Of a stretch of DNA of 64,000 bases, positions 1-64,000 are shown piece after piece. Source of the DNA: Terriglobia bacterium (GTDB lineage Bacteria; Acidobacteriota; Terriglobia; Acidiferrales; UBA7541); assembly GCA_020073375.1 (NCBI GenBank), contig JAIQFG010000004.1, positions 1 to 64,000 of the forward strand. Reading direction: 5' to 3'. Both the position numbers and the translations under genes were made by a program. Below the pieces are notes generated by a model. That model saw only the letters and a list, made by a program, of their open reading frames with translations, searched no databases and was not told where the DNA came from. Position 1 is the first letter of the stretch. The number at the start of each line of letters is the position of its first letter.

Positions 1-50
1 GCGCCGCACGCGCGGCTCTCCCGCTGCGGTCATGGTCAATGAGGGTGGAT

Positions 51-1415
51 CTACTTCGCCGTTGGCGCGGGCTCCCCTTTGCCGGTATAGCGCAGCACGT
101 ACAGTCCCCACTGTTTGTCCGTGATGAAGATGTTGCCGCGCGTATCGACTAGGACATCCTCGGTCTGGTTGACCAGCTTGGTTTTGGGCATGACCCCGAT
201 GCGCTTGGTGGGTTGAGGCGGGATGAACCAGCCCACTTCCCGCGGCATCCGCGGATCCTCGATATTGAAAATACGCAGGCCGGCGTTGAAGTAGGTGAGG
301 TAGATCAGGTCGCCCTGTTTTTCGACGTCGGGCAGGTGATACTCCAGGTTCGTGTTGTGTGGTCCGAAGCGGCCGCCCTTGTCGCAGAAATTCTTGTAGG
401 GCGCGTCCTTCGGCGGCGCGGGCAAGGGGAACATGGACATCAGCCGCGGATGTGCGGGAATCTTGATGTCGATCATGGCCACGTGGTCGAGCGGGTCGGT
501 GTCGCAGTTCTCGGCGCTGGTTTCCGAGTGCGAGAACAGCAGCGGCTTGCCTGGAATTTTCAATACGTCATGCACGCCCTGCTGCCCCGCAAGAATAAAT
601 GGCGGGCTCATGTCCAGCCGGCCGATCTGCTTCGGGTGCGCGATGTCGCTGATGTCCAGAAGAATGATCGCTGGGCCGTAGCCCAGATAGGCAATGTCGC
701 CGTCAATGTAGGCCGGCCCGTGATATCCGGGATTTGTGGGCGAAGGGCTGCTGTTGTCCACGATGGGCGGCTCGCCCTCTTTTTGTCCCGGAAGCCACCA
801 GCGCGAAGCTTCCTTCGGATCTTTCGGATCGCTGATGTCCAGAAAAACCAGAATATTTCCCCGGTAGCCCGGCATGTTCGCCGAGACGTTGACGTACTTG
901 CCGCCCGGGTACCCGATGCGATGCGTGCCCAGGCCGCCCGTCTTCCAGCGGGAGAGTTCCTTCGGATTGACGGGATCGCTGATGTCCCACACGATCAGTC
1001 CCTCATCGAATGGCTTGCTCGCATCGCCTCCCCAACTGGGATAGAGCTGCTCCATCGCCGTGACCATGATGTTGTCGTGCAGTTCCATCTGAATGGTGAA
1101 AGTATTGTCGGGGCCGGGAATGTGTTTGACGACTTTCGGATTGGCGGCGTCGGTGACGTCGACGATCGTCCAGCCGCGTTCCCAAAGGTGCGACATGTAG
1201 AGATACCATTTGTCGCCCGCGTGCTTGATCGCCAGCTTGAAAGCACCGTGCCCGTTCAAATCGCTGTAGCCGATCGGCTTCATGTTGCTGGATTCCCAAC
1301 CAGCGGGGATTTTGTCGGCGGCCGCCCGGCGCGAAAATGGAAACGCGCAAAGCGCCGCCAGGATGGCTGTCCCGAAAATTACCCGCCAAAGCGAACCTGC
1401 AATTGCGCGATTCAT
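51..1415 (-). CDS. Secreted LVIVD-repeat beta-propeller protein
   Basis: This 454-residue protein begins with a basic N-terminus and a hydrophobic segment (about residues 8-33) that looks like a signal peptide. At least four LVIVD-type repeats are visible: GLIVWDISDPVNPKELSRW, NILVFLDISDPKDPKEA, IILLDISDIAHPKQIGRLD and LRIFNIEDPRMPREVGWF. Such repeats form an extracytoplasmic beta-propeller whose substrate is unknown. The ATG is preceded by GGAGAG. A second, larger member of the family lies at 29979-31580, and both end in a similar GLYVLRYTG/GLHILRLTG strand. No catalytic motif is recognised, so the family call is firm but the function is open. Confidence 0.85.
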   Translation of the reverse strand: MNRAIAGSLWRVIFGTAILAALCAFPFSRRAAADKIPAGWESSNMKPIGYSDLNGHGAFKLAIKHAGDKWYLYMSHLWERGWTIVDVTDAANPKVVKHIPGPDNTFTIQMELHDNIMVTAMEQLYPSWGGDASKPFDEGLIVWDISDPVNPKELSRWKTGGLGTHRIGYPGGKYVNVSANMPGYRGNILVFLDISDPKDPKEASRWWLPGQKEGEPPIVDNSSPSPTNPGYHGPAYIDGDIAYLGYGPAIILLDISDIAHPKQIGRLDMSPPFILAGQQGVHDVLKIPGKPLLFSHSETSAENCDTDPLDHVAMIDIKIPAHPRLMSMFPLPAPPKDAPYKNFCDKGGRFGPHNTNLEYHLPDVEKQGDLIYLTYFNAGLRIFNIEDPRMPREVGWFIPPQPTKRIGVMPKTKLVNQTEDVLVDTRGNIFITDKQWGLYVLRYTGKGEPAPTAK

Positions 1416-1722
1416 CGGATCTCTCCACTGGAAGATCTAGGGTATCGAACTTGAATATGCGCGTTGAACATGCGGCGCGCGCTTCCGATGATACTACTTT
1501 ACCTTCCTGCGGGAGATCGGAAGCCCGAATCTCGCGGCGGCCACATCCTCTTCGGATAAGAACTCTCCCCTCCGATTCGCGCCGGCAACCCGGGCGCGGC
1601 CTTTCCGCAGGAGGCTGAAGCAAGAGATGAGAATTCCTCCTTGTTCCTGGTGGGCCGGCTCTATATACTCCATTCAGTCCTCGTAATTTTAAAAATGCAG
1701 TTCCCACAGTCGGGGGTGGGTC
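1416..1722. other. Gene-less divergent intergenic region
   Basis: This 307-bp gap separates the minus-strand LVIVD gene from the plus-strand glycosyltransferase, so it should hold both promoters. I see no RNA gene, repeat of the dispersed families or convincing small ORF in it. Confidence 0.5.
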
Positions 1723-2634
1723 TTGCGCCAAACCTTGCTTTCGGCTGCGGCTATTGCCGCGGCTGCTAATCCGTGTATCTGTGCACCCACGCGTTCCAAA
1801 ATTCGCGTGACCGTGGTCATCCCGACCCTCGATGAAGCTGCCCGAATTCGTTCGGCCGTAGAAGCCCTGAGTTGGGCCGATGAAATTATTGTTGCCGACG
1901 GGGGCTCGACCGATCGCACTCCCGAACTCGCCGGTGAAGCGGGGGCCAAGGTAATCGACGCCCGCGGAGGAACCATCGCCTCGCAACGCAACGCGGGAAT
2001 CGCGGCGGCCACCAATCGCTGGATTCTCGCGCTCGATACCGACGAACGCGTTCCCGACCAACTTCGAGACGAGATTGCCGCGGCTGTGGACGCCCCGCTC
2101 CACCAGGCCTATCGCATCCGCTTCCGCAATTTTTTTCTGGGCCGCGAAATCCGGCATGGCCGCTGGGGGTACGAATTCCACGTGCGCCTCTTCCAGTCCG
2201 ACCGGCGATTCCAGGAGAGGAACGTTCACGAAACACTGGAATCGGTGGGCGACCTGGGCTCATTGCGCAGCCCACTCGATCATAGCCCGTACCGCGACCT
2301 GAGTCATCAGATCGAGAAGATGGCACGCTATGCCCGCTGGGGCGGCGAGGATCTTGCCGTTCGCGGGCGACGGGCCAGCGCCGCGGATCTGACCTTCCGG
2401 CCCGTCTGGCGATTCTTCCGCGAATACCTTGTGTATGACGGATGGAAGGACGGCCGCGCGGGTCTCCTGCTGGCACTGCTGAGCGCGTGCTCGGCGCTGC
2501 TGAAGTACGCGCACCTGCAAGCCATCGAGTGGGAAACAACGGCCCAAACGATTCCGGCCGAGCAACTCATCCCGGTTCCATCTTCAATCAAGGACCCGGC
2601 GGCGGAAGCGTGGCCCACGCTCACGGATTTGTGA
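1723..2634 (+). CDS. Family 2 glycosyltransferase (WaaE/KdtX-like)
   Basis: The 303-residue protein has a GT-A fold start (VTVVIPTLDEAARI, about residues 29-42), a nucleotide-sugar-binding segment (IIVADGGSTDRTPELA) and the DXD-like ALDTDERVP. The layout matches the lipopolysaccharide core glucosyltransferase group of GT2. A C-terminal hydrophobic stretch (AGLLLALLSACSALLKY) suggests membrane association. The assigned start is TTG; a GTG at 1807 lies just at the first core strand and would be too short. The polysaccharide deacetylase gene follows after 13 bp, so the two are probably co-transcribed for envelope glycan synthesis or modification. Confidence 0.85.
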   Translation: MRQTLLSAAAIAAAANPCICAPTRSKIRVTVVIPTLDEAARIRSAVEALSWADEIIVADGGSTDRTPELAGEAGAKVIDARGGTIASQRNAGIAAATNRWILALDTDERVPDQLRDEIAAAVDAPLHQAYRIRFRNFFLGREIRHGRWGYEFHVRLFQSDRRFQERNVHETLESVGDLGSLRSPLDHSPYRDLSHQIEKMARYARWGGEDLAVRGRRASAADLTFRPVWRFFREYLVYDGWKDGRAGLLLALLSACSALLKYAHLQAIEWETTAQTIPAEQLIPVPSSIKDPAAEAWPTLTDL

Positions 2635-2647
2635 ACGAGACGCTGCC

Positions 2648-3367
2648 TTGCTGACATTCCCCATTTTGACGTACCACAAGGTGCAGGCCATTCCGCCCAC
2701 TCCCGGGTACTTGTGCAACTACGTCCTTCCCGCGCAGTTTGAACGGCAGATGGCGGCGCTCGAAGCCTGGGGATACACGTCCATCACGCTGGAGCAATGG
2801 GTTGAGATCCGCTCCGGGCGCAGGATGCCGCCGAAGCGCCCGATCGCCATTACCTTCGACGACGGCTATCGCTCTATCTACGAAAACGCCTGGCCCGTGC
2901 TGCGTACCCGCGCAATGACGGCGACGGTCTTTCTCGTCGCCGGAAGCATCGGTGAAACCAATCGCTGGGTCACGGAAGAAGCGCAAGAACAACTTTTGAA
3001 CCGGAACGAGATTGCTGAGATGTGCGCCGGCGGCGTCTGTTTCGGCTCGCATACCTTCACCCACAGGCCGCTCACCAATTTGCCCCAACCGGAAGCACTC
3101 CTGGAACTGACACGCTCAAGGACAGCACTGGAGTCCCTTCTCGGCCATCCTGTCACTTCGCTTGCCTATCCGTACAACAAGCATAATCGCTGGGTTCGCG
3201 CCATCGCCCGGCGCGCCGGGTATCAGTCCGCGGTCCTGGGCCGTGGAAGGCTCAACGCGCGCTGGACCAATCCGCAGGCGCTGATGCGCATCGCCGTGGA
3301 CCTCCGTATGACGATCGAGGAATTTGAAAGCCGGCTCTGCCGCCCCCGGCTTGCAACCGGCCTCTAG
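2648..3367 (+). CDS. Polysaccharide deacetylase (NodB/CE4 domain)
   Basis: This 239-residue protein carries the CE4 signature: ILTYHKV at the N-terminus, the metal/catalytic motif ITFDDGYRSIYENA (about residues 68-81) and the zinc-binding GSHTFTHRPL (about 132-141). It should remove N-acetyl or related acyl groups from a sugar polymer. No signal peptide is evident. The start is TTG, 13 bp after the stop of the glycosyltransferase, so the pair looks like an operon acting on one surface glycan. The exact substrate cannot be read from sequence. Confidence 0.85.
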   Translation: MLTFPILTYHKVQAIPPTPGYLCNYVLPAQFERQMAALEAWGYTSITLEQWVEIRSGRRMPPKRPIAITFDDGYRSIYENAWPVLRTRAMTATVFLVAGSIGETNRWVTEEAQEQLLNRNEIAEMCAGGVCFGSHTFTHRPLTNLPQPEALLELTRSRTALESLLGHPVTSLAYPYNKHNRWVRAIARRAGYQSAVLGRGRLNARWTNPQALMRIAVDLRMTIEEFESRLCRPRLATGL

Positions 3368-3576
3368 GACATATGGGACGGCTCCACGCGATGAACTGGC
3401 CCGGACATCAAACCTGGCAACCCAGGGACTATGCCGTAACTCTATATACGTCAAATAGATAAATCCGCCTGGGCAGTACTAGACACCGGGTACCCAAAAT
3501 TATGACTCCGTCGAACCATTGTGCCTAACCGCTCCAGAAGCGAACATCGGGATAGAAGGGTGCGTCATTTAGATTT

Positions 3577-3582
3577 AGGAGG
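3577..3582 (+). promoter_or_regulatory. Strong RBS fixing a TTG start of adk
   Basis: A perfect AGGAGG lies 6 nt before a TTG codon at 3589. It favours translation from the TTG rather than from the in-frame ATG at 3661 that directly precedes the kinase core. Confidence 0.7.
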
Positions 3583-3588
3583 ACCACT

Positions 3589-4317
3589 TTGAACGGTCTC
3601 GATTTTCAAAACCAGAAAAGCGTTCAACAGGGCCCCGGAACTATCTGGAATTGTGCGCGCATGGTAATCCTGCTCGGGCCTCCCGGAGCGGGCAAAGGCA
3701 CGCAAGCGCAACGCATTGCCAGTCAAATCGGATTGCAGCACATCTCCACCGGTGACATGCTGCGCGACAACATCCGCCGCAACACGGAGCTGGCGAGAAA
3801 AGCGAAACCCCTCATTGAACGCGGCGAACTGGTTCCCGACCACATCATCCTGGGCATGGTGCAGGAGTGCATCGCGCAGTCGAATTCCGCGAACGGCTTC
3901 ATCCTGGATGGATTTCCGCGGACGCTGGCGCAGGCGCGAGGACTGGATGGAATTATCCGGTACTACAAATCCCAGTCCACTACCGTGGTGAACATCGCCG
4001 TGCAGCCGGAGTTTCTGATTCGCCGCATGACGAACCGCCGAATCTGCAAAGCGCACGGCCACATTTTCAGCCTGATCGACCATCCCCCGATGAATGAAGG
4101 CATCTGCGACGTGGACGGCAGCGAGTTGATCCATCGCCCGGACGACAACGAGGCCGTGATCCGCGAGCGCATTCACACTTACGAATGTCACACCCGCCCG
4201 TTGATCGACTACTACTCATCCCGCGGCCTGCTGCGCGAAGTGCAGGGCGTGGGAGAACCGGATGCGGTCATGGCAAATATCATGAAAATTCTCGACAAGG
4301 ATGACTCGTCGAAATAG
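3589..4317 (+). CDS. adk: Adenylate kinase with N-terminal extension
   Basis: Adenylate kinase interconverts ATP + AMP and 2 ADP. The P-loop GPPGAGKGTQAQ is clear (about residues 30-41), followed by the AMP-binding region STGDMLRDNIRRNT, DGFPRTLAQA and the LID region with RRICKAHGHIF and GICDVDGSELIHRPDDN. The LID carries C-x2-H and C-x2-D, a set able to bind zinc in place of four cysteines. The perfect AGGAGG at 3577 places the start at TTG 3589, giving 242 residues with 24 ahead of the core; the alternative ATG at 3661 gives the usual ~218. It is not next to ribosomal genes, so it may be a second copy. Confidence 0.9.
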   Translation: MNGLDFQNQKSVQQGPGTIWNCARMVILLGPPGAGKGTQAQRIASQIGLQHISTGDMLRDNIRRNTELARKAKPLIERGELVPDHIILGMVQECIAQSNSANGFILDGFPRTLAQARGLDGIIRYYKSQSTTVVNIAVQPEFLIRRMTNRRICKAHGHIFSLIDHPPMNEGICDVDGSELIHRPDDNEAVIRERIHTYECHTRPLIDYYSSRGLLREVQGVGEPDAVMANIMKILDKDDSSK

Positions 4318-4393
4318 ATGGCCGCAGTGACGCCGCTGCTCTTTTCATTTTGAGGATTACGCAAAAAGGCGAAATTCCCAGGAGGTGCTCATT

Positions 4394-4648
4394 TTGGACA
4401 ACCTCGCTAGTCAGAATCAGGGAAGGTCAAATCAGAAGCTGTGGCAGGCCGTGATCAGCAGCGCGCTTGCGGATTGGGTGCGCGGCCCGGCGCGGCACAA
4501 GGAAAAGGCCGAATACTTTCTTTTCCACGACCAGGACGACTTCCCGTTCGTGTGCCGCTTCGCCGGACTGAATCCGGAATCGGTTCGGGAGTCCCTCTGG
4601 CTGATCCGCGCGCAGGCGGTCGTCGATTCGAAATCAAACGCCGCATAG
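4394..4648 (+). CDS. Small hypothetical protein (84 aa)
   Basis: The start is TTG 4394, chosen because a perfect AGGAGG (4380-4385) lies 8 nt upstream; an in-frame GTG at 4385 overlaps that site. The product is a soluble 84-residue protein with ALADWVRGPARHKEKAEYFLF near the middle and a helical C-terminus (ESVRESLWLIRAQAVVDSK). I do not recognise a family. It follows adk by 76 bp on the same strand with the same TTG/AGGAGG arrangement, so it may share a transcript. A DNA-binding-like small helical protein is possible but unsupported. Confidence 0.65.
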   Translation: MDNLASQNQGRSNQKLWQAVISSALADWVRGPARHKEKAEYFLFHDQDDFPFVCRFAGLNPESVRESLWLIRAQAVVDSKSNAA

Positions 4649-4679
4649 TCCCCGGGCCGCACCGCGGTTCTCAAACCCG

Positions 4680-4705
4680 GCCGCGCAGCAGCATCGCTGC
4701 GCGGC
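4680..4705 (+). terminator. GC-rich hairpin after the 84-aa gene
   Basis: A perfect 10-bp stem (GCCGCGCAGC / GCTGCGCGGC) with a 6-nt loop lies 31 bp after the stop. It has no T-tract, so it may be an mRNA 3' hairpin rather than a classic intrinsic terminator. Confidence 0.45.
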
Positions 4706-4899
4706 TCGACCCGCAACGCTCGTGTCCTGATCCGCGCCCGCCCCGGACAACCTCGCCGTTGTTGCCAAATAGGGTTATTCATCCACCCCGCATGTGGTGT
4801 TGTTAAATCGGATCAATCCTCTATTTCTGTCTGCCCGCTCCTTGCGGAATCATACTAAAATCCTTTCTATCCGAATACTGAGAGTCGAGGAAAATTGAA

Positions 4900-5235
4900 T
4901 TGTCCACGATCGAACGACGCCGTGCCGAGAGATTCAACTTTGGGATGCCAATTACAGTGTGCTGGACTATTGGCGATGACCGCCGCAAAGCCCAGACAAT
5001 CACGCAGGACGTGAGCGCCGGAGGCTTGTATTTCTATTTGCCGGAAGCCATCCCGGACGGCACCGCCGTGGAAGTAGAGATGACGCTGCCCACGGAAATC
5101 AGCCTGGGGGCGCCGGTAAGAGTCCGTTGCCTTGGGCACATCCAGCGATGCGTTCTGAAGCCGGGCGAATCGGCGGGTATGGCGACGAAGATTGAAAAGT
5201 ACGAATTCCTATCTGAAAACCAGGATGTCTCGTAG
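4900..5235 (+). CDS. PilZ-domain protein (c-di-GMP receptor type)
   Basis: This 111-residue single-domain PilZ protein keeps both ligand motifs of the family: an RxxxR in RRRAERF (R7/R11) and DxSxxG in DVSAGGLYF (about residues 37-45). It is therefore expected to bind cyclic di-GMP and act as a stand-alone receptor. The start is TTG with GAGG 9 nt upstream. Its target is unknown. A second PilZ protein, fused to TonB, lies 1.6 kb downstream and differs in lacking the arginine motif. Confidence 0.85.
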   Translation: MSTIERRRAERFNFGMPITVCWTIGDDRRKAQTITQDVSAGGLYFYLPEAIPDGTAVEVEMTLPTEISLGAPVRVRCLGHIQRCVLKPGESAGMATKIEKYEFLSENQDVS

Positions 5236-5360
5236 TTCCACGCTCCGTCCGCGATCTCCCACGGCGTGGCCTTGCTTGCTCACCGCGATCTAGACGAAAA
5301 ATCCTCTGAGAGCTTGATTCGGCGCAAAAATACGCTCAAATTCTTCCAGCCCCGCGAATA

Positions 5361-5960
5361 TTATTGGGATCGAGCATGGCAGGTGAACACAAACGCCGGC
5401 GGCAGGTTGCGCCAAACGATTTTGGATTGCACGGAACCGAAATACCGGCTGAGCAAAGGCCGCAGGTTCAACCGGCACAGGCGGCCTCCCACGAATTGCA
5501 TGCCGTGAATGTATTGAAACTGGGTGAATACCGATTTGTGGTGCAGAAAGGGCGAGAGCCGCTGAAACAGCGCCTGGCGGTCATCTTCGGGCATGAATGC
5601 CAGCCCAAGGGACGATATCACGGCGTCGACTTTCTGGATGCCCCGGCGACGCAGTTCCGCGTCCAGATTTTCCGCGCTGGAATTGATCAGGATTACGCGG
5701 GGGTCGGAGATGCTTTGCTGCAGGCACTCAAAAAAACGGGGATTGATTTCAAAAACCAGCAGCTTGGCGCGCGGCGGCAACTGCGCCAGCAGCGCCCGGG
5801 TGATGGCCCCGGTTCCCGCTCCGAGCTCCAGCGCCACGCGGGTCCTCGCCAGCGTCCGCGGCTCCAGCATCGCCGTGGCCAGAAAACGGGAGCTCGGCGA
5901 AATCGCCGCGACCGTCTGGAAGTTGTTCAGCGCTTCCGCTACGAATGTTTTCAAACTCAT
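5361..5960 (-). CDS. Small SAM-dependent methyltransferase (PmtA/rRNA-dimethylase-like)
   Basis: The 199-residue protein has a class I methyltransferase fold: the glycine-rich loop VALELGAGTGAITRALL (about residues 43-59), acidic residue in LLVFEINPRFFECL, and SSLGLAFMPEDDRQ after strand 4. This arrangement matches small phospholipid N-methyltransferase-like proteins (COG3963), so membrane lipid head-group methylation is the leading guess. It converges on the PilZ gene with a short gap and no partner gene nearby. The substrate is not determined by what I can see. Confidence 0.75.
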   Translation of the reverse strand: MSLKTFVAEALNNFQTVAAISPSSRFLATAMLEPRTLARTRVALELGAGTGAITRALLAQLPPRAKLLVFEINPRFFECLQQSISDPRVILINSSAENLDAELRRRGIQKVDAVISSLGLAFMPEDDRQALFQRLSPFLHHKSVFTQFQYIHGMQFVGGRLCRLNLRPLLSRYFGSVQSKIVWRNLPPAFVFTCHARSQ

Positions 5961-6142
5961 GGTTGTCGATCACCCAAGAATGTGTCGCGGTCCCGCCCGC
6001 TTCCCCTTTCTGAAGCACGCGCGGAAATCCGGCTGCGAAAATTTGGCGATGCCCGGAACATTCTGCCCTATCGCATCCAGTCCTGCCACGAACTTCTTTT
6101 CGGATGGCTTTAGTGTACTCCCACATCAGGCACGGCGCGGAG

Positions 6143-6415
6143 TTATTTCACTCGGGTGAGGAACGCAACGTATCCGCACAATAGCATCGCAATGGCGCAC
6201 ACCAGGCATTTCAGGCGCGTTGGGCTGTCGGGACAATGCTCGCGGTGCAGCGGAAGGGGCGAGAGCCACGTGCTCATTGAATTCCATCGCGCCTCGGGAA
6301 GTTTGCTTCTCAGTTCCACGTTCATGCGATACAAATAATAATTGCCCAGCACGAAGAAGAGCGCGCTCGCCGCCCCAAACATGATCGACAATCCGTGCCA
6401 CGGCGCGGCGCTCAC
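6143..6415 (-). CDS. Small two-TM membrane protein
   Basis: A 90-residue hypothetical protein with two hydrophobic segments, at about residues 8-26 (LSIMFGAASALFFVLGNYY) and near the C-terminus (LVCAIAMLLCGYVAFL), separated by a polar 40-residue loop. It reads in the same direction as the methyltransferase downstream. No family is recognised. An overlapping frame on the same strand is not supported because only this one gives clean membrane helices. Confidence 0.6.
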   Translation of the reverse strand: MSAAPWHGLSIMFGAASALFFVLGNYYLYRMNVELRSKLPEARWNSMSTWLSPLPLHREHCPDSPTRLKCLVCAIAMLLCGYVAFLTRVK

Positions 6416-6865
6416 GATTGATTCTCCCCGGCGTATGGAATGGCGATTTTCATAGAGGCTGGTCTGATTTTACCGAACTCCTCGCAAGCGTGCGTTACGA
6501 AATGGTCACGATAGTAATGGGACTGTCAATCGTGCCCCGCTTCGCCTTCTGCATTGCACCGAATTGGGACTGTTGTTGGTATGTCCAGACCAGCATTATC
6601 AGGAAATTCCGCACACAATTTGGCAGCAATTTAGTGGCTTAGACTGGCATTTACCGGAGTGCGCATGGAATTTCAACTTTTGGGCGCATCTGTTCCGCAG
6701 GCCTAGTTTCGATGCCCTGACAGGAACATTCATCTAACTGATTCACAAAGCTTTAAGTGCGGCTGCATTACGCGAATTTACCCCTCCCTGTGGACTCTGG
6801 ATTGCTACAAACAGCTGTGCCAATTGGGGACGCAGTGTTCGCTCCCCGGCATTGACCCGGCGACT
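6416..6865. other. Gene-less divergent region, relatively AT-rich
   Basis: About 450 bp between the small membrane protein and the PilZ-TonB gene, with visibly lower GC than its surroundings. Short ORFs here have no coding look. It probably contains the two divergent promoters. A TTG at 6824 could extend the downstream gene into it. Confidence 0.45.
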
Positions 6866-8332
6866 ATGTCCACGGCCCCTCTACCCACCGATCGAACCTC
6901 GGAGAAGAAACTGCGCAGCCGTCCGCCCCGCCTGCGCGTTGAAAAATTGATGTACGTCGACCTCGGCATGGAAAATGGAGGCTTCCCAATTAACCTCAGC
7001 GAAGGCGGAATGGCTTTCCATGGGGTTCGGGCGATGCGCAAAGATCAGCCGTTGCAGGTCAGATTCACGCTGCCCGGCCTGCGTTCGCCGGTGGAATCCG
7101 CCGCCCAAATTGTCTGGCTCAACAAATTGGAAAAAGGCGGCGGCATGCAGTTTATCGACATGCCGGAAACCTCGGCGCGCCTGTTGCGGGAGTGGCTCTC
7201 ATTGCAGACGTCGGTTCGCAGCCTGGCGGATACCAACCCGATCGCGCGCCCGCCTGCCGATATGAAGAGCATTCAACCTGCTCCAGCCATTCGCCCCGTA
7301 GCACGAGCCGACCGGCCGCCGCGCAATATTTACGCGCGGGCCGTTGCGGCGTCCATGAACCTGGAATCCAATCCGGCGGAGGCGGCAAAAATAATCGCCT
7401 CCGGGAACATGAAAGCAATTCCCGCGCGCCCGGTTGAAATACCTAAAACCTCGGCATTCCGAAATCCGCTTCTGAAGCAGGAAACGCGAAGTCTATGGAG
7501 TGTTTCGTTTCCATTCGTGGTGGTGACGGGTCTGGGCCTCGCGGCATTTCTCGGCGTTGCCTCCTACCGGCTCCAATGGCGATTCGATGTTCCCGTAGCC
7601 ATCCCGAATCCAGCGCCTTTGTTTAGCGAAATGAGAGCTGAGCCCTCGCCGCGGCATTCCCCGGAAAGGCAGCACGCGAACTCTCCTTCGAGCATCCCCT
7701 ACAATATTGGATCTGAGACCTACCCCTCTGCCGCGCCGGAAATCGATACGCTGCAAACGCGGGAAGAGCCCGGCGTCACCGAGGAAGCGGCACCTGATCT
7801 TCCTCCTGCAAAGAAGTTCGTGCCGCTGAAAATGAAACCGCCCCGCGCGGCTTCCCGCAAATCAGGAACGGGCTCCGGGCGCATGACGCCGAGTGTGGCG
7901 CAAAAATCCATGGCCGAAGCGGCGCCGCCCGCGGCCCTGCCATCGCCGAAACCCGAGATGATCGCCCAGCTTCCGGCTTCCCCCGCGACGGCACCGGCGC
8001 AGGCGCCTTCCCCCGCGACGGCTGTGCCTGAACCCGCCGCGCATGAGCCTGCCTCGCGAACTGGCGTGCTCGAACCGGCCCAGATCGTCTCGCGCAAGAG
8101 TCCGGTTTATCCATCGAGCGTGCGCGCCGCCGGCTTTTTTGGCTCGGTGGAATTGCATTTCACGATTGGCGTGGACGGCTCGGTGCATGATGTAAACGTG
8201 GTGAAGGGCAATCCTTTGCTGGGTCGCGCCGCCACCGAAGCCATGCAGTCCTGGCGTTATAAGCCCGCCCGCCGCGACGGTGTTCCGGTCGAGTCCGAAT
8301 CCAGCATGACGTTTGTCTTCGATTCCAACTAA
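6866..8332 (+). CDS. PilZ-TonB fusion protein
   Basis: The ATG at 6866 gives 488 residues; TTG 6824 would add 14. Order of parts: a PilZ-like domain (about residues 15-115, with INLSEGGMAFHG matching the (D/N)xSxxG motif but no RxxxR), a linker, one membrane segment (PFVVVTGLGLAAFLGVAS, about 218-235), a long Pro/Ala-rich periplasmic linker, and a C-terminal TonB domain (KSPVYPSSVRAAGFFGSVEL to WRYKPARRDGVPVE). Topology would put PilZ in the cytoplasm and TonB in the periplasm. TonB family members energise outer-membrane transport; the PilZ part suggests regulation, though loss of the arginines makes c-di-GMP binding doubtful. Confidence 0.85.
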   Translation: MSTAPLPTDRTSEKKLRSRPPRLRVEKLMYVDLGMENGGFPINLSEGGMAFHGVRAMRKDQPLQVRFTLPGLRSPVESAAQIVWLNKLEKGGGMQFIDMPETSARLLREWLSLQTSVRSLADTNPIARPPADMKSIQPAPAIRPVARADRPPRNIYARAVAASMNLESNPAEAAKIIASGNMKAIPARPVEIPKTSAFRNPLLKQETRSLWSVSFPFVVVTGLGLAAFLGVASYRLQWRFDVPVAIPNPAPLFSEMRAEPSPRHSPERQHANSPSSIPYNIGSETYPSAAPEIDTLQTREEPGVTEEAAPDLPPAKKFVPLKMKPPRAASRKSGTGSGRMTPSVAQKSMAEAAPPAALPSPKPEMIAQLPASPATAPAQAPSPATAVPEPAAHEPASRTGVLEPAQIVSRKSPVYPSSVRAAGFFGSVELHFTIGVDGSVHDVNVVKGNPLLGRAATEAMQSWRYKPARRDGVPVESESSMTFVFDSN

Positions 8333-8464
8333 TCGGGAAACACCCCTGCTCAACTCTCCAGATATCTGTGTGGAAAGAAATAATTTTGGGGGAATTCCAG
8401 CCCGCGGGTGCGGGCTGGGTATAACAGGAGCATGGCATCGGACCAAACGACGCCCCGGCGGTGC

Positions 8465-8899
8465 TCAGGTCAAAAACACTTCGCCGGGCAGCGTGGAAAT
8501 AAGAATCAGGATAAACACCAGCACGATGGCCCCAAGCAGAAGATTGACCTGGCGGCGCTGCAGCGAAATGCGTCCCGCGGCGAACAATTTGCATCGCGTG
8601 CCGACGATCCAGTGCAGCACGATCAGCAGGACCACCAGCGCCAGCTTGATGTGCAGCCAGCGCGCGTGCAGGTAGTAGGATTTATTCGCCAAAACCAGCA
8701 CGATCCCAGCAAGCAGCGTGAGCAAAGCGCCGGGATCGGCGATCCCCCGCAAGAATATTTTTTCCAGCCCCGCGAGAGCCTCGCGCGCCTCCACGGCCGT
8801 CTCCTGCGTGTGCCGGGAAAGCACCACGGTCGATACCAGCAGACCGCTCACCCAAAACACCAATCCGAAAATATGAACCACCAGCGTCCAGGCTACCAT
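8465..8899 (-). CDS. HemJ/CopD-like four-TM membrane protein
   Basis: This 144-residue protein has four hydrophobic helices. The first contains VVHIFGLVFWVSGLLVS, the second ALLTLLAGIVLVLANKSYY, and the third HARWLHIKLALVVLLIVLH. The invariant-looking histidines in helix 1 and in the W-x-H-x-K-x3 segment match the HemJ (protoporphyrinogen oxidase)/CopD membrane family, where His residues bind heme. The length is typical of HemJ. It stands alone without heme-biosynthesis neighbours, so the assignment to family is stronger than the assignment to the enzyme. Confidence 0.7.
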   Translation of the reverse strand: MVAWTLVVHIFGLVFWVSGLLVSTVVLSRHTQETAVEAREALAGLEKIFLRGIADPGALLTLLAGIVLVLANKSYYLHARWLHIKLALVVLLIVLHWIVGTRCKLFAAGRISLQRRQVNLLLGAIVLVFILILISTLPGEVFLT

Positions 8900-9055
8900 T
8901 TTGGTTTTTACCTTTGCGACATCCTATCACCGTTGGGTTTATAAAGCGGAAAGCTTCCGCGCCGGCGCCGCAAATTCGTTGAGTCAGCAGCTGCGGCAGC
9001 GTATGATGCGCGAAACCATCCCGCCGGCGGGAGGTTTCCGCAAACAGGAGGCATA

Positions 9056-9532
9056 GTGTCCAAGGTCATCGGTTCCCGCATGGCTGCCGAAATCGAAGGC
9101 GAATTTGTCGTTTTTCTCATCGGCATGAGGGTCAACAAACCCTGGAAACTGCACAAGTGGCTCCCTGTTTTTCTGGCCATGCCGAAAATGCTGAAGGAAC
9201 TCGAGGCGCATCCCGAGTCCGGATTCCTGGGGCACGCCGGCCTGGGCCGCATCATTGTGCAGTACTGGCGCTCGTTCGAGCACCTGGAAAATTATGCCCG
9301 CGCAAAGGAAAAGCATCACTGGCCCGCATGGGTCGATTTCAACCGGCGCTTGGGAAAAAGCCGCGGCGACGTGGGCATCTGGCATGAAACCTACATCGTC
9401 AAGCCCGGCGGCTACGAAGCCGTCTACAGCGGCATGCCCCCGTTCGGGCTGGGCAAGGCCGGCAAACTTGTCGCCGCAACCGGCAATCGCGAGGATGCCC
9501 GCTCGCGCATGACCGCCGCGGCGCCGCGGTAA
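9056..9532 (+). CDS. DUF4188 family protein
   Basis: A 158-residue soluble protein starting at GTG with AGGAGG (9046-9051) just upstream. Segments such as [40 protein letters not shown] and [20 protein letters not shown] are characteristic of the DUF4188 group, a dimeric alpha/beta-barrel (monooxygenase/dehydratase-like) family. The His-rich [10 protein letters not shown] and HETY regions could form a heme or substrate site. It is a monocistronic gene converging on the TPR gene. The reaction is unknown. Confidence 0.8.
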
Positions 9533-9596
9533 AGACGCTCCGAACAGCGCGCACGGCAATGCGGCAAAATCAGGAGCGCCAAGCCACCCATCTCAA

Positions 9597-11846
9597 CTAC
9601 TTAAACTCCTGCACAAATTCCAGATTCGCCACCTCGACGGGAATGGATTTGAATTCCTTTCCCGCGAGCAACTGCTGCTGGTCGTTCACGCTTTTTTCCC
9701 ATTTCGCATAGCTTACGCTCAGCGAAGCCATCGCCCCCTGAATGGTTCGCGTAATGGCGATGACGTCCTGCAAATCCGCGAGCGCGCTGAACGGCGTGAA
9801 CCCGGACGTGGCAAGATCCAGGCTGGCCGTGGCCAGGTTCATGCCCATTGCAAATTTTTCGCCCCCGCTCATGCCCTCGGTTCCGAGTTTGGAATCCTCC
9901 AACCCGGGATAACGAACAAATAGGCGCGTATAGCTGTTCGCAAACCTGCGCGCCTGGGGACCCTCGATGGGCGTAAAAGAAGGAAGGTAAATCGGCGAAA
10001 GATACATATCCTGCTTGGCAAGTTTCAGCTTCAGCAGTCCGTGATCGGTCTCCACTTTCTTGATGTCAGCGAGTCCCAAGTCGATGGAATCGAAATCCTG
10101 CTGGCGCGCCGTGTTCGGCTCCACGATCAGGTCGCCGAGACCGTCCGCGCCGGCCGGCTTGCGTGGCGGCGCCGCCTTCCCATTCTTGTCATAGGACGAA
10201 AGCGCAATCAGGCGAACTTTGTCGCGCGTCAGCTCGACTTTCTCAGCCTCGTCCTGCTTGTGTCCGCGCAGTTCGGCGTAAAAAGAAACAGGCAGGCCCT
10301 GGCTGGCGGCCACATCGAAACTCCGCATGGCCGAACCGCCGTCATTGGCCTGCAGATAGACCAGTCCCATGAGCTGGTTTGCTTCCGCTCCCAGCGGAAA
10401 AAGCGCCAGAGCGACATGGAGATGCTCGCTGGCGCGGGATAATTGCTGCTGGGCGTACGCGAACGGCACGGCAAAGCCGCCGACGATACCTTTCGCAGCG
10501 GATTGTTCCTGCTTTTTCTTCACCAGCGCTCGTTTGGCCCGCAGGGCGCTGCGGTTTTCGGACTCGTTGAACGTCAGGTTCATGGCCCGGTTGAACAAAT
10601 CTGCGACAATGTCGCCCGCGGCGTCGACTTCCTGGTCATACTTGGTTTTTTTCGCTTCGAGTGTGCTCAGGTGGAGCGCCGCCTCGTCCTTGCCGCTTTG
10701 TTCGGATGACAATTGAATGTAGCCGTTGAAATTCTCCCGCGCGCGATCGATGTTCCCCATGGACTCGTGGAGCAGCCCCAGTTTCCATTTGGTAAGCGCG
10801 AAGTCCGGGGCCAGGTCAGCGGCTTTGTTCAGGTCCGCCAGCGCCCGATCGTATTTGCGTTCCGCAAGCGAGCCGTAGACCGAGGCATAGAGGCGCCGCA
10901 CTTCAATCCCGTTCTGGCCCGGCAAGCCCAGCAGCAATTTCAAGTCGGCCATGCGGGCGCGAACGTCGCCGGCATCGAGGGCGCCGGGGGACGTTTGCAT
11001 GTATTTCTCCAGCAGCCGGACAGCCTCGGCGGTCCGCCCGTTGGTTTCCGCGCAATTCGCAAGGTCGAAGGTGACCGATGGACTGTTCAGCAGCGGGCCT
11101 TTCAACTCTGCCAGTGCGTCGCACAAACTCGACCTGCGTGAGGCGGTAACGCTGGCATGAAGGCTGGCCGGGGGTTTTGCGTTGGCAGGAGCCGGCTGTG
11201 CGGGAGCGGCGCCGGCATCGGAGGATGGCTCCTCGCTGCCCTCCGCATCTTCCAGCGACGCGTCCACCCCGATGCTGTCGGAGAGCCGGTTGATGCGCGC
11301 GATTCGATCCTTGTCGCCGGCGTTCATCGCCGACGAGTTTTCGCCCGTGGTGAAGTACGTCATCAGTTGCGAGAGTTTCTGTTTTTGCTTCGGGTCCGGC
11401 GTGCCCATCCTGGCCTTGCCCAGATATTCCAGGGCCTTGTCGCGTTGCCCGATCTGGTAGTAGCAGAGCGCCATGTCGTAGGCGATCACGGACTGGAGAG
11501 ACCCCAATTTCATTCCCTCGTCCAGGCCTGCGGCGGCCTCGCTAAACTTGCGCGTCTCATAGAGTTTGTGCGCTTGGTTCAGATCGTCTTTCACGCGCTT
11601 GTGAATTTCATCGTCCAGGCGCTTGATGGCCTCCGTCACGTCTTTCATTTCGATCAGCGCCTGGGACTCGGCATACTTCGCGCGCGCCTCCACCCATTGC
11701 CCGGCCTTCTCCAGCTTTTGGGCTTCCGCGGTCATCGTTTTGACCTGCGCCTCGAGTTCCTTTTTCTGGGTCTTTTCCAGATTGTCCGCCGCCAGTGAGG
11801 AACTCAAAACCAAAACGAGGATCAGAAGAATTGTCTTGTATCGCAT
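9597..11846 (-). CDS. Large exported TPR-repeat protein
   Basis: The 749-residue protein starts with a signal peptide (MRYKTILLILVLVLSSSLAA) and then alternates helical TPR-like repeats, e.g. AHKLYETRKFSEAAAGLDEG, YQIGQRDKALEYLGKA, LYASVYGSLAERKYDRALADL and LLHESMGNIDRARENFNGYI. A low-complexity Ala/Pro linker separates two repeat blocks (about residues 205-240). The last ~200 residues are non-TPR and contain SFTPIEGPQARRFANSYTRL. It is probably a periplasmic scaffold for protein contacts. GGGAGC lies before the ATG. No operon partner is evident. Confidence 0.8.
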   Translation of the reverse strand: MRYKTILLILVLVLSSSLAADNLEKTQKKELEAQVKTMTAEAQKLEKAGQWVEARAKYAESQALIEMKDVTEAIKRLDDEIHKRVKDDLNQAHKLYETRKFSEAAAGLDEGMKLGSLQSVIAYDMALCYYQIGQRDKALEYLGKARMGTPDPKQKQKLSQLMTYFTTGENSSAMNAGDKDRIARINRLSDSIGVDASLEDAEGSEEPSSDAGAAPAQPAPANAKPPASLHASVTASRRSSLCDALAELKGPLLNSPSVTFDLANCAETNGRTAEAVRLLEKYMQTSPGALDAGDVRARMADLKLLLGLPGQNGIEVRRLYASVYGSLAERKYDRALADLNKAADLAPDFALTKWKLGLLHESMGNIDRARENFNGYIQLSSEQSGKDEAALHLSTLEAKKTKYDQEVDAAGDIVADLFNRAMNLTFNESENRSALRAKRALVKKKQEQSAAKGIVGGFAVPFAYAQQQLSRASEHLHVALALFPLGAEANQLMGLVYLQANDGGSAMRSFDVAASQGLPVSFYAELRGHKQDEAEKVELTRDKVRLIALSSYDKNGKAAPPRKPAGADGLGDLIVEPNTARQQDFDSIDLGLADIKKVETDHGLLKLKLAKQDMYLSPIYLPSFTPIEGPQARRFANSYTRLFVRYPGLEDSKLGTEGMSGGEKFAMGMNLATASLDLATSGFTPFSALADLQDVIAITRTIQGAMASLSVSYAKWEKSVNDQQQLLAGKEFKSIPVEVANLEFVQEFK

Positions 11847-12082
11847 AAGCTCCCTTCAAGAGAGTCCCCGACCACGCGATGAAAGCGCCCGAAGCATAGC
11901 ATGACCTGATTGCGCAGGACGCGGGACAATCAGCCAGGCCCCTCCCATATATCACGGGTCTTTTTCACGTGACATGAAATGGAATGCGGATTCATCGGAA
12001 TCTTAGTTTTGTTAAGATCCAAAGGCCGGCAGGACTGATCTCGCGGTAGAAATATGTGGATTGTTCGACGCAGAGGACCTGA

Positions 12083-12661
12083 ATGTTTTGCTTCTCAAAG
12101 CCCAACACAGAATCCATTCACGCGTTCGTCTCTACCCAGGCAAACCAGCCATTTTCGTACTCCGAGGTCGGGGCTACCCGGAGTGGAGCGCCGAAGGGGT
12201 ACACCCACGATCACAACCGGATTCAATTGGGTCAGGGCGCTGAAGTCTTTGAACGCGCAAAAAGCGCTGTACGCCGGTGGAGTATGTTCGATATGCCTTG
12301 GATCGAGCTGTGTTACCGCGAAACTCCCATTGAGCCCGGGGCAACAGTAGCGGTGTTGGTCTCGCATTTCGGATTTTTGTCCCTGAACAAATGCAGAATC
12401 GTCTATGTGATTGAGGAAGAAAGCGAAGATTTAAAAAAATTCGGATTTTCATACGGCACCCTGTTCGAGCATGGCGCGATCGGTGAGGAAAGGTTCTCGG
12501 TAGAGTATCAATGCAAGGACAATTCCGTTTGGTATGACATCTACGCTTTTTCCCGCCCGAAGCTCATCACGCGTCTCGGTTATCCGCTCGTGCGCGCCCT
12601 GCAGAAGCGATTCGCGAGAGAGTCAAAACTTGCCATGATCAAAGCCGTTCAGCCTGGCTAG
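12083..12661 (+). CDS. DUF1990 family protein
   Basis: A 192-residue protein with AGAGGA ahead of the ATG. It contains the DUF1990 pattern: FSYSEVGATRSGAPKGYTHD near the N-terminus, GQGAEVFERAKSAVRRWSMF, IEPGATVAVLVSHFGFLSL, and the C-terminal YDIYAFSRPKLITRLGYPLV. Members are uncharacterised and predicted to have a lipocalin/SRPBCC-like ligand cavity. Its stop overlaps by 4 bp the stop of the convergent spermidine-synthase-like gene, leaving no room for a terminator between them. Confidence 0.85.
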   Translation: MFCFSKPNTESIHAFVSTQANQPFSYSEVGATRSGAPKGYTHDHNRIQLGQGAEVFERAKSAVRRWSMFDMPWIELCYRETPIEPGATVAVLVSHFGFLSLNKCRIVYVIEEESEDLKKFGFSYGTLFEHGAIGEERFSVEYQCKDNSVWYDIYAFSRPKLITRLGYPLVRALQKRFARESKLAMIKAVQPG

Positions 12662-13365
12662 CAAGCTCCTGATTTGTAACCCAGAAAAATTATATGGCGT
12701 GGCCCGCCCTTCTTAAATCGCCCGCGCACACGCTGCACTCGGACCCCGAATCCGCCCTTGCCCAAGCGCTGCTCAAATTTGCGGTCTTCCTGGGCCGCCC
12801 AGACAGCCAGTACGCCATGCGTCTTAAGGGCCTCGCGGGCGGCGGCGATTCCGCCGGTGCCATACAGTCCGGCGTTGTCCGAGGCCGAAAATGCCTCCGG
12901 TCCGTTGTCCACGTCCAGCAGCACGGCATCGAATTTTGCGCGATTGGAGCGGAGAACCGCGCCGACATCAGCGGTCTCGACCCGCACACGCGTGTCGTTC
13001 AGCGGGTGGCCGGCAAGCGGACCGAGGGGGCCGCGATTCCACTCCACCACCGCAGGCACCAGTTCGGCGACAACCACGGTCGCATCGCGCGAAAGCAGAT
13101 CGAGCGTTGCCCGCAAAGTAAAACCCATTCCGAGCCCGCCGATCAGCACGCTCGGCCGCTTCAGAGTTCGCGCACGTTCGCAGCCGAACGCCGCCAGCGC
13201 ATCCTCAGAGCCGTGCATCCGGCTGGACATCAGGATCGCGCCGCCGGCGAGCAGGATGTATTCGCCATCGCGGCGCGTCAGCTTCAGGACGGTTCCGTCC
13301 GGAGATATCGTCTCGCCGAGCAACTCGAAGGGCTTCACGGATGCGATAGTACAGGAAATGGCCAA
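12658..13365 (-). CDS. Spermidine-synthase-like methyltransferase-fold protein
   Basis: The 235-residue protein keeps the nucleotide-binding fold of spermidine synthases and related methyltransferases: ILMSSRMHGSEDALAAF (aminopropyltransferase-type entry segment), VLIGGLGMGFTLRATLDLL, VVAELVPAVVEWN and AVLLDVDNGPEAF. Typical spermidine synthases are longer and have an N-terminal beta domain, so this is a short orphan member whose substrate is unclear. The longest frame starts with TTG at 13365; GTG 13338 is an alternative, and neither has an obvious RBS. Confidence 0.7.
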   Translation of the reverse strand: MAISCTIASVKPFELLGETISPDGTVLKLTRRDGEYILLAGGAILMSSRMHGSEDALAAFGCERARTLKRPSVLIGGLGMGFTLRATLDLLSRDATVVVAELVPAVVEWNRGPLGPLAGHPLNDTRVRVETADVGAVLRSNRAKFDAVLLDVDNGPEAFSASDNAGLYGTGGIAAAREALKTHGVLAVWAAQEDRKFEQRLGKGGFGVRVQRVRGRFKKGGPRHIIFLGYKSGAC

Positions 13366-13601
13366 GCGCGAACGCTAGACTTGGTTTGATTTTTGGGTGC
13401 GGCACCCGGCACTTCCCGTTGCCCGGCAACTTCCTCTACTCCGTAACTCCCTCACTAACTGCTCGGCAACTCGCTCTTGCCACCTGCCCTGTCTTTGCTA
13501 TAGTCGTTGCGTTGTTCGCATCCATCCGGATGGGACCCGCGCGACAGCGCCCGCGCCCCCATACCGCGGCGAGCACCTTCCCCCATTACGAGGAGACTTG
13601 T

Positions 13602-15932
13602 GTGCGCGTTCTGACTCCAACTGAAAATCATCGTCTGAATGAATTGATCGGCTTCCTGGGCGTGACGATCGCCGTGCTGATGGCGCTGTCGCTGATTTCT
13701 TACAGCCCGCACGACCCGTCGTTCAACGTTTCGGCGCAATCGCCCGAATTCCATGCGGCGCGCAACTGGATCGGCCCGTTCGGCGCGTACCTTTCGGACT
13801 TGCTGTTCCAGGGGTTCGGCTACGCGGTGTTTCTGCTGCCGATTGGGATCTTTGTGCTCGGCTCGCAGTGGTTCCGCAGCGAACCGGTGGAATCGCCGGG
13901 CGTAAAAATTGCGGGCTACGCCATGCTGGTGTTGATGGTTCCGGCGATGCTGACGCTGTGGCACATTCCGGAAGTGCGCGGCGCGATTCCCCCCGGAGGA
14001 TTGGTGGGGCATCTGGTGTCGCGGGGACTGATTGCCGCGTTCAACGTGATCGGCGCGAACGTGGTGGCCGTCGCGATTTTCTTCGTCTCGCTTTTTTTCA
14101 CCACGAAATTTTCATTCATCGAGACGCACCACACCCTGCGCGGCCCGCTCGGTAAACTGAATTTCATCGGCCCTCTGAAGGAGCGCTACTACAATTGGCG
14201 CGAGGACCGCGAGCAGCGGCTCGAGCAGGAACGCATGCGCAAGCGCCTGGAACAGATCAAGAATGAAGGCCGCCCGCCTATCCCCGAACAGGCCGTGGCC
14301 GAGGTGGACGGCAGCGCCACCATCGAGCGCGAGGATCGGGAAGACACCCGCCGCAGGGAACCCGAGCGCCCGCACGCCATCGTGTTCAGCAGCCCGGAAG
14401 AGAAGAAATCGGCTCCGAAGAACGCCGGATCGCCGCGCATCGCCAAGGGTGCGACGTCGTTCCGGCTTCCCTCTCCCGATCTGTTGCGCCCGGCGCCGCA
14501 CAGCGAAAAAATCGACGAGGACGAACTGAAGGAATGCGCGCACGCCATCGAGCAGAAGTGCCAGGAGTTCGATATCGGCGGCCGCATCACGCAGATTAAT
14601 CCCGGACCGGTGGTCACTACTTACGAACTGAAGCCCGAAGCCGGCATCAAATACAGCCGCATCACCGGGCTCGCCGACGATCTTTGCCTCGCCCTGAAGG
14701 CTGAGTCCATCCTGATCGAGCGCATCCCCGGAAAATCCACCGTCGGCATCGAAGTTCCCAACGCGCGCCGCCAGACCATCGCCCTGCGCGAGCAGATCGA
14801 ATCGGCCGAATTCGTGAATTCGCCGTCGAAGCTCACGCTGGCCCTGGGCAAGGACCTCATCGGGCGCAACCGCGTTTCCGACCTCTCCCAGATGCCGCAC
14901 CTGCTGATCGCCGGATCCACCGGCACCGGCAAGAGCGTTTTTCTCAACTCCCTGATTCTCTCCATGCTCTTCAAGGGGTCGCCGGACGAACTGAAAATGG
15001 TGATGATCGACCCGAAGCGCCTGGAACTCGGACTGTACGAAGACATCCCGCACCTGCTGGCGCCGGTGGTCACCGATCCGAAAGTGGCGTCGAACGTTTT
15101 GCGCAATGCCACGCGCGAGATGGAATCGCGGCTGAAGCTGCTGGCCGAGCGCGGCGTGCGCAACATCGATCAGTACAACCGCACGTTCCAGAAAGGCCAG
15201 TCGCTCTCGCTGTTTGACGACACCGAAGGCTCCGAGCACAAGCCCCTGCCCTACATCGTCATCATTATTGACGAGCTCGCCGACCTGATGATGGTCGACA
15301 CCAGCAACGTCGAGGAATCGATCACACGCCTGGCGCAAATGGCCCGCGCCGTCGGCATTCACCTGATCCTGGCGACGCAGCGGCCGTCGGTGGACGTCAT
15401 CACCGGCTTGATCAAAGCCAACTTCCCCGCGCGCATTTCCTTCCGCGTGGCCAGCAAAGTCGATTCGCGCACGATTCTCGACGCCAACGGCTCGGAATCG
15501 CTGCTCGGACGCGGCGACATGCTCTATCTCCCGGCTGGATCGGCGCGCCTGAACCGCATGCACGGCCCGTTCGTCACCGAGGACGAAATTACCGCCGTGT
15601 GCGATCACTGGCGCGCGCAAGGCAAGGCCGTCTACAACGAGCGCCTGCTCGAAGCCCCCAGGGAAGAAAGCGCCGAAGCCCCCGATGGCGATCCCGGCGG
15701 CGAGGAGGTCGACGACGCTCTCTACCAGGATGCCGTGCGCGTTGTCTGCGAAGCCGGCCGCGCTTCCACTTCCACGCTACAGCGCCGCCTGCGTATCGGC
15801 TACGGCCGCGCCGCCCGCCTGATCGACATCATGGAAAAAGACGGCATCGTCGGCCCGCCCGACGGCACCAAGCCCCGCGAAGTCCTCAAGGCCAAAGACT
15901 GGATGCGCGAGGTGGACTCGTCGTTGCGGTAA
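13602..15932 (+). CDS. ftsK: DNA translocase FtsK/SpoIIIE
   Basis: FtsK pumps chromosomal DNA through the closing septum and activates dimer resolution. GTG 13602 has AGGAG 6 nt upstream and gives 776 residues starting VRVLTPTENH. The open frame extends further upstream, but without a good start. Order: four N-terminal membrane helices (about residues 15-180), a short linker, the beta domain, the RecA-like motor with Walker A AGSTGTGKSVFLNSLIL and Walker B YIVIIIDELADLMMV, the FtsK motif ATQRPSVDVITGLIKANFPA, and a C-terminal winged-helix gamma domain (STSTLQRRLRIGYGRAARLI) that reads KOPS-type polarity sequences. Confidence 0.95.
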   Translation: MRVLTPTENHRLNELIGFLGVTIAVLMALSLISYSPHDPSFNVSAQSPEFHAARNWIGPFGAYLSDLLFQGFGYAVFLLPIGIFVLGSQWFRSEPVESPGVKIAGYAMLVLMVPAMLTLWHIPEVRGAIPPGGLVGHLVSRGLIAAFNVIGANVVAVAIFFVSLFFTTKFSFIETHHTLRGPLGKLNFIGPLKERYYNWREDREQRLEQERMRKRLEQIKNEGRPPIPEQAVAEVDGSATIEREDREDTRRREPERPHAIVFSSPEEKKSAPKNAGSPRIAKGATSFRLPSPDLLRPAPHSEKIDEDELKECAHAIEQKCQEFDIGGRITQINPGPVVTTYELKPEAGIKYSRITGLADDLCLALKAESILIERIPGKSTVGIEVPNARRQTIALREQIESAEFVNSPSKLTLALGKDLIGRNRVSDLSQMPHLLIAGSTGTGKSVFLNSLILSMLFKGSPDELKMVMIDPKRLELGLYEDIPHLLAPVVTDPKVASNVLRNATREMESRLKLLAERGVRNIDQYNRTFQKGQSLSLFDDTEGSEHKPLPYIVIIIDELADLMMVDTSNVEESITRLAQMARAVGIHLILATQRPSVDVITGLIKANFPARISFRVASKVDSRTILDANGSESLLGRGDMLYLPAGSARLNRMHGPFVTEDEITAVCDHWRAQGKAVYNERLLEAPREESAEAPDGDPGGEEVDDALYQDAVRVVCEAGRASTSTLQRRLRIGYGRAARLIDIMEKDGIVGPPDGTKPREVLKAKDWMREVDSSLR

Positions 15933-15934
15933 AG

Positions 15935-15966
15935 CTGGAGGTTGGAGGCTGGAAGTTGGAAGTTTG
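15935..15966 (+). repeat. Purine-rich short tandem repeats after ftsK
   Basis: The sequence repeats degenerate units of the type TGGAGGT/TGGAAGT (AGCTGGAGGTTGGAGGCTGG and on) directly after the ftsK stop. It is a low-complexity element with no coding sense. Confidence 0.6.
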
Positions 15967-16009
15967 AAGATCGACACTCGGTGATAAGCACAGGAATCGG
16001 CATTTAATT

Positions 16010-16044
16010 TCCTTGCCTCCTTGCTTCCCTGCCTCCTTGCTCCC
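16010..16044 (+). repeat. Pyrimidine-rich 8-bp tandem repeat
   Basis: Four degenerate copies of an 8-bp unit (CTTGCCTC, CTTGCTTC, CCTGCCTC, CTTGCTCC) lie about 65 bp before tRNA-Phe. Its complement is rich in GGAGG-like strings. Confidence 0.6.
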
Positions 16045-16108
16045 GCATTACCTCCAGATCATTTGACACGTCCCCAACGCGCCCGTACAATTCTTTGGTT
16101 CCATCGGT

Positions 16109-16183
16109 GCCGGGGTAGCTCACCGGTAGAGCGCGGCCCTGAAAAGGCCGGCGTAGGGAGTTCAACTCTCCCCCCCGGCACCA
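16109..16183 (+). tRNA. tRNA-Phe (GAA)
   Basis: A complete cloverleaf of 75 nt including an encoded CCA. Acceptor arms GCCGGGG/CCCCGGC, D stem GCTC/GAGC, anticodon stem CGGCC/GGCCG with loop CTGAAAA (anticodon GAA), variable GCGTA, and T stem GGGAG/CTCCC with loop TTCAACT all pair perfectly. Discriminator base A fits tRNA-Phe. Confidence 0.95.
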
Positions 16184-16380
16184 TTATCCTGCTTATCGAT
16201 CAGCGTGTTCCGAGGGTTGTAGGCCTTTCTGCACCTGTTGCATTTCTGCATGGACAAAATTCCCTGAACATAGGCTGGCGCGAATCCCAATAAACTTAGT
16301 TTGTATTTCCCAGGCAATTGAATCTATGATGGGCCCCAACTTTTGCCGTCTAATTTGGCAGGCAAGCCTGGGAGGCGCAT

Positions 16381-16869
16381 ATGCGCGGATGGGCCGGGTT
16401 GTTCGCGATCGTTTCTCTTGTCTTCTCGCTTCACATTTTGAGTGAGGGCGCCAACGCCCACGCGGCGCCTGCTGCCGCCCAATCCTCGGGGGCGGCGTCG
16501 GCCTCCAGCGATGCGCCCGCTCTGGATTATGACTTCTTCAAAACGCGCGTCGAGCCTATTTTTTTGAAAAAAAGGCCCACGCACGCCCGGTGCTACGTTT
16601 GCCATGAAGGCGCGAGCCACGCGCTGAACCTGGCCAAACTCGACGCCGGGAACGCGAATTGGACCGAAGAGGAATCGCGGCGCAATTTCGATACGGTCTC
16701 GCAGCTTGTGAATCCGGGCGACCCGCTGGGCAGCACGCTGCTGCGGCATCCGCTGGCGCCGGAAGCGGGAGGTGACGCGTTCCATTCCGGCGGAAGGCAA
16801 TTCGGGTCGCAGACCGACCCGGACTGGAAGACGCTTGCGGATTGGGTCCGCGGCCAGAAGGCGAAGTAA
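16381..16869 (+). CDS. Exported monoheme c-type cytochrome-like protein
   Basis: This 162-residue protein has a signal peptide (about residues 1-28), an Ala/Ser-rich linker, and a single heme-binding CYVCH motif (about residue 72-76) in the sequence VEPIFLKKRPTHARCYVCHE. That context resembles the planctomycete-type cytochrome C-like domain, in which the protein ends by a DWVRG segment as here. A GGGAGG site precedes the ATG. The YVTN beta-propeller gene follows 55 bp downstream, suggesting a joint role in the periplasm. Confidence 0.8.
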   Translation: MRGWAGLFAIVSLVFSLHILSEGANAHAAPAAAQSSGAASASSDAPALDYDFFKTRVEPIFLKKRPTHARCYVCHEGASHALNLAKLDAGNANWTEEESRRNFDTVSQLVNPGDPLGSTLLRHPLAPEAGGDAFHSGGRQFGSQTDPDWKTLADWVRGQKAK

Positions 16870-16924
16870 GAGTATCGTGCGGTTCGCAGCAAAATCCGGA
16901 TCTGTCATAGAAGGAGTCGAGATC

Positions 16925-17977
16925 ATGACGCGAAACAATCGAGTGCCGGCCCTGGCCGCGATGGCAATTTTGTGTTTTGTCGCGGCACGGCCCGCGGCGG
17001 CGGGAACATCCCGCATCTATGTCACCAACAGCGCGGGCGATTCTGTTTCTGTGATCGATCCGGTCACCAACAAGGTCGTGCAGACCATCTCCGGAATCGA
17101 GGTGCCTCACGGTGTGAACTTTTCCCGTGACGGCAAGGTGGTTTACATCAGCAACGAGTCCGAAAGCGTGCTCGATTTCGTGGACCAAAAGACCGGAAAG
17201 ATCATCAACAAGGTTCCGCTGAGCGGTCACCCCAACAACATCGCGGTGACGCATGACGGCCGCAACGTTCTCATTTGCATTGCGGCAGCCCCCGGCGCTC
17301 TTGACGTGGTCGATACGGCGTCGATGAAGCTGGTGAAGACCATCCCGGTCAAGGGCCCGCTTCACAACGTCTACGTAACCCCCGACGGGAAATTCGCGGT
17401 GGCGGGCTCGGTGGTGGCCAAGCGGCTGACCGTCTTCGATCTGAACTCGATGGAGCCGGCATGGGATGTTTCCTTCGATGGCGGCGTGCGGCCCATGACG
17501 TTTGACACCAACGCCGACGGATCGACTCGGCGGATTTTCGTGCAGTTGTCCAATCTTCACGGATTCGCCGTCGTCGACTTTGCAAGACGGCAGGAAGCGT
17601 CAAGGGTCATGTTGCCGGCCGGAAAATTCGGCAAAGAGGAATGGCGCCTGGGCACTCCGTCCCACGGCATCGCGGTTTCGCCAGATGGCAAGACGCTCTG
17701 GGTGAACAGCGTCCTGGCAAACGCGGTCTTCGAGTACTCGTTGCCGGATCTGAAGCTGGTGGGACATGCCGATCTCCCGGTCGTGGAGCGGCAGGGCAAG
17801 GCACCTTCCGGCGCGGTGCCGGAGTGGATCACGTTCACCCCGGACAATAAAACGGTGTATGTCTCGAACTCCGCGACAAGGTCGCTGTCGGCGATCGACA
17901 CGCAAACCCTGAAAGCAATCGCATCCATCCCGGTCGGTGAAGTTCCGAAGCGCATCAATACGCTGGTGCTGCCCTAG
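16925..17977 (+). CDS. Secreted YVTN-family beta-propeller protein
   Basis: The ATG at 16925 has AAGGAG 8 nt upstream and gives 350 residues with a signal peptide ending near AARPAAAG. Repeats of the YVTN type are evident: RIYVTNSAGDSVSVIDPVTN, VVYISNESESVLDFVDQKTG, NNIAVTHDGRNVLICI and KTVYVSNSATRSLSAIDTQT. They build a seven-bladed-type propeller on the outside of the cytoplasmic membrane. Function is unassigned; a binding or redox-partner role with the adjacent heme protein is only suggested by context. Confidence 0.85.
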   Translation: MTRNNRVPALAAMAILCFVAARPAAAGTSRIYVTNSAGDSVSVIDPVTNKVVQTISGIEVPHGVNFSRDGKVVYISNESESVLDFVDQKTGKIINKVPLSGHPNNIAVTHDGRNVLICIAAAPGALDVVDTASMKLVKTIPVKGPLHNVYVTPDGKFAVAGSVVAKRLTVFDLNSMEPAWDVSFDGGVRPMTFDTNADGSTRRIFVQLSNLHGFAVVDFARRQEASRVMLPAGKFGKEEWRLGTPSHGIAVSPDGKTLWVNSVLANAVFEYSLPDLKLVGHADLPVVERQGKAPSGAVPEWITFTPDNKTVYVSNSATRSLSAIDTQTLKAIASIPVGEVPKRINTLVLP

Positions 17978-18419
17978 GATTTGGCCAGCAGTCCTTTTGG
18001 AAGCAAGCACAGTCCCTTGCTGCCTGGGAGCCGACGCCGAATACGGCTCTCACGTACCGGGATATCTCTGCCAAGCAGTTCATGCCAAGCGCGTAATTTC
18101 GACCCTGAGTAACGTGCGGGCCCCAAATGCTGGCCCCCTGCCACGTTTCCTTATTCACGAAGTCAGCATTCCAATCGATTTTTCTCTTCAGAAGACCTTT
18201 CCGAAGCAATTGAGCAAGCCATAAAGACCGCATATTGAATGAGATCGCCATGCCTGTTTGCCATTGAGCAACACCCTGTCCCACTTTGGTACTAACGTAC
18301 TGTTACGGAACATCTGACCAGTTCGCTAAAACAGTTCCCGAGCGCGGCGCCACTTGCGGAAGTGGAGACCGGCTTCAGAACGAACTCAAATTCTCAAGCA
18401 GGTCCTCTAGGAGGAAATA
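17978..18419. other. Long leader region before the pilin-like cluster
   Basis: This 442-bp gap contains no convincing gene and no copy of the dispersed repeats. It ends with AGGAGG (18410-18415) before the ATG of the first pilin-like gene, and is where promoter and regulatory sites of that cluster should lie. A region with GTACTAACGTACTGTTAC (about 18293-18310) has imperfect dyad symmetry. Confidence 0.5.
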
Positions 18420-18971
18420 ATGCGTGGAATGCAGAAGATGATGTGGTTCATGGTGGCGGCGGTCGCGCTCGTGATGTTTGTGACGCCGGCCTCCTACGCA
18501 CAGCTCAATTCGGGCGCGACGACGGTGGCTTTGAACGCTACGCTGGCCGAAGCGCTCACTCTAAATGTGGCGCCGACAAACGTGACGTTCACGCTGGTCC
18601 CGAGCGGCACCGCCAACGGCAACAGCGCGGTGACCATCACCACGACTTGGGTTCTGGGAACCACTCGCACCGGCCTGACCACCTATGCCTATTTCACCAG
18701 CACCACAGCCCTGATCGACGCCGGCACGGACGTGATCCCCACCTCCAAGTTCAACGGCAGCGTCAATGGCGGCGCTTACTCCGCATTCACCGGCGGCGCC
18801 GGCCCGTTTGGCGCCAACAGCAAGACCGTCTACAACCACGGCGCTTTTGCCGCGGGGCAGTTTAACGGCAACCACACTGACACGCTCGGCCTGCAGATTG
18901 ACACGACTGGTTTGAATCTGCCCGCGGGCGCCTACTCCGGCACGCTGAACATCCAAGCTCAGGCCATCTAG
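18420..18971 (+). CDS. Secreted pilin-like beta-sandwich protein, copy 1
   Basis: A 183-residue protein with a signal peptide ending ASYA (residues 24-27) and a 156-residue mature part without cysteines. The mature N-terminus has an alternating hydrophobic strand (TTVALNATLAEALTLNV), and the C-terminus ends PAGAYSGTLNIQAQAI with glycine 14 residues from the end, as in chaperone-usher pilins. It is clearly paralogous to the product of 19155-19682. Next to a PapD-like chaperone and a barrel protein, it is best read as a fibre subunit. An AGGAGG RBS suggests high expression. No named family is recognised with certainty (DUF4402/SCPU-like folds are candidates). Confidence 0.75.
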   Translation: MRGMQKMMWFMVAAVALVMFVTPASYAQLNSGATTVALNATLAEALTLNVAPTNVTFTLVPSGTANGNSAVTITTTWVLGTTRTGLTTYAYFTSTTALIDAGTDVIPTSKFNGSVNGGAYSAFTGGAGPFGANSKTVYNHGAFAAGQFNGNHTDTLGLQIDTTGLNLPAGAYSGTLNIQAQAI

Positions 18972-18988
18972 TCAAGCAAGGAACGCAA

Positions 18989-19018
18989 GCGCATGACTCG
19001 CGGCAGCGGGTCATGCGC
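18989..19018 (+). promoter_or_regulatory. Intercistronic hairpin between the two pilin-like genes
   Basis: A 12-bp stem (GCGCATGACTCG / CGGGTCATGCGC, one G-U pair) with a 6-nt loop lies 18 nt after the first pilin-like stop. No T-tract follows, so it may attenuate read-through or protect the upstream mRNA, as at the major-pilin boundary of known pilus operons. Confidence 0.6.
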
Positions 19019-19154
19019 CGTCTGACAGGCGGGCCCTGCCGCCCCAGGGGTGTCGGGACCCGCGAACCACTTCGATGCGAGGCAGAGCGATCAACGGCCA
19101 ATGAGCATCCGGCAAAAATTCGGAATGTGGGGCAGCAGAGCCTGCAGGACTGGT

Positions 19155-19682
19155 ATGAAGGCTCTGGCTGTCCTGCTTGTGTGTCTGGCCGCATCCTTGA
19201 CGGCGTCGGCGCAGATCAATACGCCGGTGGGTCCGGTCGCTCTAGCCGCGAATTTGCCGTCGTCCCTGACGGTCAGCGCGACGCCCGGCCTGGTGAACTT
19301 CACCCTGGTTCCCAGCGGCATCTCGAACGGGTCGGCGACGGTGAACATCACGACGACGTGGTCGCTGGCCACAATTGTTTCGCGACTCAGTCTGTACGCG
19401 TATTTCACAAACCCCGCGTCCGCATTGGCCGATGCCTCCGGCCACAATATTCCCGCAGCCAATCTGTTCGGCAGCGTGAATGGCGGCGCGTTCGGCGCAT
19501 TCACCGGAAACAGCCCATTCGCCGCAACCAGCAGCATCACGCTTTTCAGCCGCATTGTCCTGGGGTTCAACATACCGCAATCGCGGACGGATACGCTGAA
19601 CTTGCGCATCAACACGACGGGTTTGACTCTAGCCCCCGGCAATTACGCGGGCCTGCTGGTGATCCAGGCGCAGGCGATTTAG
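19155..19682 (+). CDS. Secreted pilin-like beta-sandwich protein, copy 2
   Basis: ATG 19155, with AGGA just upstream, gives 175 residues: signal peptide MKALAVLLVCLAASLTASA and again a 156-residue mature part. It aligns along its length with copy 1, sharing FTLVPSG, ITTTW, YAYFT, GSVNGGA, AFTG, TDTL, TTGL and an identical IQAQAI terminus. Glycine lies 14 residues from the end (GNYAGLLVIQAQAI). An earlier ATG at 19101 would bury the signal peptide. It is probably a minor or alternate subunit of the same fibre as copy 1. Confidence 0.75.
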   Translation: MKALAVLLVCLAASLTASAQINTPVGPVALAANLPSSLTVSATPGLVNFTLVPSGISNGSATVNITTTWSLATIVSRLSLYAYFTNPASALADASGHNIPAANLFGSVNGGAFGAFTGNSPFAATSSITLFSRIVLGFNIPQSRTDTLNLRINTTGLTLAPGNYAGLLVIQAQAI

Positions 19683-19786
19683 ATGGCTTTGCAGGAGTAA
19701 GACTCCTTGCTCAGGTGTGGGCAAGCGGCAGGCGGCCAAGGATCTTGCGGTAGAAACTTTCAAGTCAAGAATACTGGGGGAATTCC

Positions 19787-20485
19787 GTGCGACATCTGCA
19801 CCGAGTTGTGCTTTGCATGCTGTTCCTGGCGCCTGCTTTGGCGGCCCAGACCATTTCGCCGGTGATCGTGGAATTCCGCGAAAAAGCCGCCGGCCGTTTT
19901 CAAATTCACAACGACACCGATTTTCCGCTCACCGTGGTTCTGGAGCCTTACAGCTTCATCGTGGATTCGGAAGGCAAGCCGACGTTCATAACCCTCTCCC
20001 CCGATATTCATCTGGAGCTGTCCACGACGAGCTTCCGAGTCGGCCCCAAGCAGGACTATTACATATTTTACAAGGCCAGCGCGGACAAGCTGCCGAACTG
20101 GTTTTGCGTTTATGCCAACGTAACCGGACCGCACACGCAGGAAGGCATCCAGGTAAGGCTGGAGCTTCCGCACACCGTCTACCTGCTGGGGAAAAAGCCC
20201 GGCCAAGCAAATGACATCGCCTGGGTGCAGGCGGACACCACCTCGGACGCTCCGAAACCGAAAATCCTGGCAGCGGTGGAAAATCACGGTACGGACGTTT
20301 CCCGCGTCAGCGAAGTCGAGGTCACATCCGCCACTGGCAAGCAGATCTACGAAGGGTTCCCGGTGTTTCCGGGACAGCGCCGGAATATGGAGCTGCAATG
20401 GGAGCAGTCCGGGGTCCCGCAGCACATTCAGCTGAAGTTCGAGCATTTCAAGTCCGAGACCGATTTGCATGCGGCGGCCCGCTAG
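19787..20485 (+). CDS. PapD-like periplasmic chaperone
   Basis: The start is GTG with GGGGGAA upstream. The 232-residue product has a signal peptide (cleavage near ALAAQ) and two Ig-like halves. The first begins ISPVIVEFREKAAGRFQIHN and continues with FRVGPKQDYYIFYKA and GIQVRLELPHTVYLLGKKP, matching the strand order and the G1-like hydrophobic strand of pilus chaperones. The second half (LAAVENHGTDVSRVSEVEVT to QHIQLKFEHF) is the C-terminal Ig domain. Size equals that of PapD/FimC. It lies between the pilin-like genes and the barrel gene, which it overlaps by 17 bp. Sequence divergence leaves some doubt. Confidence 0.7.
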   Translation: MRHLHRVVLCMLFLAPALAAQTISPVIVEFREKAAGRFQIHNDTDFPLTVVLEPYSFIVDSEGKPTFITLSPDIHLELSTTSFRVGPKQDYYIFYKASADKLPNWFCVYANVTGPHTQEGIQVRLELPHTVYLLGKKPGQANDIAWVQADTTSDAPKPKILAAVENHGTDVSRVSEVEVTSATGKQIYEGFPVFPGQRRNMELQWEQSGVPQHIQLKFEHFKSETDLHAAAR

Positions 20486-22160
20486 CAGCCGTCAGACTGC
20501 GGGGCGGGGCCTTGCGGCCCTGCTGTTTGGAATTTTCCTGTCTGGAATTGCGGTGCCCGCCGGCGCCCAGGTGATTCAGGCCACCGGCGGAACGTCCAAT
20601 CTGCTCAATGCCACCGGCGGTTCGCTGGAATTTCGTGGCGCCAACTTTACCGACCGATTCGATCTCGGCTACAACGGTAAACTGCGCAGCGGCTTTTCCA
20701 TGCTGCGCGGCTTCAAGGGCGGTATCATCGACCTGGGAGACCAGACCATCGCCTTCGATCTGCCCACAGACATTTTCGACCAATCGCATTATTTCTTGGG
20801 CCGCGGCGCGGGCTTTTCGCGCGGCAACAACGACCGCAAACTCTATTTCTTCGCCGGAGAAACGGCGAACGGATTTTTCGCGCCATTTCTGAACGTCGCA
20901 ACCATCGATACGCCCACCGTGGCGCTCTTCTACGAGATCAAACTCTCCGCCCGCTGGAAGCTTTTTTCGCGTAATGCATTTTCCACCCGGCAAACGTCCA
21001 TTCAGTCCCTGCAATGGTCCGCGAAAAACGATACGCACATGGCTTTTTCCGCCGGCGTCGGGAACAACCAGCCCTACGGATCCTTCAGCTTCGACCACGT
21101 CGGAAAACGCCTGGTCGCCGACGCTAGCTATGCCGCCGCCGGAAACAATTTCCAGCGCGTGCTGGTTCAGACTCCGCAGGTTTCCGAACCCGACCGCGAG
21201 AATATCCGCCTCGAATTTCGTCCCTGGGAAAATCTCCGGCTGATCGCATCGCGCAACAATTACGCCGCAATGGACCCCACCGGAAACACGCAGCGCTCCG
21301 CCGTCAATAGCTGGGGCGCGTGGGCCAACCTGGCCGGCTTTCAGACCTACGGTTCGCTGAATCAGTCCACGACCTCGTTCGGCCGCGCCGACGCCACTCT
21401 GCTTGGCGTGCACCGGGACATCACTTCGCGCCTGGCCGCCGGCGTCGATTACATGGCCAGTTCGTTCAGGAATCAGCCCGCGTCGAAATCGCTGGTGGGC
21501 ACGGTGCGCGAAATCCTTTCCCCGCGCATCGGCCTCACGCAGCTCATCACGCATACCGCGGGGCAAACTTCGGTTTCCTACGGCGGCACGTTTGTCTCCA
21601 ACCGCGTCACGGTCAGCGCGGAGTACGAGACGCTGTTCTTCCCGTTTTCCGCTCCCGGAACGCCGCAATTCCGCCAGGTCATGGTTCTGGGCCTTCACTT
21701 CCAGTTGCCGTACGGAATTCAGGCTAACTACGGCACCGATGTCTCGACCAATGGACAAGTCCACTACAGCGCCTACGGCACATCCATCGGCTATCGCACC
21801 ATCAAGGGCGGCTCGGGCGGGCCGCAACTGGCGGGCGCGTTCTATTCCAACGTGGCGCGCGGCCGCGTGATGGATCCCTCCGGCCAACCCGTCGCCGGCG
21901 CCGCGATCCTGGTGGGAAAAACGCTGGCCTTTTCCGATTCCTCGGGAAAATTTCTGGTGCGCATGAAGTCTCCCGGCGAACAGCCCCTGCAAGTCTCGCT
22001 CGACGACTTTACCGCCCCGGGCGCGTTCGCCGTCGTATCGGCGCCGCCGAAAGTCCGTGTGGCGCGCGAGGACTCCGCGCAGGAATACGAAGTGATCGTG
22101 AAGCGCGTGCCGCCTGAGTCCGCCGGCAAGCCCAAAGCAGATCCGAATTCGGACCACTAG
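20469..22160 (+). CDS. Usher-like outer-membrane beta-barrel with C-terminal regulatory-like domain
   Basis: The 563-residue protein has a signal peptide (about residues 8-33, ending PAGAQ) and a long run of alternating amphipathic strands typical of outer-membrane barrels (e.g. WKLFSRNAFSTRQTSIQSLQ, LVADASYAAAGNNFQRVLVQ, GQTSVSYGGTFVSNRVTVSA). After the barrel comes a ~75-residue Ig/carboxypeptidase-regulatory-like domain beginning ARGRVMDPSGQPVAGAAILV. This resembles the barrel-plus-end-domain layout of chaperone-usher ushers but is ~250 residues shorter than usual. Its start overlaps the chaperone stop by 17 bp, implying translational coupling. Confidence 0.65.
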   Translation: MRRPASSRQTAGRGLAALLFGIFLSGIAVPAGAQVIQATGGTSNLLNATGGSLEFRGANFTDRFDLGYNGKLRSGFSMLRGFKGGIIDLGDQTIAFDLPTDIFDQSHYFLGRGAGFSRGNNDRKLYFFAGETANGFFAPFLNVATIDTPTVALFYEIKLSARWKLFSRNAFSTRQTSIQSLQWSAKNDTHMAFSAGVGNNQPYGSFSFDHVGKRLVADASYAAAGNNFQRVLVQTPQVSEPDRENIRLEFRPWENLRLIASRNNYAAMDPTGNTQRSAVNSWGAWANLAGFQTYGSLNQSTTSFGRADATLLGVHRDITSRLAAGVDYMASSFRNQPASKSLVGTVREILSPRIGLTQLITHTAGQTSVSYGGTFVSNRVTVSAEYETLFFPFSAPGTPQFRQVMVLGLHFQLPYGIQANYGTDVSTNGQVHYSAYGTSIGYRTIKGGSGGPQLAGAFYSNVARGRVMDPSGQPVAGAAILVGKTLAFSDSSGKFLVRMKSPGEQPLQVSLDDFTAPGAFAVVSAPPKVRVAREDSAQEYEVIVKRVPPESAGKPKADPNSDH

Positions 22161-22347
22161 TTTTACCCCTGCCGTAAGGCCCCCGCGCGGCGATTCGCCC
22201 ATCGAAACACCCAATTGACTTCCCTCTGCGCCGGGCATACGATTTCCCACGGATTGACCGACTGAAACTACTCGCAACGCCAACGCGTCCCAATTCTTGT
22301 TCGTGGATTCGCCGGCCGCACCCGGCCTCTGAAGGAGATCAGCCGTG

Positions 22348-24537
22348 ATGAAAAACAAAATCTTGATTCTTGGAATTCCCGCGATCGCGCTCCTGGCGCT
22401 GTTCGGCAGCGTGCGTTCCGGGCGAAGCGCCGGCAAGGCCGCTGCGGAAGTTAAGATCGATAGCGACGACATCGGCGGCGTGGTCACCAGCGCCAAGGGG
22501 CCCGAAGCCGGCGTTTGGGTCATCGCCGAGACCAAGGACCTCCCCACCGGATACCGCAAGATCGTCGTCACCGACGATCAGGGCCGCTACGTCGTTCCCG
22601 ATCTCCCCAAGGCCAACTACACCATTTGGGTCCGCGGCTACGGGCTGGTGGATTCGGCCAAGGTGCAAAGCGCGCCCGGCAAGATGCTGAATCTCACCGC
22701 CGTCACCGCGCCCAACGAGCGCGAAGCTTCGAAATATTATCCCGCCGCCTACTGGTATTCGCTGATTCACGTTCCCCCCAAGAGCGATTTCCCGGGCACC
22801 GGCCCCAAGGGGAACGGCATCTCGGAACGCATCAAGGATCAGGGCGAATGGATCGAAATGCTAAAAACTGACGGCTGCGAGGCCTGCCACCAGTTGGGCG
22901 ACAAGGCCACGCGCGAAATTGAGCCTGGCCTCGGCGCGTTCGATACCTCCGCGGCCGCCTGGGACCGCCGAATTAAATCGGCCCAAGTGGGCAGCACGAT
23001 GAGCGCGCGGGCGACCCTGCTCGGCCGGCAGCGCATCCTGAGCGACCTGGGCGACTGGACCGACCGCATCAAAGCCGGTGAATTGCCGCCCGCTCCGCCG
23101 CGCCCGCAAGGTCTTGAGCGCAACATTGTCATCACTCAGTGGGACTGGGCCGGTCCAAAAGAATATTTCCACGACGAAATTTCCGTGGACCGCAGAAACG
23201 TGAACTCCAATCCCAATGGCCTCATCTATGGCGTCCACGAAGATAGCGACGATGTGATGACCGTCCTGGATCCGATCAAGAACACGTTCACGCAGGTTCC
23301 CATCCCCGTTAATCCCGGCACACCCATGTTTGAGCCGGAAGAACTCCTGGAGCCTTCTCCGTACTGGGGCGATGAACAGGTCGCCACCGCGCGTTCCGCG
23401 ACGCACAGCTTGATGATGGATTCCCAAGGACGGCTCTGGACCGCCGCACGCAATCGTCAGCTCGATAACCCCGCATGGTGCAAGGCAGGATCCACGAATC
23501 CTTATGCAATGGCCTTCCCCATCAAGGCGGGATCGCGCCAGACCAATTTCTATGACCCCAAAACCGGCAAGTGGACGCTCATCGACATGTGCGCCAGCTC
23601 GCAGCACTTGATGTTTGCCGAGGATGCCAACAATACCCTTTGGTTCAGCGACCCCGGCCAGGACACCATCGGCTGGCTGAATACCAAGATGTACGACGAG
23701 ACTCACGACGCGGTGAAGTCCCAGGGCTGGACTCCCTTCATTCTGGATACCAACGGCAACGGCAAGCGCGATGACGATTACACCCAGCCCGGCCAACCCA
23801 TCGATCCCACCAAGGATGCGCGCATCAAGAGCGGCGTCTACGGCGTAAGCCCGAGTCCGGTGGACGGTTCGATCTGGGGCACGGTGCTGGGTTTCCCCGG
23901 CGGCCTGGTTCGACTAGTCCCCGGTTCGGACCCGATCAAAACAGCCCTCGCCGAATACTATGCGGTACCGTGGAACGACCCGAAAGCACCGGTGCAGGGC
24001 TTCTCTCCCCGCGGCTTGGATATTGACCGCAACGGAGTCATCTGGACCGTCCTCTCCAGCGGCCATTTCGCCAGCTTCGACCGCCGCAAGTGCAAAGGCC
24101 CTCTCAACGGTCCCAAGGCTACCGGCCAGCAGTGCCCCGAAGGCTGGACGCTGTATCGCACTCCGGGCCCGTCGTTCAAGGACAAGAACGTCGACGAGAG
24201 AGTAGGAAGCGCCGACACCAACTATTACAACTGGGTTGATCAGTTTGATGTGTTCGGCTTGGGCAAGAACACACCCATCGCCACGGCCAACGGCACCGAC
24301 GCGCTCGAAGCCCTCGATCCCAAGACCGGGAAATTCACGGTCCTGCGCGTTCCCTACCCCATGGGCTTTTTCGCCAAGAGCATGGACGGGCGCATCGACG
24401 ATCCCAACGCAGGCTGGAAAGGCAAGGGGCTGTGGTCCACCTACGCTACGCGCACGCCGTGGCACCTGGAAGGCGGCAAGGGCACGACCAGCAAGGCCGT
24501 GAAGTTCCAGCTCCGCCCCGATCCGCTGGCTAACTAA
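22348..24537 (+). CDS. Exported carboxypeptidase-regulatory-like / propeller protein with heme motif
   Basis: ATG 22348 (a GTG sits 3 nt earlier) follows AAGGAG. The ~729-residue product has an N-terminal signal/anchor, a carboxypeptidase-regulatory-like Ig domain (DIGGVVTSAKGPEAGVWVIA to NYTIWVRGYGLVDS), a c-type heme site CEACHQ (about residue 178), and then a large propeller-like region with streptogramin-lyase-type strands (SLMMDSQGRLWTAARN, NNTLWFSDPGQDTIGW, GLDIDRNGVIWTVLSSGHFA). Such proteins recur in Acidobacteria with no known reaction. A perfect palindrome follows the stop. Confidence 0.8.
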   Translation: MKNKILILGIPAIALLALFGSVRSGRSAGKAAAEVKIDSDDIGGVVTSAKGPEAGVWVIAETKDLPTGYRKIVVTDDQGRYVVPDLPKANYTIWVRGYGLVDSAKVQSAPGKMLNLTAVTAPNEREASKYYPAAYWYSLIHVPPKSDFPGTGPKGNGISERIKDQGEWIEMLKTDGCEACHQLGDKATREIEPGLGAFDTSAAAWDRRIKSAQVGSTMSARATLLGRQRILSDLGDWTDRIKAGELPPAPPRPQGLERNIVITQWDWAGPKEYFHDEISVDRRNVNSNPNGLIYGVHEDSDDVMTVLDPIKNTFTQVPIPVNPGTPMFEPEELLEPSPYWGDEQVATARSATHSLMMDSQGRLWTAARNRQLDNPAWCKAGSTNPYAMAFPIKAGSRQTNFYDPKTGKWTLIDMCASSQHLMFAEDANNTLWFSDPGQDTIGWLNTKMYDETHDAVKSQGWTPFILDTNGNGKRDDDYTQPGQPIDPTKDARIKSGVYGVSPSPVDGSIWGTVLGFPGGLVRLVPGSDPIKTALAEYYAVPWNDPKAPVQGFSPRGLDIDRNGVIWTVLSSGHFASFDRRKCKGPLNGPKATGQQCPEGWTLYRTPGPSFKDKNVDERVGSADTNYYNWVDQFDVFGLGKNTPIATANGTDALEALDPKTGKFTVLRVPYPMGFFAKSMDGRIDDPNAGWKGKGLWSTYATRTPWHLEGGKGTTSKAVKFQLRPDPLAN

Positions 24538-24548
24538 TCTCACATCTC

Positions 24549-24586
24549 GTCACGTATGGTGACTTTCAAAAGTCACCATACGTGAC
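24549..24586. terminator. Perfect 18-bp palindrome after the heme/propeller gene
   Basis: GTCACGTATGGTGACTTT and its exact reverse complement are separated by only 2 nt, 11 bp after the stop codon. Each arm itself contains the shorter dyad GTCAC/GTGAC. There is no clear T-tract; it could end transcripts or bind a dimeric protein. Confidence 0.55.
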
Positions 24587-24664
24587 ACTTCTTCCTTCCC
24601 CTCCCCGCCCGCCTGTGATAGATTGCCCCTGATCGCTGGCACCCCCTCCGCGAAAGGCAATGCC

Positions 24665-25927
24665 ATGAAACGCGCCTCCGCCTGCCTGCTTCTGTCATCC
24701 GTTTCTCTTCTGCTCTTGTGCGTGCAGACCGCCCGCGCCGACACGCTCACCGTTACCAGCTCTCCGCCCGGTGCCTCCGTCGAAATCGATGGCCTGAAAG
24801 TAGGCACCACGCCGTACGCGAAGAAAATGCCGGGCGGCTATTTTCACAAGACCACGTTCGGCTCTCACCTGGAACATCCCATGCGGCTTCGTGTAAGCAT
24901 GGACAAATTTACGTCCAGGGAAATCGAAATGACCCAGGGTCCCGTTTCATTTGTGGGCTACACCGCGTTTGGCGCTGCCTATCGCGGAGAATGCTGGCTG
25001 CTGAAGACCGACCATTTTGACTTTGTTCTCGAGCCCGTTTCCAAGTCCTTGACCGGAACCATAATCGCCGCCGCCGGAGGGGCCAAGGTCGAAATGCGCC
25101 CGGAATTGCCCGTGGAAGATATCATCTCGCAATCCAAGCCCGCCGTGGTCGTGCTGAAAGGTTCTGAAGGCCAAGGCAGCGGCTTCTTCATCACCGATAC
25201 CGGAGTGATCGCCACCAACGCCCACGTGGCCCAGGGCGAGCAGAGCCTGATCGCTGAACTTCCCTCGGGGAGGACTCTGGACGCGACGGTTGTCTACGTC
25301 GATTCCGAAAAAGACATCGCCCTGGTGAAGGTTGACGGCGCCGGTTTCGAGCATCTGCCATTGGCCACTTTGACCAGCGTGCGCCAAGGGCAAGCCGTCG
25401 TGGCCCTGGGAAATCCCGGCCACAGTTTGCCGCTATCCGCCACCAAAGGAATCGTCAGTGCCGTGGGCTCGTCGGAAGAATTCGGCCGGGGCACATGGAT
25501 TCAGACCGACGCGGCCATCAACCCCGGCAACAGCGGCGGCCCGCTGCTCAACAGCCACGCGGAGGTAGTCGGAATCAATACCCAGAGGATTGTCGGAAAA
25601 GGTTATCAGAGCATCGGGCTCGCGCTGAGTTCCAACGACTTGATCGAAGTGCTGCATCGTTTCTATCCGTCGGTGACGTCTTCCGCCGCGTCACAAAACA
25701 CTGCCTCCGACTCCTACGGAACCGTCTCCCTTTCTTCCGACCCCGACGGCGCCGAGGTATATCTGGATGGAAAATTCATTGGCAGCACGCCCGCCATGCT
25801 TACGATTGCCGCCGGCGAACACGCCTTGCGCCTCACTTCGCCGAATCGCGAACCGTGGGAGCGCTCGGTCGAAATTCTGAAAGACAGCCAGGTCAGCGTG
25901 AAGGCCCAGCTTGCGCCCGCGCAGTGA
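24665..25927 (+). CDS. PEGA-domain trypsin-like (HtrA-type) serine protease
   Basis: ATG 24665 gives 420 residues with a signal peptide ending near ARAD. A PEGA domain follows (LTVTSSPPGASVEIDGLKVG), then a chymotrypsin-fold protease with the triad in VIATNAHVAQG (His), SEKDIALVKVD (Asp) and INPGNSGGPLL (Ser), and a second PEGA domain at the C-terminus (LSSDPDGAEVYLDGKFIGST). There is no PDZ domain, unlike classical DegP; the PEGA domains probably anchor it to surface or cell-wall structures. It is likely a periplasmic quality-control protease. Confidence 0.9.
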   Translation: MKRASACLLLSSVSLLLLCVQTARADTLTVTSSPPGASVEIDGLKVGTTPYAKKMPGGYFHKTTFGSHLEHPMRLRVSMDKFTSREIEMTQGPVSFVGYTAFGAAYRGECWLLKTDHFDFVLEPVSKSLTGTIIAAAGGAKVEMRPELPVEDIISQSKPAVVVLKGSEGQGSGFFITDTGVIATNAHVAQGEQSLIAELPSGRTLDATVVYVDSEKDIALVKVDGAGFEHLPLATLTSVRQGQAVVALGNPGHSLPLSATKGIVSAVGSSEEFGRGTWIQTDAAINPGNSGGPLLNSHAEVVGINTQRIVGKGYQSIGLALSSNDLIEVLHRFYPSVTSSAASQNTASDSYGTVSLSSDPDGAEVYLDGKFIGSTPAMLTIAAGEHALRLTSPNREPWERSVEILKDSQVSVKAQLAPAQ

Positions 25928-26041
25928 TTGTGAAAGTTTCGCCTATTGATTGGCACAGATATCGACTCGGATGGATCAAATCTGCCCCCGCTTACGTTTG
26001 CCCCGCCGTTATGATAATTTTCCTGCGAGAGGTGAAACAAA

Positions 26042-26617
26042 ATGGCAGAGCAATCCACCATGCTGGCGCTGGGCACCGCGGCCCCCGCCTTCCGACTTCC
26101 CGATCCGTCCGGCAAATTCGTTTCGCTTGACGATTTCCCCGGCGCCGCGGCTTACCTGGTCGTTTTCATGTGCAACCACTGCCCCTACGTAAAACACGTG
26201 CAGGCGCAGTTCACCCGCATGGCCGCCGAATATCAGGCGCGCGGCGTGGCCGTCATCGGAATCAATTCCAATGACGCGGAAAATTTCCCCGACGACAGCC
26301 CCGAAAAAATGGCCGAGGAAATCAAAGCCGCGGGCTACACCTTCCCCTATCTGTATGATGAGAGCCAGGAAATCGCAAAGGCCTATCGCGCCGCGTGCAC
26401 GCCGGACTTTTTTCTGTTCGAGCAAAATCGCCGCCTGGCCTATCGAGGGCAATTTGACGACAGCCGCCCGAAGAACGGATTGCCCGTGACGGGCGCCGAC
26501 CTGCGCGCCGCGCTTGACACGGTGCTGGTCGGAGGCGCCCTTCCTCCAAATCAGAAGCCGAGCGTGGGATGCAGTATCAAGTGGAAGCGCCAAAGCGCCG
26601 TCAAAATCGCGAACTAA
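26042..26617 (+). CDS. Thioredoxin-fold AhpC/TSA-type protein
   Basis: The 191-residue protein lacks a signal peptide. It starts LALGTAAPAFRLPDPSGKFV and has FMCNHCPYVKHVQAQFTRMA with a CNHC redox pair (about residues 44-47), then VAVIGINSNDAENFPDDSPE and TPDFFLFEQNRRLAYRGQFD. This is the subfamily of thioredoxin-like proteins with an NHCP active site found in many soil bacteria. It probably reduces peroxides or disulfides in the cytoplasm. GAGAGGTGA precedes the ATG. Confidence 0.85.
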   Translation: MAEQSTMLALGTAAPAFRLPDPSGKFVSLDDFPGAAAYLVVFMCNHCPYVKHVQAQFTRMAAEYQARGVAVIGINSNDAENFPDDSPEKMAEEIKAAGYTFPYLYDESQEIAKAYRAACTPDFFLFEQNRRLAYRGQFDDSRPKNGLPVTGADLRAALDTVLVGGALPPNQKPSVGCSIKWKRQSAVKIAN

Positions 26618-26660
26618 AATATCTGCCGAACCTCTGCCACGTAGCGATGATGTGCATCCA

Positions 26661-26837
26661 GTAGGACAGACACTCTTGTCTGTCCCCCGACGACCGAAGC
26701 GCAAATCCACGGGATTTGAGTCGGCTGCAGCAACACCAGTAACAGGTATTTTTGCCTGTTCTCGGTGACCGAAACTCTAATCCTAGATCTGAATTGGTTG
26801 CCGCAACGAAAAGGACAGACAAGAGTGTCTGTCCTAC
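26661..26837. repeat. Family C inverted repeat, copy 1
   Basis: A 177-bp element with ends GTAGGACAGACACTCTTG and its near reverse complement. It fills the gap between two convergent genes (thioredoxin-like and msrA). An inner fragment carries AACAGG...CCTGTT symmetry. Confidence 0.75.
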
Positions 26838-27514
26838 TTTTTTTCGACGAACAGCGATGGATACTGCTTCTTGAGGTTGGCCACTTTCGGCAGATCGTTG
26901 ATCACGATGTACATGTTTTCCGGATGCGTTTCCGCGTAGCCCTGGTGATATTCCTCGGCGGGATAGAAGTCGTCGAGCGGCACGATCTGCGTCATGATCG
27001 GCTTGGGAAATACCTTCGCGTCATCGAGTTGTTTCACGTATGCCTCGGCGATTCGCTTCTGGTCGTCCGACGCATAAAAAATCGCGGAGCGGTACTGCGT
27101 GCCGACGTCCGGCCCCTGCCGGTTGAGCTCCGTCGGATCGTGCGCCACCGAGAAAAGTATTTTCAGCACCTGCCCGTAGGAAATCTCCGAGGGATCGAAC
27201 ACAACTTCCACCGCTTCGGCGTGCCCGGTTCTTCCCGAACATACTTTCTCATACGTCGCCGTATTCGCGGCGCCGCCCGAGTAGCCCGAGGTGGCGTGAA
27301 TCACTCCCTTGAGATGTTCGAAGACCGCCTGAATCCCCCAGAAGCATCCTCCCGCGACCACTGCTGTTTCTTTCCCGCGCGCGGCAGCCAGCGGATTGTC
27401 GATTTTCGGATCGGGGATCGCCACCACATCGCTCGACGAGTTGCACGCCGCGCCCTTGCCGAACGGAAAAGCCATGGCCAATACGGATAGACCCTTAGCA
27501 AAGAAAGAAATCAT
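26834..27514 (-). CDS. msrA: Peptide methionine sulfoxide reductase MsrA
   Basis: MsrA reduces methionine-S-sulfoxide in damaged proteins. The catalytic GGCFWG (about residues 54-59) is followed by GYSGGAANTATYEKVCSGRT, HAEAVEVVFDP, PTELNRQGPDVGTQYRSAIF and YHQGYAETHPE, all diagnostic. The 226-residue form has a ~45-residue N-terminal extension with a hydrophobic stretch, so this copy is probably exported to the periplasm. The neighbouring genes encode thiol-redox proteins, in line with repair of oxidised exported proteins. The repeat C1 end lies at its stop. Confidence 0.95.
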   Translation of the reverse strand: MISFFAKGLSVLAMAFPFGKGAACNSSSDVVAIPDPKIDNPLAAARGKETAVVAGGCFWGIQAVFEHLKGVIHATSGYSGGAANTATYEKVCSGRTGHAEAVEVVFDPSEISYGQVLKILFSVAHDPTELNRQGPDVGTQYRSAIFYASDDQKRIAEAYVKQLDDAKVFPKPIMTQIVPLDDFYPAEEYHQGYAETHPENMYIVINDLPKVANLKKQYPSLFVEKK

Positions 27515-27595
27515 TTTGAATTTATCCCCCGGTCGCTCGCGGATGGATCCCGATTTCCCGTGCCCGCTCGCAACGCGCGAGCAGCGTGAACAATC

Positions 27596-28501
27596 CTATT
27601 GCGAAATGGATTTCGTGCCCTTGGCAGCGGGCTCGGCCGGCGGCTTCACGCCGCTCGCCGCATCCTTCACGATCTGCGCCGCGATTCCCTTGCTCGTCGG
27701 GCACTCGCTGTCGTTCACGCGGCACTGCGAGACCGTCAGGCCGCAGCCGCACGTGCACGTTTCCGCATTCATCCGGCGCAGCGCGCCCTTTTTCTGGTCG
27801 GCCGTCAGCCCCTTGAAATCCACGCCCGGCAGTTCCGTCGCGTTCGCCGCATTCTTCAGGAAAATCTGCCCTTGATCAATGAACGTCTCGATTCGCGCTT
27901 CGATGGGCATCCCCAGCAGCGCGCGTATTTCCTGGTCATATCGTTCGATGGGATATAGCCCGCTGTGCTTTGTCACCACCCGGCCCTTGGTATCGATCAG
28001 GAACGAAGTCGGAAGCGCCGGAACGCCGCCGTACGACGCGACAATCTCCGGCGTATACATCACAATCGGGTACGTCATCTTCACGCTTTGCGCGAATTTC
28101 AAAACCTTCGCCGGAGGATCGTCGTCCTCGGAAATCCCGATAATTTCCAAGCGGTCGCCGTACTCTTTCTTCAGTTCCAGCAGTTCCGGAATTTCCATCC
28201 GGCACGGCGGGCACCAGGTGGCCCAGAAATTCACCAGCACCACTTTGCCCGGCCAGTCCGCGTTGGTCACCGGCTTTCCTAGAATATCCTGCGCCTGAAA
28301 CGCCGGCGCCATTTCCGGATTCTTCACGAATCGGATGACCGGCGCATCTGCACTCTCGGCTGCCGCCGGTTGCGCAGGCGTGGAAGCCAGCGCCGAAAAT
28401 CCCGCGTGCCCCGCATCCCGATGTAGGAAATACGTGGACCCGGCGAGAATCAGCGCGACGCCTGCCAAAACCAGAACGACGAGAATGTTCTTCCTAGGCA
28501 T
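27596..28501 (-). CDS. TlpA-like thioredoxin with Cys-rich C-terminal tail
   Basis: This 301-residue membrane-anchored protein has one N-terminal helix (VLVLAGVALILAGSTYFL) and a TlpA/ResA-type thioredoxin domain with VNFWATWCPPCRMEIPELLE (CPPC about residue 99). After the thioredoxin fold, a C-terminal region contains ETCTCGCGLTVSQCRVNDSE, a cluster of five cysteines that could bind metal or take part in redox. It likely keeps periplasmic thiols reduced for cytochrome c maturation or to recycle the adjacent MsrA. The genes are 81 bp apart on the same strand. Confidence 0.85.
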   Translation of the reverse strand: MPRKNILVVLVLAGVALILAGSTYFLHRDAGHAGFSALASTPAQPAAAESADAPVIRFVKNPEMAPAFQAQDILGKPVTNADWPGKVVLVNFWATWCPPCRMEIPELLELKKEYGDRLEIIGISEDDDPPAKVLKFAQSVKMTYPIVMYTPEIVASYGGVPALPTSFLIDTKGRVVTKHSGLYPIERYDQEIRALLGMPIEARIETFIDQGQIFLKNAANATELPGVDFKGLTADQKKGALRRMNAETCTCGCGLTVSQCRVNDSECPTSKGIAAQIVKDAASGVKPPAEPAAKGTKSISQ

Positions 28502-28642
28502 GTTCCGTAGGTCTTATTATGGCTTTCAGACCTGCTCAAAACAAGCGTCTGCGGTGTCCAAGAGGGAAACCTTTGGCTAATTCAAAATGGGCGGCACGAC
28601 TTCACGGGACTTGGCCCGCGCACCTCGACACAAGTCCCCACA

Positions 28643-29212
28643 TCAATCCTTATATCCCACGATCAGACAGATTTGGTGGTCTTGATCTTGACAAGATGGA
28701 AGGCGATTCTTATCTACCTTGATTGGAAGCTTCGCCGACTGAAATGCCTTTAAGAATTGCGCTGCATCGCTCGTTGCAGATGAACCCATAACCAGCCCGA
28801 ATATCGGAGGGGCCGTGGCCCGAACCGGACCCGAAGTAAAACCGGATTTCAACGCACCCGGGAATGCCGGAGCGATCTGACGCAGAAACGCGATCGCTTC
28901 AGAATCTTCGACATAATGCACTTCAACTAATTCCTTGATTCCTTGAAGGCCGTTTGATAATTGCTGCCGCTGCAACTCAGAAACCCGGCGAGGTTCCTTT
29001 AGTCTCGCGAGTTCAATCTGTGAGTAATGGTGCTCGGCCGCATAGACCAATACGTAGATTACCAGCACGCATACGCCTGCGACTTCGCAGCGGTGTTGCC
29101 ACGGATTCTCCTTCTCTAAAACGAGTGCGACAATTTCGCAGAGTGCCAAAACTGCTAGAAGCACAATCCCCGCGATTTCAAATCCGTTTGCGAGTTGGGA
29201 CGGGTCGTACAT
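28643..29212 (-). CDS. Hypothetical two-TM membrane protein
   Basis: From ATG 29212 the product has 189 residues; a TTG at 29254 would add 14. Two membrane helices are clear (FEIAGIVLLAVLALCEIVAL and AGVCVLVIYVLVYAAEHHYS), followed by a soluble ~115-residue domain. No family is recognised and base composition is lower in GC than the neighbours, which could point to later acquisition. It is not in an evident operon. Confidence 0.6.
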   Translation of the reverse strand: MYDPSQLANGFEIAGIVLLAVLALCEIVALVLEKENPWQHRCEVAGVCVLVIYVLVYAAEHHYSQIELARLKEPRRVSELQRQQLSNGLQGIKELVEVHYVEDSEAIAFLRQIAPAFPGALKSGFTSGPVRATAPPIFGLVMGSSATSDAAQFLKAFQSAKLPIKVDKNRLPSCQDQDHQICLIVGYKD

Positions 29213-29343
29213 TTGCCAAACGATTCTAAGACATTTTTCGTGTTCCAGGGACAATTCGAGGGCTAGGCTTCTGGATGGTCCGCTTTCCCGGTTGTGCCTG
29301 TGAAGTAGTCATATCGGAAACCAGACGCTGGTTGCCGGTCGTA

Positions 29344-29766
29344 CTACTGCCCGGCCTCAAGCCTCGCAGTCATCAGCCCCACCTTTTCGACGCCTGAATT
29401 GCGCATCACGTCAATGGCCCGAGCCACGGCCGAGAAAATGACGGCATCGTCACCTTTCACGAAAGCGACCTTCTCGGCGCGCTGCTTGAAAAAATTATCG
29501 AGCTGCAAGCCCAGGTTGTTCCACGTCGCCGCATCTTCGTTGATCTTCAGGCTGCCGTTATTGAGCAGCTGCACGACGACCACCTTGTATTCAGGAACTA
29601 TATCTTCAACGCGTGAAGGCTGCGGAACCAGCGCTTCCAACCCCTTCGGCGACAGCGGCGTGATCACCATGAAGATAATCAGGAGCACCAGCAGAATATC
29701 GATCAGCGGCACCACATTCATTGAGGCCATGGCCCCGCCCTTCTTTTCACCCACTTCCATTCCCAT
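29344..29766 (-). CDS. exbD: ExbD/TolR-family biopolymer transport protein
   Basis: ATG 29766 is preceded by GAGGAG, giving 140 residues. A cytoplasmic N-tail runs into ASMNVVPLIDILLVLLIIFM (about residues 14-33), where the aspartate is the proton-conducting residue of ExbD/TolR. A periplasmic domain follows, ending VEKVGLMTARLEAG. ExbD works with ExbB and TonB to energise outer-membrane transport, but no exbB is in the window; the PilZ-TonB protein at 6866 is a possible partner in principle. Confidence 0.9.
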   Translation of the reverse strand: MGMEVGEKKGGAMASMNVVPLIDILLVLLIIFMVITPLSPKGLEALVPQPSRVEDIVPEYKVVVVQLLNNGSLKINEDAATWNNLGLQLDNFFKQRAEKVAFVKGDDAVIFSAVARAIDVMRNSGVEKVGLMTARLEAGQ

Positions 29767-29978
29767 GGTAATTGCTCCTCTGCGCGCAAACAGGTATCGG
29801 TAAGCCGCAATTGAGACGCCCTGCGCGGACCCGTTGAAACTCTCGCCGTCATATATTTGGACACCAGTGCGGATCGAATAGTTCCTTACGAGCAAGGAAC
29901 GCGCGTGTTTCTGGACTCTTCCCTACTCGCATGATATACAAATCGCGAACGATTCATCGAACATTGGGGGTAGTTCTT

Positions 29979-31580
29979 ATGCATTCAGAGAAATTTGCGC
30001 GCGTACTTCGATGGGGCTTGCCCTGCGTGCTAGCTGCCACCGCCATCCCGTTCGCCGCCGCCGCGCAGCAACTCCCGCCCGATGGCCCTGCATTCCCAAC
30101 CATAAAACTAACCGGAGGCAGCCCCAACCCGCCGCTGCAGGAGCCCGCGCCCAATCCTCCGGACAAGCAATCGGAGTGGAACATGGAACTGGTGGGCCAC
30201 GACGATTTGCAGGGCCGCTCGGCGTACCAGCCAATCATCGTCAATGAAAATGGCCGCGAAATCGCATACGTCGGGCACCACACCGGAGCCATGCTCAATA
30301 CGCTCACCGGCGTGGTCGAGCCCAACGGAACTTCGCTCGTGGACGTCACCGACGCGGCGCACCCCAGGTACCTCTCGCACATTCCCGGTTCCACCGCGGC
30401 GGGCGAAGAGGCCGGCGGCGCGCAGATGGTGCGCGTGTGCAGCGGCAGCGTGCTGCCGCACGGCGTGCGCGGCAAATGGTATCTGTTGCGGCCCCTGGGA
30501 GTCGAAGCGCAGGAAATTTACGACGTCACCGATCCGGCAAAGCCGACGCGCCTCACGGTGATCGTCGACGGACTGAACAACACACACAAAAACTGGTGGG
30601 AATGCGACACGGGCACCGCCTACCTGGTCGCGAACAAGCCCTCGGAAGGATGGAAGGGCCAGCACCTGAAAATTTACGACCTGAGCGATCCGGCAAAACC
30701 CGTTTACATTCGCGATTTCGGACTGCTAGGCCAGCAACCCGGCGCCACTTCCCATGAAGGCGTTACGGGAGGCATTCCGATCCACGGCGCGATTTCCGCT
30801 GGCGTCGATAAAAATCGCGTGTACGCCGCCTACGGCACGGGGGCCAATGGCGTGATCCAGATTCTCGACCGCAAAAAATTGCTGACCGCGTTTGAGAATC
30901 CCGTGAAGCCCACGACCGAGGAAATGCTCGCGCCGCAGATTGGATACATCACCATGTCCCCCGATCAGGGCGGGCACACCGCGTTTCCGATTTTTGGCGA
31001 GCCGATTCCCGAATTCCAGACCTTTCAAGCGCTCAAGAAGCGCGATTTTCTGATCGTCCCGTCGGAAGCCTCGCGCGGCGACCACTGCATGCCCAACTCC
31101 GACGGCAGCCGCCCGGGTCCGCATCTGGCCTTCATGATCGACATCAGCAACGAAGCCACGCCGTGGCCCGTGTCCACGTTCCGCGTGCCCGACAATCCCG
31201 GAGATTACTGCGGCCGGGGCGGGCGCTTCGGCACGCATGCCGTCGCGGAATCGTTTTTCGCTCCGTATTACGGCAAGATTGCCATTTTTTCCTGGTTTAA
31301 CGCCGGCACGCGCGTGTTCGACATTCGCGACCCGTTTTCCGTGCAAGAAGTCGCCTACTTCATCCCCGCTCCCAACAAATACACCATGATGTTCTGTCCG
31401 GACGGCGTCAGCCATCCGCCTGGCGATCCCAAAATTACGGCCGCATGCGAGCGCGCCATCCAAACCAACAACGTCGAGATCGACGATCGCGGCCTGATCT
31501 ACTCCGCCGACCGCGCCGGCACCGGCCTGCACATCCTGCGCCTCACCGGCCACGCCAAGGATGTGGTCGAGGCGAAATAA
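29979..31580 (+). CDS. Secreted LVIVD-repeat protein, larger paralogue
   Basis: ATG 29979 gives 533 residues with a signal peptide ending IPFAAAAQQ. LVIVD-type repeats include TSLVDVTDAAHPRYLSHI, IYDVTDPAKPTRLTVI, LKIYDLSDPAKPVYIRDF and TRVFDIRDPFSVQEVAYF. It is longer than the paralogue at 51-1415 by extra loops. Predicted to be a periplasmic or outer-surface propeller of unknown ligand. It is divergent from exbD. Confidence 0.85.
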   Translation: MHSEKFARVLRWGLPCVLAATAIPFAAAAQQLPPDGPAFPTIKLTGGSPNPPLQEPAPNPPDKQSEWNMELVGHDDLQGRSAYQPIIVNENGREIAYVGHHTGAMLNTLTGVVEPNGTSLVDVTDAAHPRYLSHIPGSTAAGEEAGGAQMVRVCSGSVLPHGVRGKWYLLRPLGVEAQEIYDVTDPAKPTRLTVIVDGLNNTHKNWWECDTGTAYLVANKPSEGWKGQHLKIYDLSDPAKPVYIRDFGLLGQQPGATSHEGVTGGIPIHGAISAGVDKNRVYAAYGTGANGVIQILDRKKLLTAFENPVKPTTEEMLAPQIGYITMSPDQGGHTAFPIFGEPIPEFQTFQALKKRDFLIVPSEASRGDHCMPNSDGSRPGPHLAFMIDISNEATPWPVSTFRVPDNPGDYCGRGGRFGTHAVAESFFAPYYGKIAIFSWFNAGTRVFDIRDPFSVQEVAYFIPAPNKYTMMFCPDGVSHPPGDPKITAACERAIQTNNVEIDDRGLIYSADRAGTGLHILRLTGHAKDVVEAK

Positions 31581-31621
31581 TTTTTTGCCGGGAACGCAAG
31601 TAGCGGAAAAGAAGTAGCGCC

Positions 31622-31718
31622 GTCATTCCGAACCCGCTCCTGCGGGTGAGGAATCTCTCTTTGGTTTGAATCCAGAAAATGTGTGATTACTCACCCGCAG
31701 GAGCGGGTTCGGAATGAC
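31622..31718. repeat. Family B inverted repeat, copy 1
   Basis: A 97-bp imperfect hairpin with ends GTCATTCCGAACCCGCTCC and its reverse complement, located between the convergent LVIVD and DUF4159 genes. Confidence 0.8.
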
Positions 31719-31825
31719 AGACGGTGCATTGGTCCGCGGCATGCGGCGCCCGAGCCAATTGAACTTTTCGGACTTATTTCAATGAGATCAGGAAGACCCG
31801 CCGATTTTTTTGTGGTACCGGCGAT

Positions 31826-32623
31826 TTAGTGCGTCATATCGTACAGGATGTAATTAATCCCGATGCGATATGCGAGAGAAGTCTCCTTCTCCGGATAGTG
31901 CGGGCTGTCGGCCCACTCCCAGGCGTCGCCCACATCGGAGTTGTGGCAGATGGCCACCATGATCCGGCCCTTGTCATCCCGAATCCCCAGCCACTTGGGC
32001 GTCACCATGTCGGGTGAATAGGGACGCCCGCCCCACAAGAAGCGCGTCCCGTGAATCTTGACCTTCTCATCCAGGTCGAAGGCCACGTGAAAGATTTCGT
32101 CGCTGTTCTTTAATTCTTCCACGCCGCGGTCTGGAAAAATGGCGCGCAGGCCCTGCATCAGGCCATCCCATTCGTAGTCCCCATGTGTGTCGTCCGAAAA
32201 CAGGAAGCCGCCCTTGAGCAGATAGGCGCGCAGCCGCGCCGCCTCCGCCTGGTTCAGGTTCCAGCCGTTGCCGTGCTCCATGTAGATCCACGGCCAGTCG
32301 AATAATTTATCGTCTTCGGCGTCGACGATCTGCTCCATGGCCCGCGCGTTCAGGCGAGTCAATCGCCGCAATCCCTGCACGAATTGCCGGTCGGCTTTCG
32401 GATAGTCCGCGGCCCACATCTGAAATCCGCGGTATCCCCGGTAGCCGTAATCCCCATTCGGAAAATGAAACCGGGCGAAGGCCCATTCCGCCTGCTCGTG
32501 GGGATCCACGGGCAAATCGGGACCTTCCTCTTCTCCCTCGTAGCTTCGCTGCGCCATTGCCACCACGCCAAAACTAAGCGCGGAAAGCAGGCCTGCGGCG
32601 GCGATGATGAGCCAGACCTTCAT
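31826..32623 (-). CDS. DUF4159 domain secreted protein
   Basis: ATG 32623 gives 265 residues with a signal peptide (MKVWLIIAAAGLLSALSFGVVAMA). The rest matches the DUF4159 pattern: FARFHFPNGDYGYRGYRGFQ, YLLKGGFLFSDDTHGDYEWD and MVAICHNSDVGDAWEWAD, a flavodoxin/class I glutamine-amidotransferase-like fold found in the exported proteins of Acidobacteria. It lies downstream of the RND pump gene on the same strand. Function unknown. Confidence 0.85.
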   Translation of the reverse strand: MKVWLIIAAAGLLSALSFGVVAMAQRSYEGEEEGPDLPVDPHEQAEWAFARFHFPNGDYGYRGYRGFQMWAADYPKADRQFVQGLRRLTRLNARAMEQIVDAEDDKLFDWPWIYMEHGNGWNLNQAEAARLRAYLLKGGFLFSDDTHGDYEWDGLMQGLRAIFPDRGVEELKNSDEIFHVAFDLDEKVKIHGTRFLWGGRPYSPDMVTPKWLGIRDDKGRIMVAICHNSDVGDAWEWADSPHYPEKETSLAYRIGINYILYDMTH

Positions 32624-32709
32624 GGCGGTTTCCCCGGCGATCATACTGGAATGCCGCGACGATGGCGCGGGAATCTTGGGCAATTCGGAGCGAGCGGCCG
32701 GATGAGCGC

Positions 32710-35700
32710 CTAGGTAAGCGACGGGCCCTTGGCCGGCGTGGGAGGCGCGGGGATTTCACTGATGGCGGCATGGGCATGTTTGCGCCGCCGGACACGCAGC
32801 TGCAGCCGGTCCATGTAAAGATAAATCACGGGAGTGGTGAACAAGGTGAGGGCCTGGCTCACCATCATGCCGCCCACGATGCTGATCCCCAGGGGACGGC
32901 GCAATTCCGCTCCTGTCCCGGTCGCCAGGGCCAGCGGCAACCCGCCAAACAGAGCCGCCATGGTGGTCATCATGATGGGACGGAATCGCAACAGGCAAGC
33001 CTGATAGATAGATTCCTCGGGAGTATTTCCAGCGCGCTCTGCTTCCACGGCGAAGTCGACCATCATGATGGCGTTCTTGATGACGATGCCGATCAGCAAG
33101 ATGATTCCGATCAGCGCAATCACGCTCAGGTCCGCGTGAAACAGCATCAGGGCGAGCAGCGCGCCCACACCGGCCGAGGGCAGCGTCGAAAGAATCGTGA
33201 TCGGCTGTATATAACTCTCATAGAGCATTCCAAGAACGATGTAAACCGCCATGAGCGCCGCCAGGATCAGCCACGGCTGGCTGGCCAGTGATGTCCGGAA
33301 GGCCTGCGCTGTCCCCTGAAACGTGGTGCGAATATCGGATGGAACTCCCATCTGCAGAACGGCTGCCTCGATTTCCTTGACCGCATCGCCCAGCGCAACC
33401 CCTTCGCCCAGGTTGAAGGAAATCGTCACGGCCGGAAATTGCCCCTGATGCGTCACCGCCAGGGTCGTGGTTTTGTTCTCGAAATGGGTGAACGCGCTGA
33501 GCGGGACTTGCTTCCCGTTCGCCGAACGCACATATAAATTACGTATGTCGTCCGTGCTGTTTCGGAAGGCCGCGTCCACTTCCATAACCACGTGATACTG
33601 GTTTAATTGCGTGTAGATCGTGGAGACCTGGCGCTGGCCGAACGCGTCGTACAGCGTGTTATCGATTGCCTGGGGAGCGATCCCCATCCGCGACGCGGTA
33701 TCGCGGTCGATGACCAGCGCGGCCTGCAGGCCCCGCGTTTGCTGGTCGGAGGCAATATCACGCAAATCCTTCAACTGGCGCATGCGCTGCTCAACGCGCG
33801 GCGCCCATTGCTGCAGGTCCGCCAGATTTTCGCTTTCCAGCGTGAACTGGTATTGCGAACTGGAAATCCGGCCGCCCACATTAATGTCCTGCACCGACCG
33901 CAAAAATAATGTGGCTCCGGGCACCACGGCGAGCTTGCGGCGCAGGCGCGCGATCACCTGGTCGACGCCCACCTTCCTTTCGCTGATGGGTTTCAAATCG
34001 ATCTGCATGCGTCCGGTATTTTCCGACCCGCCGCCGGTGTTGCTGGACATGTTTTCGACTGCCGGATCGCTCATCACGATGTCGGTGTATTGCTTCAGTT
34101 TGGCCTGCATGGCCGGAAAGGACAGGTCCTGCGCGCCCATAATCGTTCCATTAATCCGGCCCGTATCCTGCTGCGGGAAAAATCCCTTGGGAATGATGAC
34201 GTAGAGGTAAACGCTCAGGCAGATGGTGGCCAAGGTGACGGTGAGCATGAAAGCCTGGTGGCGCAACACCCAGCGCAGTCTGGACGAGTAGGTCTTCACG
34301 CTCCATTGAAAGATCCTCTCGCCCGTCATGTATAGCTTGCCGTGTTTCCTGCCCTTTTCCGGCTGCAGGAATTTTGCGCACATCATCGGAGTCGTGGTCA
34401 GTGAAACGCAAAGCGACACGGCGATGGCCACGCTCAAGGTCACCGCGAACTCCCGGAACAATTTTCCCACGATCCCGCCCATCAACAGAATTGGAATGAA
34501 CACGGCGATCAGCGAAAGGCTCATGGACAATACCGTGAACCCGATTTCATGCGACCCCTTCATGGCCGCTTCGTAGGGTGTAAGGCCTTCCTCAAGATAC
34601 CGGGTGATGTTCTCGATCACCACGATGGCGTCGTCCACCACGAAGCCCGTGCAAATCGCCAGCGCCATCAGCGAAAGATTGTCGATGCTGTAATGCAGCA
34701 GGTACATCACGCCGAACGTGCCCACGATGGACAGCGGCACCGAGATACTCGGAATGAGCGTGGCCCAGCCATTTCGCAAAAACATGAAAATGACCATGAC
34801 CACCAGCGCCACCGTGAGCAGCAGCGTAAACTCGATGTCCGCCACCGAAGCCCGGATGGTGACCGTGCGGTCGGAAAGGATGCTGAGCGTGGCCGCCGGC
34901 GGAATCGACGCGCGCAACTCCGGCAGGATCGCCTTGATGTTGTTTACCGCATTGATAATATTGGCGCCGGGTTGGCGGTTGATGGTGATGACCACGGCCG
35001 TCTTGCCGTTGGCATATCCCGAGTTGCGGACGTCCTCGATCCCTTCACTGACGCGCGCCACGTCGCTCAGCCGCACAGGCGCCCCATTTCGATAGGCCAC
35101 TATCAAAGAGACGTACTGTTCCGGACGCAGCAACTGGTCGGTTGCAAACAAGGTCCAGCGGTTGCCCGCGTCCTCCAGATTTCCTTTCGGAGTATTCGCA
35201 TTCGCCAGGCGCAGCGCGGTGCGAACTTCCTCCAGCCCGATCCCATATTGCGCCAGCGCTCTCGGATTGACGTCCACGCGCACGGCTGGTTTTGCGCCGC
35301 CGGATATGTTCACCTGCCCCACTCCGTCGACTTGCGCCAATTTCTGTCCCAGGATGGAATCGCAAATGTCGTACAAGCGGCTTCTGGGGATTGTGTCCGA
35401 ATACACCGCCAAGTCCATGATGGGCGTGTCGGCCGGATTGATGCGCCGGTAACCGGGAAGGCTCGGAAGATTGGCCGGCAATTGGCCGGCCGCCGCATTG
35501 ATGGCGGCCTGGACGTCACGCGAAGCGGCATCGATATCCCTGTCCAGGTCGAGTTGCAGAGTAATGAAGGAAACGCCAAGCTGGCTGGTCGACGTCATTT
35601 CCGTGACGCCCGCGATGCGCCCGAACTGGCGTTCCAGCGGCGTCGCCACGGAAGAAGCCATCGTCTCCGGGCTCGCGCCCGGCAAACCCCCGCGGACATA

Positions 35701-35835
35701 AATGGTCGGAAAATCCACCTGCGGCAGTGCCGCCACGGGCAGGAAATAAAACGCCACGCCGCCCGCCAGCAAAATGGCGACGCTCAACAGCGAAGTCGCG
35801 ACAGGTCGTCGAATAAACGGCGCGGAAATATGCAT
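32710..35835 (-). CDS. RND multidrug efflux permease (MdtB/MdtC-like)
   Basis: A full-length 1041-residue inner-membrane pump of the HAE1 group. The start (ISAPFIRRPVATSLLSVAIL), FPTIYVRGGLPGASPETMAS and the proton-relay segment of TM4 (ALAICTGFVVDDAIVVIENI) agree best with MdtB/MdtC-type pumps. The C-terminal half keeps the second set of helices (VIALIGIILLIGIVIKNAIM). It would export hydrophobic compounds, but no periplasmic adaptor or outer-membrane channel gene is next to it, which is unusual. The gene downstream, on the same strand, is DUF4159. Confidence 0.95.
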   Translation of the reverse strand: MHISAPFIRRPVATSLLSVAILLAGGVAFYFLPVAALPQVDFPTIYVRGGLPGASPETMASSVATPLERQFGRIAGVTEMTSTSQLGVSFITLQLDLDRDIDAASRDVQAAINAAAGQLPANLPSLPGYRRINPADTPIMDLAVYSDTIPRSRLYDICDSILGQKLAQVDGVGQVNISGGAKPAVRVDVNPRALAQYGIGLEEVRTALRLANANTPKGNLEDAGNRWTLFATDQLLRPEQYVSLIVAYRNGAPVRLSDVARVSEGIEDVRNSGYANGKTAVVITINRQPGANIINAVNNIKAILPELRASIPPAATLSILSDRTVTIRASVADIEFTLLLTVALVVMVIFMFLRNGWATLIPSISVPLSIVGTFGVMYLLHYSIDNLSLMALAICTGFVVDDAIVVIENITRYLEEGLTPYEAAMKGSHEIGFTVLSMSLSLIAVFIPILLMGGIVGKLFREFAVTLSVAIAVSLCVSLTTTPMMCAKFLQPEKGRKHGKLYMTGERIFQWSVKTYSSRLRWVLRHQAFMLTVTLATICLSVYLYVIIPKGFFPQQDTGRINGTIMGAQDLSFPAMQAKLKQYTDIVMSDPAVENMSSNTGGGSENTGRMQIDLKPISERKVGVDQVIARLRRKLAVVPGATLFLRSVQDINVGGRISSSQYQFTLESENLADLQQWAPRVEQRMRQLKDLRDIASDQQTRGLQAALVIDRDTASRMGIAPQAIDNTLYDAFGQRQVSTIYTQLNQYHVVMEVDAAFRNSTDDIRNLYVRSANGKQVPLSAFTHFENKTTTLAVTHQGQFPAVTISFNLGEGVALGDAVKEIEAAVLQMGVPSDIRTTFQGTAQAFRTSLASQPWLILAALMAVYIVLGMLYESYIQPITILSTLPSAGVGALLALMLFHADLSVIALIGIILLIGIVIKNAIMMVDFAVEAERAGNTPEESIYQACLLRFRPIMMTTMAALFGGLPLALATGTGAELRRPLGISIVGGMMVSQALTLFTTPVIYLYMDRLQLRVRRRKHAHAAISEIPAPPTPAKGPSLT

Positions 35836-36327
35836 CGCTGTTGATCCCGGCTAAGCCGGCATTTTCTCCCTTCAGGACTCTACCGTATTAGAGCGAAGCA
35901 GGCCCTGCTTAGGTTTCATGGAATCCGAGCCTGCTCCCAAGCCGTCCCGGCGGATGTTACGACGCGTGCACGATGCCAAAACAATACCGCAAGAGCTTGG
36001 TTTCGCGGCCAGGAATTTGACGCCATTCCAACATGGGTGTAATTCTACCCGCGCAGTATTGGCTCGGCAGTGCGTCCCCATCATTTATTTTCTCGATCAA
36101 TCGGATACACCGATACGGTCGCAGGCGGCGCAAACCCATTGCAATGAAACTACTTACCCGATTTCGGGCAGCAGCCATTGGAAAAAACTTTCCAGCGACA
36201 CCCATGCAACCATTGTGTCGCGCGCTGCGCTCTCTTACACTGGACCGGTTTTGCTTGGAACAAATCCGCAATGCAAGGAATTGTCGCCGTGTGGACCGAT
36301 AGCGCGCTGGAAACGAACAGGCGAGGC
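35836..36327. other. Gene-less divergent region
   Basis: About 490 bp between the RND pump and sthA. Open frames on either strand lack codon bias, family signatures and RBS. It includes an unremarkable Cys/His-containing frame (36178-36327) that merely extends sthA upstream. Promoters of both genes are expected here. Confidence 0.45.
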
Positions 36328-37716
36328 ATGATGCACCCGATCCGCTATGACTTAATTGTCATCGGCAGCGGCCCGGCCGGCCAGAAGGGCGCCATCGCCG
36401 CGTCCAAGCTTGGCAAGCGCGTCGCCATCGTGGACCGCAACGAGATGGTCGGCGGCGTGTGCATCCACGGCGGCACCGTTCCCAGCAAAACGCTGCGTGA
36501 AGCGATTCTGCATCTCACCGGATTTCGCCACCGGTCTTTTTACGGGAATGATTATGTCGTAAAAGACCGGATTTCCATTCGCGATCTTGCCGCGCGCGTC
36601 ACCCAGGTCGTCGAACGCGAGACCGGCGTGGTGCGCGACCAGTTGCGCCGCAACGGCATCGACCTGATGTCCGGCGTCGCGCAATTCCTGGACGCAAACA
36701 CGCTGGAAGTCCAGGGCCCCATCGACGCGCACATCCTGCAGGCGGATCACATCCTCATCGCCTGCGGCACGCGGCCGTCGCATCCGGCCGATATTCCCTT
36801 CGACGGCAAGAAAATCATCGCCAGCGATCAATTTTTCCAGATGGATGAAATTCCGCGCGAGTTGATCATCGTGGGCGGCGGCGTCATCGGCCTGGAATAC
36901 GCCTCGATGCTGGTGGCCATGGGCGTGGAAGTCACGCTTATCGAGCAGCGCAACGAACTGCTGGATTTTGTGGACGCCGAAATTGTAGAGGCCCTGCGCT
37001 ACCACATGCGCCGCCAGGGGGCCATCTTTCGCCTCGGCGAAAAAGTCACCGCCATTCAGATGGACGAGCGCGGCCGCGTCGTCGCCAATCTGGAAAGTGG
37101 AAAGCACATCCACGCCCAGTGCCTGATGTACGCCGTCGGGCGCCAGGCCAATACGGACCTGCTGAATCTGCAAGCTTCCGGGCTTGTCCCCGGCCCGCGC
37201 GGCAAACTCGAGGTGAACGAAAAGTTCCAGACCGCCGTCCCGAACATATATGCCGCCGGAGACGTCATCGGATTTCCTTCGCTTGCTTCCACCTCCATGG
37301 AGCAAGGCCGCCTGGCCAGTTGCCAAATATTCGGGGCTCCCGCCGAAATGAGCGCCGCGCTGCTGCCCTACGGCATCTACACGATCCCGGAAATTTCCAT
37401 GGTCGGAAAAACAGAAAAAACACTGACCGATTCCATGATTCCGTTCGAGGTGGGCATCTCCAAGTACGAGGAACTGGCCAAGGCGCAGATCGTGGGCGAC
37501 CACACCGGCATGTTGAAGATTCTGTTTCACCCGGATACGCGCAAAGTACTTGGCGTCCACGTGATCGGTGAAAGCGCCGCCGAGATCGTGCACATCGGCC
37601 AGGCAGTGCTGACCTTCGGCGGCACGATGGATTATTTCCGCGACACGGTCTTCAATTACCCCACCTTCGCCGAAGCCTACAAGGTCGCCGGCCTGGATGG
37701 ATTGAATAAGCTTTAG
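36328..37716 (+). CDS. sthA: Soluble NAD(P)+ transhydrogenase
   Basis: ATG 36328 starts a 462-residue flavoprotein of the pyridine nucleotide-disulfide reductase family. It has the FAD-binding YDLIVIGSGPAGQKGAIAAS, HGGTVPSKTLREAIL (the redox-active cysteine pair of lipoamide dehydrogenase is absent, as in SthA), the NAD site ELIIVGGGVIGLEYASMLVA and a dimerisation domain (PEISMVGKTEKTLTDSMIPF, HVIGESAAEIVHIGQA). SthA converts NADPH + NAD+ to NADP+ + NADH, balancing the redox pools. A perfect hairpin follows the stop. Confidence 0.9.
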   Translation: MMHPIRYDLIVIGSGPAGQKGAIAASKLGKRVAIVDRNEMVGGVCIHGGTVPSKTLREAILHLTGFRHRSFYGNDYVVKDRISIRDLAARVTQVVERETGVVRDQLRRNGIDLMSGVAQFLDANTLEVQGPIDAHILQADHILIACGTRPSHPADIPFDGKKIIASDQFFQMDEIPRELIIVGGGVIGLEYASMLVAMGVEVTLIEQRNELLDFVDAEIVEALRYHMRRQGAIFRLGEKVTAIQMDERGRVVANLESGKHIHAQCLMYAVGRQANTDLLNLQASGLVPGPRGKLEVNEKFQTAVPNIYAAGDVIGFPSLASTSMEQGRLASCQIFGAPAEMSAALLPYGIYTIPEISMVGKTEKTLTDSMIPFEVGISKYEELAKAQIVGDHTGMLKILFHPDTRKVLGVHVIGESAAEIVHIGQAVLTFGGTMDYFRDTVFNYPTFAEAYKVAGLDGLNKL

Positions 37717-37743
37717 GTAGGACAGGCTTGAAGCCTGTCCTAC
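37717..37743. terminator. Perfect family-A palindrome between convergent genes
   Basis: GTAGGACAGGCTT-G-AAGCCTGTCCTAC: 13-bp perfect arms with a 1-nt centre, directly after the sthA stop and touching the stop of the opposing gene. It is a minimal family-A repeat and a likely bidirectional terminator. Confidence 0.7.
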
Positions 37744-37744
37744 T

Positions 37745-38545
37745 TTACTTCCGCGGCGTTTGCGTGGTGGTGCTCTTCATCACTTCATCGTCGAAGCTCT
37801 GCATTTCCGTCAGCGAGCAAACCGTTTCTTCCATGGGAGCGGAACTGCGTTTGAAAACACGCTTGACGGTAAACGGCTTTGGGTAGGCCTTCGGATCCTC
37901 AAATGTCAGGCTGACCTCGAGCGAATCTTTGTCCACCAGCCGGAATCGTTCGATCAAATGCAATTGATCGCTGTGGGGATGGCCAAGCTGATCTATCCAG
38001 GTCTTGTCATTCAATCCGATGGTGTCGACGACAAACGTGTCGCCCTCGTACTTGCCGATCGAGTCGCCCATCCAGGTCAAATCCGGATCCTTCGGATGCT
38101 CTCGGCCCAGCGCGATGGGCCGCCAAAATCCCATGAACTCGTAGAGGATGTAGACCAGTTTCGGGCCTTGCACGAGCGAAAAGTTCCACGGGTACAGATA
38201 CAGGCGCGTGATGCCTGGAGGATCGCAGTATTTCTGCACGGGGTCGTTGACTGCTTCAAACGTGGCGTGGGCCCCAAACGGCGGCCTCACCCCTTTCATT
38301 TTCTCGATCGCCCACGGAGTCATGGGAAGCTGCTCCGGCTTTGCGCCCTTTGGGTCGTCCGGGTCAAGGCTGGGAGATCCGCCCGTAACCGCCCAGGGGC
38401 CGGACAAATCCGGCACGCGGGAAACGCGCGAAGCCTGTTGCTTTTTGGCTGCTGAAGCAGGCAGTGCAGTCTGAGCATGAAGAAGCAATGGAAAGAGGCA
38501 GGCTGTAATCAGTGTGATTCCGAATCTCGCTCGGCAGTACAACAT
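37745..38545 (-). CDS. Secreted cassette partner protein, copy 1
   Basis: A 266-residue exported protein (signal ending LLLHAQ) with GGGGAG 8 nt before its ATG. Characteristic segments are RVPDLSGPWAV, PPGITRLYLYPWNFSLVQGP, YEFMGFWRPIALGREHPKDP, GKYEGDTFVVDTIGLND and LEVSLTFEDPKAYPKPFTVK. The same pattern recurs in 44632-45432. The family is common in Acidobacteria but has no function. Its gene is preceded by a DUF6152 gene, as in the second copy, so the pair forms a conserved cassette. Confidence 0.8.
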   Translation of the reverse strand: MLYCRARFGITLITACLFPLLLHAQTALPASAAKKQQASRVSRVPDLSGPWAVTGGSPSLDPDDPKGAKPEQLPMTPWAIEKMKGVRPPFGAHATFEAVNDPVQKYCDPPGITRLYLYPWNFSLVQGPKLVYILYEFMGFWRPIALGREHPKDPDLTWMGDSIGKYEGDTFVVDTIGLNDKTWIDQLGHPHSDQLHLIERFRLVDKDSLEVSLTFEDPKAYPKPFTVKRVFKRSSAPMEETVCSLTEMQSFDDEVMKSTTTQTPRK

Positions 38546-38635
38546 TTTCGCCGCTCCCCTCGTGCGTATTGGTTAATTCGTTCTGGCTCGCCGCCTGCAT
38601 TGCTGCATCGGAACGCCGGCTGGAATATCTGTCTG

Positions 38636-39034
38636 TTATTGGGCTTGCGACGGCAGCGTGTGGCCGTTGACCACGAACTTCAGCAGAGTGGTGGCGGCGC
38701 CGCTTAGCCCGGTCGTCGCGCCGTTCCTGGCGGGGTGAGTCTCGGCGACAACCGAGTCGCCCGGCTTCATCGAGTCCTTGCTCCAGCCATTGCGCCTCAT
38801 GATCGTCGGAGCGGCAAGTTCGATGATCCAGTCCTTGTGCTCCCCGCTGCTGTCCTTCACGTCAATATGAAGCAGGCAATGCGGGTTGCTCCAGTCAAAA
38901 CTGGTCACGGTGCCCGTCAGGGTGACCACCTTATCCATGTCATAGCCCGACACGCCATGGTGCGCCGAGGCCGGACCGGTGAATTGCAAAAACACGGCGG
39001 CAAATAAAAACCCGATGAAAAACCTGCTCTTCAA
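38636..39034 (-). CDS. DUF6152 secreted protein, copy 1
   Basis: TTG 39034 is chosen since GGGAGG lies 6 nt upstream; it gives 132 residues beginning with the signal peptide MKSRFFIGFLFAAVFLQFTG. The mature protein starts AHHGVSGYDMDKVVTLTGTV, runs through SFDWSNPHCLLHIDV and WIIELAAPTIMRRNGWSKDS, and ends with FVVNGHTLPS, the DUF6152 pattern. It resembles a small OB-like or beta-barrel domain. Histidines right after the cleavage site could bind metal. It is paired with 37745-38545. Confidence 0.8.
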   Translation of the reverse strand: MKSRFFIGFLFAAVFLQFTGPASAHHGVSGYDMDKVVTLTGTVTSFDWSNPHCLLHIDVKDSSGEHKDWIIELAAPTIMRRNGWSKDSMKPGDSVVAETHPARNGATTGLSGAATTLLKFVVNGHTLPSQAQ

Positions 39035-39391
39035 GAAATGCCTCCCAAATGTTTCCAAGGACGAAGTTGCGGATCGCGGCGCCAATATTTTCCCGGACCT
39101 GAACGATAACCTACACCCAACCCCACCAGGGCGCAACACTCAGTAGGACAGGCACTCTTGCCTGTCCCCGTTACACATCGCCCAGGCGCTTACAAACAAG
39201 CACATATGCCCGCCCGCTAACATCTCACCCGGGCCCGCGCGGACAAGCACTCTTGCACGCCCTCTGAAATCTCGCCGTGGCGCACGAGGACCGACAAGAG
39301 TGTCTGTCCTACAACCCCGGTTTGACGCACGGCTGATCGCCCTGATAGTTTGTGTGCTTATGCTTGGACCCTGGAATCGCGACAGGAAACC
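39035..39391. other. Divergent region occupied by repeat C2
   Basis: About 357 bp without a gene between the DUF6152 gene and pheA. Almost half is the family C repeat 39143-39312; the rest shows no gene. The pheA promoter should lie in the last ~80 bp. Confidence 0.5.
39143..39312. repeat. Family C inverted repeat, copy 2
   Basis: A 170-bp element with ends GTAGGACAGGCACTCTTG and GACAAGAGTGTCTGTCC. An inner GGACAAGCACTCTTG repeats the end motif, so it looks like two nested units. Confidence 0.75.
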
Positions 39392-40243
39392 GTGCGGATG
39401 CTGGAAATGATCGTTCCCCCCAATTCCCGGATTGCATTTCAGGGCGAGCGCGGCGCGTTCAGCGAAGAGGCCGCCGTCAAACTGCTGGGCGAGGAGATAC
39501 AGCTCGTCCCGCGCCCCACGTTCGAGGCCATGTATTCCAGCATTCAGGACGGCGTTGCGGATTATATTCTCGCGCCCATCGAAAACAGCCTGGCCGGGTC
39601 CGTGCACCGCTCCTACGACCTGCTGATCGCCGGAGGGCTGCAGATTCGCGCCGAGGTCGTGATCCCCATCGTGCACAACCTGATTGGCGTTCCCGGCGCT
39701 GAGTTTGAGCACATCACGCAGGTGTCCTCGCATCCTGTGGCGCTGGCGCAATGCGAGCGTTTCTTCGCCGAGAATCCGAAAATCAAAAAAGTGACGGCCG
39801 AGGACACGGCCGGAAGCGTGCGCCAGGTGATGCGCGAGGGCGACCGCGCGAAGGCCGCCATCGCCAGCCGCCGCGCCGCGGAAGTCTATGGCGGAAAAAT
39901 TCTCCTCGAACACCTCGAGGATCATCCCGAAAATTACACGCGATTCCTCTTGCTGGCCGCTTCCGGCGAAGTGGCGGAAAATGCGGACAAACTTTCGCTG
40001 GTGCTCCATCTGGCGCACAAGCCCGGCTCGCTTTGCCAGGTGCTGAACGCCTTCGCCAAGCGCAATTTAAATTTGCTGAAAATCGAAAGTCGGCCCATCC
40101 CCGGTACGCCCTGGAGTTATTGTTTTTATCTGGATCTGCAGGCGTCGCTGAAGGACGCCAACACGCGCGCGGCGCTGGACGAACTCAAGGGGCACGCCGA
40201 TTCGATAAAAATTCTTGGCTGCTATCCGCAAGCGAAGGTTTAA
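39392..40243 (+). CDS. pheA: Prephenate dehydratase
   Basis: PheA converts prephenate to phenylpyruvate in phenylalanine synthesis. GTG 39392, with ACAGGA 5 nt upstream, gives 283 residues without a chorismate mutase domain. The dehydratase region runs IAFQGERGAFSEEAAVKLLG, ADYILAPIENSLAGSVHRSY and DHPENYTRFLLLA, followed by an ACT regulatory domain (LSLVLHLAHKPGSLCQVLNA) with the phenylalanine-binding IESRPIPGTPWSY. Feedback inhibition by Phe is expected. ATG codons at 39398 and 39407 are possible alternative starts. Confidence 0.95.
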   Translation: MRMLEMIVPPNSRIAFQGERGAFSEEAAVKLLGEEIQLVPRPTFEAMYSSIQDGVADYILAPIENSLAGSVHRSYDLLIAGGLQIRAEVVIPIVHNLIGVPGAEFEHITQVSSHPVALAQCERFFAENPKIKKVTAEDTAGSVRQVMREGDRAKAAIASRRAAEVYGGKILLEHLEDHPENYTRFLLLAASGEVAENADKLSLVLHLAHKPGSLCQVLNAFAKRNLNLLKIESRPIPGTPWSYCFYLDLQASLKDANTRAALDELKGHADSIKILGCYPQAKV

Positions 40244-40310
40244 ACTATTGGGCGCGCAATAGTCTGGGTGGCAGTGGGTCCAGGATTTCGGAAAACATCC
40301 CTTATAGGGT

Positions 40311-40406
40311 GTCATTCCGAACCCGCTCCCGCGGGTGAGGAATCTCTCCGCGCTTTGGATTCAAGGAAGAGGGATTCCTCACCCGCAGGAGCGGGTTCGG
40401 AATGAC
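40311..40406. repeat. Family B inverted repeat, copy 2
   Basis: A 96-bp element between pheA and ilvC with ends GTCATTCCGAACCCGCTCC and GAGCGGGTTCGGAATGAC. Confidence 0.8.
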
Positions 40407-40483
40407 GATGTTGTTGGTTTTTCCTCAAACCGAGGAGCATGTGCAACGAGTACGAAAGCTTTTTGTTCAGAAATAAAAATTGA

Positions 40484-41524
<1,041 letters not shown>

Positions 41525-41544
41525 GCTGCGAACACTGAATCGTC

Positions 41545-41632
41545 GTCATTTCGAGCGGAGCGAGGAATCTCTCCGGGTTTGAGCGCAAAACCAGGAGGGA
41601 TTCCTCACCCGCAGGAGCGGGTTCGGAATGAC
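41545..41632. repeat. Family B inverted repeat, copy 3
   Basis: An 88-bp copy in the ilvC-ilvD gap with one degenerate arm (GTCATTTCGAGCGGAGCGAG) and one canonical arm ending in GAGCGGGTTCGGAATGAC. Confidence 0.75.
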
Positions 41633-41725
41633 AACGGCTCGTTTGGTGTCGCGGGTGGAACACGGCCCGACATGTATTCACCAGTTACGAATCACGAATC
41701 ACGGTTCATATCTCCCGGAGGCTCC

Positions 41726-43405
41726 ATGGATTCGCGTTTCAGAGAACACAGCCGCATCATCGTCGACGGCCCTTCGCGCGCCCCCGCCCGTTCCTACTTT
41801 CGCGCCGTGGGCATGACCGACAACGATCTCTCCAAGCCCCTGGTCGGCATCGCCAACACCTGGATTGAGATCATGCCCTGCAATTCCCATCTGCGCCAGC
41901 TGGCCGAAAGAGTGAAGGCAGGCGTGCGCGACGCCGGCGGCACTCCCATGGAATTCAACACCATCGCGATTAGCGACGGCGAATCCATGGGCACGGAAGG
42001 AATGAAGTCATCGCTGGTCAGCCGCGAAGTGATTGCCGATTCGATTGAGCTGGTCGGACGCGGCTACATGTTCGATGCCATGATCGCGCTGGCAGGCTGC
42101 GATAAAACCATTCCCGCGACGGCCATGGGCTTGACGCGCCTGAATCTCCCCAGCTTGGTTCTGTACGGCGGATCGATTCAGCCCGGCCGGTTTCAGGGAC
42201 GCGACGTCACGATTCAAGATGTGTTTGAGGCGGTCGGCGCGCACTCGGCCGGGAAAATGAGCGACGCTGACCTGAAGGAAATCGAAAGCGTGGCGTGTCC
42301 CGGCGCCGGCGCGTGCGGCGGCCAGTTTACGGCCAACACCATGGCCATGGCGCTGGAATTCATCGGCCTTACGCCGCTGGGCCTGGGCAACGTGCCGGCC
42401 ACCGATCCCCGCAAGGGGGACGCCGCGTATCGTTCCGGCCAGCTCGTCATGGACTTGCTGCACAAAGGCATTACGCCCAGCAAAATTCTCACGCGCAAGG
42501 CGTTTGAGAATGCAATCACTGCCGTGGTCGCCACCGGCGGCTCCACCAATTCCGTGCTGCATCTTTTGGCCATGGCCAAGGAGGCCGGCATCGACCTGCG
42601 CATCGAGGAGTTCGACGAAATCAGCTCGAAGACTCCCCTGCTGGCCGACATGAAACCCTGGGGCCGCTTCACTGCCGTCGATCTGTACAACGCGGGCGGC
42701 ATGGCGCTGCTGGCAAAACGCCTGCTCGACGCCGGCTTGCTGCATCGCGGGCAAATCACCGCCAGCTTGAAAACGCTGGACGAAGAAGCGCTCACGGCCA
42801 AGGAACTGCCCGGCCAGGAAGTTGTCCGCCCGCTCTCGAAACCGCTGAAAACCACCGGCGGACTCATGATCCTGAAAGGAAATCTTGTTCCCGAGGGATG
42901 CGTGTTGAAAACTTCCGGCCATGAGAAGCCGCACTTCCGCGGGCCGGCGCGCGTGTTTGACCGCGAGGAAGACGCCATGGACGCCGCCACCAAAGGCCTG
43001 ATCAAGAAAGGCGACGTCGTGGTCGTCCGCTATGAAGGTCCGCGCGGAGGGCCCGGGATGCGCGAAATGCTCGGCCTCACTGCGCTGCTGGTCGGCCAGG
43101 GATTGGGCGAGGACGTGGCCCTGCTGACCGACGGCCGCTTCAGCGGCGCGACGCGCGGCCTGATGGCCGGCCACGCCGCTCCGGAAGCCGCTCGCGGCGG
43201 CCCCATCGCCATCATCCACGAGGGCGACGAAATTACGTTTGATCTGGCGACGAAAACGCTGCGCCTGGAACTGAGCGACGCCGAAATCAAGTCGCGCCTG
43301 GCAAAGTGGAAGGCGCCCGCGCCGCGCTACAAGACCGGCGTGCTAGCCAAGTACGCCGCGCTGGTAAGTTCCGCGTCGCTGGGGGCGATCACCACCGCCG
43401 GTTAA
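41726..43405 (+). CDS. ilvD: Dihydroxy-acid dehydratase
   Basis: IlvD dehydrates dihydroxy acids to 2-oxoacids in branched-chain amino acid synthesis. ATG 41726 with CGGAGG upstream gives 559 residues. All three cluster-binding cysteines are present, in WIEIMPCNSHL, ALAGCDKTIPA and CPGAGACGGQFTANTMA, as expected for a [2Fe-2S] enzyme. ATGGSTNSVLHLLAMA, the C-terminal LTDGRFSGATRGLMAGHAAP and VALLTDG complete the picture. The frame is open upstream through repeat B3, so a longer start should be avoided. Confidence 0.97.
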   Translation: MDSRFREHSRIIVDGPSRAPARSYFRAVGMTDNDLSKPLVGIANTWIEIMPCNSHLRQLAERVKAGVRDAGGTPMEFNTIAISDGESMGTEGMKSSLVSREVIADSIELVGRGYMFDAMIALAGCDKTIPATAMGLTRLNLPSLVLYGGSIQPGRFQGRDVTIQDVFEAVGAHSAGKMSDADLKEIESVACPGAGACGGQFTANTMAMALEFIGLTPLGLGNVPATDPRKGDAAYRSGQLVMDLLHKGITPSKILTRKAFENAITAVVATGGSTNSVLHLLAMAKEAGIDLRIEEFDEISSKTPLLADMKPWGRFTAVDLYNAGGMALLAKRLLDAGLLHRGQITASLKTLDEEALTAKELPGQEVVRPLSKPLKTTGGLMILKGNLVPEGCVLKTSGHEKPHFRGPARVFDREEDAMDAATKGLIKKGDVVVVRYEGPRGGPGMREMLGLTALLVGQGLGEDVALLTDGRFSGATRGLMAGHAAPEAARGGPIAIIHEGDEITFDLATKTLRLELSDAEIKSRLAKWKAPAPRYKTGVLAKYAALVSSASLGAITTAG

Positions 43406-43482
43406 GTAGGACAGGCTTCAGCCTGTCGCTTTTGATTTTTGCAACTGGTGCGAAACCCCCGACAGGCTGAAGCCTGTCCTAC
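43406..43482. repeat. Family A inverted repeat, copy 2
   Basis: A 77-bp hairpin (GTAGGACAGGCTTCAGCC ... GGCTGAAGCCTGTCCTAC) placed directly after the ilvD stop and 33 bp before the next start. Confidence 0.85.
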
Positions 43483-43515
43483 TGAAAGGCTACGACCGCC
43501 CGAAAGGAGCCCCTC

Positions 43516-44601
43516 GTGACAAACTCCAATCGATTCGCAAAATCGCTTCGACTATTCGCTTTGATCGCGTCTGTCACGGCGCTGTCGATGGCCGGCGCGG
43601 GCGTAACCACGGTCGATTCCCTGCTCATCAAGGAGCAAGGCAGCTTCTTCGTCGGCGGCCGCACCATATACACCGACGCGCTCACCGGAAATCCTGACGG
43701 CTTCCTGGGCACCGGCGTCAACAACGGCCACATCACCGTCGAGCAGATGTATGTGCAATACCAGATTCCCGAGGGCGCCGCTGCGCACGTTCCCGTGGTC
43801 ATGCTGCACGGCTGCTGCCTCAGCTCGAAGAGCTACGAAACCACGCCCGACGGCCGCATGGGATGGAACGAATATTTCCTGCGAAAACACCGCGCTGTAT
43901 ATTTGCCCGACCAGGTCTCCCGCGCGCGCTCCGGATTCGACGCGACCATCTACAACGAAATCAAGCTGGGAAAACGCCCCCCCTCCGACATGCCCGAAAT
44001 CCGCACCGCGACCCATGAACTCGCCTGGGTCCTGTTCCGGTTCGGGCCCGAGATGGGCAAGCCGTTTCCGAACGAGCAGTTCCCGGTCGATGCCTACGAC
44101 GAATTCGGCAAGCAGGTGATTCCCGACCTGAACGCGGAATTGCCCTCGCCAAATCCCACGTGGACCAATCTCTCGGGCCTGGCCATTAAATTGAAAGGCG
44201 CCATCCTAATGGGCCACTCGGAATCGGGATTTTTTCCCGAGCAGGCCGCGCTCATCAACCCGGAGGAAATCAGGGGGCTGATCACCATCGAAAGCCTGTG
44301 CCCAGCGCTCAACGCGGATCAAATTTCGGGCCTGGCGAAAATTCCGACACTGGTTGTCTTCGGCGATCACATCGACGACGTCGGCGCCTACCCGAAAATG
44401 TGGAGGGAAAGATTTGACGGCTGCGCCAAATTCGTCGAGCAGATGAAGGCCGCCGGCGGCGACGCCACCATGATGCACCTGCCCAAGTACGGCCAATTCG
44501 GCAACAGCCACATGCTGATGCTGGACAAAAATAATCTGCAGGTGGCGGACCTGATTTTGAAGTGGATCGACGAACACGTCGACAACAAAAAAAGACGGTG
44601 A
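43516..44601 (+). CDS. Secreted alpha/beta hydrolase
   Basis: The GTG start follows AAAGGAG. The 361-residue protein has a signal peptide (about residues 10-30), an oxyanion-hole segment VPVVMLHGCCLSSKSYETTP, the nucleophile elbow MGHSESGFFPEQAA (Ser about residue 236), a probable acid in LVVFGDHIDDVG and a C-terminal His near GQFGNSHMLMLDKNN. This is a complete alpha/beta-hydrolase esterase layout. The substrate is unknown; export and the surroundings suggest a role outside the cytoplasm. Confidence 0.85.
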   Translation: MTNSNRFAKSLRLFALIASVTALSMAGAGVTTVDSLLIKEQGSFFVGGRTIYTDALTGNPDGFLGTGVNNGHITVEQMYVQYQIPEGAAAHVPVVMLHGCCLSSKSYETTPDGRMGWNEYFLRKHRAVYLPDQVSRARSGFDATIYNEIKLGKRPPSDMPEIRTATHELAWVLFRFGPEMGKPFPNEQFPVDAYDEFGKQVIPDLNAELPSPNPTWTNLSGLAIKLKGAILMGHSESGFFPEQAALINPEEIRGLITIESLCPALNADQISGLAKIPTLVVFGDHIDDVGAYPKMWRERFDGCAKFVEQMKAAGGDATMMHLPKYGQFGNSHMLMLDKNNLQVADLILKWIDEHVDNKKRR

Positions 44602-44631
44602 ACGGGCATTCTTGAAGAGGAACCTGAACCA

Positions 44632-45432
44632 TTATTTAGACAGAGGCTCGGCCATCGTCTTTTTATATTCTTCCGCCTCGCTCGGCGCGCAGATCATCTC
44701 CGCAATGTCCGTGTTCGGCGGCAAGAGCTTGAGGCGAAATTTGTCCCGCGCAATCCAGGGCTCCTTATAGGCCTTCGGATCGTCAATCTTCACGGTCAGT
44801 TCCATGGTGTCGCGGCTTACGCGGTGGTACCGCTCCTCGACCCTCAATTCGCCGCTGTGCGGGTCGCCGGCATTATCGAGCCAGGTACGTTCGTCCATGC
44901 CCACAGATTGCACGACGAACGTGTAATCGTCTTCCCATTTCCCCACCGAGTATCCATACCATCTGGGATCCGGATCCTTGGGAAGCTCGCGCCCGTCGGT
45001 CCAGATGACGCGCCACACACGCTGATACTGATACATCATCAGCACCTGCCTGGGGGTCTGAACTGCCTGGAACGGCCGCAACTCAAACAACAGATTGCGC
45101 GGGAACCCCGCCGGGTCGCAGCCGTCGAGCGGATCGTTCACAAGTCCGACGGAAACCCTCCGTGGTCCTTCGCCGGGTTTGTAGACGTTGTTGGCCAGAT
45201 CCGCTCCCCAATCCGTAAAAGGCGCATGGGAAGCCACGCCGCGCGGGTTGATCCCCTCCATGGTATTCTCCGCATCCCAGATTCCGGAGAGGTCGCGGCG
45301 AGGGGCGGGCGCGGACGGCTGTGCTTTCGTTGCTTCCGGTTTCTTCGGAGCAGGACTCTGCGCGCGCATTCCCATCGAAAGCGCCAGCAGCGCAACACAC
45401 GCGAGGATCGGTTTCACACCCAGCTTTCGCAT
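44632..45432 (-). CDS. Secreted cassette partner protein, copy 2
   Basis: ATG 45432 (GGGAG upstream) gives 266 residues with a signal peptide ending SMGMRAQ. It is a paralogue of 37745-38545: RRDLSGIWDAENTMEGINPR, FELRPFQAVQTPRQVLMMYQ, RVWRVIWTDGRELPKDPDPR, GKWEDDYTFVVQSVGMDERT and ELTVKIDDPKAYKEPWIARD align with it. It lies 21 bp after a DUF6152 gene (45454-45846), reproducing the other cassette. Function unknown. Confidence 0.8.
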   Translation of the reverse strand: MRKLGVKPILACVALLALSMGMRAQSPAPKKPEATKAQPSAPAPRRDLSGIWDAENTMEGINPRGVASHAPFTDWGADLANNVYKPGEGPRRVSVGLVNDPLDGCDPAGFPRNLLFELRPFQAVQTPRQVLMMYQYQRVWRVIWTDGRELPKDPDPRWYGYSVGKWEDDYTFVVQSVGMDERTWLDNAGDPHSGELRVEERYHRVSRDTMELTVKIDDPKAYKEPWIARDKFRLKLLPPNTDIAEMICAPSEAEEYKKTMAEPLSK

Positions 45433-45453
45433 TTTAGAACACTCCCGCACCTT

Positions 45454-45846
45454 TCAGCGCACCGCAGGGTTCCACCCGATCAATTCTTTTCCGTTCGGAA
45501 GCACAACCTTCATGAGTTGGCCGACCGGCGCGCCATTCTTGGCCGGCCGCACGGTGACGGTGACCTGATCCCCGACGCTCAACGTATTCCTGGCCCAGCC
45601 GCGCCGAGTCATGTCAATCGGATTGCTGACTTCCGCCGCCCAATGCACGATGGCGCCCTTGTCATCGGTCGCGTCGAATTTCAGGAAGCAGTGGGGATTG
45701 GCCCACAGCCATTGCGTGACCGTCCCCTTCATGGTCAGCTCCTTATCCAGATCGTAGCCCGCCGACCCGTGATGGGCCGCGAGCGGCCCGGCAACCGCCA
45801 GCACCGAAACCACCGCCGCAAAAGTTACGAGTGCTTTATTTTTCAC
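45454..45846 (-). CDS. DUF6152 secreted protein, copy 2
   Basis: GTG 45846, with CGGAGG upstream, gives 130 residues with a signal peptide (KNKALVTFAAVVSVLAVAG). The mature part starts AAHHGSAGYDLDKELTMKGT, continues QWLWANPHCFLKFDATDDKG and PIDMTRRGWARNTLSVGDQV and ends VVLPNGKELIGWNP. It is clearly the paralogue of 38636-39034. It lies 65 bp downstream of the metallo-beta-lactamase gene on the same strand. Confidence 0.85.
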   Translation of the reverse strand: MKNKALVTFAAVVSVLAVAGPLAAHHGSAGYDLDKELTMKGTVTQWLWANPHCFLKFDATDDKGAIVHWAAEVSNPIDMTRRGWARNTLSVGDQVTVTVRPAKNGAPVGQLMKVVLPNGKELIGWNPAVR

Positions 45847-45911
45847 GAGCTGCCTCCGATTTACTTCGCGAGATTGCTGCGCCCGCAATGCAATGCCCGG
45901 AAAAACGGTCT

Positions 45912-46775
45912 TCATTTTGCAGCGGCTTTCTGCTTGGCCAGCTCCGCAAGAAACTCCTGCTCCTTGTCGGCGACATACTTCTTGTAGCCCTCCGGATCGA
46001 TGAACGGATTTGCCCCGCTGTTCTTTAAGCGAGCGTACTTCTCTTCCATTCCATAGTAATTACCGTGCGCGCCCAGAAACACATCCGCGGGCAACGATTT
46101 TAGGACGCGGAACATTTTCGCGTAGTCCTCGGCGATTTGCGGGTACAGCGCGTTATTCACCAGTTTGTATCCGGCATTCACGTTCGGGCTGCCGATGATC
46201 ACCACGTTGTATGTTTTGTTTCCTTCGCGCGCCTTCATCGCCCAGGTGGTCGTCCCCTTGGTGTGCCCTGGCGTGAGATGCGCGACCAGCACGGTGTCGC
46301 CCAGTTTCACTTCGTCGCCGTCGTGCAGGATGCGATCCACTTTGGTGGGCTGGTAACGGGAACCCATGTTCTCGCCGTACTGGAAATTGCCCTTCCCGCC
46401 GGCCTCGATCTCCGGCACGTCGGCGTCCATCACCATGTATTTCGCGCCGGTCAATTCTTTAATCGCCGCGCTGCCCGCGCAATGATCCCAATGCGCGTGG
46501 CTGATCAGCAGAATCTTGGTATCGCTGAAATGGAATCCGAGCTTCTCGATGCTCTCGCGGATCAGCGGCACGGAAGCTTCCAGGCTGCTGTTGATCAAAA
46601 TATTTCCCTGCGGCGTGGTGATCAGATACGAGGCCAGGCCCTGGCTTCCCACATAATAGATGTTGCCGATGACCTGGTGCGGCGGAAACGGTGCCGTCCA
46701 GTCGGGCGTTTGCTGCGCGCGCAAACCGCCGGCAATCAAGAAGGTCAAAATCGCCGCCACCAGAAGTCGCTTCAT
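45912..46775 (-). CDS. Subclass B3 metallo-beta-lactamase-like enzyme
   Basis: A 287-residue exported protein (signal MKRLLVAAILTFLIAGGLRA) with AGGTGA before its ATG. The zinc ligands of subclass B3 enzymes are intact: HAHWDH (116/118/120/121), the histidine of HLTPGHTKGTTTW (196) and the histidine of VFLGAHGNYYGM (263). The order LASYLITTPQGNILINSSLE and NAGYKLVNNALYPQIAEDYA is that of L1/FEZ-type enzymes. It should hydrolyse beta-lactams, though environmental members vary in activity. The L1 serines near 221-223 are not conserved (NVNAGYKL instead). Confidence 0.85.
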   Translation of the reverse strand: MKRLLVAAILTFLIAGGLRAQQTPDWTAPFPPHQVIGNIYYVGSQGLASYLITTPQGNILINSSLEASVPLIRESIEKLGFHFSDTKILLISHAHWDHCAGSAAIKELTGAKYMVMDADVPEIEAGGKGNFQYGENMGSRYQPTKVDRILHDGDEVKLGDTVLVAHLTPGHTKGTTTWAMKAREGNKTYNVVIIGSPNVNAGYKLVNNALYPQIAEDYAKMFRVLKSLPADVFLGAHGNYYGMEEKYARLKNSGANPFIDPEGYKKYVADKEQEFLAELAKQKAAAK

Positions 46776-46843
46776 ATTCGGTTCACCTGCGAAATAGGAT
46801 CGGGCCCGATGACGGGCAGTCTACTCCAGACCGCCCAGCTTTT

Positions 46844-46866
46844 GTAGCGCCCGCCTTCAGGCGGGC
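46844..46866. repeat. Family D hairpin
   Basis: GTAGCGCCCGCCTTCAGGCG: GCCCGCC-TTCA-GGCGGGC hairpin (7-bp arms), a short copy between divergent genes. Confidence 0.6.
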
Positions 46867-46988
46867 ACTTTGCCGTCAGCTGGATGCCCACTCAAGTGAA
46901 AAAGGCGCGCGATGCCCTGCTGACGGATGTGGCACGCCGTAAACTCGCCGCCGTGGCTTCCTCCGGCCCTCTCCGGTAGCATCGCTTC

Positions 46989-48956
46989 ATGTCCCTTCGA
47001 GCATCGCTGCGGCGGGAGCCCTCCGCGGAAAATCGCCGCGAAGTAATCCTGTTTCTCTCAATGTTCCTGCTCGGCTTTTTACCTTATGTGAACACGCTGC
47101 TGGCCGGGTTTGTCTACGACGACAATTTCCAGGTGGTCGCCAACCCCTACGTGCATTCCTTCCACCACCTGCGGGAAATTTTCACCACCACGGTTTGGTC
47201 GTTCGAGGGCGCCGCCGGAGTCACTAATTATTTCCGCCCCATGATGACGCTGGGATATCTGCTCACCTACCAGATCGCGGGCCTGGTGCCGTTCAGCTTT
47301 CACCTGGTCAATCTGGTGCTGAATTGCGGCGCCGTGTGGCTGGTGTTTCTCGTGCTCCGGCGATTCAGCGGCGAGCGCGTGGCCCTGATCGGCGCGGGCT
47401 TATTCGCATTGCACCCGATTCACACAGAACCGGTGGCTTGGATTGCCGCGGTCACCGACCTGCAACTGACCGTCTTTTACCTCGGCGCGTTTTTGTTATA
47501 CCTGCGCCTGCCGGAAACCGCCCGCCGGGTGCGCGCGCGGGTTATCCTGTGCATTGTTTTTTTGCTGGCGCTGCTCTCGAAGGAGCAGGCCATGACGCTG
47601 CCGGTTTTGGCCACGATCTTCGAGTATTTTTACCGGGACGACCGGTCCGCGGCCACGGCTTGGGAAAAACTCTCGCGCATCGGCCCGCTCTGGGCCGTGG
47701 CCGCGCTTTACTTGACTGTTCGCACGATGATCCTGGGCGGCGTCGCCAGCGTCCTGATGCGCCCGAATCTTTCCTGGCATGATACGCTGCTTTCTTCCGT
47801 CGCCCTGCTGGGCCGCTACATGTGGAAACTGATCTGGCCCGCGCATTTTGCCGCATTTTATGTATTTCATCCCAGCCGGCATTTCACCGACGCCGGCGTC
47901 TTGCTCGGCGCTTGCGGCCTGATCGCATGTGCGATCCTATTTCTGCTCCTGTGGAAGCGCGCGCACATTCTCTCCTTCGCGTTTTTTCTGATCTTTCTAC
48001 CGCTCGGCCCCGTCCTCAACGCGCGCTGGATGCCCGCAAGTGTATTCGCGGAGCGCTACCTCTATCTGCCCTCGGTGGGATTCTGCTGGCTTGTTGCATG
48101 GAGCGCGGTAACAATTTGGAATCGCGAAGGCCCGCCGCTGCTGAAGCCGCTGGCGCGCGCGGTGCCTGCGTTTGTTGGAATGATAGCGCTGGTATACGCC
48201 GCGCGAACGGTCACGCGAAACCGCGATTGGACCTCGGACGAAGTTCTGTTCCGCCAGGCGCTCCAGTCCCAGGGCGATGCGAGCCTGGTGCGGTCCGATC
48301 TCGGCTCCGTATTCTACAACCACGGCAACCTGGCCGAGGCTGAGCGCGAATGGCAGGAGGCGCTCTCCTACGGGCCTACAAATGTTTTCGCCATGGACAA
48401 CATGGCGCTTCTCCGCCAGCACCAGCACCGCTACTTGGAGTCGCTCGATTATTCGTGGCGGGCGTTGCGAGGGCGACCCGAGTACACCATGGCGCACGTC
48501 AATCTGGCCGAAACCCTGGCCGACTTGGGCCGCGACGCCGAAGCCGAATGGCAATTCCGCATCGCCATCTCGCTTACTCCCCTTTCGACGCGCGCACACA
48601 ACGCTTACGGCAAATTCCTGTTTCAGGCTGGCCGACTGGATGACGCACGGACTGAATACGAGCGCTCGGTTTCCGCCGATGCCACGACCGACGCCTACGA
48701 CCAGCTTGGAAAAATTTATTTGACCTGGAAAGATCTGCCGAGGGCCGAGCAGGCCTTTCGCCACGCGTTGGACGTCGACAAATTCGACATCGACGCCCAC
48801 GTGGGCCTGGGGCAAGTCCTCGAAGCCACCGGCCACCCGGCCGACGCGCTCCTGGAATTCGAGAAAGGCCTGGAGATGGATCCATCCGACGCGGTGGCGA
48901 AAGCCGCCGCGGTTCGTCTTCGATCGAGCGCTTCCCCGAAAGCGGTCATGCGGTGA
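46989..48956 (+). CDS. Membrane TPR protein (TMTC-like, GT-C fold)
   Basis: The 655-residue protein has about 10-11 membrane helices in its first ~400 residues and 6-7 TPR units afterwards. The first loop has FVYDDNFQVVANPYVHSF, whose DD pair and following YFRPMMTLGYLLTYQ match TMTC/GT-C type glycosyltransferases, and HPIHTEPVAWIAAVTDLQLT is the family signature. TPRs include LGSVFYNHGNLAEAEREWQE and ALDVDKFDIDAHVGLGQVLE. It may transfer mannose-like sugars to exported proteins, as TMTC proteins do in animals. Confidence 0.8.
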   Translation: MSLRASLRREPSAENRREVILFLSMFLLGFLPYVNTLLAGFVYDDNFQVVANPYVHSFHHLREIFTTTVWSFEGAAGVTNYFRPMMTLGYLLTYQIAGLVPFSFHLVNLVLNCGAVWLVFLVLRRFSGERVALIGAGLFALHPIHTEPVAWIAAVTDLQLTVFYLGAFLLYLRLPETARRVRARVILCIVFLLALLSKEQAMTLPVLATIFEYFYRDDRSAATAWEKLSRIGPLWAVAALYLTVRTMILGGVASVLMRPNLSWHDTLLSSVALLGRYMWKLIWPAHFAAFYVFHPSRHFTDAGVLLGACGLIACAILFLLLWKRAHILSFAFFLIFLPLGPVLNARWMPASVFAERYLYLPSVGFCWLVAWSAVTIWNREGPPLLKPLARAVPAFVGMIALVYAARTVTRNRDWTSDEVLFRQALQSQGDASLVRSDLGSVFYNHGNLAEAEREWQEALSYGPTNVFAMDNMALLRQHQHRYLESLDYSWRALRGRPEYTMAHVNLAETLADLGRDAEAEWQFRIAISLTPLSTRAHNAYGKFLFQAGRLDDARTEYERSVSADATTDAYDQLGKIYLTWKDLPRAEQAFRHALDVDKFDIDAHVGLGQVLEATGHPADALLEFEKGLEMDPSDAVAKAAAVRLRSSASPKAVMR

Positions 48957-48999
48957 AGAATTGTTCCTTGCGATTCTCCGGCTGGAATAAAATCATCGG

Positions 49000-49242
49000 A
49001 TGCAAGAGGACCTCAAGCTCCTTCGCGCGCTGTGCAATGAGTTGACTCCCCGTGAGGAACGCGTAGCGATAATCGAAGGTTACGCTCGCCATGTTTTTGC
49101 GGAACCGGAACACCAGGTCGTCTTCGAGTCCATCCGCGCGCTCCTTGCACGCGGCCCCGTCACCGCCGAACGATTGATCGCGCATCTCACCAATCGCGGC
49201 TTCCCCGATGTGGACCTAGAAAAGTACATTCCTGCCCCTTAG
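49000..49242 (+). CDS. Small hypothetical protein (80 aa)
   Basis: A charged helical protein: MQEDLKLLRALCNELTPREE, YARHVFAEPEHQVVFESIRA, RLIAHLTNRGFPDVDLEKYI. The TPREER/FESIRALLARG pattern is reminiscent of the helical N-terminal domain of DnaB-like helicases, which is weak. It follows the TMTC-like gene on the same strand by 43 bp, so may belong to its transcript. A diverged family-A repeat follows. Confidence 0.6.
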   Translation: MQEDLKLLRALCNELTPREERVAIIEGYARHVFAEPEHQVVFESIRALLARGPVTAERLIAHLTNRGFPDVDLEKYIPAP

Positions 49243-49259
49243 GCGCCGGCGCGCTTTTG

Positions 49260-49330
49260 GCAGCACTGGCTTCAGCCGGTGGGGTTTAGGCCGTCACGCA
49301 CAAAAATCCACAGGCTGAAGCCTGTGCTAC
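49260..49330. repeat. Family A inverted repeat, diverged copy 3
   Basis: A 71-bp hairpin with arms GCAGCACTGGCTTCAGCC and GGCTGAAGCCTGTGCTAC, located between convergent genes. Confidence 0.7.
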
Positions 49331-49416
49331 TCACCCCCCAGCCAAATTGTTCGGTATGGATTATCCTTCGCACGGAAAACGAAATTATTTGCCGCGCATT
49401 GCAAAATCGAAGCGAG

Positions 49417-50535
49417 TCACAAATTCAAATCGTCGTACTTGCGCGCAATTCTCTCCGCGGACTGCACCGCCGAATTTTTTGCACCCTGCGGGTATGTCCA
49501 TCTCCCGGGAATCAGCTGCCCGCAGGAGGGGCACGCCCCGTCGCGGATCGCGTTTTCCAGCACCTCATGCCACGACCGACGAACAAGAATCCGGCCGCAC
49601 CCCGGGCAGTACGTATGTGCCGCTTCGGTGTGAATGTTCCCCTCATACACGTAGTGGAGCCCGGCAGCGAGCGCGATTTTCCGCGCGGCGTGCAGCGTTT
49701 CGGGCGGCGTCCCGGGCTTGTCCCGCAACTTGAAATCCGGATGGAACGCCGTGAAATGCAGGGGAACGTCCGGGCCGAGATGCTCCAGAATCCAGTCGCT
49801 GAGCCGCCGGATTTCACCGGGGTCATCGTTGAGCGTGGGAATCAGCAGATTTGTAATCTCAAACCAGACGTGGGTTTCCTGCTTCAGCCACTCCAGCACA
49901 TCAAGTACCGGCTGCAGGTGCGTAAGCGTCACGCGCCCGTAGAAATTCTCGGTAAACGCCTTCAGGTCCACGTTGGCCGCATCCACGTGGTCGTAAATGT
50001 CGTGAAAGGCTTCGCGCGTGATGTATCCGTTTGTCACCATCACGGTGCGAATGCCCGCTTCGCGCGCGGCCCGGCAGATGTCGATTACGTACTCACCCCA
50101 GATCGTGGGTTCGTTATACGTAAATGCGATGGAGGGGCAACCGTAGCGGATCGCCAGCGCCACCACGTCCTCCGGCGGCACGTGCGTGGAATGGACCTGA
50201 TCCGATTTGGATTTCGAGATGTCCCAGTTCTGGCAAAAGAAGCAGCCCATGTTGCAGCCGGCGGTGCCGAGCGAAAAAACGCGCGTGCCGGGCAGAAAAT
50301 GATTGAGCGGTTTTTTCTCTATCGGATCGATCTGCAGCGCGGCCGGCGAGGCGTATCCCAGGCTGTAAAGTTTTCCGCCCTGATTCACGCGAATGAAGCA
50401 GAATCCGGCCTGTCCTTCGCCGATGTGGCAATGGCGCGGGCACAGGAAGCAATGGATGCGGCCGTCGGGCAGCGTCTCCCACCAGCGCGCCTCGTGCGGG
50501 GATTCGGTCTTCTGGAATATTTTCAGTTCCTGCAT
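49417..50535 (-). CDS. amrS: AmmeMemoRadiSam-type radical SAM enzyme
   Basis: A 372-residue radical SAM protein with the cluster motif CNMGCFFCQNWDISKSKSD (Cx3Cx2C about residue 94), preceded by FLCPRHCHIGEGQAGFCFIR and followed by SIAFTYNEPTIWGEYVIDIC. C-terminally it has paired CPGCG and CPSCG (a rubredoxin-like zinc site). This is the AmrS group, usually encoded with AMMECR1 and Memo proteins; those partners are not in the window. The enzyme is thought to modify an unidentified substrate. Confidence 0.9.
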   Translation of the reverse strand: MQELKIFQKTESPHEARWWETLPDGRIHCFLCPRHCHIGEGQAGFCFIRVNQGGKLYSLGYASPAALQIDPIEKKPLNHFLPGTRVFSLGTAGCNMGCFFCQNWDISKSKSDQVHSTHVPPEDVVALAIRYGCPSIAFTYNEPTIWGEYVIDICRAAREAGIRTVMVTNGYITREAFHDIYDHVDAANVDLKAFTENFYGRVTLTHLQPVLDVLEWLKQETHVWFEITNLLIPTLNDDPGEIRRLSDWILEHLGPDVPLHFTAFHPDFKLRDKPGTPPETLHAARKIALAAGLHYVYEGNIHTEAAHTYCPGCGRILVRRSWHEVLENAIRDGACPSCGQLIPGRWTYPQGAKNSAVQSAERIARKYDDLNL

Positions 50536-50606
50536 GGCGTCCCACGGCGGCGCAATTCGCGGCTGTTCCTGTCATTCCCAATATACACCCGCACGAATAA
50601 TTGGGA

Positions 50607-50837
50607 TCAGGAGCGCCTCGCGTCCTGCACCCGCCAGCGCTCGGCCAGCCACGCAAGAAACTGCCTGGACCGCGCGCGCTCGCGCCACAGCAGCCGGAAA
50701 AATTCGCCGGGCCCCAGCGCGTGCATATCCCCGCCGAAAAAAGTTTCCAGGCGCCAGCGAATGTAGGGGCTCGCCCAGGGGCGCAGGCGGTAGCCCTTGG
50801 CCGTGATCCAGTAATAGCGCAGCGCGGTAAGGAGCAA
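50607..50837 (-). CDS. Small basic protein (76 aa), downstream of DinB-like gene
   Basis: A Trp/Arg-rich protein: LLTALRYYWITAKGYRLRPW, ASPYIRWRLETFFGGDMHAL and FRLLWRERARSRQFLAWLAE. It starts 4 bp past the stop of the DinB-like gene on the same strand, so both are probably one transcript. The composition suggests nucleic-acid or membrane binding, but no family is recognised. Confidence 0.65.
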   Translation of the reverse strand: MLLTALRYYWITAKGYRLRPWASPYIRWRLETFFGGDMHALGPGEFFRLLWRERARSRQFLAWLAERWRVQDARRS

Positions 50838-50841
50838 GCGG

Positions 50842-51366
50842 CTATTTCCAGCCTTCGCGTTCCCGCAACGCAGTAATGTGCGCGACGTGGTGACGTCCGT
50901 GCCACGCGTAAATGTTCACCAGGTTGTCCACCGGCATCGGGCCGAGAACCGGATGGCGCAGCGTCCGCGAAAAATCTTCCGCCTTCATCGAGCGCAGCAA
51001 AATCACCCACCGCTGGTGTAGCGCTTCGAGCAGCGTGAGAGAGACTTCGACGGGCGTGTCGCGAGAATCCGCCAGTTCCGCCCAGAGTTGTTCCTCGTAC
51101 GGTTTAATCGTGGGACCGTTTTCGGTGAGCGCAAGTTTCAAACGGACGTACGAATTCATGTGGCTGTCTGGCAGGTGGTGCACCACCTGGCGCACGGTCC
51201 AGCCTCCCGGCCGGTAGGGCGTGTCGATTTGCTCCTGCGACAGCCCCGCGACCGCGTCGCGCAAACTCTTCGGCGTGGCGGCAATTCCCGCGATAACCTC
51301 GGCGCGCTGCGCCGGGGTGAGCGACTCGCATTTGACGTATTTGCCGACCGGGTAACGCAGATCCAT
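50842..51366 (-). CDS. YfiT/BstA-like DinB-fold protein
   Basis: ATG 51366 with GGGGGAAG upstream gives 174 residues. The fold is a four-helix DinB bundle with three metal-binding histidines expected in VVHHLPDSHMNSY (about residue 60) and WHGRHHVAHI (near the C-terminus). It matches the YfiT putative metal-dependent hydrolase/bacillithiol-transferase group in length and spacing (RPGGWTVRQVVHHLPDSHM). It is likely a thiol transferase or detoxification enzyme; substrate thiol unknown. Confidence 0.85.
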   Translation of the reverse strand: MDLRYPVGKYVKCESLTPAQRAEVIAGIAATPKSLRDAVAGLSQEQIDTPYRPGGWTVRQVVHHLPDSHMNSYVRLKLALTENGPTIKPYEEQLWAELADSRDTPVEVSLTLLEALHQRWVILLRSMKAEDFSRTLRHPVLGPMPVDNLVNIYAWHGRHHVAHITALREREGWK

Positions 51367-51604
51367 CGAAATTCTTCCCCCGCCATTGAGGTACGCGCCC
51401 CTAGTGTATCGCAACTTCGCTTGCGATGGTTTTTTCGGCGGGTCTTTCTGTGAATGCCCGATGAAAAGAAAACTGCCCGCTTGAATTTCCCGATGCAGGG
51501 GAGTACTTTGAAATTCGCCCCACCTACTCAACCGGTTATTCGAGGCACTTGGAGGCGCCGCGCTCGCGCGCCTCGCACCACATCGCAGACAAGGAGAACA
51601 GAAA

Positions 51605-53110
51605 ATGGCAACCACAGCATCCGCACCCGTGTTGAACCAGAATGTTTCCGCGTTCGTAGGCAAAACCCAAAAAATTCTGATCAATGGCAAATGGAGCGAA
51701 GCCGCTTCCGGCAAAACGTTTTCCACCTACAATCCCGCCACCGGCGATGTGCTCTCTCGCGTGGCCGAGGGCGACAAGGAAGACATCGACCGCGCCGTGA
51801 AGGCGGCCCGCGCTGCGTTTGACAGCGGTCCGTGGTCGATGCTCACTCCGTCCGAGCGCGGCCGCATGATCTGGAAGCTCGGCGACTTGATCGAAAAGCA
51901 TCTGGAAGAATTCGCGCAACTGGAATCTCTCGATAACGGCAAGCCGCTGGCCGTCGCGCGCGTCGCCGACGTGCCGCTGGCCGCCGATATGTTCCGCTAC
52001 ATGGCCGGATGGGCCACCAAGATCGAAGGCAACACGATTCCGATTTCCTCGGGCGGCGGAAAGACGCAATTTCTGGCCTACACGCTGCGCGAGCCGGTCG
52101 GCGTCGTCGGACAAATCATTCCCTGGAATTTTCCGCTGCTCATGGCGGCGTGGAAGCTTGGCCCGGCCCTGGCCACGGGCTGTACGGTCATATTAAAACC
52201 CGCCGAACAGACCCCGCTCAGCGCGCTGCTGCTCGGCGAATTGATCCAGCAGGCTGGAATTCCCGACGGCGTGGTGAATATCGTTCCCGGCTTCGGCGAG
52301 ACGGCCGGAGCGGCTCTGGCAGCTCATCCGGATGTGGACAAAGTGGCCTTCACCGGATCCACGGAAGTCGGCAAGCTGATCCTGCAGGCCGCCGCCGGAA
52401 ACCTGAAGAAAGTTTCCCTCGAACTCGGCGGAAAATCTCCAAACGTGGTTCTGCAGGATGCCGATGTGGAATCCGCGATCGACGGCGCGGCGATGGCCAT
52501 TTTCTTTAATCACGGCCAGTGCTGCTGCGCGGGCTCGCGCCTGTTCGTCGAAAACGAAATTTTCGACAAGGTCGTCGACGGCGTCGCGCAGCACGCCAAT
52601 AACATCAAGGTGGGCCCCGGCATGGATCCGACGAGCGACATGGGCCCGCTGGTTTCCGAGGAACAACTGAACCGCGTTTGCGGCTACCTGGAATCAGGAA
52701 AGGCCGAGGGCGCGAAAGCCGTCACCGGAGGATCGCGCCACGGCGACAAGGGCTATTTCGTGAAGCCCACGGTGCTGGTGAACACGAACGACCGGATGAA
52801 AGTGGTGAAGGAAGAAATTTTTGGTCCCGTCGTCACCGTGATTCCCTTCCGCAACGTCGAGGAAATCGCCGCGAAGGCCAACGATTCGGTCTATGGCCTG
52901 GCGGCGGGCGTCTGGACGCGCGACATCAAGAAAGCCCACCGCATTGCCAGCCTGCTCCGCGCCGGAACCGTGTGGATCAATTGCTACAACGTGTTCGACG
53001 CCGCGCTCCCCTTCGGCGGCTACAAACAGTCCGGCTGGGGCCGCGAAATGGGCCACGAAGTCCTGGAGGCATACACCGAGGTGAAGGCTGTGTGCACGCC
53101 GATTTCGTAA
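51605..53110 (+). CDS. NAD(P)-dependent aldehyde dehydrogenase
   Basis: A 501-residue ALDH1/2-type enzyme with AAGGAG before its ATG. NAD-binding segment IIPWNFPLLMAAWKLGPALA, general base in LELGGKSPNVVLQDADVE, catalytic cysteine in FFNHGQCCCAGSRLFVE and C-terminal LPFGGYKQSGWGREMG are complete. It oxidises aldehydes to acids using NAD(P)+. Sequence favours broad-specificity retinal/acetaldehyde type enzymes. It is monocistronic with a strong terminator. Confidence 0.92.
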   Translation: MATTASAPVLNQNVSAFVGKTQKILINGKWSEAASGKTFSTYNPATGDVLSRVAEGDKEDIDRAVKAARAAFDSGPWSMLTPSERGRMIWKLGDLIEKHLEEFAQLESLDNGKPLAVARVADVPLAADMFRYMAGWATKIEGNTIPISSGGGKTQFLAYTLREPVGVVGQIIPWNFPLLMAAWKLGPALATGCTVILKPAEQTPLSALLLGELIQQAGIPDGVVNIVPGFGETAGAALAAHPDVDKVAFTGSTEVGKLILQAAAGNLKKVSLELGGKSPNVVLQDADVESAIDGAAMAIFFNHGQCCCAGSRLFVENEIFDKVVDGVAQHANNIKVGPGMDPTSDMGPLVSEEQLNRVCGYLESGKAEGAKAVTGGSRHGDKGYFVKPTVLVNTNDRMKVVKEEIFGPVVTVIPFRNVEEIAAKANDSVYGLAAGVWTRDIKKAHRIASLLRAGTVWINCYNVFDAALPFGGYKQSGWGREMGHEVLEAYTEVKAVCTPIS

Positions 53111-53142
53111 TCCCGCGGCGCGCAACGTACATGTGAAAGAAG

Positions 53143-53172
53143 AAAGGGCCGAAGAGGTACTTCGGCCCTTTT
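53143..53172 (+). terminator. Rho-independent terminator after ALDH
   Basis: An 11-bp perfect stem AAGGGCCGAAG/CTTCGGCCCTT with a 5-nt loop, followed by TTCATTT, 30 bp past the ALDH stop. Typical intrinsic terminator shape. Confidence 0.8.
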
Positions 53173-53343
53173 CATTTCGCGGCATTTGTTTTCTGCGCGG
53201 CGTCAGAAAAGCCCAGCCCCCCTGCACCAAGCCTGCAAACATTAGCCCGGCCTGACCGCAATATTTCGCTATTACAATGGAGTCTAGAATCACTAAACAT
53301 CCTGGGGATGGTAGCGCCGCGTCCACAACACCGCAGGCGTTCG

Positions 53344-54015
53344 TTACGATTGTAAAGGACGAACCCAGATGCGGCTGGTGGCGGGTTTGCCTAGATGGAT
53401 GGTGCGCTGGCCGACGGCAAGCGTCATGGTCTCATCGTATTCGCGTTTGCGGATGCGGGCGCGCGCTCCCGGATGAAGTGCCAAGCCCGATAGAAATTTC
53501 AGAAAATCCGGGTCTTTTTCGTAAACGCAGAGGATTTCCACGGATTGTCCGGCGGGCAGATCGGAAAGCGGGACGGCCCCGTGCTTGCGCCGCAATTTCG
53601 CCAGGCCCCCTTGCAGCGGCACGCCGTGCGGACAAAATCCCTCCGCGCCAAACCGCGCCAGCAATAATTTTTCGACTTCGGGCGAAATGCCGTGTTCCAG
53701 CCGCTCGGCTTCGTCGTGCGCGCGCGTCCAGTCCAGGCCAATCACTTCGGTAAGCAGCTTTTCGGCAAGCTGGTGGCGCATGGCCAGGCGATCGGCGATG
53801 CCGCTGCCCTTGCGCGTCAGTGTGATGCGGCCGTCGCGGCCCACGACCAGCAGCCCGTCGCGAGTCAGGCGCTTCAGCGCCGCCGTCACCGCCGGCGGCG
53901 TGACGCCCAACTCCTCCGCAAGCCGCGCGCTGATCGGCTCATGCTCCTCCTGGACGATGTCCCAGATCGCCTTCAGGTAATCCTCGCGCGACACGCTGGT
54001 TTTTTCTCGTGGCAT
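53344..54015 (-). CDS. DtxR/MntR-family metal-dependent repressor
   Basis: The 223-residue regulator has an N-terminal winged helix (SREDYLKAIWDIVQEEHEPI, LAEELGVTPPAVTAALKRLT), a metal-binding dimer domain (MRHQLAEKLLTEVIGLDWTR, AERLEHGISPEV, GFCPHGVPLQG matching the C/H ligand motif) and a FeoA-type SH3 domain (PLSDLPAGQSVEILCVYEKD). It should repress iron or manganese genes when metal-bound. It overlaps the upstream phosphatase-like gene by 1 nt (ATGA). Confidence 0.9.
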   Translation of the reverse strand: MPREKTSVSREDYLKAIWDIVQEEHEPISARLAEELGVTPPAVTAALKRLTRDGLLVVGRDGRITLTRKGSGIADRLAMRHQLAEKLLTEVIGLDWTRAHDEAERLEHGISPEVEKLLLARFGAEGFCPHGVPLQGGLAKLRRKHGAVPLSDLPAGQSVEILCVYEKDPDFLKFLSGLALHPGARARIRKREYDETMTLAVGQRTIHLGKPATSRIWVRPLQS

Positions 54016-54467
54016 CAGTCGGCTTTCGTGCTTTCGAGGGGGATTCCGGGAGAAATCGCCCGTTCGCGCAATCGCCGCGCCAGGTCTTCGACGCGCGATT
54101 CTATCTGATCCCGGATCGCCCGGTACACGGCCAGGTTGAATCCGAACGGATCGCCCACATCCCAGTCTTCCACCGGCGGCGTCGACTCGGTGAAAATCGC
54201 GGAACCCGAGCGCCCCGTCATATTCACCACCAGATCGGAGGCGTGCAATTCTTCCGGGACTAACGGCTTGGAGTATTGGCCGTCCGCGGAAAACCCGCGC
54301 TCGCCAAGCACTTCAAGTGTGGGCCCGGTGATTTCGCCGAACGGCACGAGCCCGGCGCTGGTGGGTTCGATTACGTCCGCCGCAACGGCCTTGGCGATGG
54401 CCTCGGCCATCTGGCTCCGGCAGGCGTTGCCGACGCATAGGAACAGGACTTTTGCGTGCGCAACCAT
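54015..54467 (-). CDS. Low-MW phosphatase / arsenate reductase-like protein
   Basis: ATG 54467 with GGAG upstream gives 150 residues. It has the active-site loop VLFLCVGNACRSQMAEAIA (CX5R) and the DP pair in ESTPPVEDWDVGDPFGF. This is the ArsC-type/low-molecular-weight protein tyrosine phosphatase fold. Thioredoxin-linked arsenate reduction or protein dephosphorylation are both possible; downstream coupling to a metal regulator favours a detoxification link. Confidence 0.85.
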   Translation of the reverse strand: MVAHAKVLFLCVGNACRSQMAEAIAKAVAADVIEPTSAGLVPFGEITGPTLEVLGERGFSADGQYSKPLVPEELHASDLVVNMTGRSGSAIFTESTPPVEDWDVGDPFGFNLAVYRAIRDQIESRVEDLARRLRERAISPGIPLESTKAD

Positions 54468-54595
54468 TCGATTTCTCCGGTGGCGATTTCCGAACACAAA
54501 GAGAATGACACGGTTTCTACCGGGGCTCAAGCGGCGTGAATCGATGGGCGCCATGCACCACCCATCATGTCTCAATGCTCAAGGGAATGGTTCCC

Positions 54596-54663
54596 GTAGC
54601 GCCGGCGTCTCGCCGGCTCCTTGCCGTATCGCACATAAATTGCCGGCAAGATGCCGGCGCTAC
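54596..54663. repeat. Family D-like inverted repeat
   Basis: A 68-bp hairpin with ends GTAGCGCCGGC and GCCGGCGCTAC and inner GCCGGC repeats. Confidence 0.65.
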
Positions 54664-54764
54664 ACGAGGAGCTTACCCCGTTCGATGGCGCGATCCGAGA
54701 AGAGCCGGCACAAAATTGAAACACTATTTAATTTCAAAGACTATCCCATAAGCAATCGTTGTGG

Positions 54765-54784
54765 GTCGCGGCTTCAGCCGCGAC
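54765..54784. repeat. Short GC-rich hairpin
   Basis: GTCGCGGC-TTCA-GCCGCGAC, an 8-bp perfect stem with a TTCA loop, the same loop as in families A and D. Confidence 0.6.
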
Positions 54785-54860
54785 ATCCAGAGCCATGAAA
54801 ACAATGGCTTTAGCCCCTGGCGGGCCGTCGAGGGGCGGCTGGTATCGCGGATAGCTCCGC

Positions 54861-55550
54861 TCAGGATTCTCGCTGTCTACGGATGTAGTCGTCGGTGTGT
54901 TCGGAGGACCAAAGATCTTTCCCCGAACCGGCAAGCTTGAGCAGAGGATCGTTTTCAGCCGCGGCGAACGCCCCCGTCTGCGCGATGCGCAGAAAATATT
55001 CGTGCACGGTAGTATCGCTGGTGAGTTCGGGATGAAACGTGGCGATCAGGATGCGGCCCTGGCGGACCAGGACCGGCTGGCCCTGGGACGTCGCGAGGAC
55101 TTCCACATCCGGTCCGACGCGCTGAATGATGGGCGCGCGAATGAAAACCATTTCCAGGGGCTCGGAGGAAAGTGGAGTCATTTCGCTGCGCACTTCGCTG
55201 GCGAGCTGGCGGCCATAGGCGTTGCGGATCAAGGCAATGTCGGCGAGTCCGAGCGAGGCCTGGTCCGGATGATGCACTTCGCGGGCCAGCAGAATAGCTC
55301 CCGCGCAAGTGCCGAAAATCGCGCCGCCGCGCGCGGAAAATTCGCGGAGGCTTTTGTCGAGTCCTTCCTCGACCAGAAATTTCCACTGCGTGGTGCTTTC
55401 GCCGCCGGGCAGGATCATGGCGTCCACGCCATCCAGGTCGCGGGGCGTGCGCACAAAGACGGGTTCAATTCCCAGGCGAGCGAGCGTCGCTGCATGAGCC
55501 TCAAAGTCGCCCTGCACGGCAAGGATTCCGATTTTTACTGGCTTTTCCAT
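54861..55550 (-). CDS. pdxT: Pyridoxal 5'-phosphate synthase glutaminase subunit
   Basis: PdxT releases ammonia from glutamine and feeds it to PdxS. The 229-residue protein has the class I amidotransferase layout: GILAVQGDFEAHAATLARLG, PGGESTTQWKF, the nucleophile FGTCAGAILLARE (Cys about residue 82), and the catalytic dyad ATFHPELTSDTTVHEYFL. A ~25-residue C-terminal extension is present beyond the usual end. The pdxS gene lies upstream, split from it by a family B repeat. Confidence 0.95.
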   Translation of the reverse strand: MEKPVKIGILAVQGDFEAHAATLARLGIEPVFVRTPRDLDGVDAMILPGGESTTQWKFLVEEGLDKSLREFSARGGAIFGTCAGAILLAREVHHPDQASLGLADIALIRNAYGRQLASEVRSEMTPLSSEPLEMVFIRAPIIQRVGPDVEVLATSQGQPVLVRQGRILIATFHPELTSDTTVHEYFLRIAQTGAFAAAENDPLLKLAGSGKDLWSSEHTDDYIRRQRES

Positions 55551-55599
55551 TCGCTTCTTAACGAACCGCTCTCTCTATTTCGACCGACAATCAAATGCC

Positions 55600-55678
55600 G
55601 TCATTCCGAACGAAGCGAGGAATCTCTCTTTCTTTTCCCATTAACCGAAGAGGGATTCCTCACTTCGTTCGGAATGAC
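55600..55678. repeat. Family B inverted repeat, copy 4, inside the pdxST pair
   Basis: A 79-bp hairpin GTCATTCCGAACGAAGCG ... GTTCGGAATGAC between pdxS and pdxT. Confidence 0.8.
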
Positions 55679-55713
55679 GGCGAAAAACTCGAACTCAAAC
55701 CCTCACCCTCCGC

Positions 55714-56625
55714 TTACCACCCGCGCGTCTGCAGCAAATCCTTCTCTTCAATCTGGCGGATGTCGAGGCCCTTCATGGCTTCGCCCAGCACTTCCGAGGC
55801 TTCCAGGACAATCTTGGCGTCCTGATAGTGCGTGGTGGCTTTCACGATGGCCTTGGCGCGCTTTTCCGGGTCGCTGGACTTGAAGATTCCCGATCCGACA
55901 AACACCGATTCCGCCCCGAGATGCCGCACCAGCGCGGCGTCGGCGGGAGTGGCGATGCCTCCGGCGGAAAAATTCGGCACGGGAAGTTTTCCGGCGCGCG
56001 CGATTTCGCGGACCAGGTCCAACGGCGCGCCCAGTTCCTTGGCCACGTGCATCAATTCATCGCCGCGCAGCGTGGTGAGCCTGCGCATCTCGCCGGTGAT
56101 GGTGCGCATGTGGCGCACGGCCTCGACCACATTGCCCGAACCCGCTTCGCCCTTGGTGCGGATCATGGCCGCGCCTTCGGCGATGCGCCGCAAGGCCTCG
56201 CCCAGGTTGCGCGCGCCGCACACGAACGGAACCTTGAAGTCGTGCTTCCACACGTGGTTCTCTTCGTCGGCGGGCGTGAGCACTTCGCTTTCGTCGATGA
56301 AATCCACTTCCAGCGCCTCCAGCACCGCCGCTTCGGCGAAGTGCCCGATGCGCACCTTGGCCATCACCGGAATGCTCACGGTGTCCATGATTTCGCGGAT
56401 AATTTTCGGCGCGGCCATGCGTGCCACGCCGCCCTCTTTGCGGATGTCCGAGGGCACGCGTTCCAGCGCCATTACGGCGCAGGCTCCGGCGTCCTCGGCG
56501 ATGCGCGCCTGCTCGGCGTTGGTCACGTCCATGATCACGCCGCCCTTAAGCATTTCGGCCAGGCCCACTTTCACGCGCCAGGCGTCGTTCAAATAGTTTC
56601 CGTTGCTTCCTTGCGTCGCTGTCAT
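55714..56625 (-). CDS. pdxS: Pyridoxal 5'-phosphate synthase subunit PdxS
   Basis: PdxS condenses ribulose/ribose 5-phosphate, glyceraldehyde 3-phosphate and ammonia into PLP. ATG 56625 is favoured by GAGGAG 6 nt upstream (an earlier ATG at 56631 sits on that site) and gives 303 residues. Diagnostic segments are [75 protein letters not shown], and [20 protein letters not shown]. Confidence 0.97.
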
Positions 56626-56669
56626 TTCCATCTCCTCATTTCAGTTCCAATTCTCTAAACGTGAATGTC

Positions 56670-56705
56670 GTCATTCCGAACCCGCAGGAGCGGGTTCGGA
56701 ATGAC
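56670..56705. repeat. Family B minimal palindrome, copy 5
   Basis: A 36-bp palindrome GTCATTCCGAACCCG-CAGGAG-CGGGTTCGGAATGAC just upstream of pdxS. Confidence 0.8.
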
Positions 56706-56750
56706 AACGTGGGGCTTATTGCGGCTGGCTCATCAGCGCAAATCCGCCGC

Positions 56751-57179
56751 CTACGGCTGCGCCGCATATTTCTTCCGGTCGATGATCACAAACCGGCCTT
56801 CACCCCGCGCAAGCAAATCCCCCGCTGCGTTCCGTATCTCCCCTTCATGATACAACTGACGGCCCTCGCGGCGGGTGACAAATCCCTCCACCACAATATC
56901 CGTGTTCACGCGGATGGGGCGCTTGTATTCCACGCGCAGGTCCGCCGTTACCGCGGATTGGCCGTCAAAGCGGCTGGCCTTGCTCATCACTTCATCCAGC
57001 AGCAATGCGATGATCCCGCCATGAAGAAATCCCGAGCCGCCCTGGTACTCCTCGCCCAAGCGGAAGCGGCCAACGATGCGCTGGCGCTCGTCGTCCTGCT
57101 CAAAGGAAAGTTGCATTCCGCGGGCGTTGCCGCCGCCGCAGCCGAAACAATTATTCCCGGGTTTGGGGTCGATTTTCAT
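56751..57179 (-). CDS. PaaI-type hotdog thioesterase
   Basis: ATG 57179 gives 142 residues; upstream frame is only a family A repeat. Motifs: NNCFGCGGGNARGMQLSF, EYQGGSGFLHGGIIALLLDE (hotdog His-Gly-Gly), RVEYKRPIRVNTDIVVEGFV. It should hydrolyse an acyl-CoA thioester. It lies between pdxS and the MocR-type gene on the same strand. Confidence 0.85.
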   Translation of the reverse strand: MKIDPKPGNNCFGCGGGNARGMQLSFEQDDERQRIVGRFRLGEEYQGGSGFLHGGIIALLLDEVMSKASRFDGQSAVTADLRVEYKRPIRVNTDIVVEGFVTRREGRQLYHEGEIRNAAGDLLARGEGRFVIIDRKKYAAQP

Positions 57180-57204
57180 TTTGCTCTTTTCGGGACGCTT
57201 TCCA

Positions 57205-57307
57205 GTAGGACAGGCTTCAGCCTGTCGCACTTCGCAAAATAACTCCAGCCTCTCCGGCAATCACGCCTGCCACTTCGGAAAAGCAGACAGGCTGAAGCCT
57301 GTCCTAC
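57205..57307. repeat. Family A inverted repeat, copy 4
   Basis: A 103-bp element with GTAGGACAGGCTTCAGCC and GGCTGAAGCCTGTCCTAC ends, between the thioesterase and the MocR-type gene. The central region is longer than in other copies. Confidence 0.8.
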
Positions 57308-57312
57308 TTGGA

Positions 57313-58854
57313 CTACACCAGCGCGACGCGCGGCACTTCGGCACGGCGGGCACCGCGCTGGCGCTTGCGCATTTCGTTCCGCAGCACGTCGGCCAACGTG
57401 GCAACGCCTCGTGCGATATCGCGTTCGCTGAGCCCGGTGAATCCAAGCCGCAGCGTATTCGGCTGCGGATTCTGGAAATAGAAATAGCGGCCCGGGGCGA
57501 ACAACACGCCGCGTTCGCGCGCATGAATCAGCAAATCGTTCGAATCGAATCCCACGGGGAGCTCGAGCCAAACGCTCATGCCGCCCTCAGGACGCGTCCA
57601 TTTTGTTCCGGGAGGCATGTGAGTCACAAGCGCGTGCTCCATCGCGGCCAGTCGCCCGCTGTAGGCCTTGCGCATGCGATCCAGGTGGCGACCGAGCCGT
57701 CCGCGCCGCATGTACTCGGCCAGAATCGATTGCGCCAGGTGTCCGGTATGCAGATCGGTCGATTGCTTCACCAGACGCAGCCGGTCGATGACCGTTGCAG
57801 GCGCGAGAATCCATCCCACGCGCAATCCGGGGAAGGCGATTTTCGAAAAGCTGTCGATCTGCACCACCAGATTCGAACGGTCAAGCTGCTTCAGCGACGG
57901 AACCAGCTCGCCGCGGGCCCGCAGGCGGGCGTAAATGTGATCTTCAATCACCGGAACCTGGAAACGCGCCGCGATTTCCAGCAGGCGGCGCCGCTCCGGC
58001 ACCGGAAGCGTGGTGCCGGTGGGATTGTGAAAATCCGGCGTCAGGACAATCATTTTCACGCGGTTCTGCAGCAGCACGGATTCAATGGCCGAGACGTCCA
58101 CGCCGGGCAATTTGCCGGGGCTGGTTTCGGTCTTCATCGGCACGCCCAGAATGCGAACCCGCGCACTGGAAAAAATCGCCAGAGCTCCGGGGTAAGTTGG
58201 ATTTTCAGTGACGATCGTGTCGCCGGGGCGCAAAAACGCCTTGCAGAGCAGATCCAGGCCCTGCTGGCCGCCATCGGTGATCATAATATTTTCGTCGGCT
58301 ATGCCATACCCCTCCCCGTTCAGCATGTCGATCAACGCATGCTTCAGCGGAGGGTAGCCGTCGGACGATCCGAATTGCAGAATGTCGCAGCCTTCGCGCC
58401 GCCACACGGCGTTGGTGCAGTTCCGCAGCTCCTCGATGGGGAAAAATTCCGAAGCGGGCCGGGCCATCAGAAAGGAAATGGCTCCGCGCGGCGCGGATTG
58501 CGTCAGGCGGCTCAACATTTCCTCGCCACGCTCGTCGGCAAACAACGCTTCCCAGCGCAAGCCGCCGTGGACGGTCGCGGCCGAAGGTGGCGCGGGAATT
58601 TCCACGACACCATCTTCGCTGCAAATGAACGTGCCGCGGCCGACGTGGCCGCTGATCAGGCCCTCGGATTCCAGTTCGGCGTAGGCGTTGGCGACGGTGG
58701 TGCGGTGAACTCCGAGTTGCAGGGCCAGTTCGCGGCTGGCGGGAATACGGTCGCCGGCGCGAAGATCCCCTGCGTGCACCAGGGCGCGCAGTTGGTCGCG
58801 CAGCTGAATATAGAGCGGCACATGGCTTTCGGGCTGCAAATGGAGCGGAATCAT
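57313..58854 (-). CDS. MocR-type regulator (GntR HTH + aminotransferase domain)
   Basis: ATG 58854 with GGGAGAG upstream gives 513 residues. The N-terminal GntR helix-turn-helix (VPLYIQLRDQLRALVHAGDL, RIPASRELALQLGVHRTTVA, YAELESEGLISGHVGRGTF) is followed by a fold I aminotransferase domain with PLP lysine in VQIDSFSKIAFPGLRVGWIL (about residue 319). MocR proteins of this type include PdxR, which activates pdxST; the pdxS and pdxT genes lie just downstream, so that role is plausible here. Plain aminotransferase activity is the alternative. Confidence 0.85.
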   Translation of the reverse strand: MIPLHLQPESHVPLYIQLRDQLRALVHAGDLRAGDRIPASRELALQLGVHRTTVANAYAELESEGLISGHVGRGTFICSEDGVVEIPAPPSAATVHGGLRWEALFADERGEEMLSRLTQSAPRGAISFLMARPASEFFPIEELRNCTNAVWRREGCDILQFGSSDGYPPLKHALIDMLNGEGYGIADENIMITDGGQQGLDLLCKAFLRPGDTIVTENPTYPGALAIFSSARVRILGVPMKTETSPGKLPGVDVSAIESVLLQNRVKMIVLTPDFHNPTGTTLPVPERRRLLEIAARFQVPVIEDHIYARLRARGELVPSLKQLDRSNLVVQIDSFSKIAFPGLRVGWILAPATVIDRLRLVKQSTDLHTGHLAQSILAEYMRRGRLGRHLDRMRKAYSGRLAAMEHALVTHMPPGTKWTRPEGGMSVWLELPVGFDSNDLLIHARERGVLFAPGRYFYFQNPQPNTLRLGFTGLSERDIARGVATLADVLRNEMRKRQRGARRAEVPRVALV

Positions 58855-58918
58855 TGGCTCTCCCAATCAGTCCAATATATAGCATAAGCAAGCCGCGTAT
58901 AGTGCCAAATTGTCTCCC

Positions 58919-58995
58919 GTAGGACAGGCTTCAGCCTGTCGATTTTGCCGTTCCCCTCCCATCGCCAAAATCAGACAGGCTGAAGCCTGTCCTAC
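58919..58995. repeat. Family A inverted repeat, copy 5
   Basis: A 77-bp hairpin in the divergent MocR/SDR gap, with canonical ends. Confidence 0.85.
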
Positions 58996-59095
58996 TTTTC
59001 CGTGCTCCACGATCCGCACGCGGGTTACAATTCCCGTCCCTATTGGCATGCAAATCGCCGACATGAAGACTGCGAAAACGAAGGAAGTGAACCGA

Positions 59096-59884
59096 ATGGC
59101 AAATGCAAAGCTGCTCGAAGGAAAGATCGCGATTATCACGGGAGCGAGCCGCGGGATCGGCCGGGCCATTGCGTTGCGGCTGGCGCGGGACGGCGCGACG
59201 GTCGTGTTGGCCGCGCGCACGGCGGAGGATTTGTCCAGGGTGGCCGCGGAGATCAAGGCCGAAGGCGGCGCGGCGACGTGCGTGGCGCTGGACCTGCGCG
59301 ACGCCGACGCCCCCGGCGCGCTGGTAAGGGCGGCCCTGGAGGCGCACGGCGCGATCGACATCGTGGTCAACAACGCCGGAGCGACCAAGCGCGGCGATTT
59401 TTTTGACCTGACCGACGCCGATTTCCTGGACGGCTTCGCGCTGAAATTTTTCGGAGCGGTGCGCCTGACGCGCGCGGCCTGGCCGCACCTGAAGGCGCGG
59501 GGCGGCTCCGTGCTGAGCATCATCGGCATCGGCGGGCGCACGCCCGGCGCGGAATTCACCATCGGCGGATCGGTGAACGGCGCATGCCTGTCGTTCGCAA
59601 AGGCCCTAACCGATATCGGCATCCGCGACGGCGTGCAGGTGAATGCCATCAATCCCGGACGAATCCGCACCGGCAGATTCCAAAAAATGGTCGAGGCGCA
59701 GGCGGCGCGCTCAGGCATGAGCCTGGAAGGGGCGATGCAGGAAATCATCGGCAAGGCGAGCATTACGCGAGTGGGCGAACCCGAGGACGTGGCCAATCTG
59801 GCGGCGTTTCTATTGTCTCCCGCATCCCGTTTCCTGCAAGGCGCGCTGATCGACCTCGACGGCGGGCAGACGAAAACGGTCTGA
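59096..59884 (+). CDS. Atypical short-chain dehydrogenase/reductase
   Basis: ATG 59096 (AAGGAAG upstream) gives 262 residues. The cofactor motif AIITGASRGIGRAIALRLAR, VALDLRDADAP, IVVNNAGATKRGDFF and the serine in GGSVLSIIGIGG are classical SDR. However the position of the catalytic YxxxK reads TIGGSVNGACLSF, with neither tyrosine nor lysine. Hence it may be an oxidoreductase with altered chemistry. A family A repeat flanks it on both sides. Confidence 0.85.
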   Translation: MANAKLLEGKIAIITGASRGIGRAIALRLARDGATVVLAARTAEDLSRVAAEIKAEGGAATCVALDLRDADAPGALVRAALEAHGAIDIVVNNAGATKRGDFFDLTDADFLDGFALKFFGAVRLTRAAWPHLKARGGSVLSIIGIGGRTPGAEFTIGGSVNGACLSFAKALTDIGIRDGVQVNAINPGRIRTGRFQKMVEAQAARSGMSLEGAMQEIIGKASITRVGEPEDVANLAAFLLSPASRFLQGALIDLDGGQTKTV

Positions 59885-59891
59885 GGGTTTG

Positions 59892-59966
59892 GTAGGACAG
59901 GCTTCAGCCTGTCGGGTTTGTGCTGCGCATCGAAAATCAAAACCGACAGGCTGAAGCCTGTCCTAC
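59892..59966. repeat. Family A inverted repeat, copy 6
   Basis: A 75-bp hairpin with canonical ends after the SDR stop, between convergent genes. Confidence 0.85.
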
Positions 59967-59983
59967 TTAATTCGACGCCCTCA

Positions 59984-60268
59984 CTACGATTTGTAAAGCC
60001 GGATCCAAACCCATAATCCGGCGGTGCCCAGCAAGGAAACCCCGGTGACCACAGCCACGATCGCAATGACGCGCGCAAGCCGGTTCATCCGTGCGATCAG
60101 CGCCGGCTGGTCTCCCGCCATCACGTTTTGTTCCTTCTGGTTCAGATACAGCTCTTCATCCTCTCTTGAGTCGAGGGCATTTCCGTAAATTACAAGGACC
60201 ACCAGGAATGCCGACATTGCTCCGCAAAATCCCAAGAGATAATCGAGAAAGTTGATCAGGCTGCCCAT
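59984..60268 (-). CDS. Small two-TM membrane protein (94 aa)
   Basis: ATG 60268 with GGGAGGA upstream gives 94 residues. Two hydrophobic helices (FLDYLLGFCGAMSAFLVVLV and RVIAIVAVVTGVSLLGTAGL) flank a charged loop with YLNQKEQNV. No family recognised. Divergent from the Sel1 gene. Confidence 0.65.
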   Translation of the reverse strand: MGSLINFLDYLLGFCGAMSAFLVVLVIYGNALDSREDEELYLNQKEQNVMAGDQPALIARMNRLARVIAIVAVVTGVSLLGTAGLWVWIRLYKS

Positions 60269-60482
60269 AAATTCCTCCCGACACTTGCCGCCTACTCCCC
60301 TTGCGCTTGCACAACCAATTTGACTCTTGCCCGCCTTTTCTTCTGTGCACGGCGTCACCCGGCACAGTGACGCAAATCACCGGTGAAAATTGGATTTCCA
60401 ACCCTTTGCATCGAGCGGGGCATTCCACGCGTGGCGGGCGCGTGCAGCGCAGGCTCCGAAGTGATAAGCTCGCGTGTAAATC

Positions 60483-61337
60483 ATGCGATCGCTGAAGAAA
60501 TTCGCCGAAGTCCTCATGTTTGCGGCAATGGTGCTTCTGCCGGCGGCGCGGGCGCGCACCCAGTCCGCGGAGCAAGTCTCGGCCAGGAAGAAAACGATCA
60601 CCGATTTGAAAGAAATCGGGTTCGCCGGCGACGTCGCCGCGCAAGTGCGGTTGGGAGTGATTTATCTGACCGGCGACGGCGTGCCCAAGGACGACGTGGA
60701 AGCCGTGAAATGGCTGCGCATGGCGGCCAATCAGGATAATCCGGTCGCCGAGCGCTATCTGGCGGAGATGTATTTCAAGGGCCGCGGCGTCACGGCCGAC
60801 AACGAAGAGGCCGCGAAATGGCTGCGCATGTCCGCCGAGCAAGGCGACGCGCAGAGCGAGTACAATCTCGCCGTCCTATACTCGCAAGGACAGGGCGTTC
60901 CCCGAAACTTAAAGGAATCCTTGAACTGGATGACCAAGGCGGCGGAGCAGAATCTGGCTGCCGGCCAGATGGGCCTGGGCGTGGCTTACGGGAACGGCGA
61001 CGGCGTGCTTGCGAATCCAGCCGTGGCCGCGGAATGGTATCAGAAGGCGGTGGACCAGAACTACGTGCCGGCCATGAGCAATCTCGCCATGCTCATGGCG
61101 ACCACGACGAATGCCAAGGTTCGAAATCCGAAGCAGGCAATCGCTCTGGCGACACGCGCGGTCGGGACCGGGAGCAACCCGGAATACCTCAATACCCTGG
61201 CTGCCGCGTATTTTGCCGACGGGCAGACCGACCAGGCCGTGGCGACGGAAGAAAAGGCGCTGACGCGCGATCCGGAAAACGATTCGTACAAGCAGGCCTA
61301 CGCGAAATATCAGGCCGCCGCGCACGGCGGACGGTAA
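60483..61337 (+). CDS. Exported Sel1-repeat protein
   Basis: A 284-residue protein with a signal peptide (about residues 8-27) and Sel1-type repeats: AQVRLGVIYLTGDGVPKDDV, AERYLAEMYFKGRGVTADNE, SEYNLAVLYSQGQGVPRNLK and GQMGLGVAYGNGDGVLANPA. Sel1 repeats form TPR-like solenoids for protein contacts. It ends with a TPR-like helix pair. The role is unknown. No strong RBS was seen. Confidence 0.85.
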   Translation: MRSLKKFAEVLMFAAMVLLPAARARTQSAEQVSARKKTITDLKEIGFAGDVAAQVRLGVIYLTGDGVPKDDVEAVKWLRMAANQDNPVAERYLAEMYFKGRGVTADNEEAAKWLRMSAEQGDAQSEYNLAVLYSQGQGVPRNLKESLNWMTKAAEQNLAAGQMGLGVAYGNGDGVLANPAVAAEWYQKAVDQNYVPAMSNLAMLMATTTNAKVRNPKQAIALATRAVGTGSNPEYLNTLAAAYFADGQTDQAVATEEKALTRDPENDSYKQAYAKYQAAAHGGR

Positions 61338-61438
61338 GGAAGTAATTTTCAACCGCGGGCTGCTTTGTGCAAAATTTCCAGGAGCGCATTGCCGCAACGC
61401 TAGTAATTTACGCGCGACTTCAGCCTTGGCATGATTTT

Positions 61439-61503
61439 GTAGCGCCCGCCTTCAGGCCGGCATCTTGTCGTCGGCGTCATGCCCGCCTGAAGGCGGGCTC
61501 TAC
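61439..61503. repeat. Family D inverted repeat
   Basis: A 65-bp hairpin with ends GTAGCGCCCGCC and GGCGGGCTCTAC, lying between the Sel1 and deacetylase genes. Confidence 0.8.
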
Positions 61504-61516
61504 ACGGGAGAAACGA

Positions 61517-62389
61517 ATGAAGCTTTGGGACCGAGTGGATTACAGCGCAATTGTGGATCGAAAGCCGCTGCGCCTTCCGGACAACAAGACCGTGGCCGTG
61601 TGGCCGCTGGTGACGTTTGAAGTGTGGGACCCGGACGGGCCGTTGCCGCGGACGATTCTGACGCCGCCGCAGGGCGTGCTGTTCATTCCCGACGTGCCCA
61701 ACTGGAGCTGGTCGGAGTACGGCGCGCGCGTGGGCTTCTGGCGCATGAAGGCGGCGCTCGACAAGCGCGACATGAAGGCCGTGTTCTGCATTAACGCTTC
61801 GGTGATTGAGCGGTACCCGCGGATTTGCGAGGCCGCGCTCGAATCCGGCTGGGAATTCATGGGCCACAATCTGATTCAGAAACCCATGCACGCCATGCCC
61901 AATGAGGAAGAGGCGATCCTGAAAAGCGTGGAAATGATTCAGAAATTCACGGGAACCAAGCCGCGCGGCTGGATGGGGCCCGGGCTCACCGAAACGCACC
62001 ACACGCCGGAATTGCTGGTGAAGGCAGGCGTGGAATACACCGTCGACTGGGTTCTGGACGATCAGCCGTGCGTGATCAAGACCGCGGAGGGCCCGCTGTA
62101 CAGCGTGCCGTATTCGGTGGAGGTGAACGACGTGGTGCTCATGGCCATCGAAAAGCACAGGTCGTCCGAACTGTTTGATCGTGCCGTGGCCACCTGCGAC
62201 CGTTATCTTTCCGAAGGACCCGAGCAGGCGCGCGTGTTGTCGCTGGCGTGCCATCCGTACCTGCATGGCGTGCCGCATCGCATCGGGTATTTTGAAAAAT
62301 GCCTGGACGAGCTTTCGGCCAAGAACGGCGTGATGTTCACGACGGGCGGAAAAATTCTGGATTGGTATAAGGCTGCCCGGGGCATGTGA
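61517..62389 (+). CDS. Polysaccharide deacetylase / PuuE-like protein
   Basis: ATG 61517 gives 290 residues without a signal peptide. It has FEVWDPDGPLPRT, VPNWSWSEYGARVGFWRMKA, MKAVFCINASVIERYPRICE, GWEFMGHNLIQKPMHAMPNE and VLSLACHPYLHGVPHRIGYF. This fits the cytoplasmic NodB-like branch that includes peroxiureidoacrylate/allantoinase PuuE proteins, which act on amides rather than glycans. Substrate not determined. A family A repeat follows the stop. Confidence 0.8.
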   Translation: MKLWDRVDYSAIVDRKPLRLPDNKTVAVWPLVTFEVWDPDGPLPRTILTPPQGVLFIPDVPNWSWSEYGARVGFWRMKAALDKRDMKAVFCINASVIERYPRICEAALESGWEFMGHNLIQKPMHAMPNEEEAILKSVEMIQKFTGTKPRGWMGPGLTETHHTPELLVKAGVEYTVDWVLDDQPCVIKTAEGPLYSVPYSVEVNDVVLMAIEKHRSSELFDRAVATCDRYLSEGPEQARVLSLACHPYLHGVPHRIGYFEKCLDELSAKNGVMFTTGGKILDWYKAARGM

Positions 62390-62394
62390 ATTGA

Positions 62395-62470
62395 GTAGGA
62401 CAGGCTTCAGCCTGTCGGTTTTCTGTTCCGTCACCAGAGAACAAACCCGACAGGCTGAAGCCTGTCCTAC
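62395..62470. repeat. Family A inverted repeat, copy 7
   Basis: A 76-bp hairpin with canonical ends after the deacetylase stop, between convergent genes. Confidence 0.85.
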
Positions 62471-62494
62471 TAAAACCCGCTTTGCGAGCGGTTT

Positions 62495-63664
62495 TTATTT
62501 GCTCACCAACTTGAATTTCTGCACGCGGCGGCCGTCGACCGACTCGCCTACATAAAGATTGCCTTTGGAGTCCAGCGCCATGGTGTGCGCGTGCATGAAT
62601 TCGCCGACCTGGTGGCCGGGGCGCCCGAAGCTGCTCATCACTTTGCCGCTGGCGCGTTCCACGATGTCGATTTCCTCATCGATTTCATTGATCGCATACA
62701 TATACTTCTGGCCGGGGTCGATCGAAAACTCGACCGAGGAGACCGATCCCACCTGCGCGGCATCCTTGCTTGCGCCGCTTGCCGATGCGGGCAATGGTGT
62801 CCAAATCTTAAAGCTGAACGGCATGTCTTTTATGAAATTCCCCTTGGTGTCGAAGACTTGCAGGCGGTTCATCCAGCGGTCGCAGGCGTACACCAGTTCG
62901 TCGTTGCTGACGCGCACGCAATGAATGGTGGGGCGGGCCGCGGTCGCGGCCTCCTCGGGCGAACGGTGCAGGGTCCACTGGCGCAGGTAGTGCCCGGTCT
63001 TATCGAACACGACGATGCGGTAATTGTTGTTGCCCTTCCCTTTGGCGTGCCCGTCGGCGACGTAGACGTCTCCATTGCGCGGATCGAATCCGATTTCCGA
63101 GACGCGGAAAAATTGCGACTCGCTCTTGTTCAGGGGCGCGCCCATGACGGTACCGTCGGAGGAATCGAACACGCCTTTCTTCCCGATCTGCAGCAGCAAC
63201 TCTTTGCCGTCGTGCGAATATTCCTGAACGATGCCGTCCTCGGATCCGTCGATCCACACGTGGCCTTCCTTGTCGACCGCGCATCCGTGCAGGTCCTTCG
63301 GCAGAATCTTCGGATCGCCCCAGGAGTTCACCACCTTGCCTTCGGCGTCAAATTCAATCACGGGAGGAGCGGGCTGCCCGGCATTCAATTCGTCGTTGGT
63401 CAAGCCTTCCAGGTGGCCGTCCATTCCGCCGACGTCGCTCACACGCTGCGCGATGAACACGTGATCCTGGGAATCGACGCACACGCCACCCATTTCGCCG
63501 GTCACCCAGCGCCCGGGCAGCGGCTTGGGCCAGGAGGGATCGACTTCAAACTTGGGCACACCCTGCGCCCGCAGCGAGGATGGACAAAAGATCATGGCCG
63601 CGAAGGCCAGGCTCACGACGATCGACATCAACATGCGAAAAGTAAGATTCCCATGTGCGCGCAA
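62495..63664 (-). CDS. Secreted NHL-repeat-like (peptidyl-lyase-type) protein
   Basis: TTG 63664 is chosen since GAGGAGG lies 5 nt upstream; it gives 389 residues with a signal peptide (MLMSIVVSLAFAAMIFCPSS). A longer frame exists but is not supported by an RBS. NHL-like strands: GGVCVDSQDHVFIAQR, GCAVDKEGHVWIDGSEDGIV, IGFDPRNGDVYVADGHAKGK, THTMALDSKGNLYVGESVDG and a C-terminal RRVQKFKLV. It resembles secreted peptidylglycine-type lyases but catalytic residues are not assigned. Confidence 0.85.
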   Translation of the reverse strand: MRAHGNLTFRMLMSIVVSLAFAAMIFCPSSLRAQGVPKFEVDPSWPKPLPGRWVTGEMGGVCVDSQDHVFIAQRVSDVGGMDGHLEGLTNDELNAGQPAPPVIEFDAEGKVVNSWGDPKILPKDLHGCAVDKEGHVWIDGSEDGIVQEYSHDGKELLLQIGKKGVFDSSDGTVMGAPLNKSESQFFRVSEIGFDPRNGDVYVADGHAKGKGNNNYRIVVFDKTGHYLRQWTLHRSPEEAATAARPTIHCVRVSNDELVYACDRWMNRLQVFDTKGNFIKDMPFSFKIWTPLPASASGASKDAAQVGSVSSVEFSIDPGQKYMYAINEIDEEIDIVERASGKVMSSFGRPGHQVGEFMHAHTMALDSKGNLYVGESVDGRRVQKFKLVSK

Positions 63665-63865
63665 TTCCGCCTCCTCGATTGCAATGCGATTCATATAAAT
63701 GACGGCATTTTCAACGAGAGAGTTTATCAGAAGGAGGGATATCCTTCTTGAATAATTCCAGGTTCCCATTTCTTTTCGCGCCGGACTCGGCACGGCGCGC
63801 GGTACAATATGCGCCACTGTTTTCAGCCGGGGATTCGGAACCAATTTAATTTCCGGGAAAGATAA

Positions 63866-64000
63866 ATGACTGCAACGCAAGTGGAAATTCCGCTCGAGGT
63901 GGGCGCCAGGCCCGTCTTCAAGATTCTGACGGCCATCAGCTTTTGCCATCTTTTGAACGATCTGCTTGCGTCCCTGCTGCCCTCGATTTACCCGCTGCTG
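63866..64000 (+). CDS. MFS transporter, 5' part only (Fsr-like)
   Basis: The gene starts at ATG 63866 (GGGAAAG upstream) and runs out of the window, so only 45 codons are seen. ARPVFKILTAISFCHLLNDL is the start of the first membrane helix and resembles fosmidomycin-resistance (Fsr) type MFS transporters. The rest lies beyond position 64000. Confidence 0.65.
   Translation, partial: MTATQVEIPLEVGARPVFKILTAISFCHLLNDLLASLLPSIYPLL

Follow-up and report, generated by a model that had tools for sequence, protein, structure and literature searches.

We identified four genes on the + strand at positions 18420-22160 of the window, the 64,000-nucleotide stretch of Terriglobia bacterium DNA analysed here, that very probably encode a divergent, compact lineage of the chaperone-usher pathway, in which a minimal usher exports, and most likely polymerises, donor-strand subunits. 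Descriptions of chaperone-usher pathways recognise three families (classical, alternative and archaic), whose usher has five domains and about 800 residues. A preliminary description of the window had proposed a candidate divergent chaperone-usher system on seeing two paralogous secreted proteins, a PapD-like protein and a barrel in one same-strand cluster, and this candidate is supported, as the chaperone is homologous to archaic chaperones and the nearest solved structures of the barrel are ushers. Predicted export of the subunits is well supported by homology, and we infer fibre formation from the genes and models.

The cluster lies in a draft genome (5.29 Mb, 176 contigs) and contains, in order, subunit 1, subunit 2, the chaperone and the barrel gene. 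Subunit 1, a pilin-like protein of 183 aa (18420..18971, +), comprises a signal peptide (residues 1-27) and then an N-terminal alternating segment, and its C-terminus is LPAGAYSGTLNIQAQAI-COOH. A strong ribosome-binding site, GGAGGAA, was read in the sequence 5' of this gene (18410..18416, +), which suggests that subunit 1 may be the major subunit, with the expression level judged from that site. Subunit 2 (19101..19682, +; 193 aa) is a paralogue about 46% identical to subunit 1 and has an uncertain start (19101 or 19158), with the reading frame open from a GTG at 19050 and an alternative ATG start at 19158. The chaperone gene (19787..20485, +; 232 aa, GTG start) and the barrel gene (20469..22160, +) overlap by exactly the 17 bp first described (20469..20485, +), which likely couples their translation, and the barrel gene encodes 563 aa, in agreement with the initial estimate of about 560 residues. 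All four proteins begin with a signal-peptide-like stretch ending in ..A-Q, of which the Q is kept in 29/29 subunits, 17/17 chaperones and 17/17 barrels. The four genes are coding and under purifying selection, with pN/pS values relative to the same-genus genome G102 of 0.33 and 0.37 for subunits 1 and 2, 0.19 for the chaperone and 0.25 for the barrel. Promoter and terminator scans returned no signal above chance level. The window flanks are common only to G102. Directly downstream of the module, positions 22345-24537 encode a secreted 730-aa protein that has propeller-type motifs and, at its N-terminus, a CarboxypepD_reg-like domain. This protein is 95% identical in G102 and absent from the other module loci. 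Positions 24623-25927 encode an HtrA-like trypsin domain and a C-terminal PEGA domain.

The impression that none of these parts has a clear named match was borne out by database searches. Single-protein and profile searches of Pfam, NCBIfam and the PDB sequences returned nothing for the chaperone or the subunits, and the only stretch of the barrel protein recognised by Pfam or NCBIfam is CarboxypepD_reg-like and C-terminal (residues 464-515). Pfam PapD_N has no match in 17 chaperones, and PF00345 (PapD_N) is absent from the host's own genome. The PapD-like label is consistent with the AlphaFold model of the chaperone, which was built from 17 homologues and has two Ig-like domains (mean pLDDT 86.3). 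When this model was compared with the PDB using Foldseek, ranks 1-10 were all CsuC and CfaA (E 4e-9 and 5e-8, respectively), followed by lower matches to Caf1M, YadV, DraB, FimC and others (TM-scores about 0.45-0.6). Domain angles are known to differ among chaperones of the superfamily (PMC4654587). As a comparison set, we collected 11 archaic chaperones encoded beside SCPU genes in Acidobacteriota and used hhalign on mature sequences. The full-length match to archaic chaperones covered 187 columns (probability 97%, E 9e-11) with a score of 73.3, which was reached by 0/60 column-shuffled profiles (maximum 23.0). Because the score lies far above the shuffled maximum, homology of the chaperone with archaic chaperones is established.

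The G1 strand of the chaperone (residues 121-134; 20147..20188, +) shows in its column hydropathies the donor-strand-like pattern G-phi-x-phi-x-phi-x-L-P-H-x-V-Y-L, with perfect alternation over residues 121-127 (mean hydropathies 3.9, -3.7, 4.1, -2.8, 4.2, -0.5, 3.8). Residues L127, H129 and Y132 are invariant in 43/43 chaperones, and R173 and R199, within the second Ig domain of the AlphaFold model (residues about 142-230; 20210..20476, +), are invariant in 40/40. The known carboxylate anchors are Arg89 in strand F1, shared by archaic and alternative chaperones, and Tyr196 in strand D2 of archaic chaperones (PMC4654587). Neither has a counterpart here, as the positions aligned by hhalign are F106 (F in 37/43) and P192 (40/40). 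The sole residue invariant across the whole superfamily is a proline in strand D1 (PMC4654587). No proline was found at the aligned positions 79-82 in 43 chaperones, a result that depends on a loop-rich alignment and on our own placing of that residue. Three homologues (L067:8390-10941, L068:9102-11499 and L100:2091-4077, from genomes G154, G076 and G582) have lost the second Ig domain and kept the first, and to our knowledge a one-domain chaperone is very unusual. The barrel is also shorter beside such chaperones, at 470-486 aa with one gap of about 40 columns (2 of 3 genomes, complete gene).

The barrel model, built from 23 homologues (pLDDT 79.2), has 26 strands across residues 35-442 (20571..21794, +), a count that rests on DSSP output for the model and whose true value could be 24. 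Its top 15 Foldseek matches in the PDB are all FimD or PapC ushers (E 5e-11 to 5e-7; TM-scores about 0.42), and the barrel part is 408 aa in the model, compared with about 404 aa for the PapC pore minus plug and linkers, as derived from residues 146-637 less 248-335 (PMC4356140). A different reading would make this protein a large outer-membrane channel with no relation to ushers, resembling TonB receptors or LptD, that merely adjoins a chaperone and secreted proteins. Such a channel would fit the scores of other barrels, which follow the ushers in the same search (Fiu 8e-7, BtuB 1e-6, LptD 2e-6), and the CarboxypepD_reg-type C-terminal domain, which is common in other outer-membrane proteins. 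We consider this reading very improbable, because ushers make up all of the 15 best matches, with a lead of about four orders of magnitude for the top ones, because the barrel strictly adjoins the chaperone in about 42 loci, and because the model has no plug domain. It is the fold of the model and the genomic context that argue for an usher, as genuine ushers give a weak match at the profile level (score 27.7 vs. a shuffled maximum of 24.4, probability 3%).

A usher-like pore of this kind would be a reduced one. Known ushers have an N-terminal domain that recruits and an Ig-like plug between strands 6 and 7 that gates (PMC8410936, PMC4356140). In the model, the barrel starts at residue 35, right behind the signal peptide, which leaves no room for an N-terminal domain; its longest inter-strand loops are 12-18 residues, with no inserted plug domain. 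There is also no second C-terminal domain in the barrel protein, which has a single beta domain at residues 461-547 (21849..22109, +) that is the counterpart of the usher C-terminal domain. This domain, delimited by profile matches and the model, matches CarboxypepD_reg in 17/17 members, and 7/17 also show a weak match (best E 0.003) to CooC_C, the domain that ends the ushers of CS1 pili. Matches of the barrel profile to SusC and to catechol dioxygenases concern the CarboxypepD-type domain alone and were set aside. In a published survey of pore families of the outer membrane, fimbrial ushers measure 830 +/- 32 residues, and Acidobacteria are not among the groups listed for that family (PMC4827864).

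The subunits show the traits expected of chaperone-usher pilins, as judged from an alignment of 30 members: a signal peptide, an N-terminal alternating segment (VxLxAxLxESLTV, with V36, L38, A40 and L42) and a C-terminal strand whose conservation continues to the very end of the protein (Y172, G174, L176, I178, A180, A182). Together with the alternating G1 strand of the chaperone, the latter two features support a donor-strand logic, read here from the sequences. Named pilin families gave no convincing hhalign match (probability 3.5-15%), and there was no Pfam match to SCPU (PF05229) in the 30 subunits. In hhalign, mature subunits resembled SCPU in the C-terminal strand only (score 20.0, shuffled maximum 13.8, probability 3.5%). 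PDB matches of the subunit profile were to antibody signal-peptide regions and were discarded, and aspartyl-protease matches of subunit 1 were rejected (E 0.014, one member only). It can be argued that the same machine does not polymerise its substrates and that single surface proteins are individually set free or anchored to make up a coat. This would accommodate the single subunit gene of some genomes, the extra subunit genes far from the machine, and a barrel without the N-terminal domain, which in known ushers hands over subunits during chain growth. However, nearly all subunits combine an alternating segment ahead of the fold with C-terminal conservation, and fibre operons usually encode more than one paralogous subunit, which suggests that a coat is improbable and favours polymerised subunits. 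The extra distant genes were found at L142, L143, L144 and L146 (G094, G014, G110), with a tandem pair in G014. In loci of family f11, a second subunit gene lies downstream of the barrel, and four loci of the window's family carry a divergent subunit-like gene at that place (L053:9820-10338, L054:7552-8157, L093:3467-4015 and L094:5949-6464; about 171-201 aa, ending in ..VTAL, ..VTAI or ..IVVI), which is perhaps a tip or terminator subunit. The window lacks this gene.

The order of pilins, chaperone and usher that had been read into the window recurs elsewhere, and homologues of these genes stand together across Acidobacteriota loci, a co-occurrence that the preliminary description had left to be checked. 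The chaperone occurs in 19 of 200 genomes of the class, with a barrel match in 19/19 of those. The subunit, chaperone and barrel families are each present in 27 loci, in the order subunit-chaperone-barrel in 26, and exceptions among the fetched loci are contig ends. No other family is common to more than five loci once antisense shadows of the module genes are set aside. An independent set from family f11 (20/150 genomes and 15/79 genera positive) yielded 17 new loci, 16 of which keep this order. Chaperone and barrel distances are correlated (r = 0.95, Mantel p 1e-4), to which common descent contributes; since all genes share descent, the correlation is no proof of interaction. The module spans three or more families of the class and is sporadic within genera (16/95 genomes of the order), a distribution common for adhesins. 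A search of 396 genomes from the phylum gave no convincing match beyond the class, where one match covered 44 residues and contained a stop, and plasmid searches with the chaperone and the barrel returned no match. A genome-contig scan with the barrel found one close relative only. Within the genomes sampled, with Acidobacteriota and plasmids searched in depth, the module is thus confined to the class Terriglobia. In G160, G161, G167, G178, G185 and G193, the barrel matches are confined to the C-terminal domain, and we left them out of these counts. We also observed a chaperone-like gene in G713 (L187:1423-2079; weak match, E 1e-24) with no recognisable barrel or subunit within 1.5 kb, and a divergent or broken C-terminal part of a barrel in G190 (L069:9779-10258), a probable remnant in a genome where no chaperone or subunit was found.

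Among known systems, the archaic family (sigma; CsuC-CsuD-CsuA/B, SCPU) is similar in its subunit-chaperone-barrel logic, in a two-Ig chaperone whose best fold match is CsuC and whose profile is homologous, and in the subunit C-terminal strand, which thinly resembles that of SCPU (lpaGtYtgtl). These likenesses, in which the chaperone comes closest to its archaic and alternative counterparts by both fold and profile, would be expected if the locus were a known archaic system whose parts merely fall below database cut-offs. We give that interpretation little credence, because genuine archaic systems in the same class differ in size, cysteines, anchors and domains. The new barrel protein has 563 aa vs. 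about 830, with no N-terminal domain, no plug and one C-terminal domain; the mature window subunits contain no cysteine, whereas archaic SCPU subunits carry invariant cysteines; and the CsuC Arg89 and Tyr196 positions are substituted as described above. Furthermore, Usher (PF00577) was detected in 3/200 genomes and SCPU in 4/200, and the new system is absent from all three Usher-bearing genomes. The alternative family (alpha; CfaA/CooC, EcpB/EcpC) is similar in chaperone fold and, weakly, in the CooC_C-like domain of the barrel, but there is no sequence match, the shared Arg89 anchor is not conserved and usher domains are missing. The classical family (FimC-FimD, PapD-PapC, Caf1M-Caf1A) supplies the nearest solved structures of the barrel and a pore of nearly the same length, but three usher domains (N-terminal, plug and second C-terminal) are absent from the new barrel, as is the superfamily-invariant proline from the chaperone. 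By the tested features, the system is not classical, alternative or archaic, and homology of the chaperone together with the predicted barrel fold places it near or in the chaperone-usher superfamily. Because chaperone homology and barrel fold are accompanied by the absence of family features, we describe it as chaperone-usher-like in its workings, and as a new lineage beside the three known rather than part of any one of them. No description of such a system was found in the open-licence papers searched.

For this compact chaperone-usher lineage we propose that both subunits reach the periplasm through Sec, as their signal peptides suggest, and that the two-Ig chaperone would cap each incomplete Ig-like subunit with its alternating G1 strand. 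It would also hold the subunit C-terminal carboxylate, as the conservation of subunit C-termini to the last residues suggests, for which H129, R173 and R199 may serve as anchors. Chaperone-subunit complexes would then be delivered to the 24-26-strand outer-membrane pore. As this pore has no usher N-terminal domain or plug, the complexes would have to be recruited by the one C-terminal domain together with the rim of the barrel on its periplasmic side. The pore would export the subunits, which most likely polymerise into a thin surface fibre through donor-strand exchange with the segment VxLxAxLxESLTV. A stronger proposal, which we regard as evenly balanced, is that the locus represents a fourth chaperone-usher class that occurs in Terriglobia alone. 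In this class, an usher with neither plug nor N-terminal domain would recruit through its single C-terminal domain, a third kind of carboxylate anchor would be formed by H129 with R173 and R199, and the chaperones of some lineages would be reduced to a single domain.

Taken together, these results describe a probable stripped-down relative of fibre-building machinery from which parts of the export gate thought to be standard are missing, encoded by a set of sequences entirely missed by current annotation libraries. If true, an usher without recruiting domain and plug would show the minimum needed to gate, recruit and export, and it raises the question of how an ungated pore of such size is tolerated. 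The system is furthermore a candidate surface structure for a widespread group of soil bacteria.
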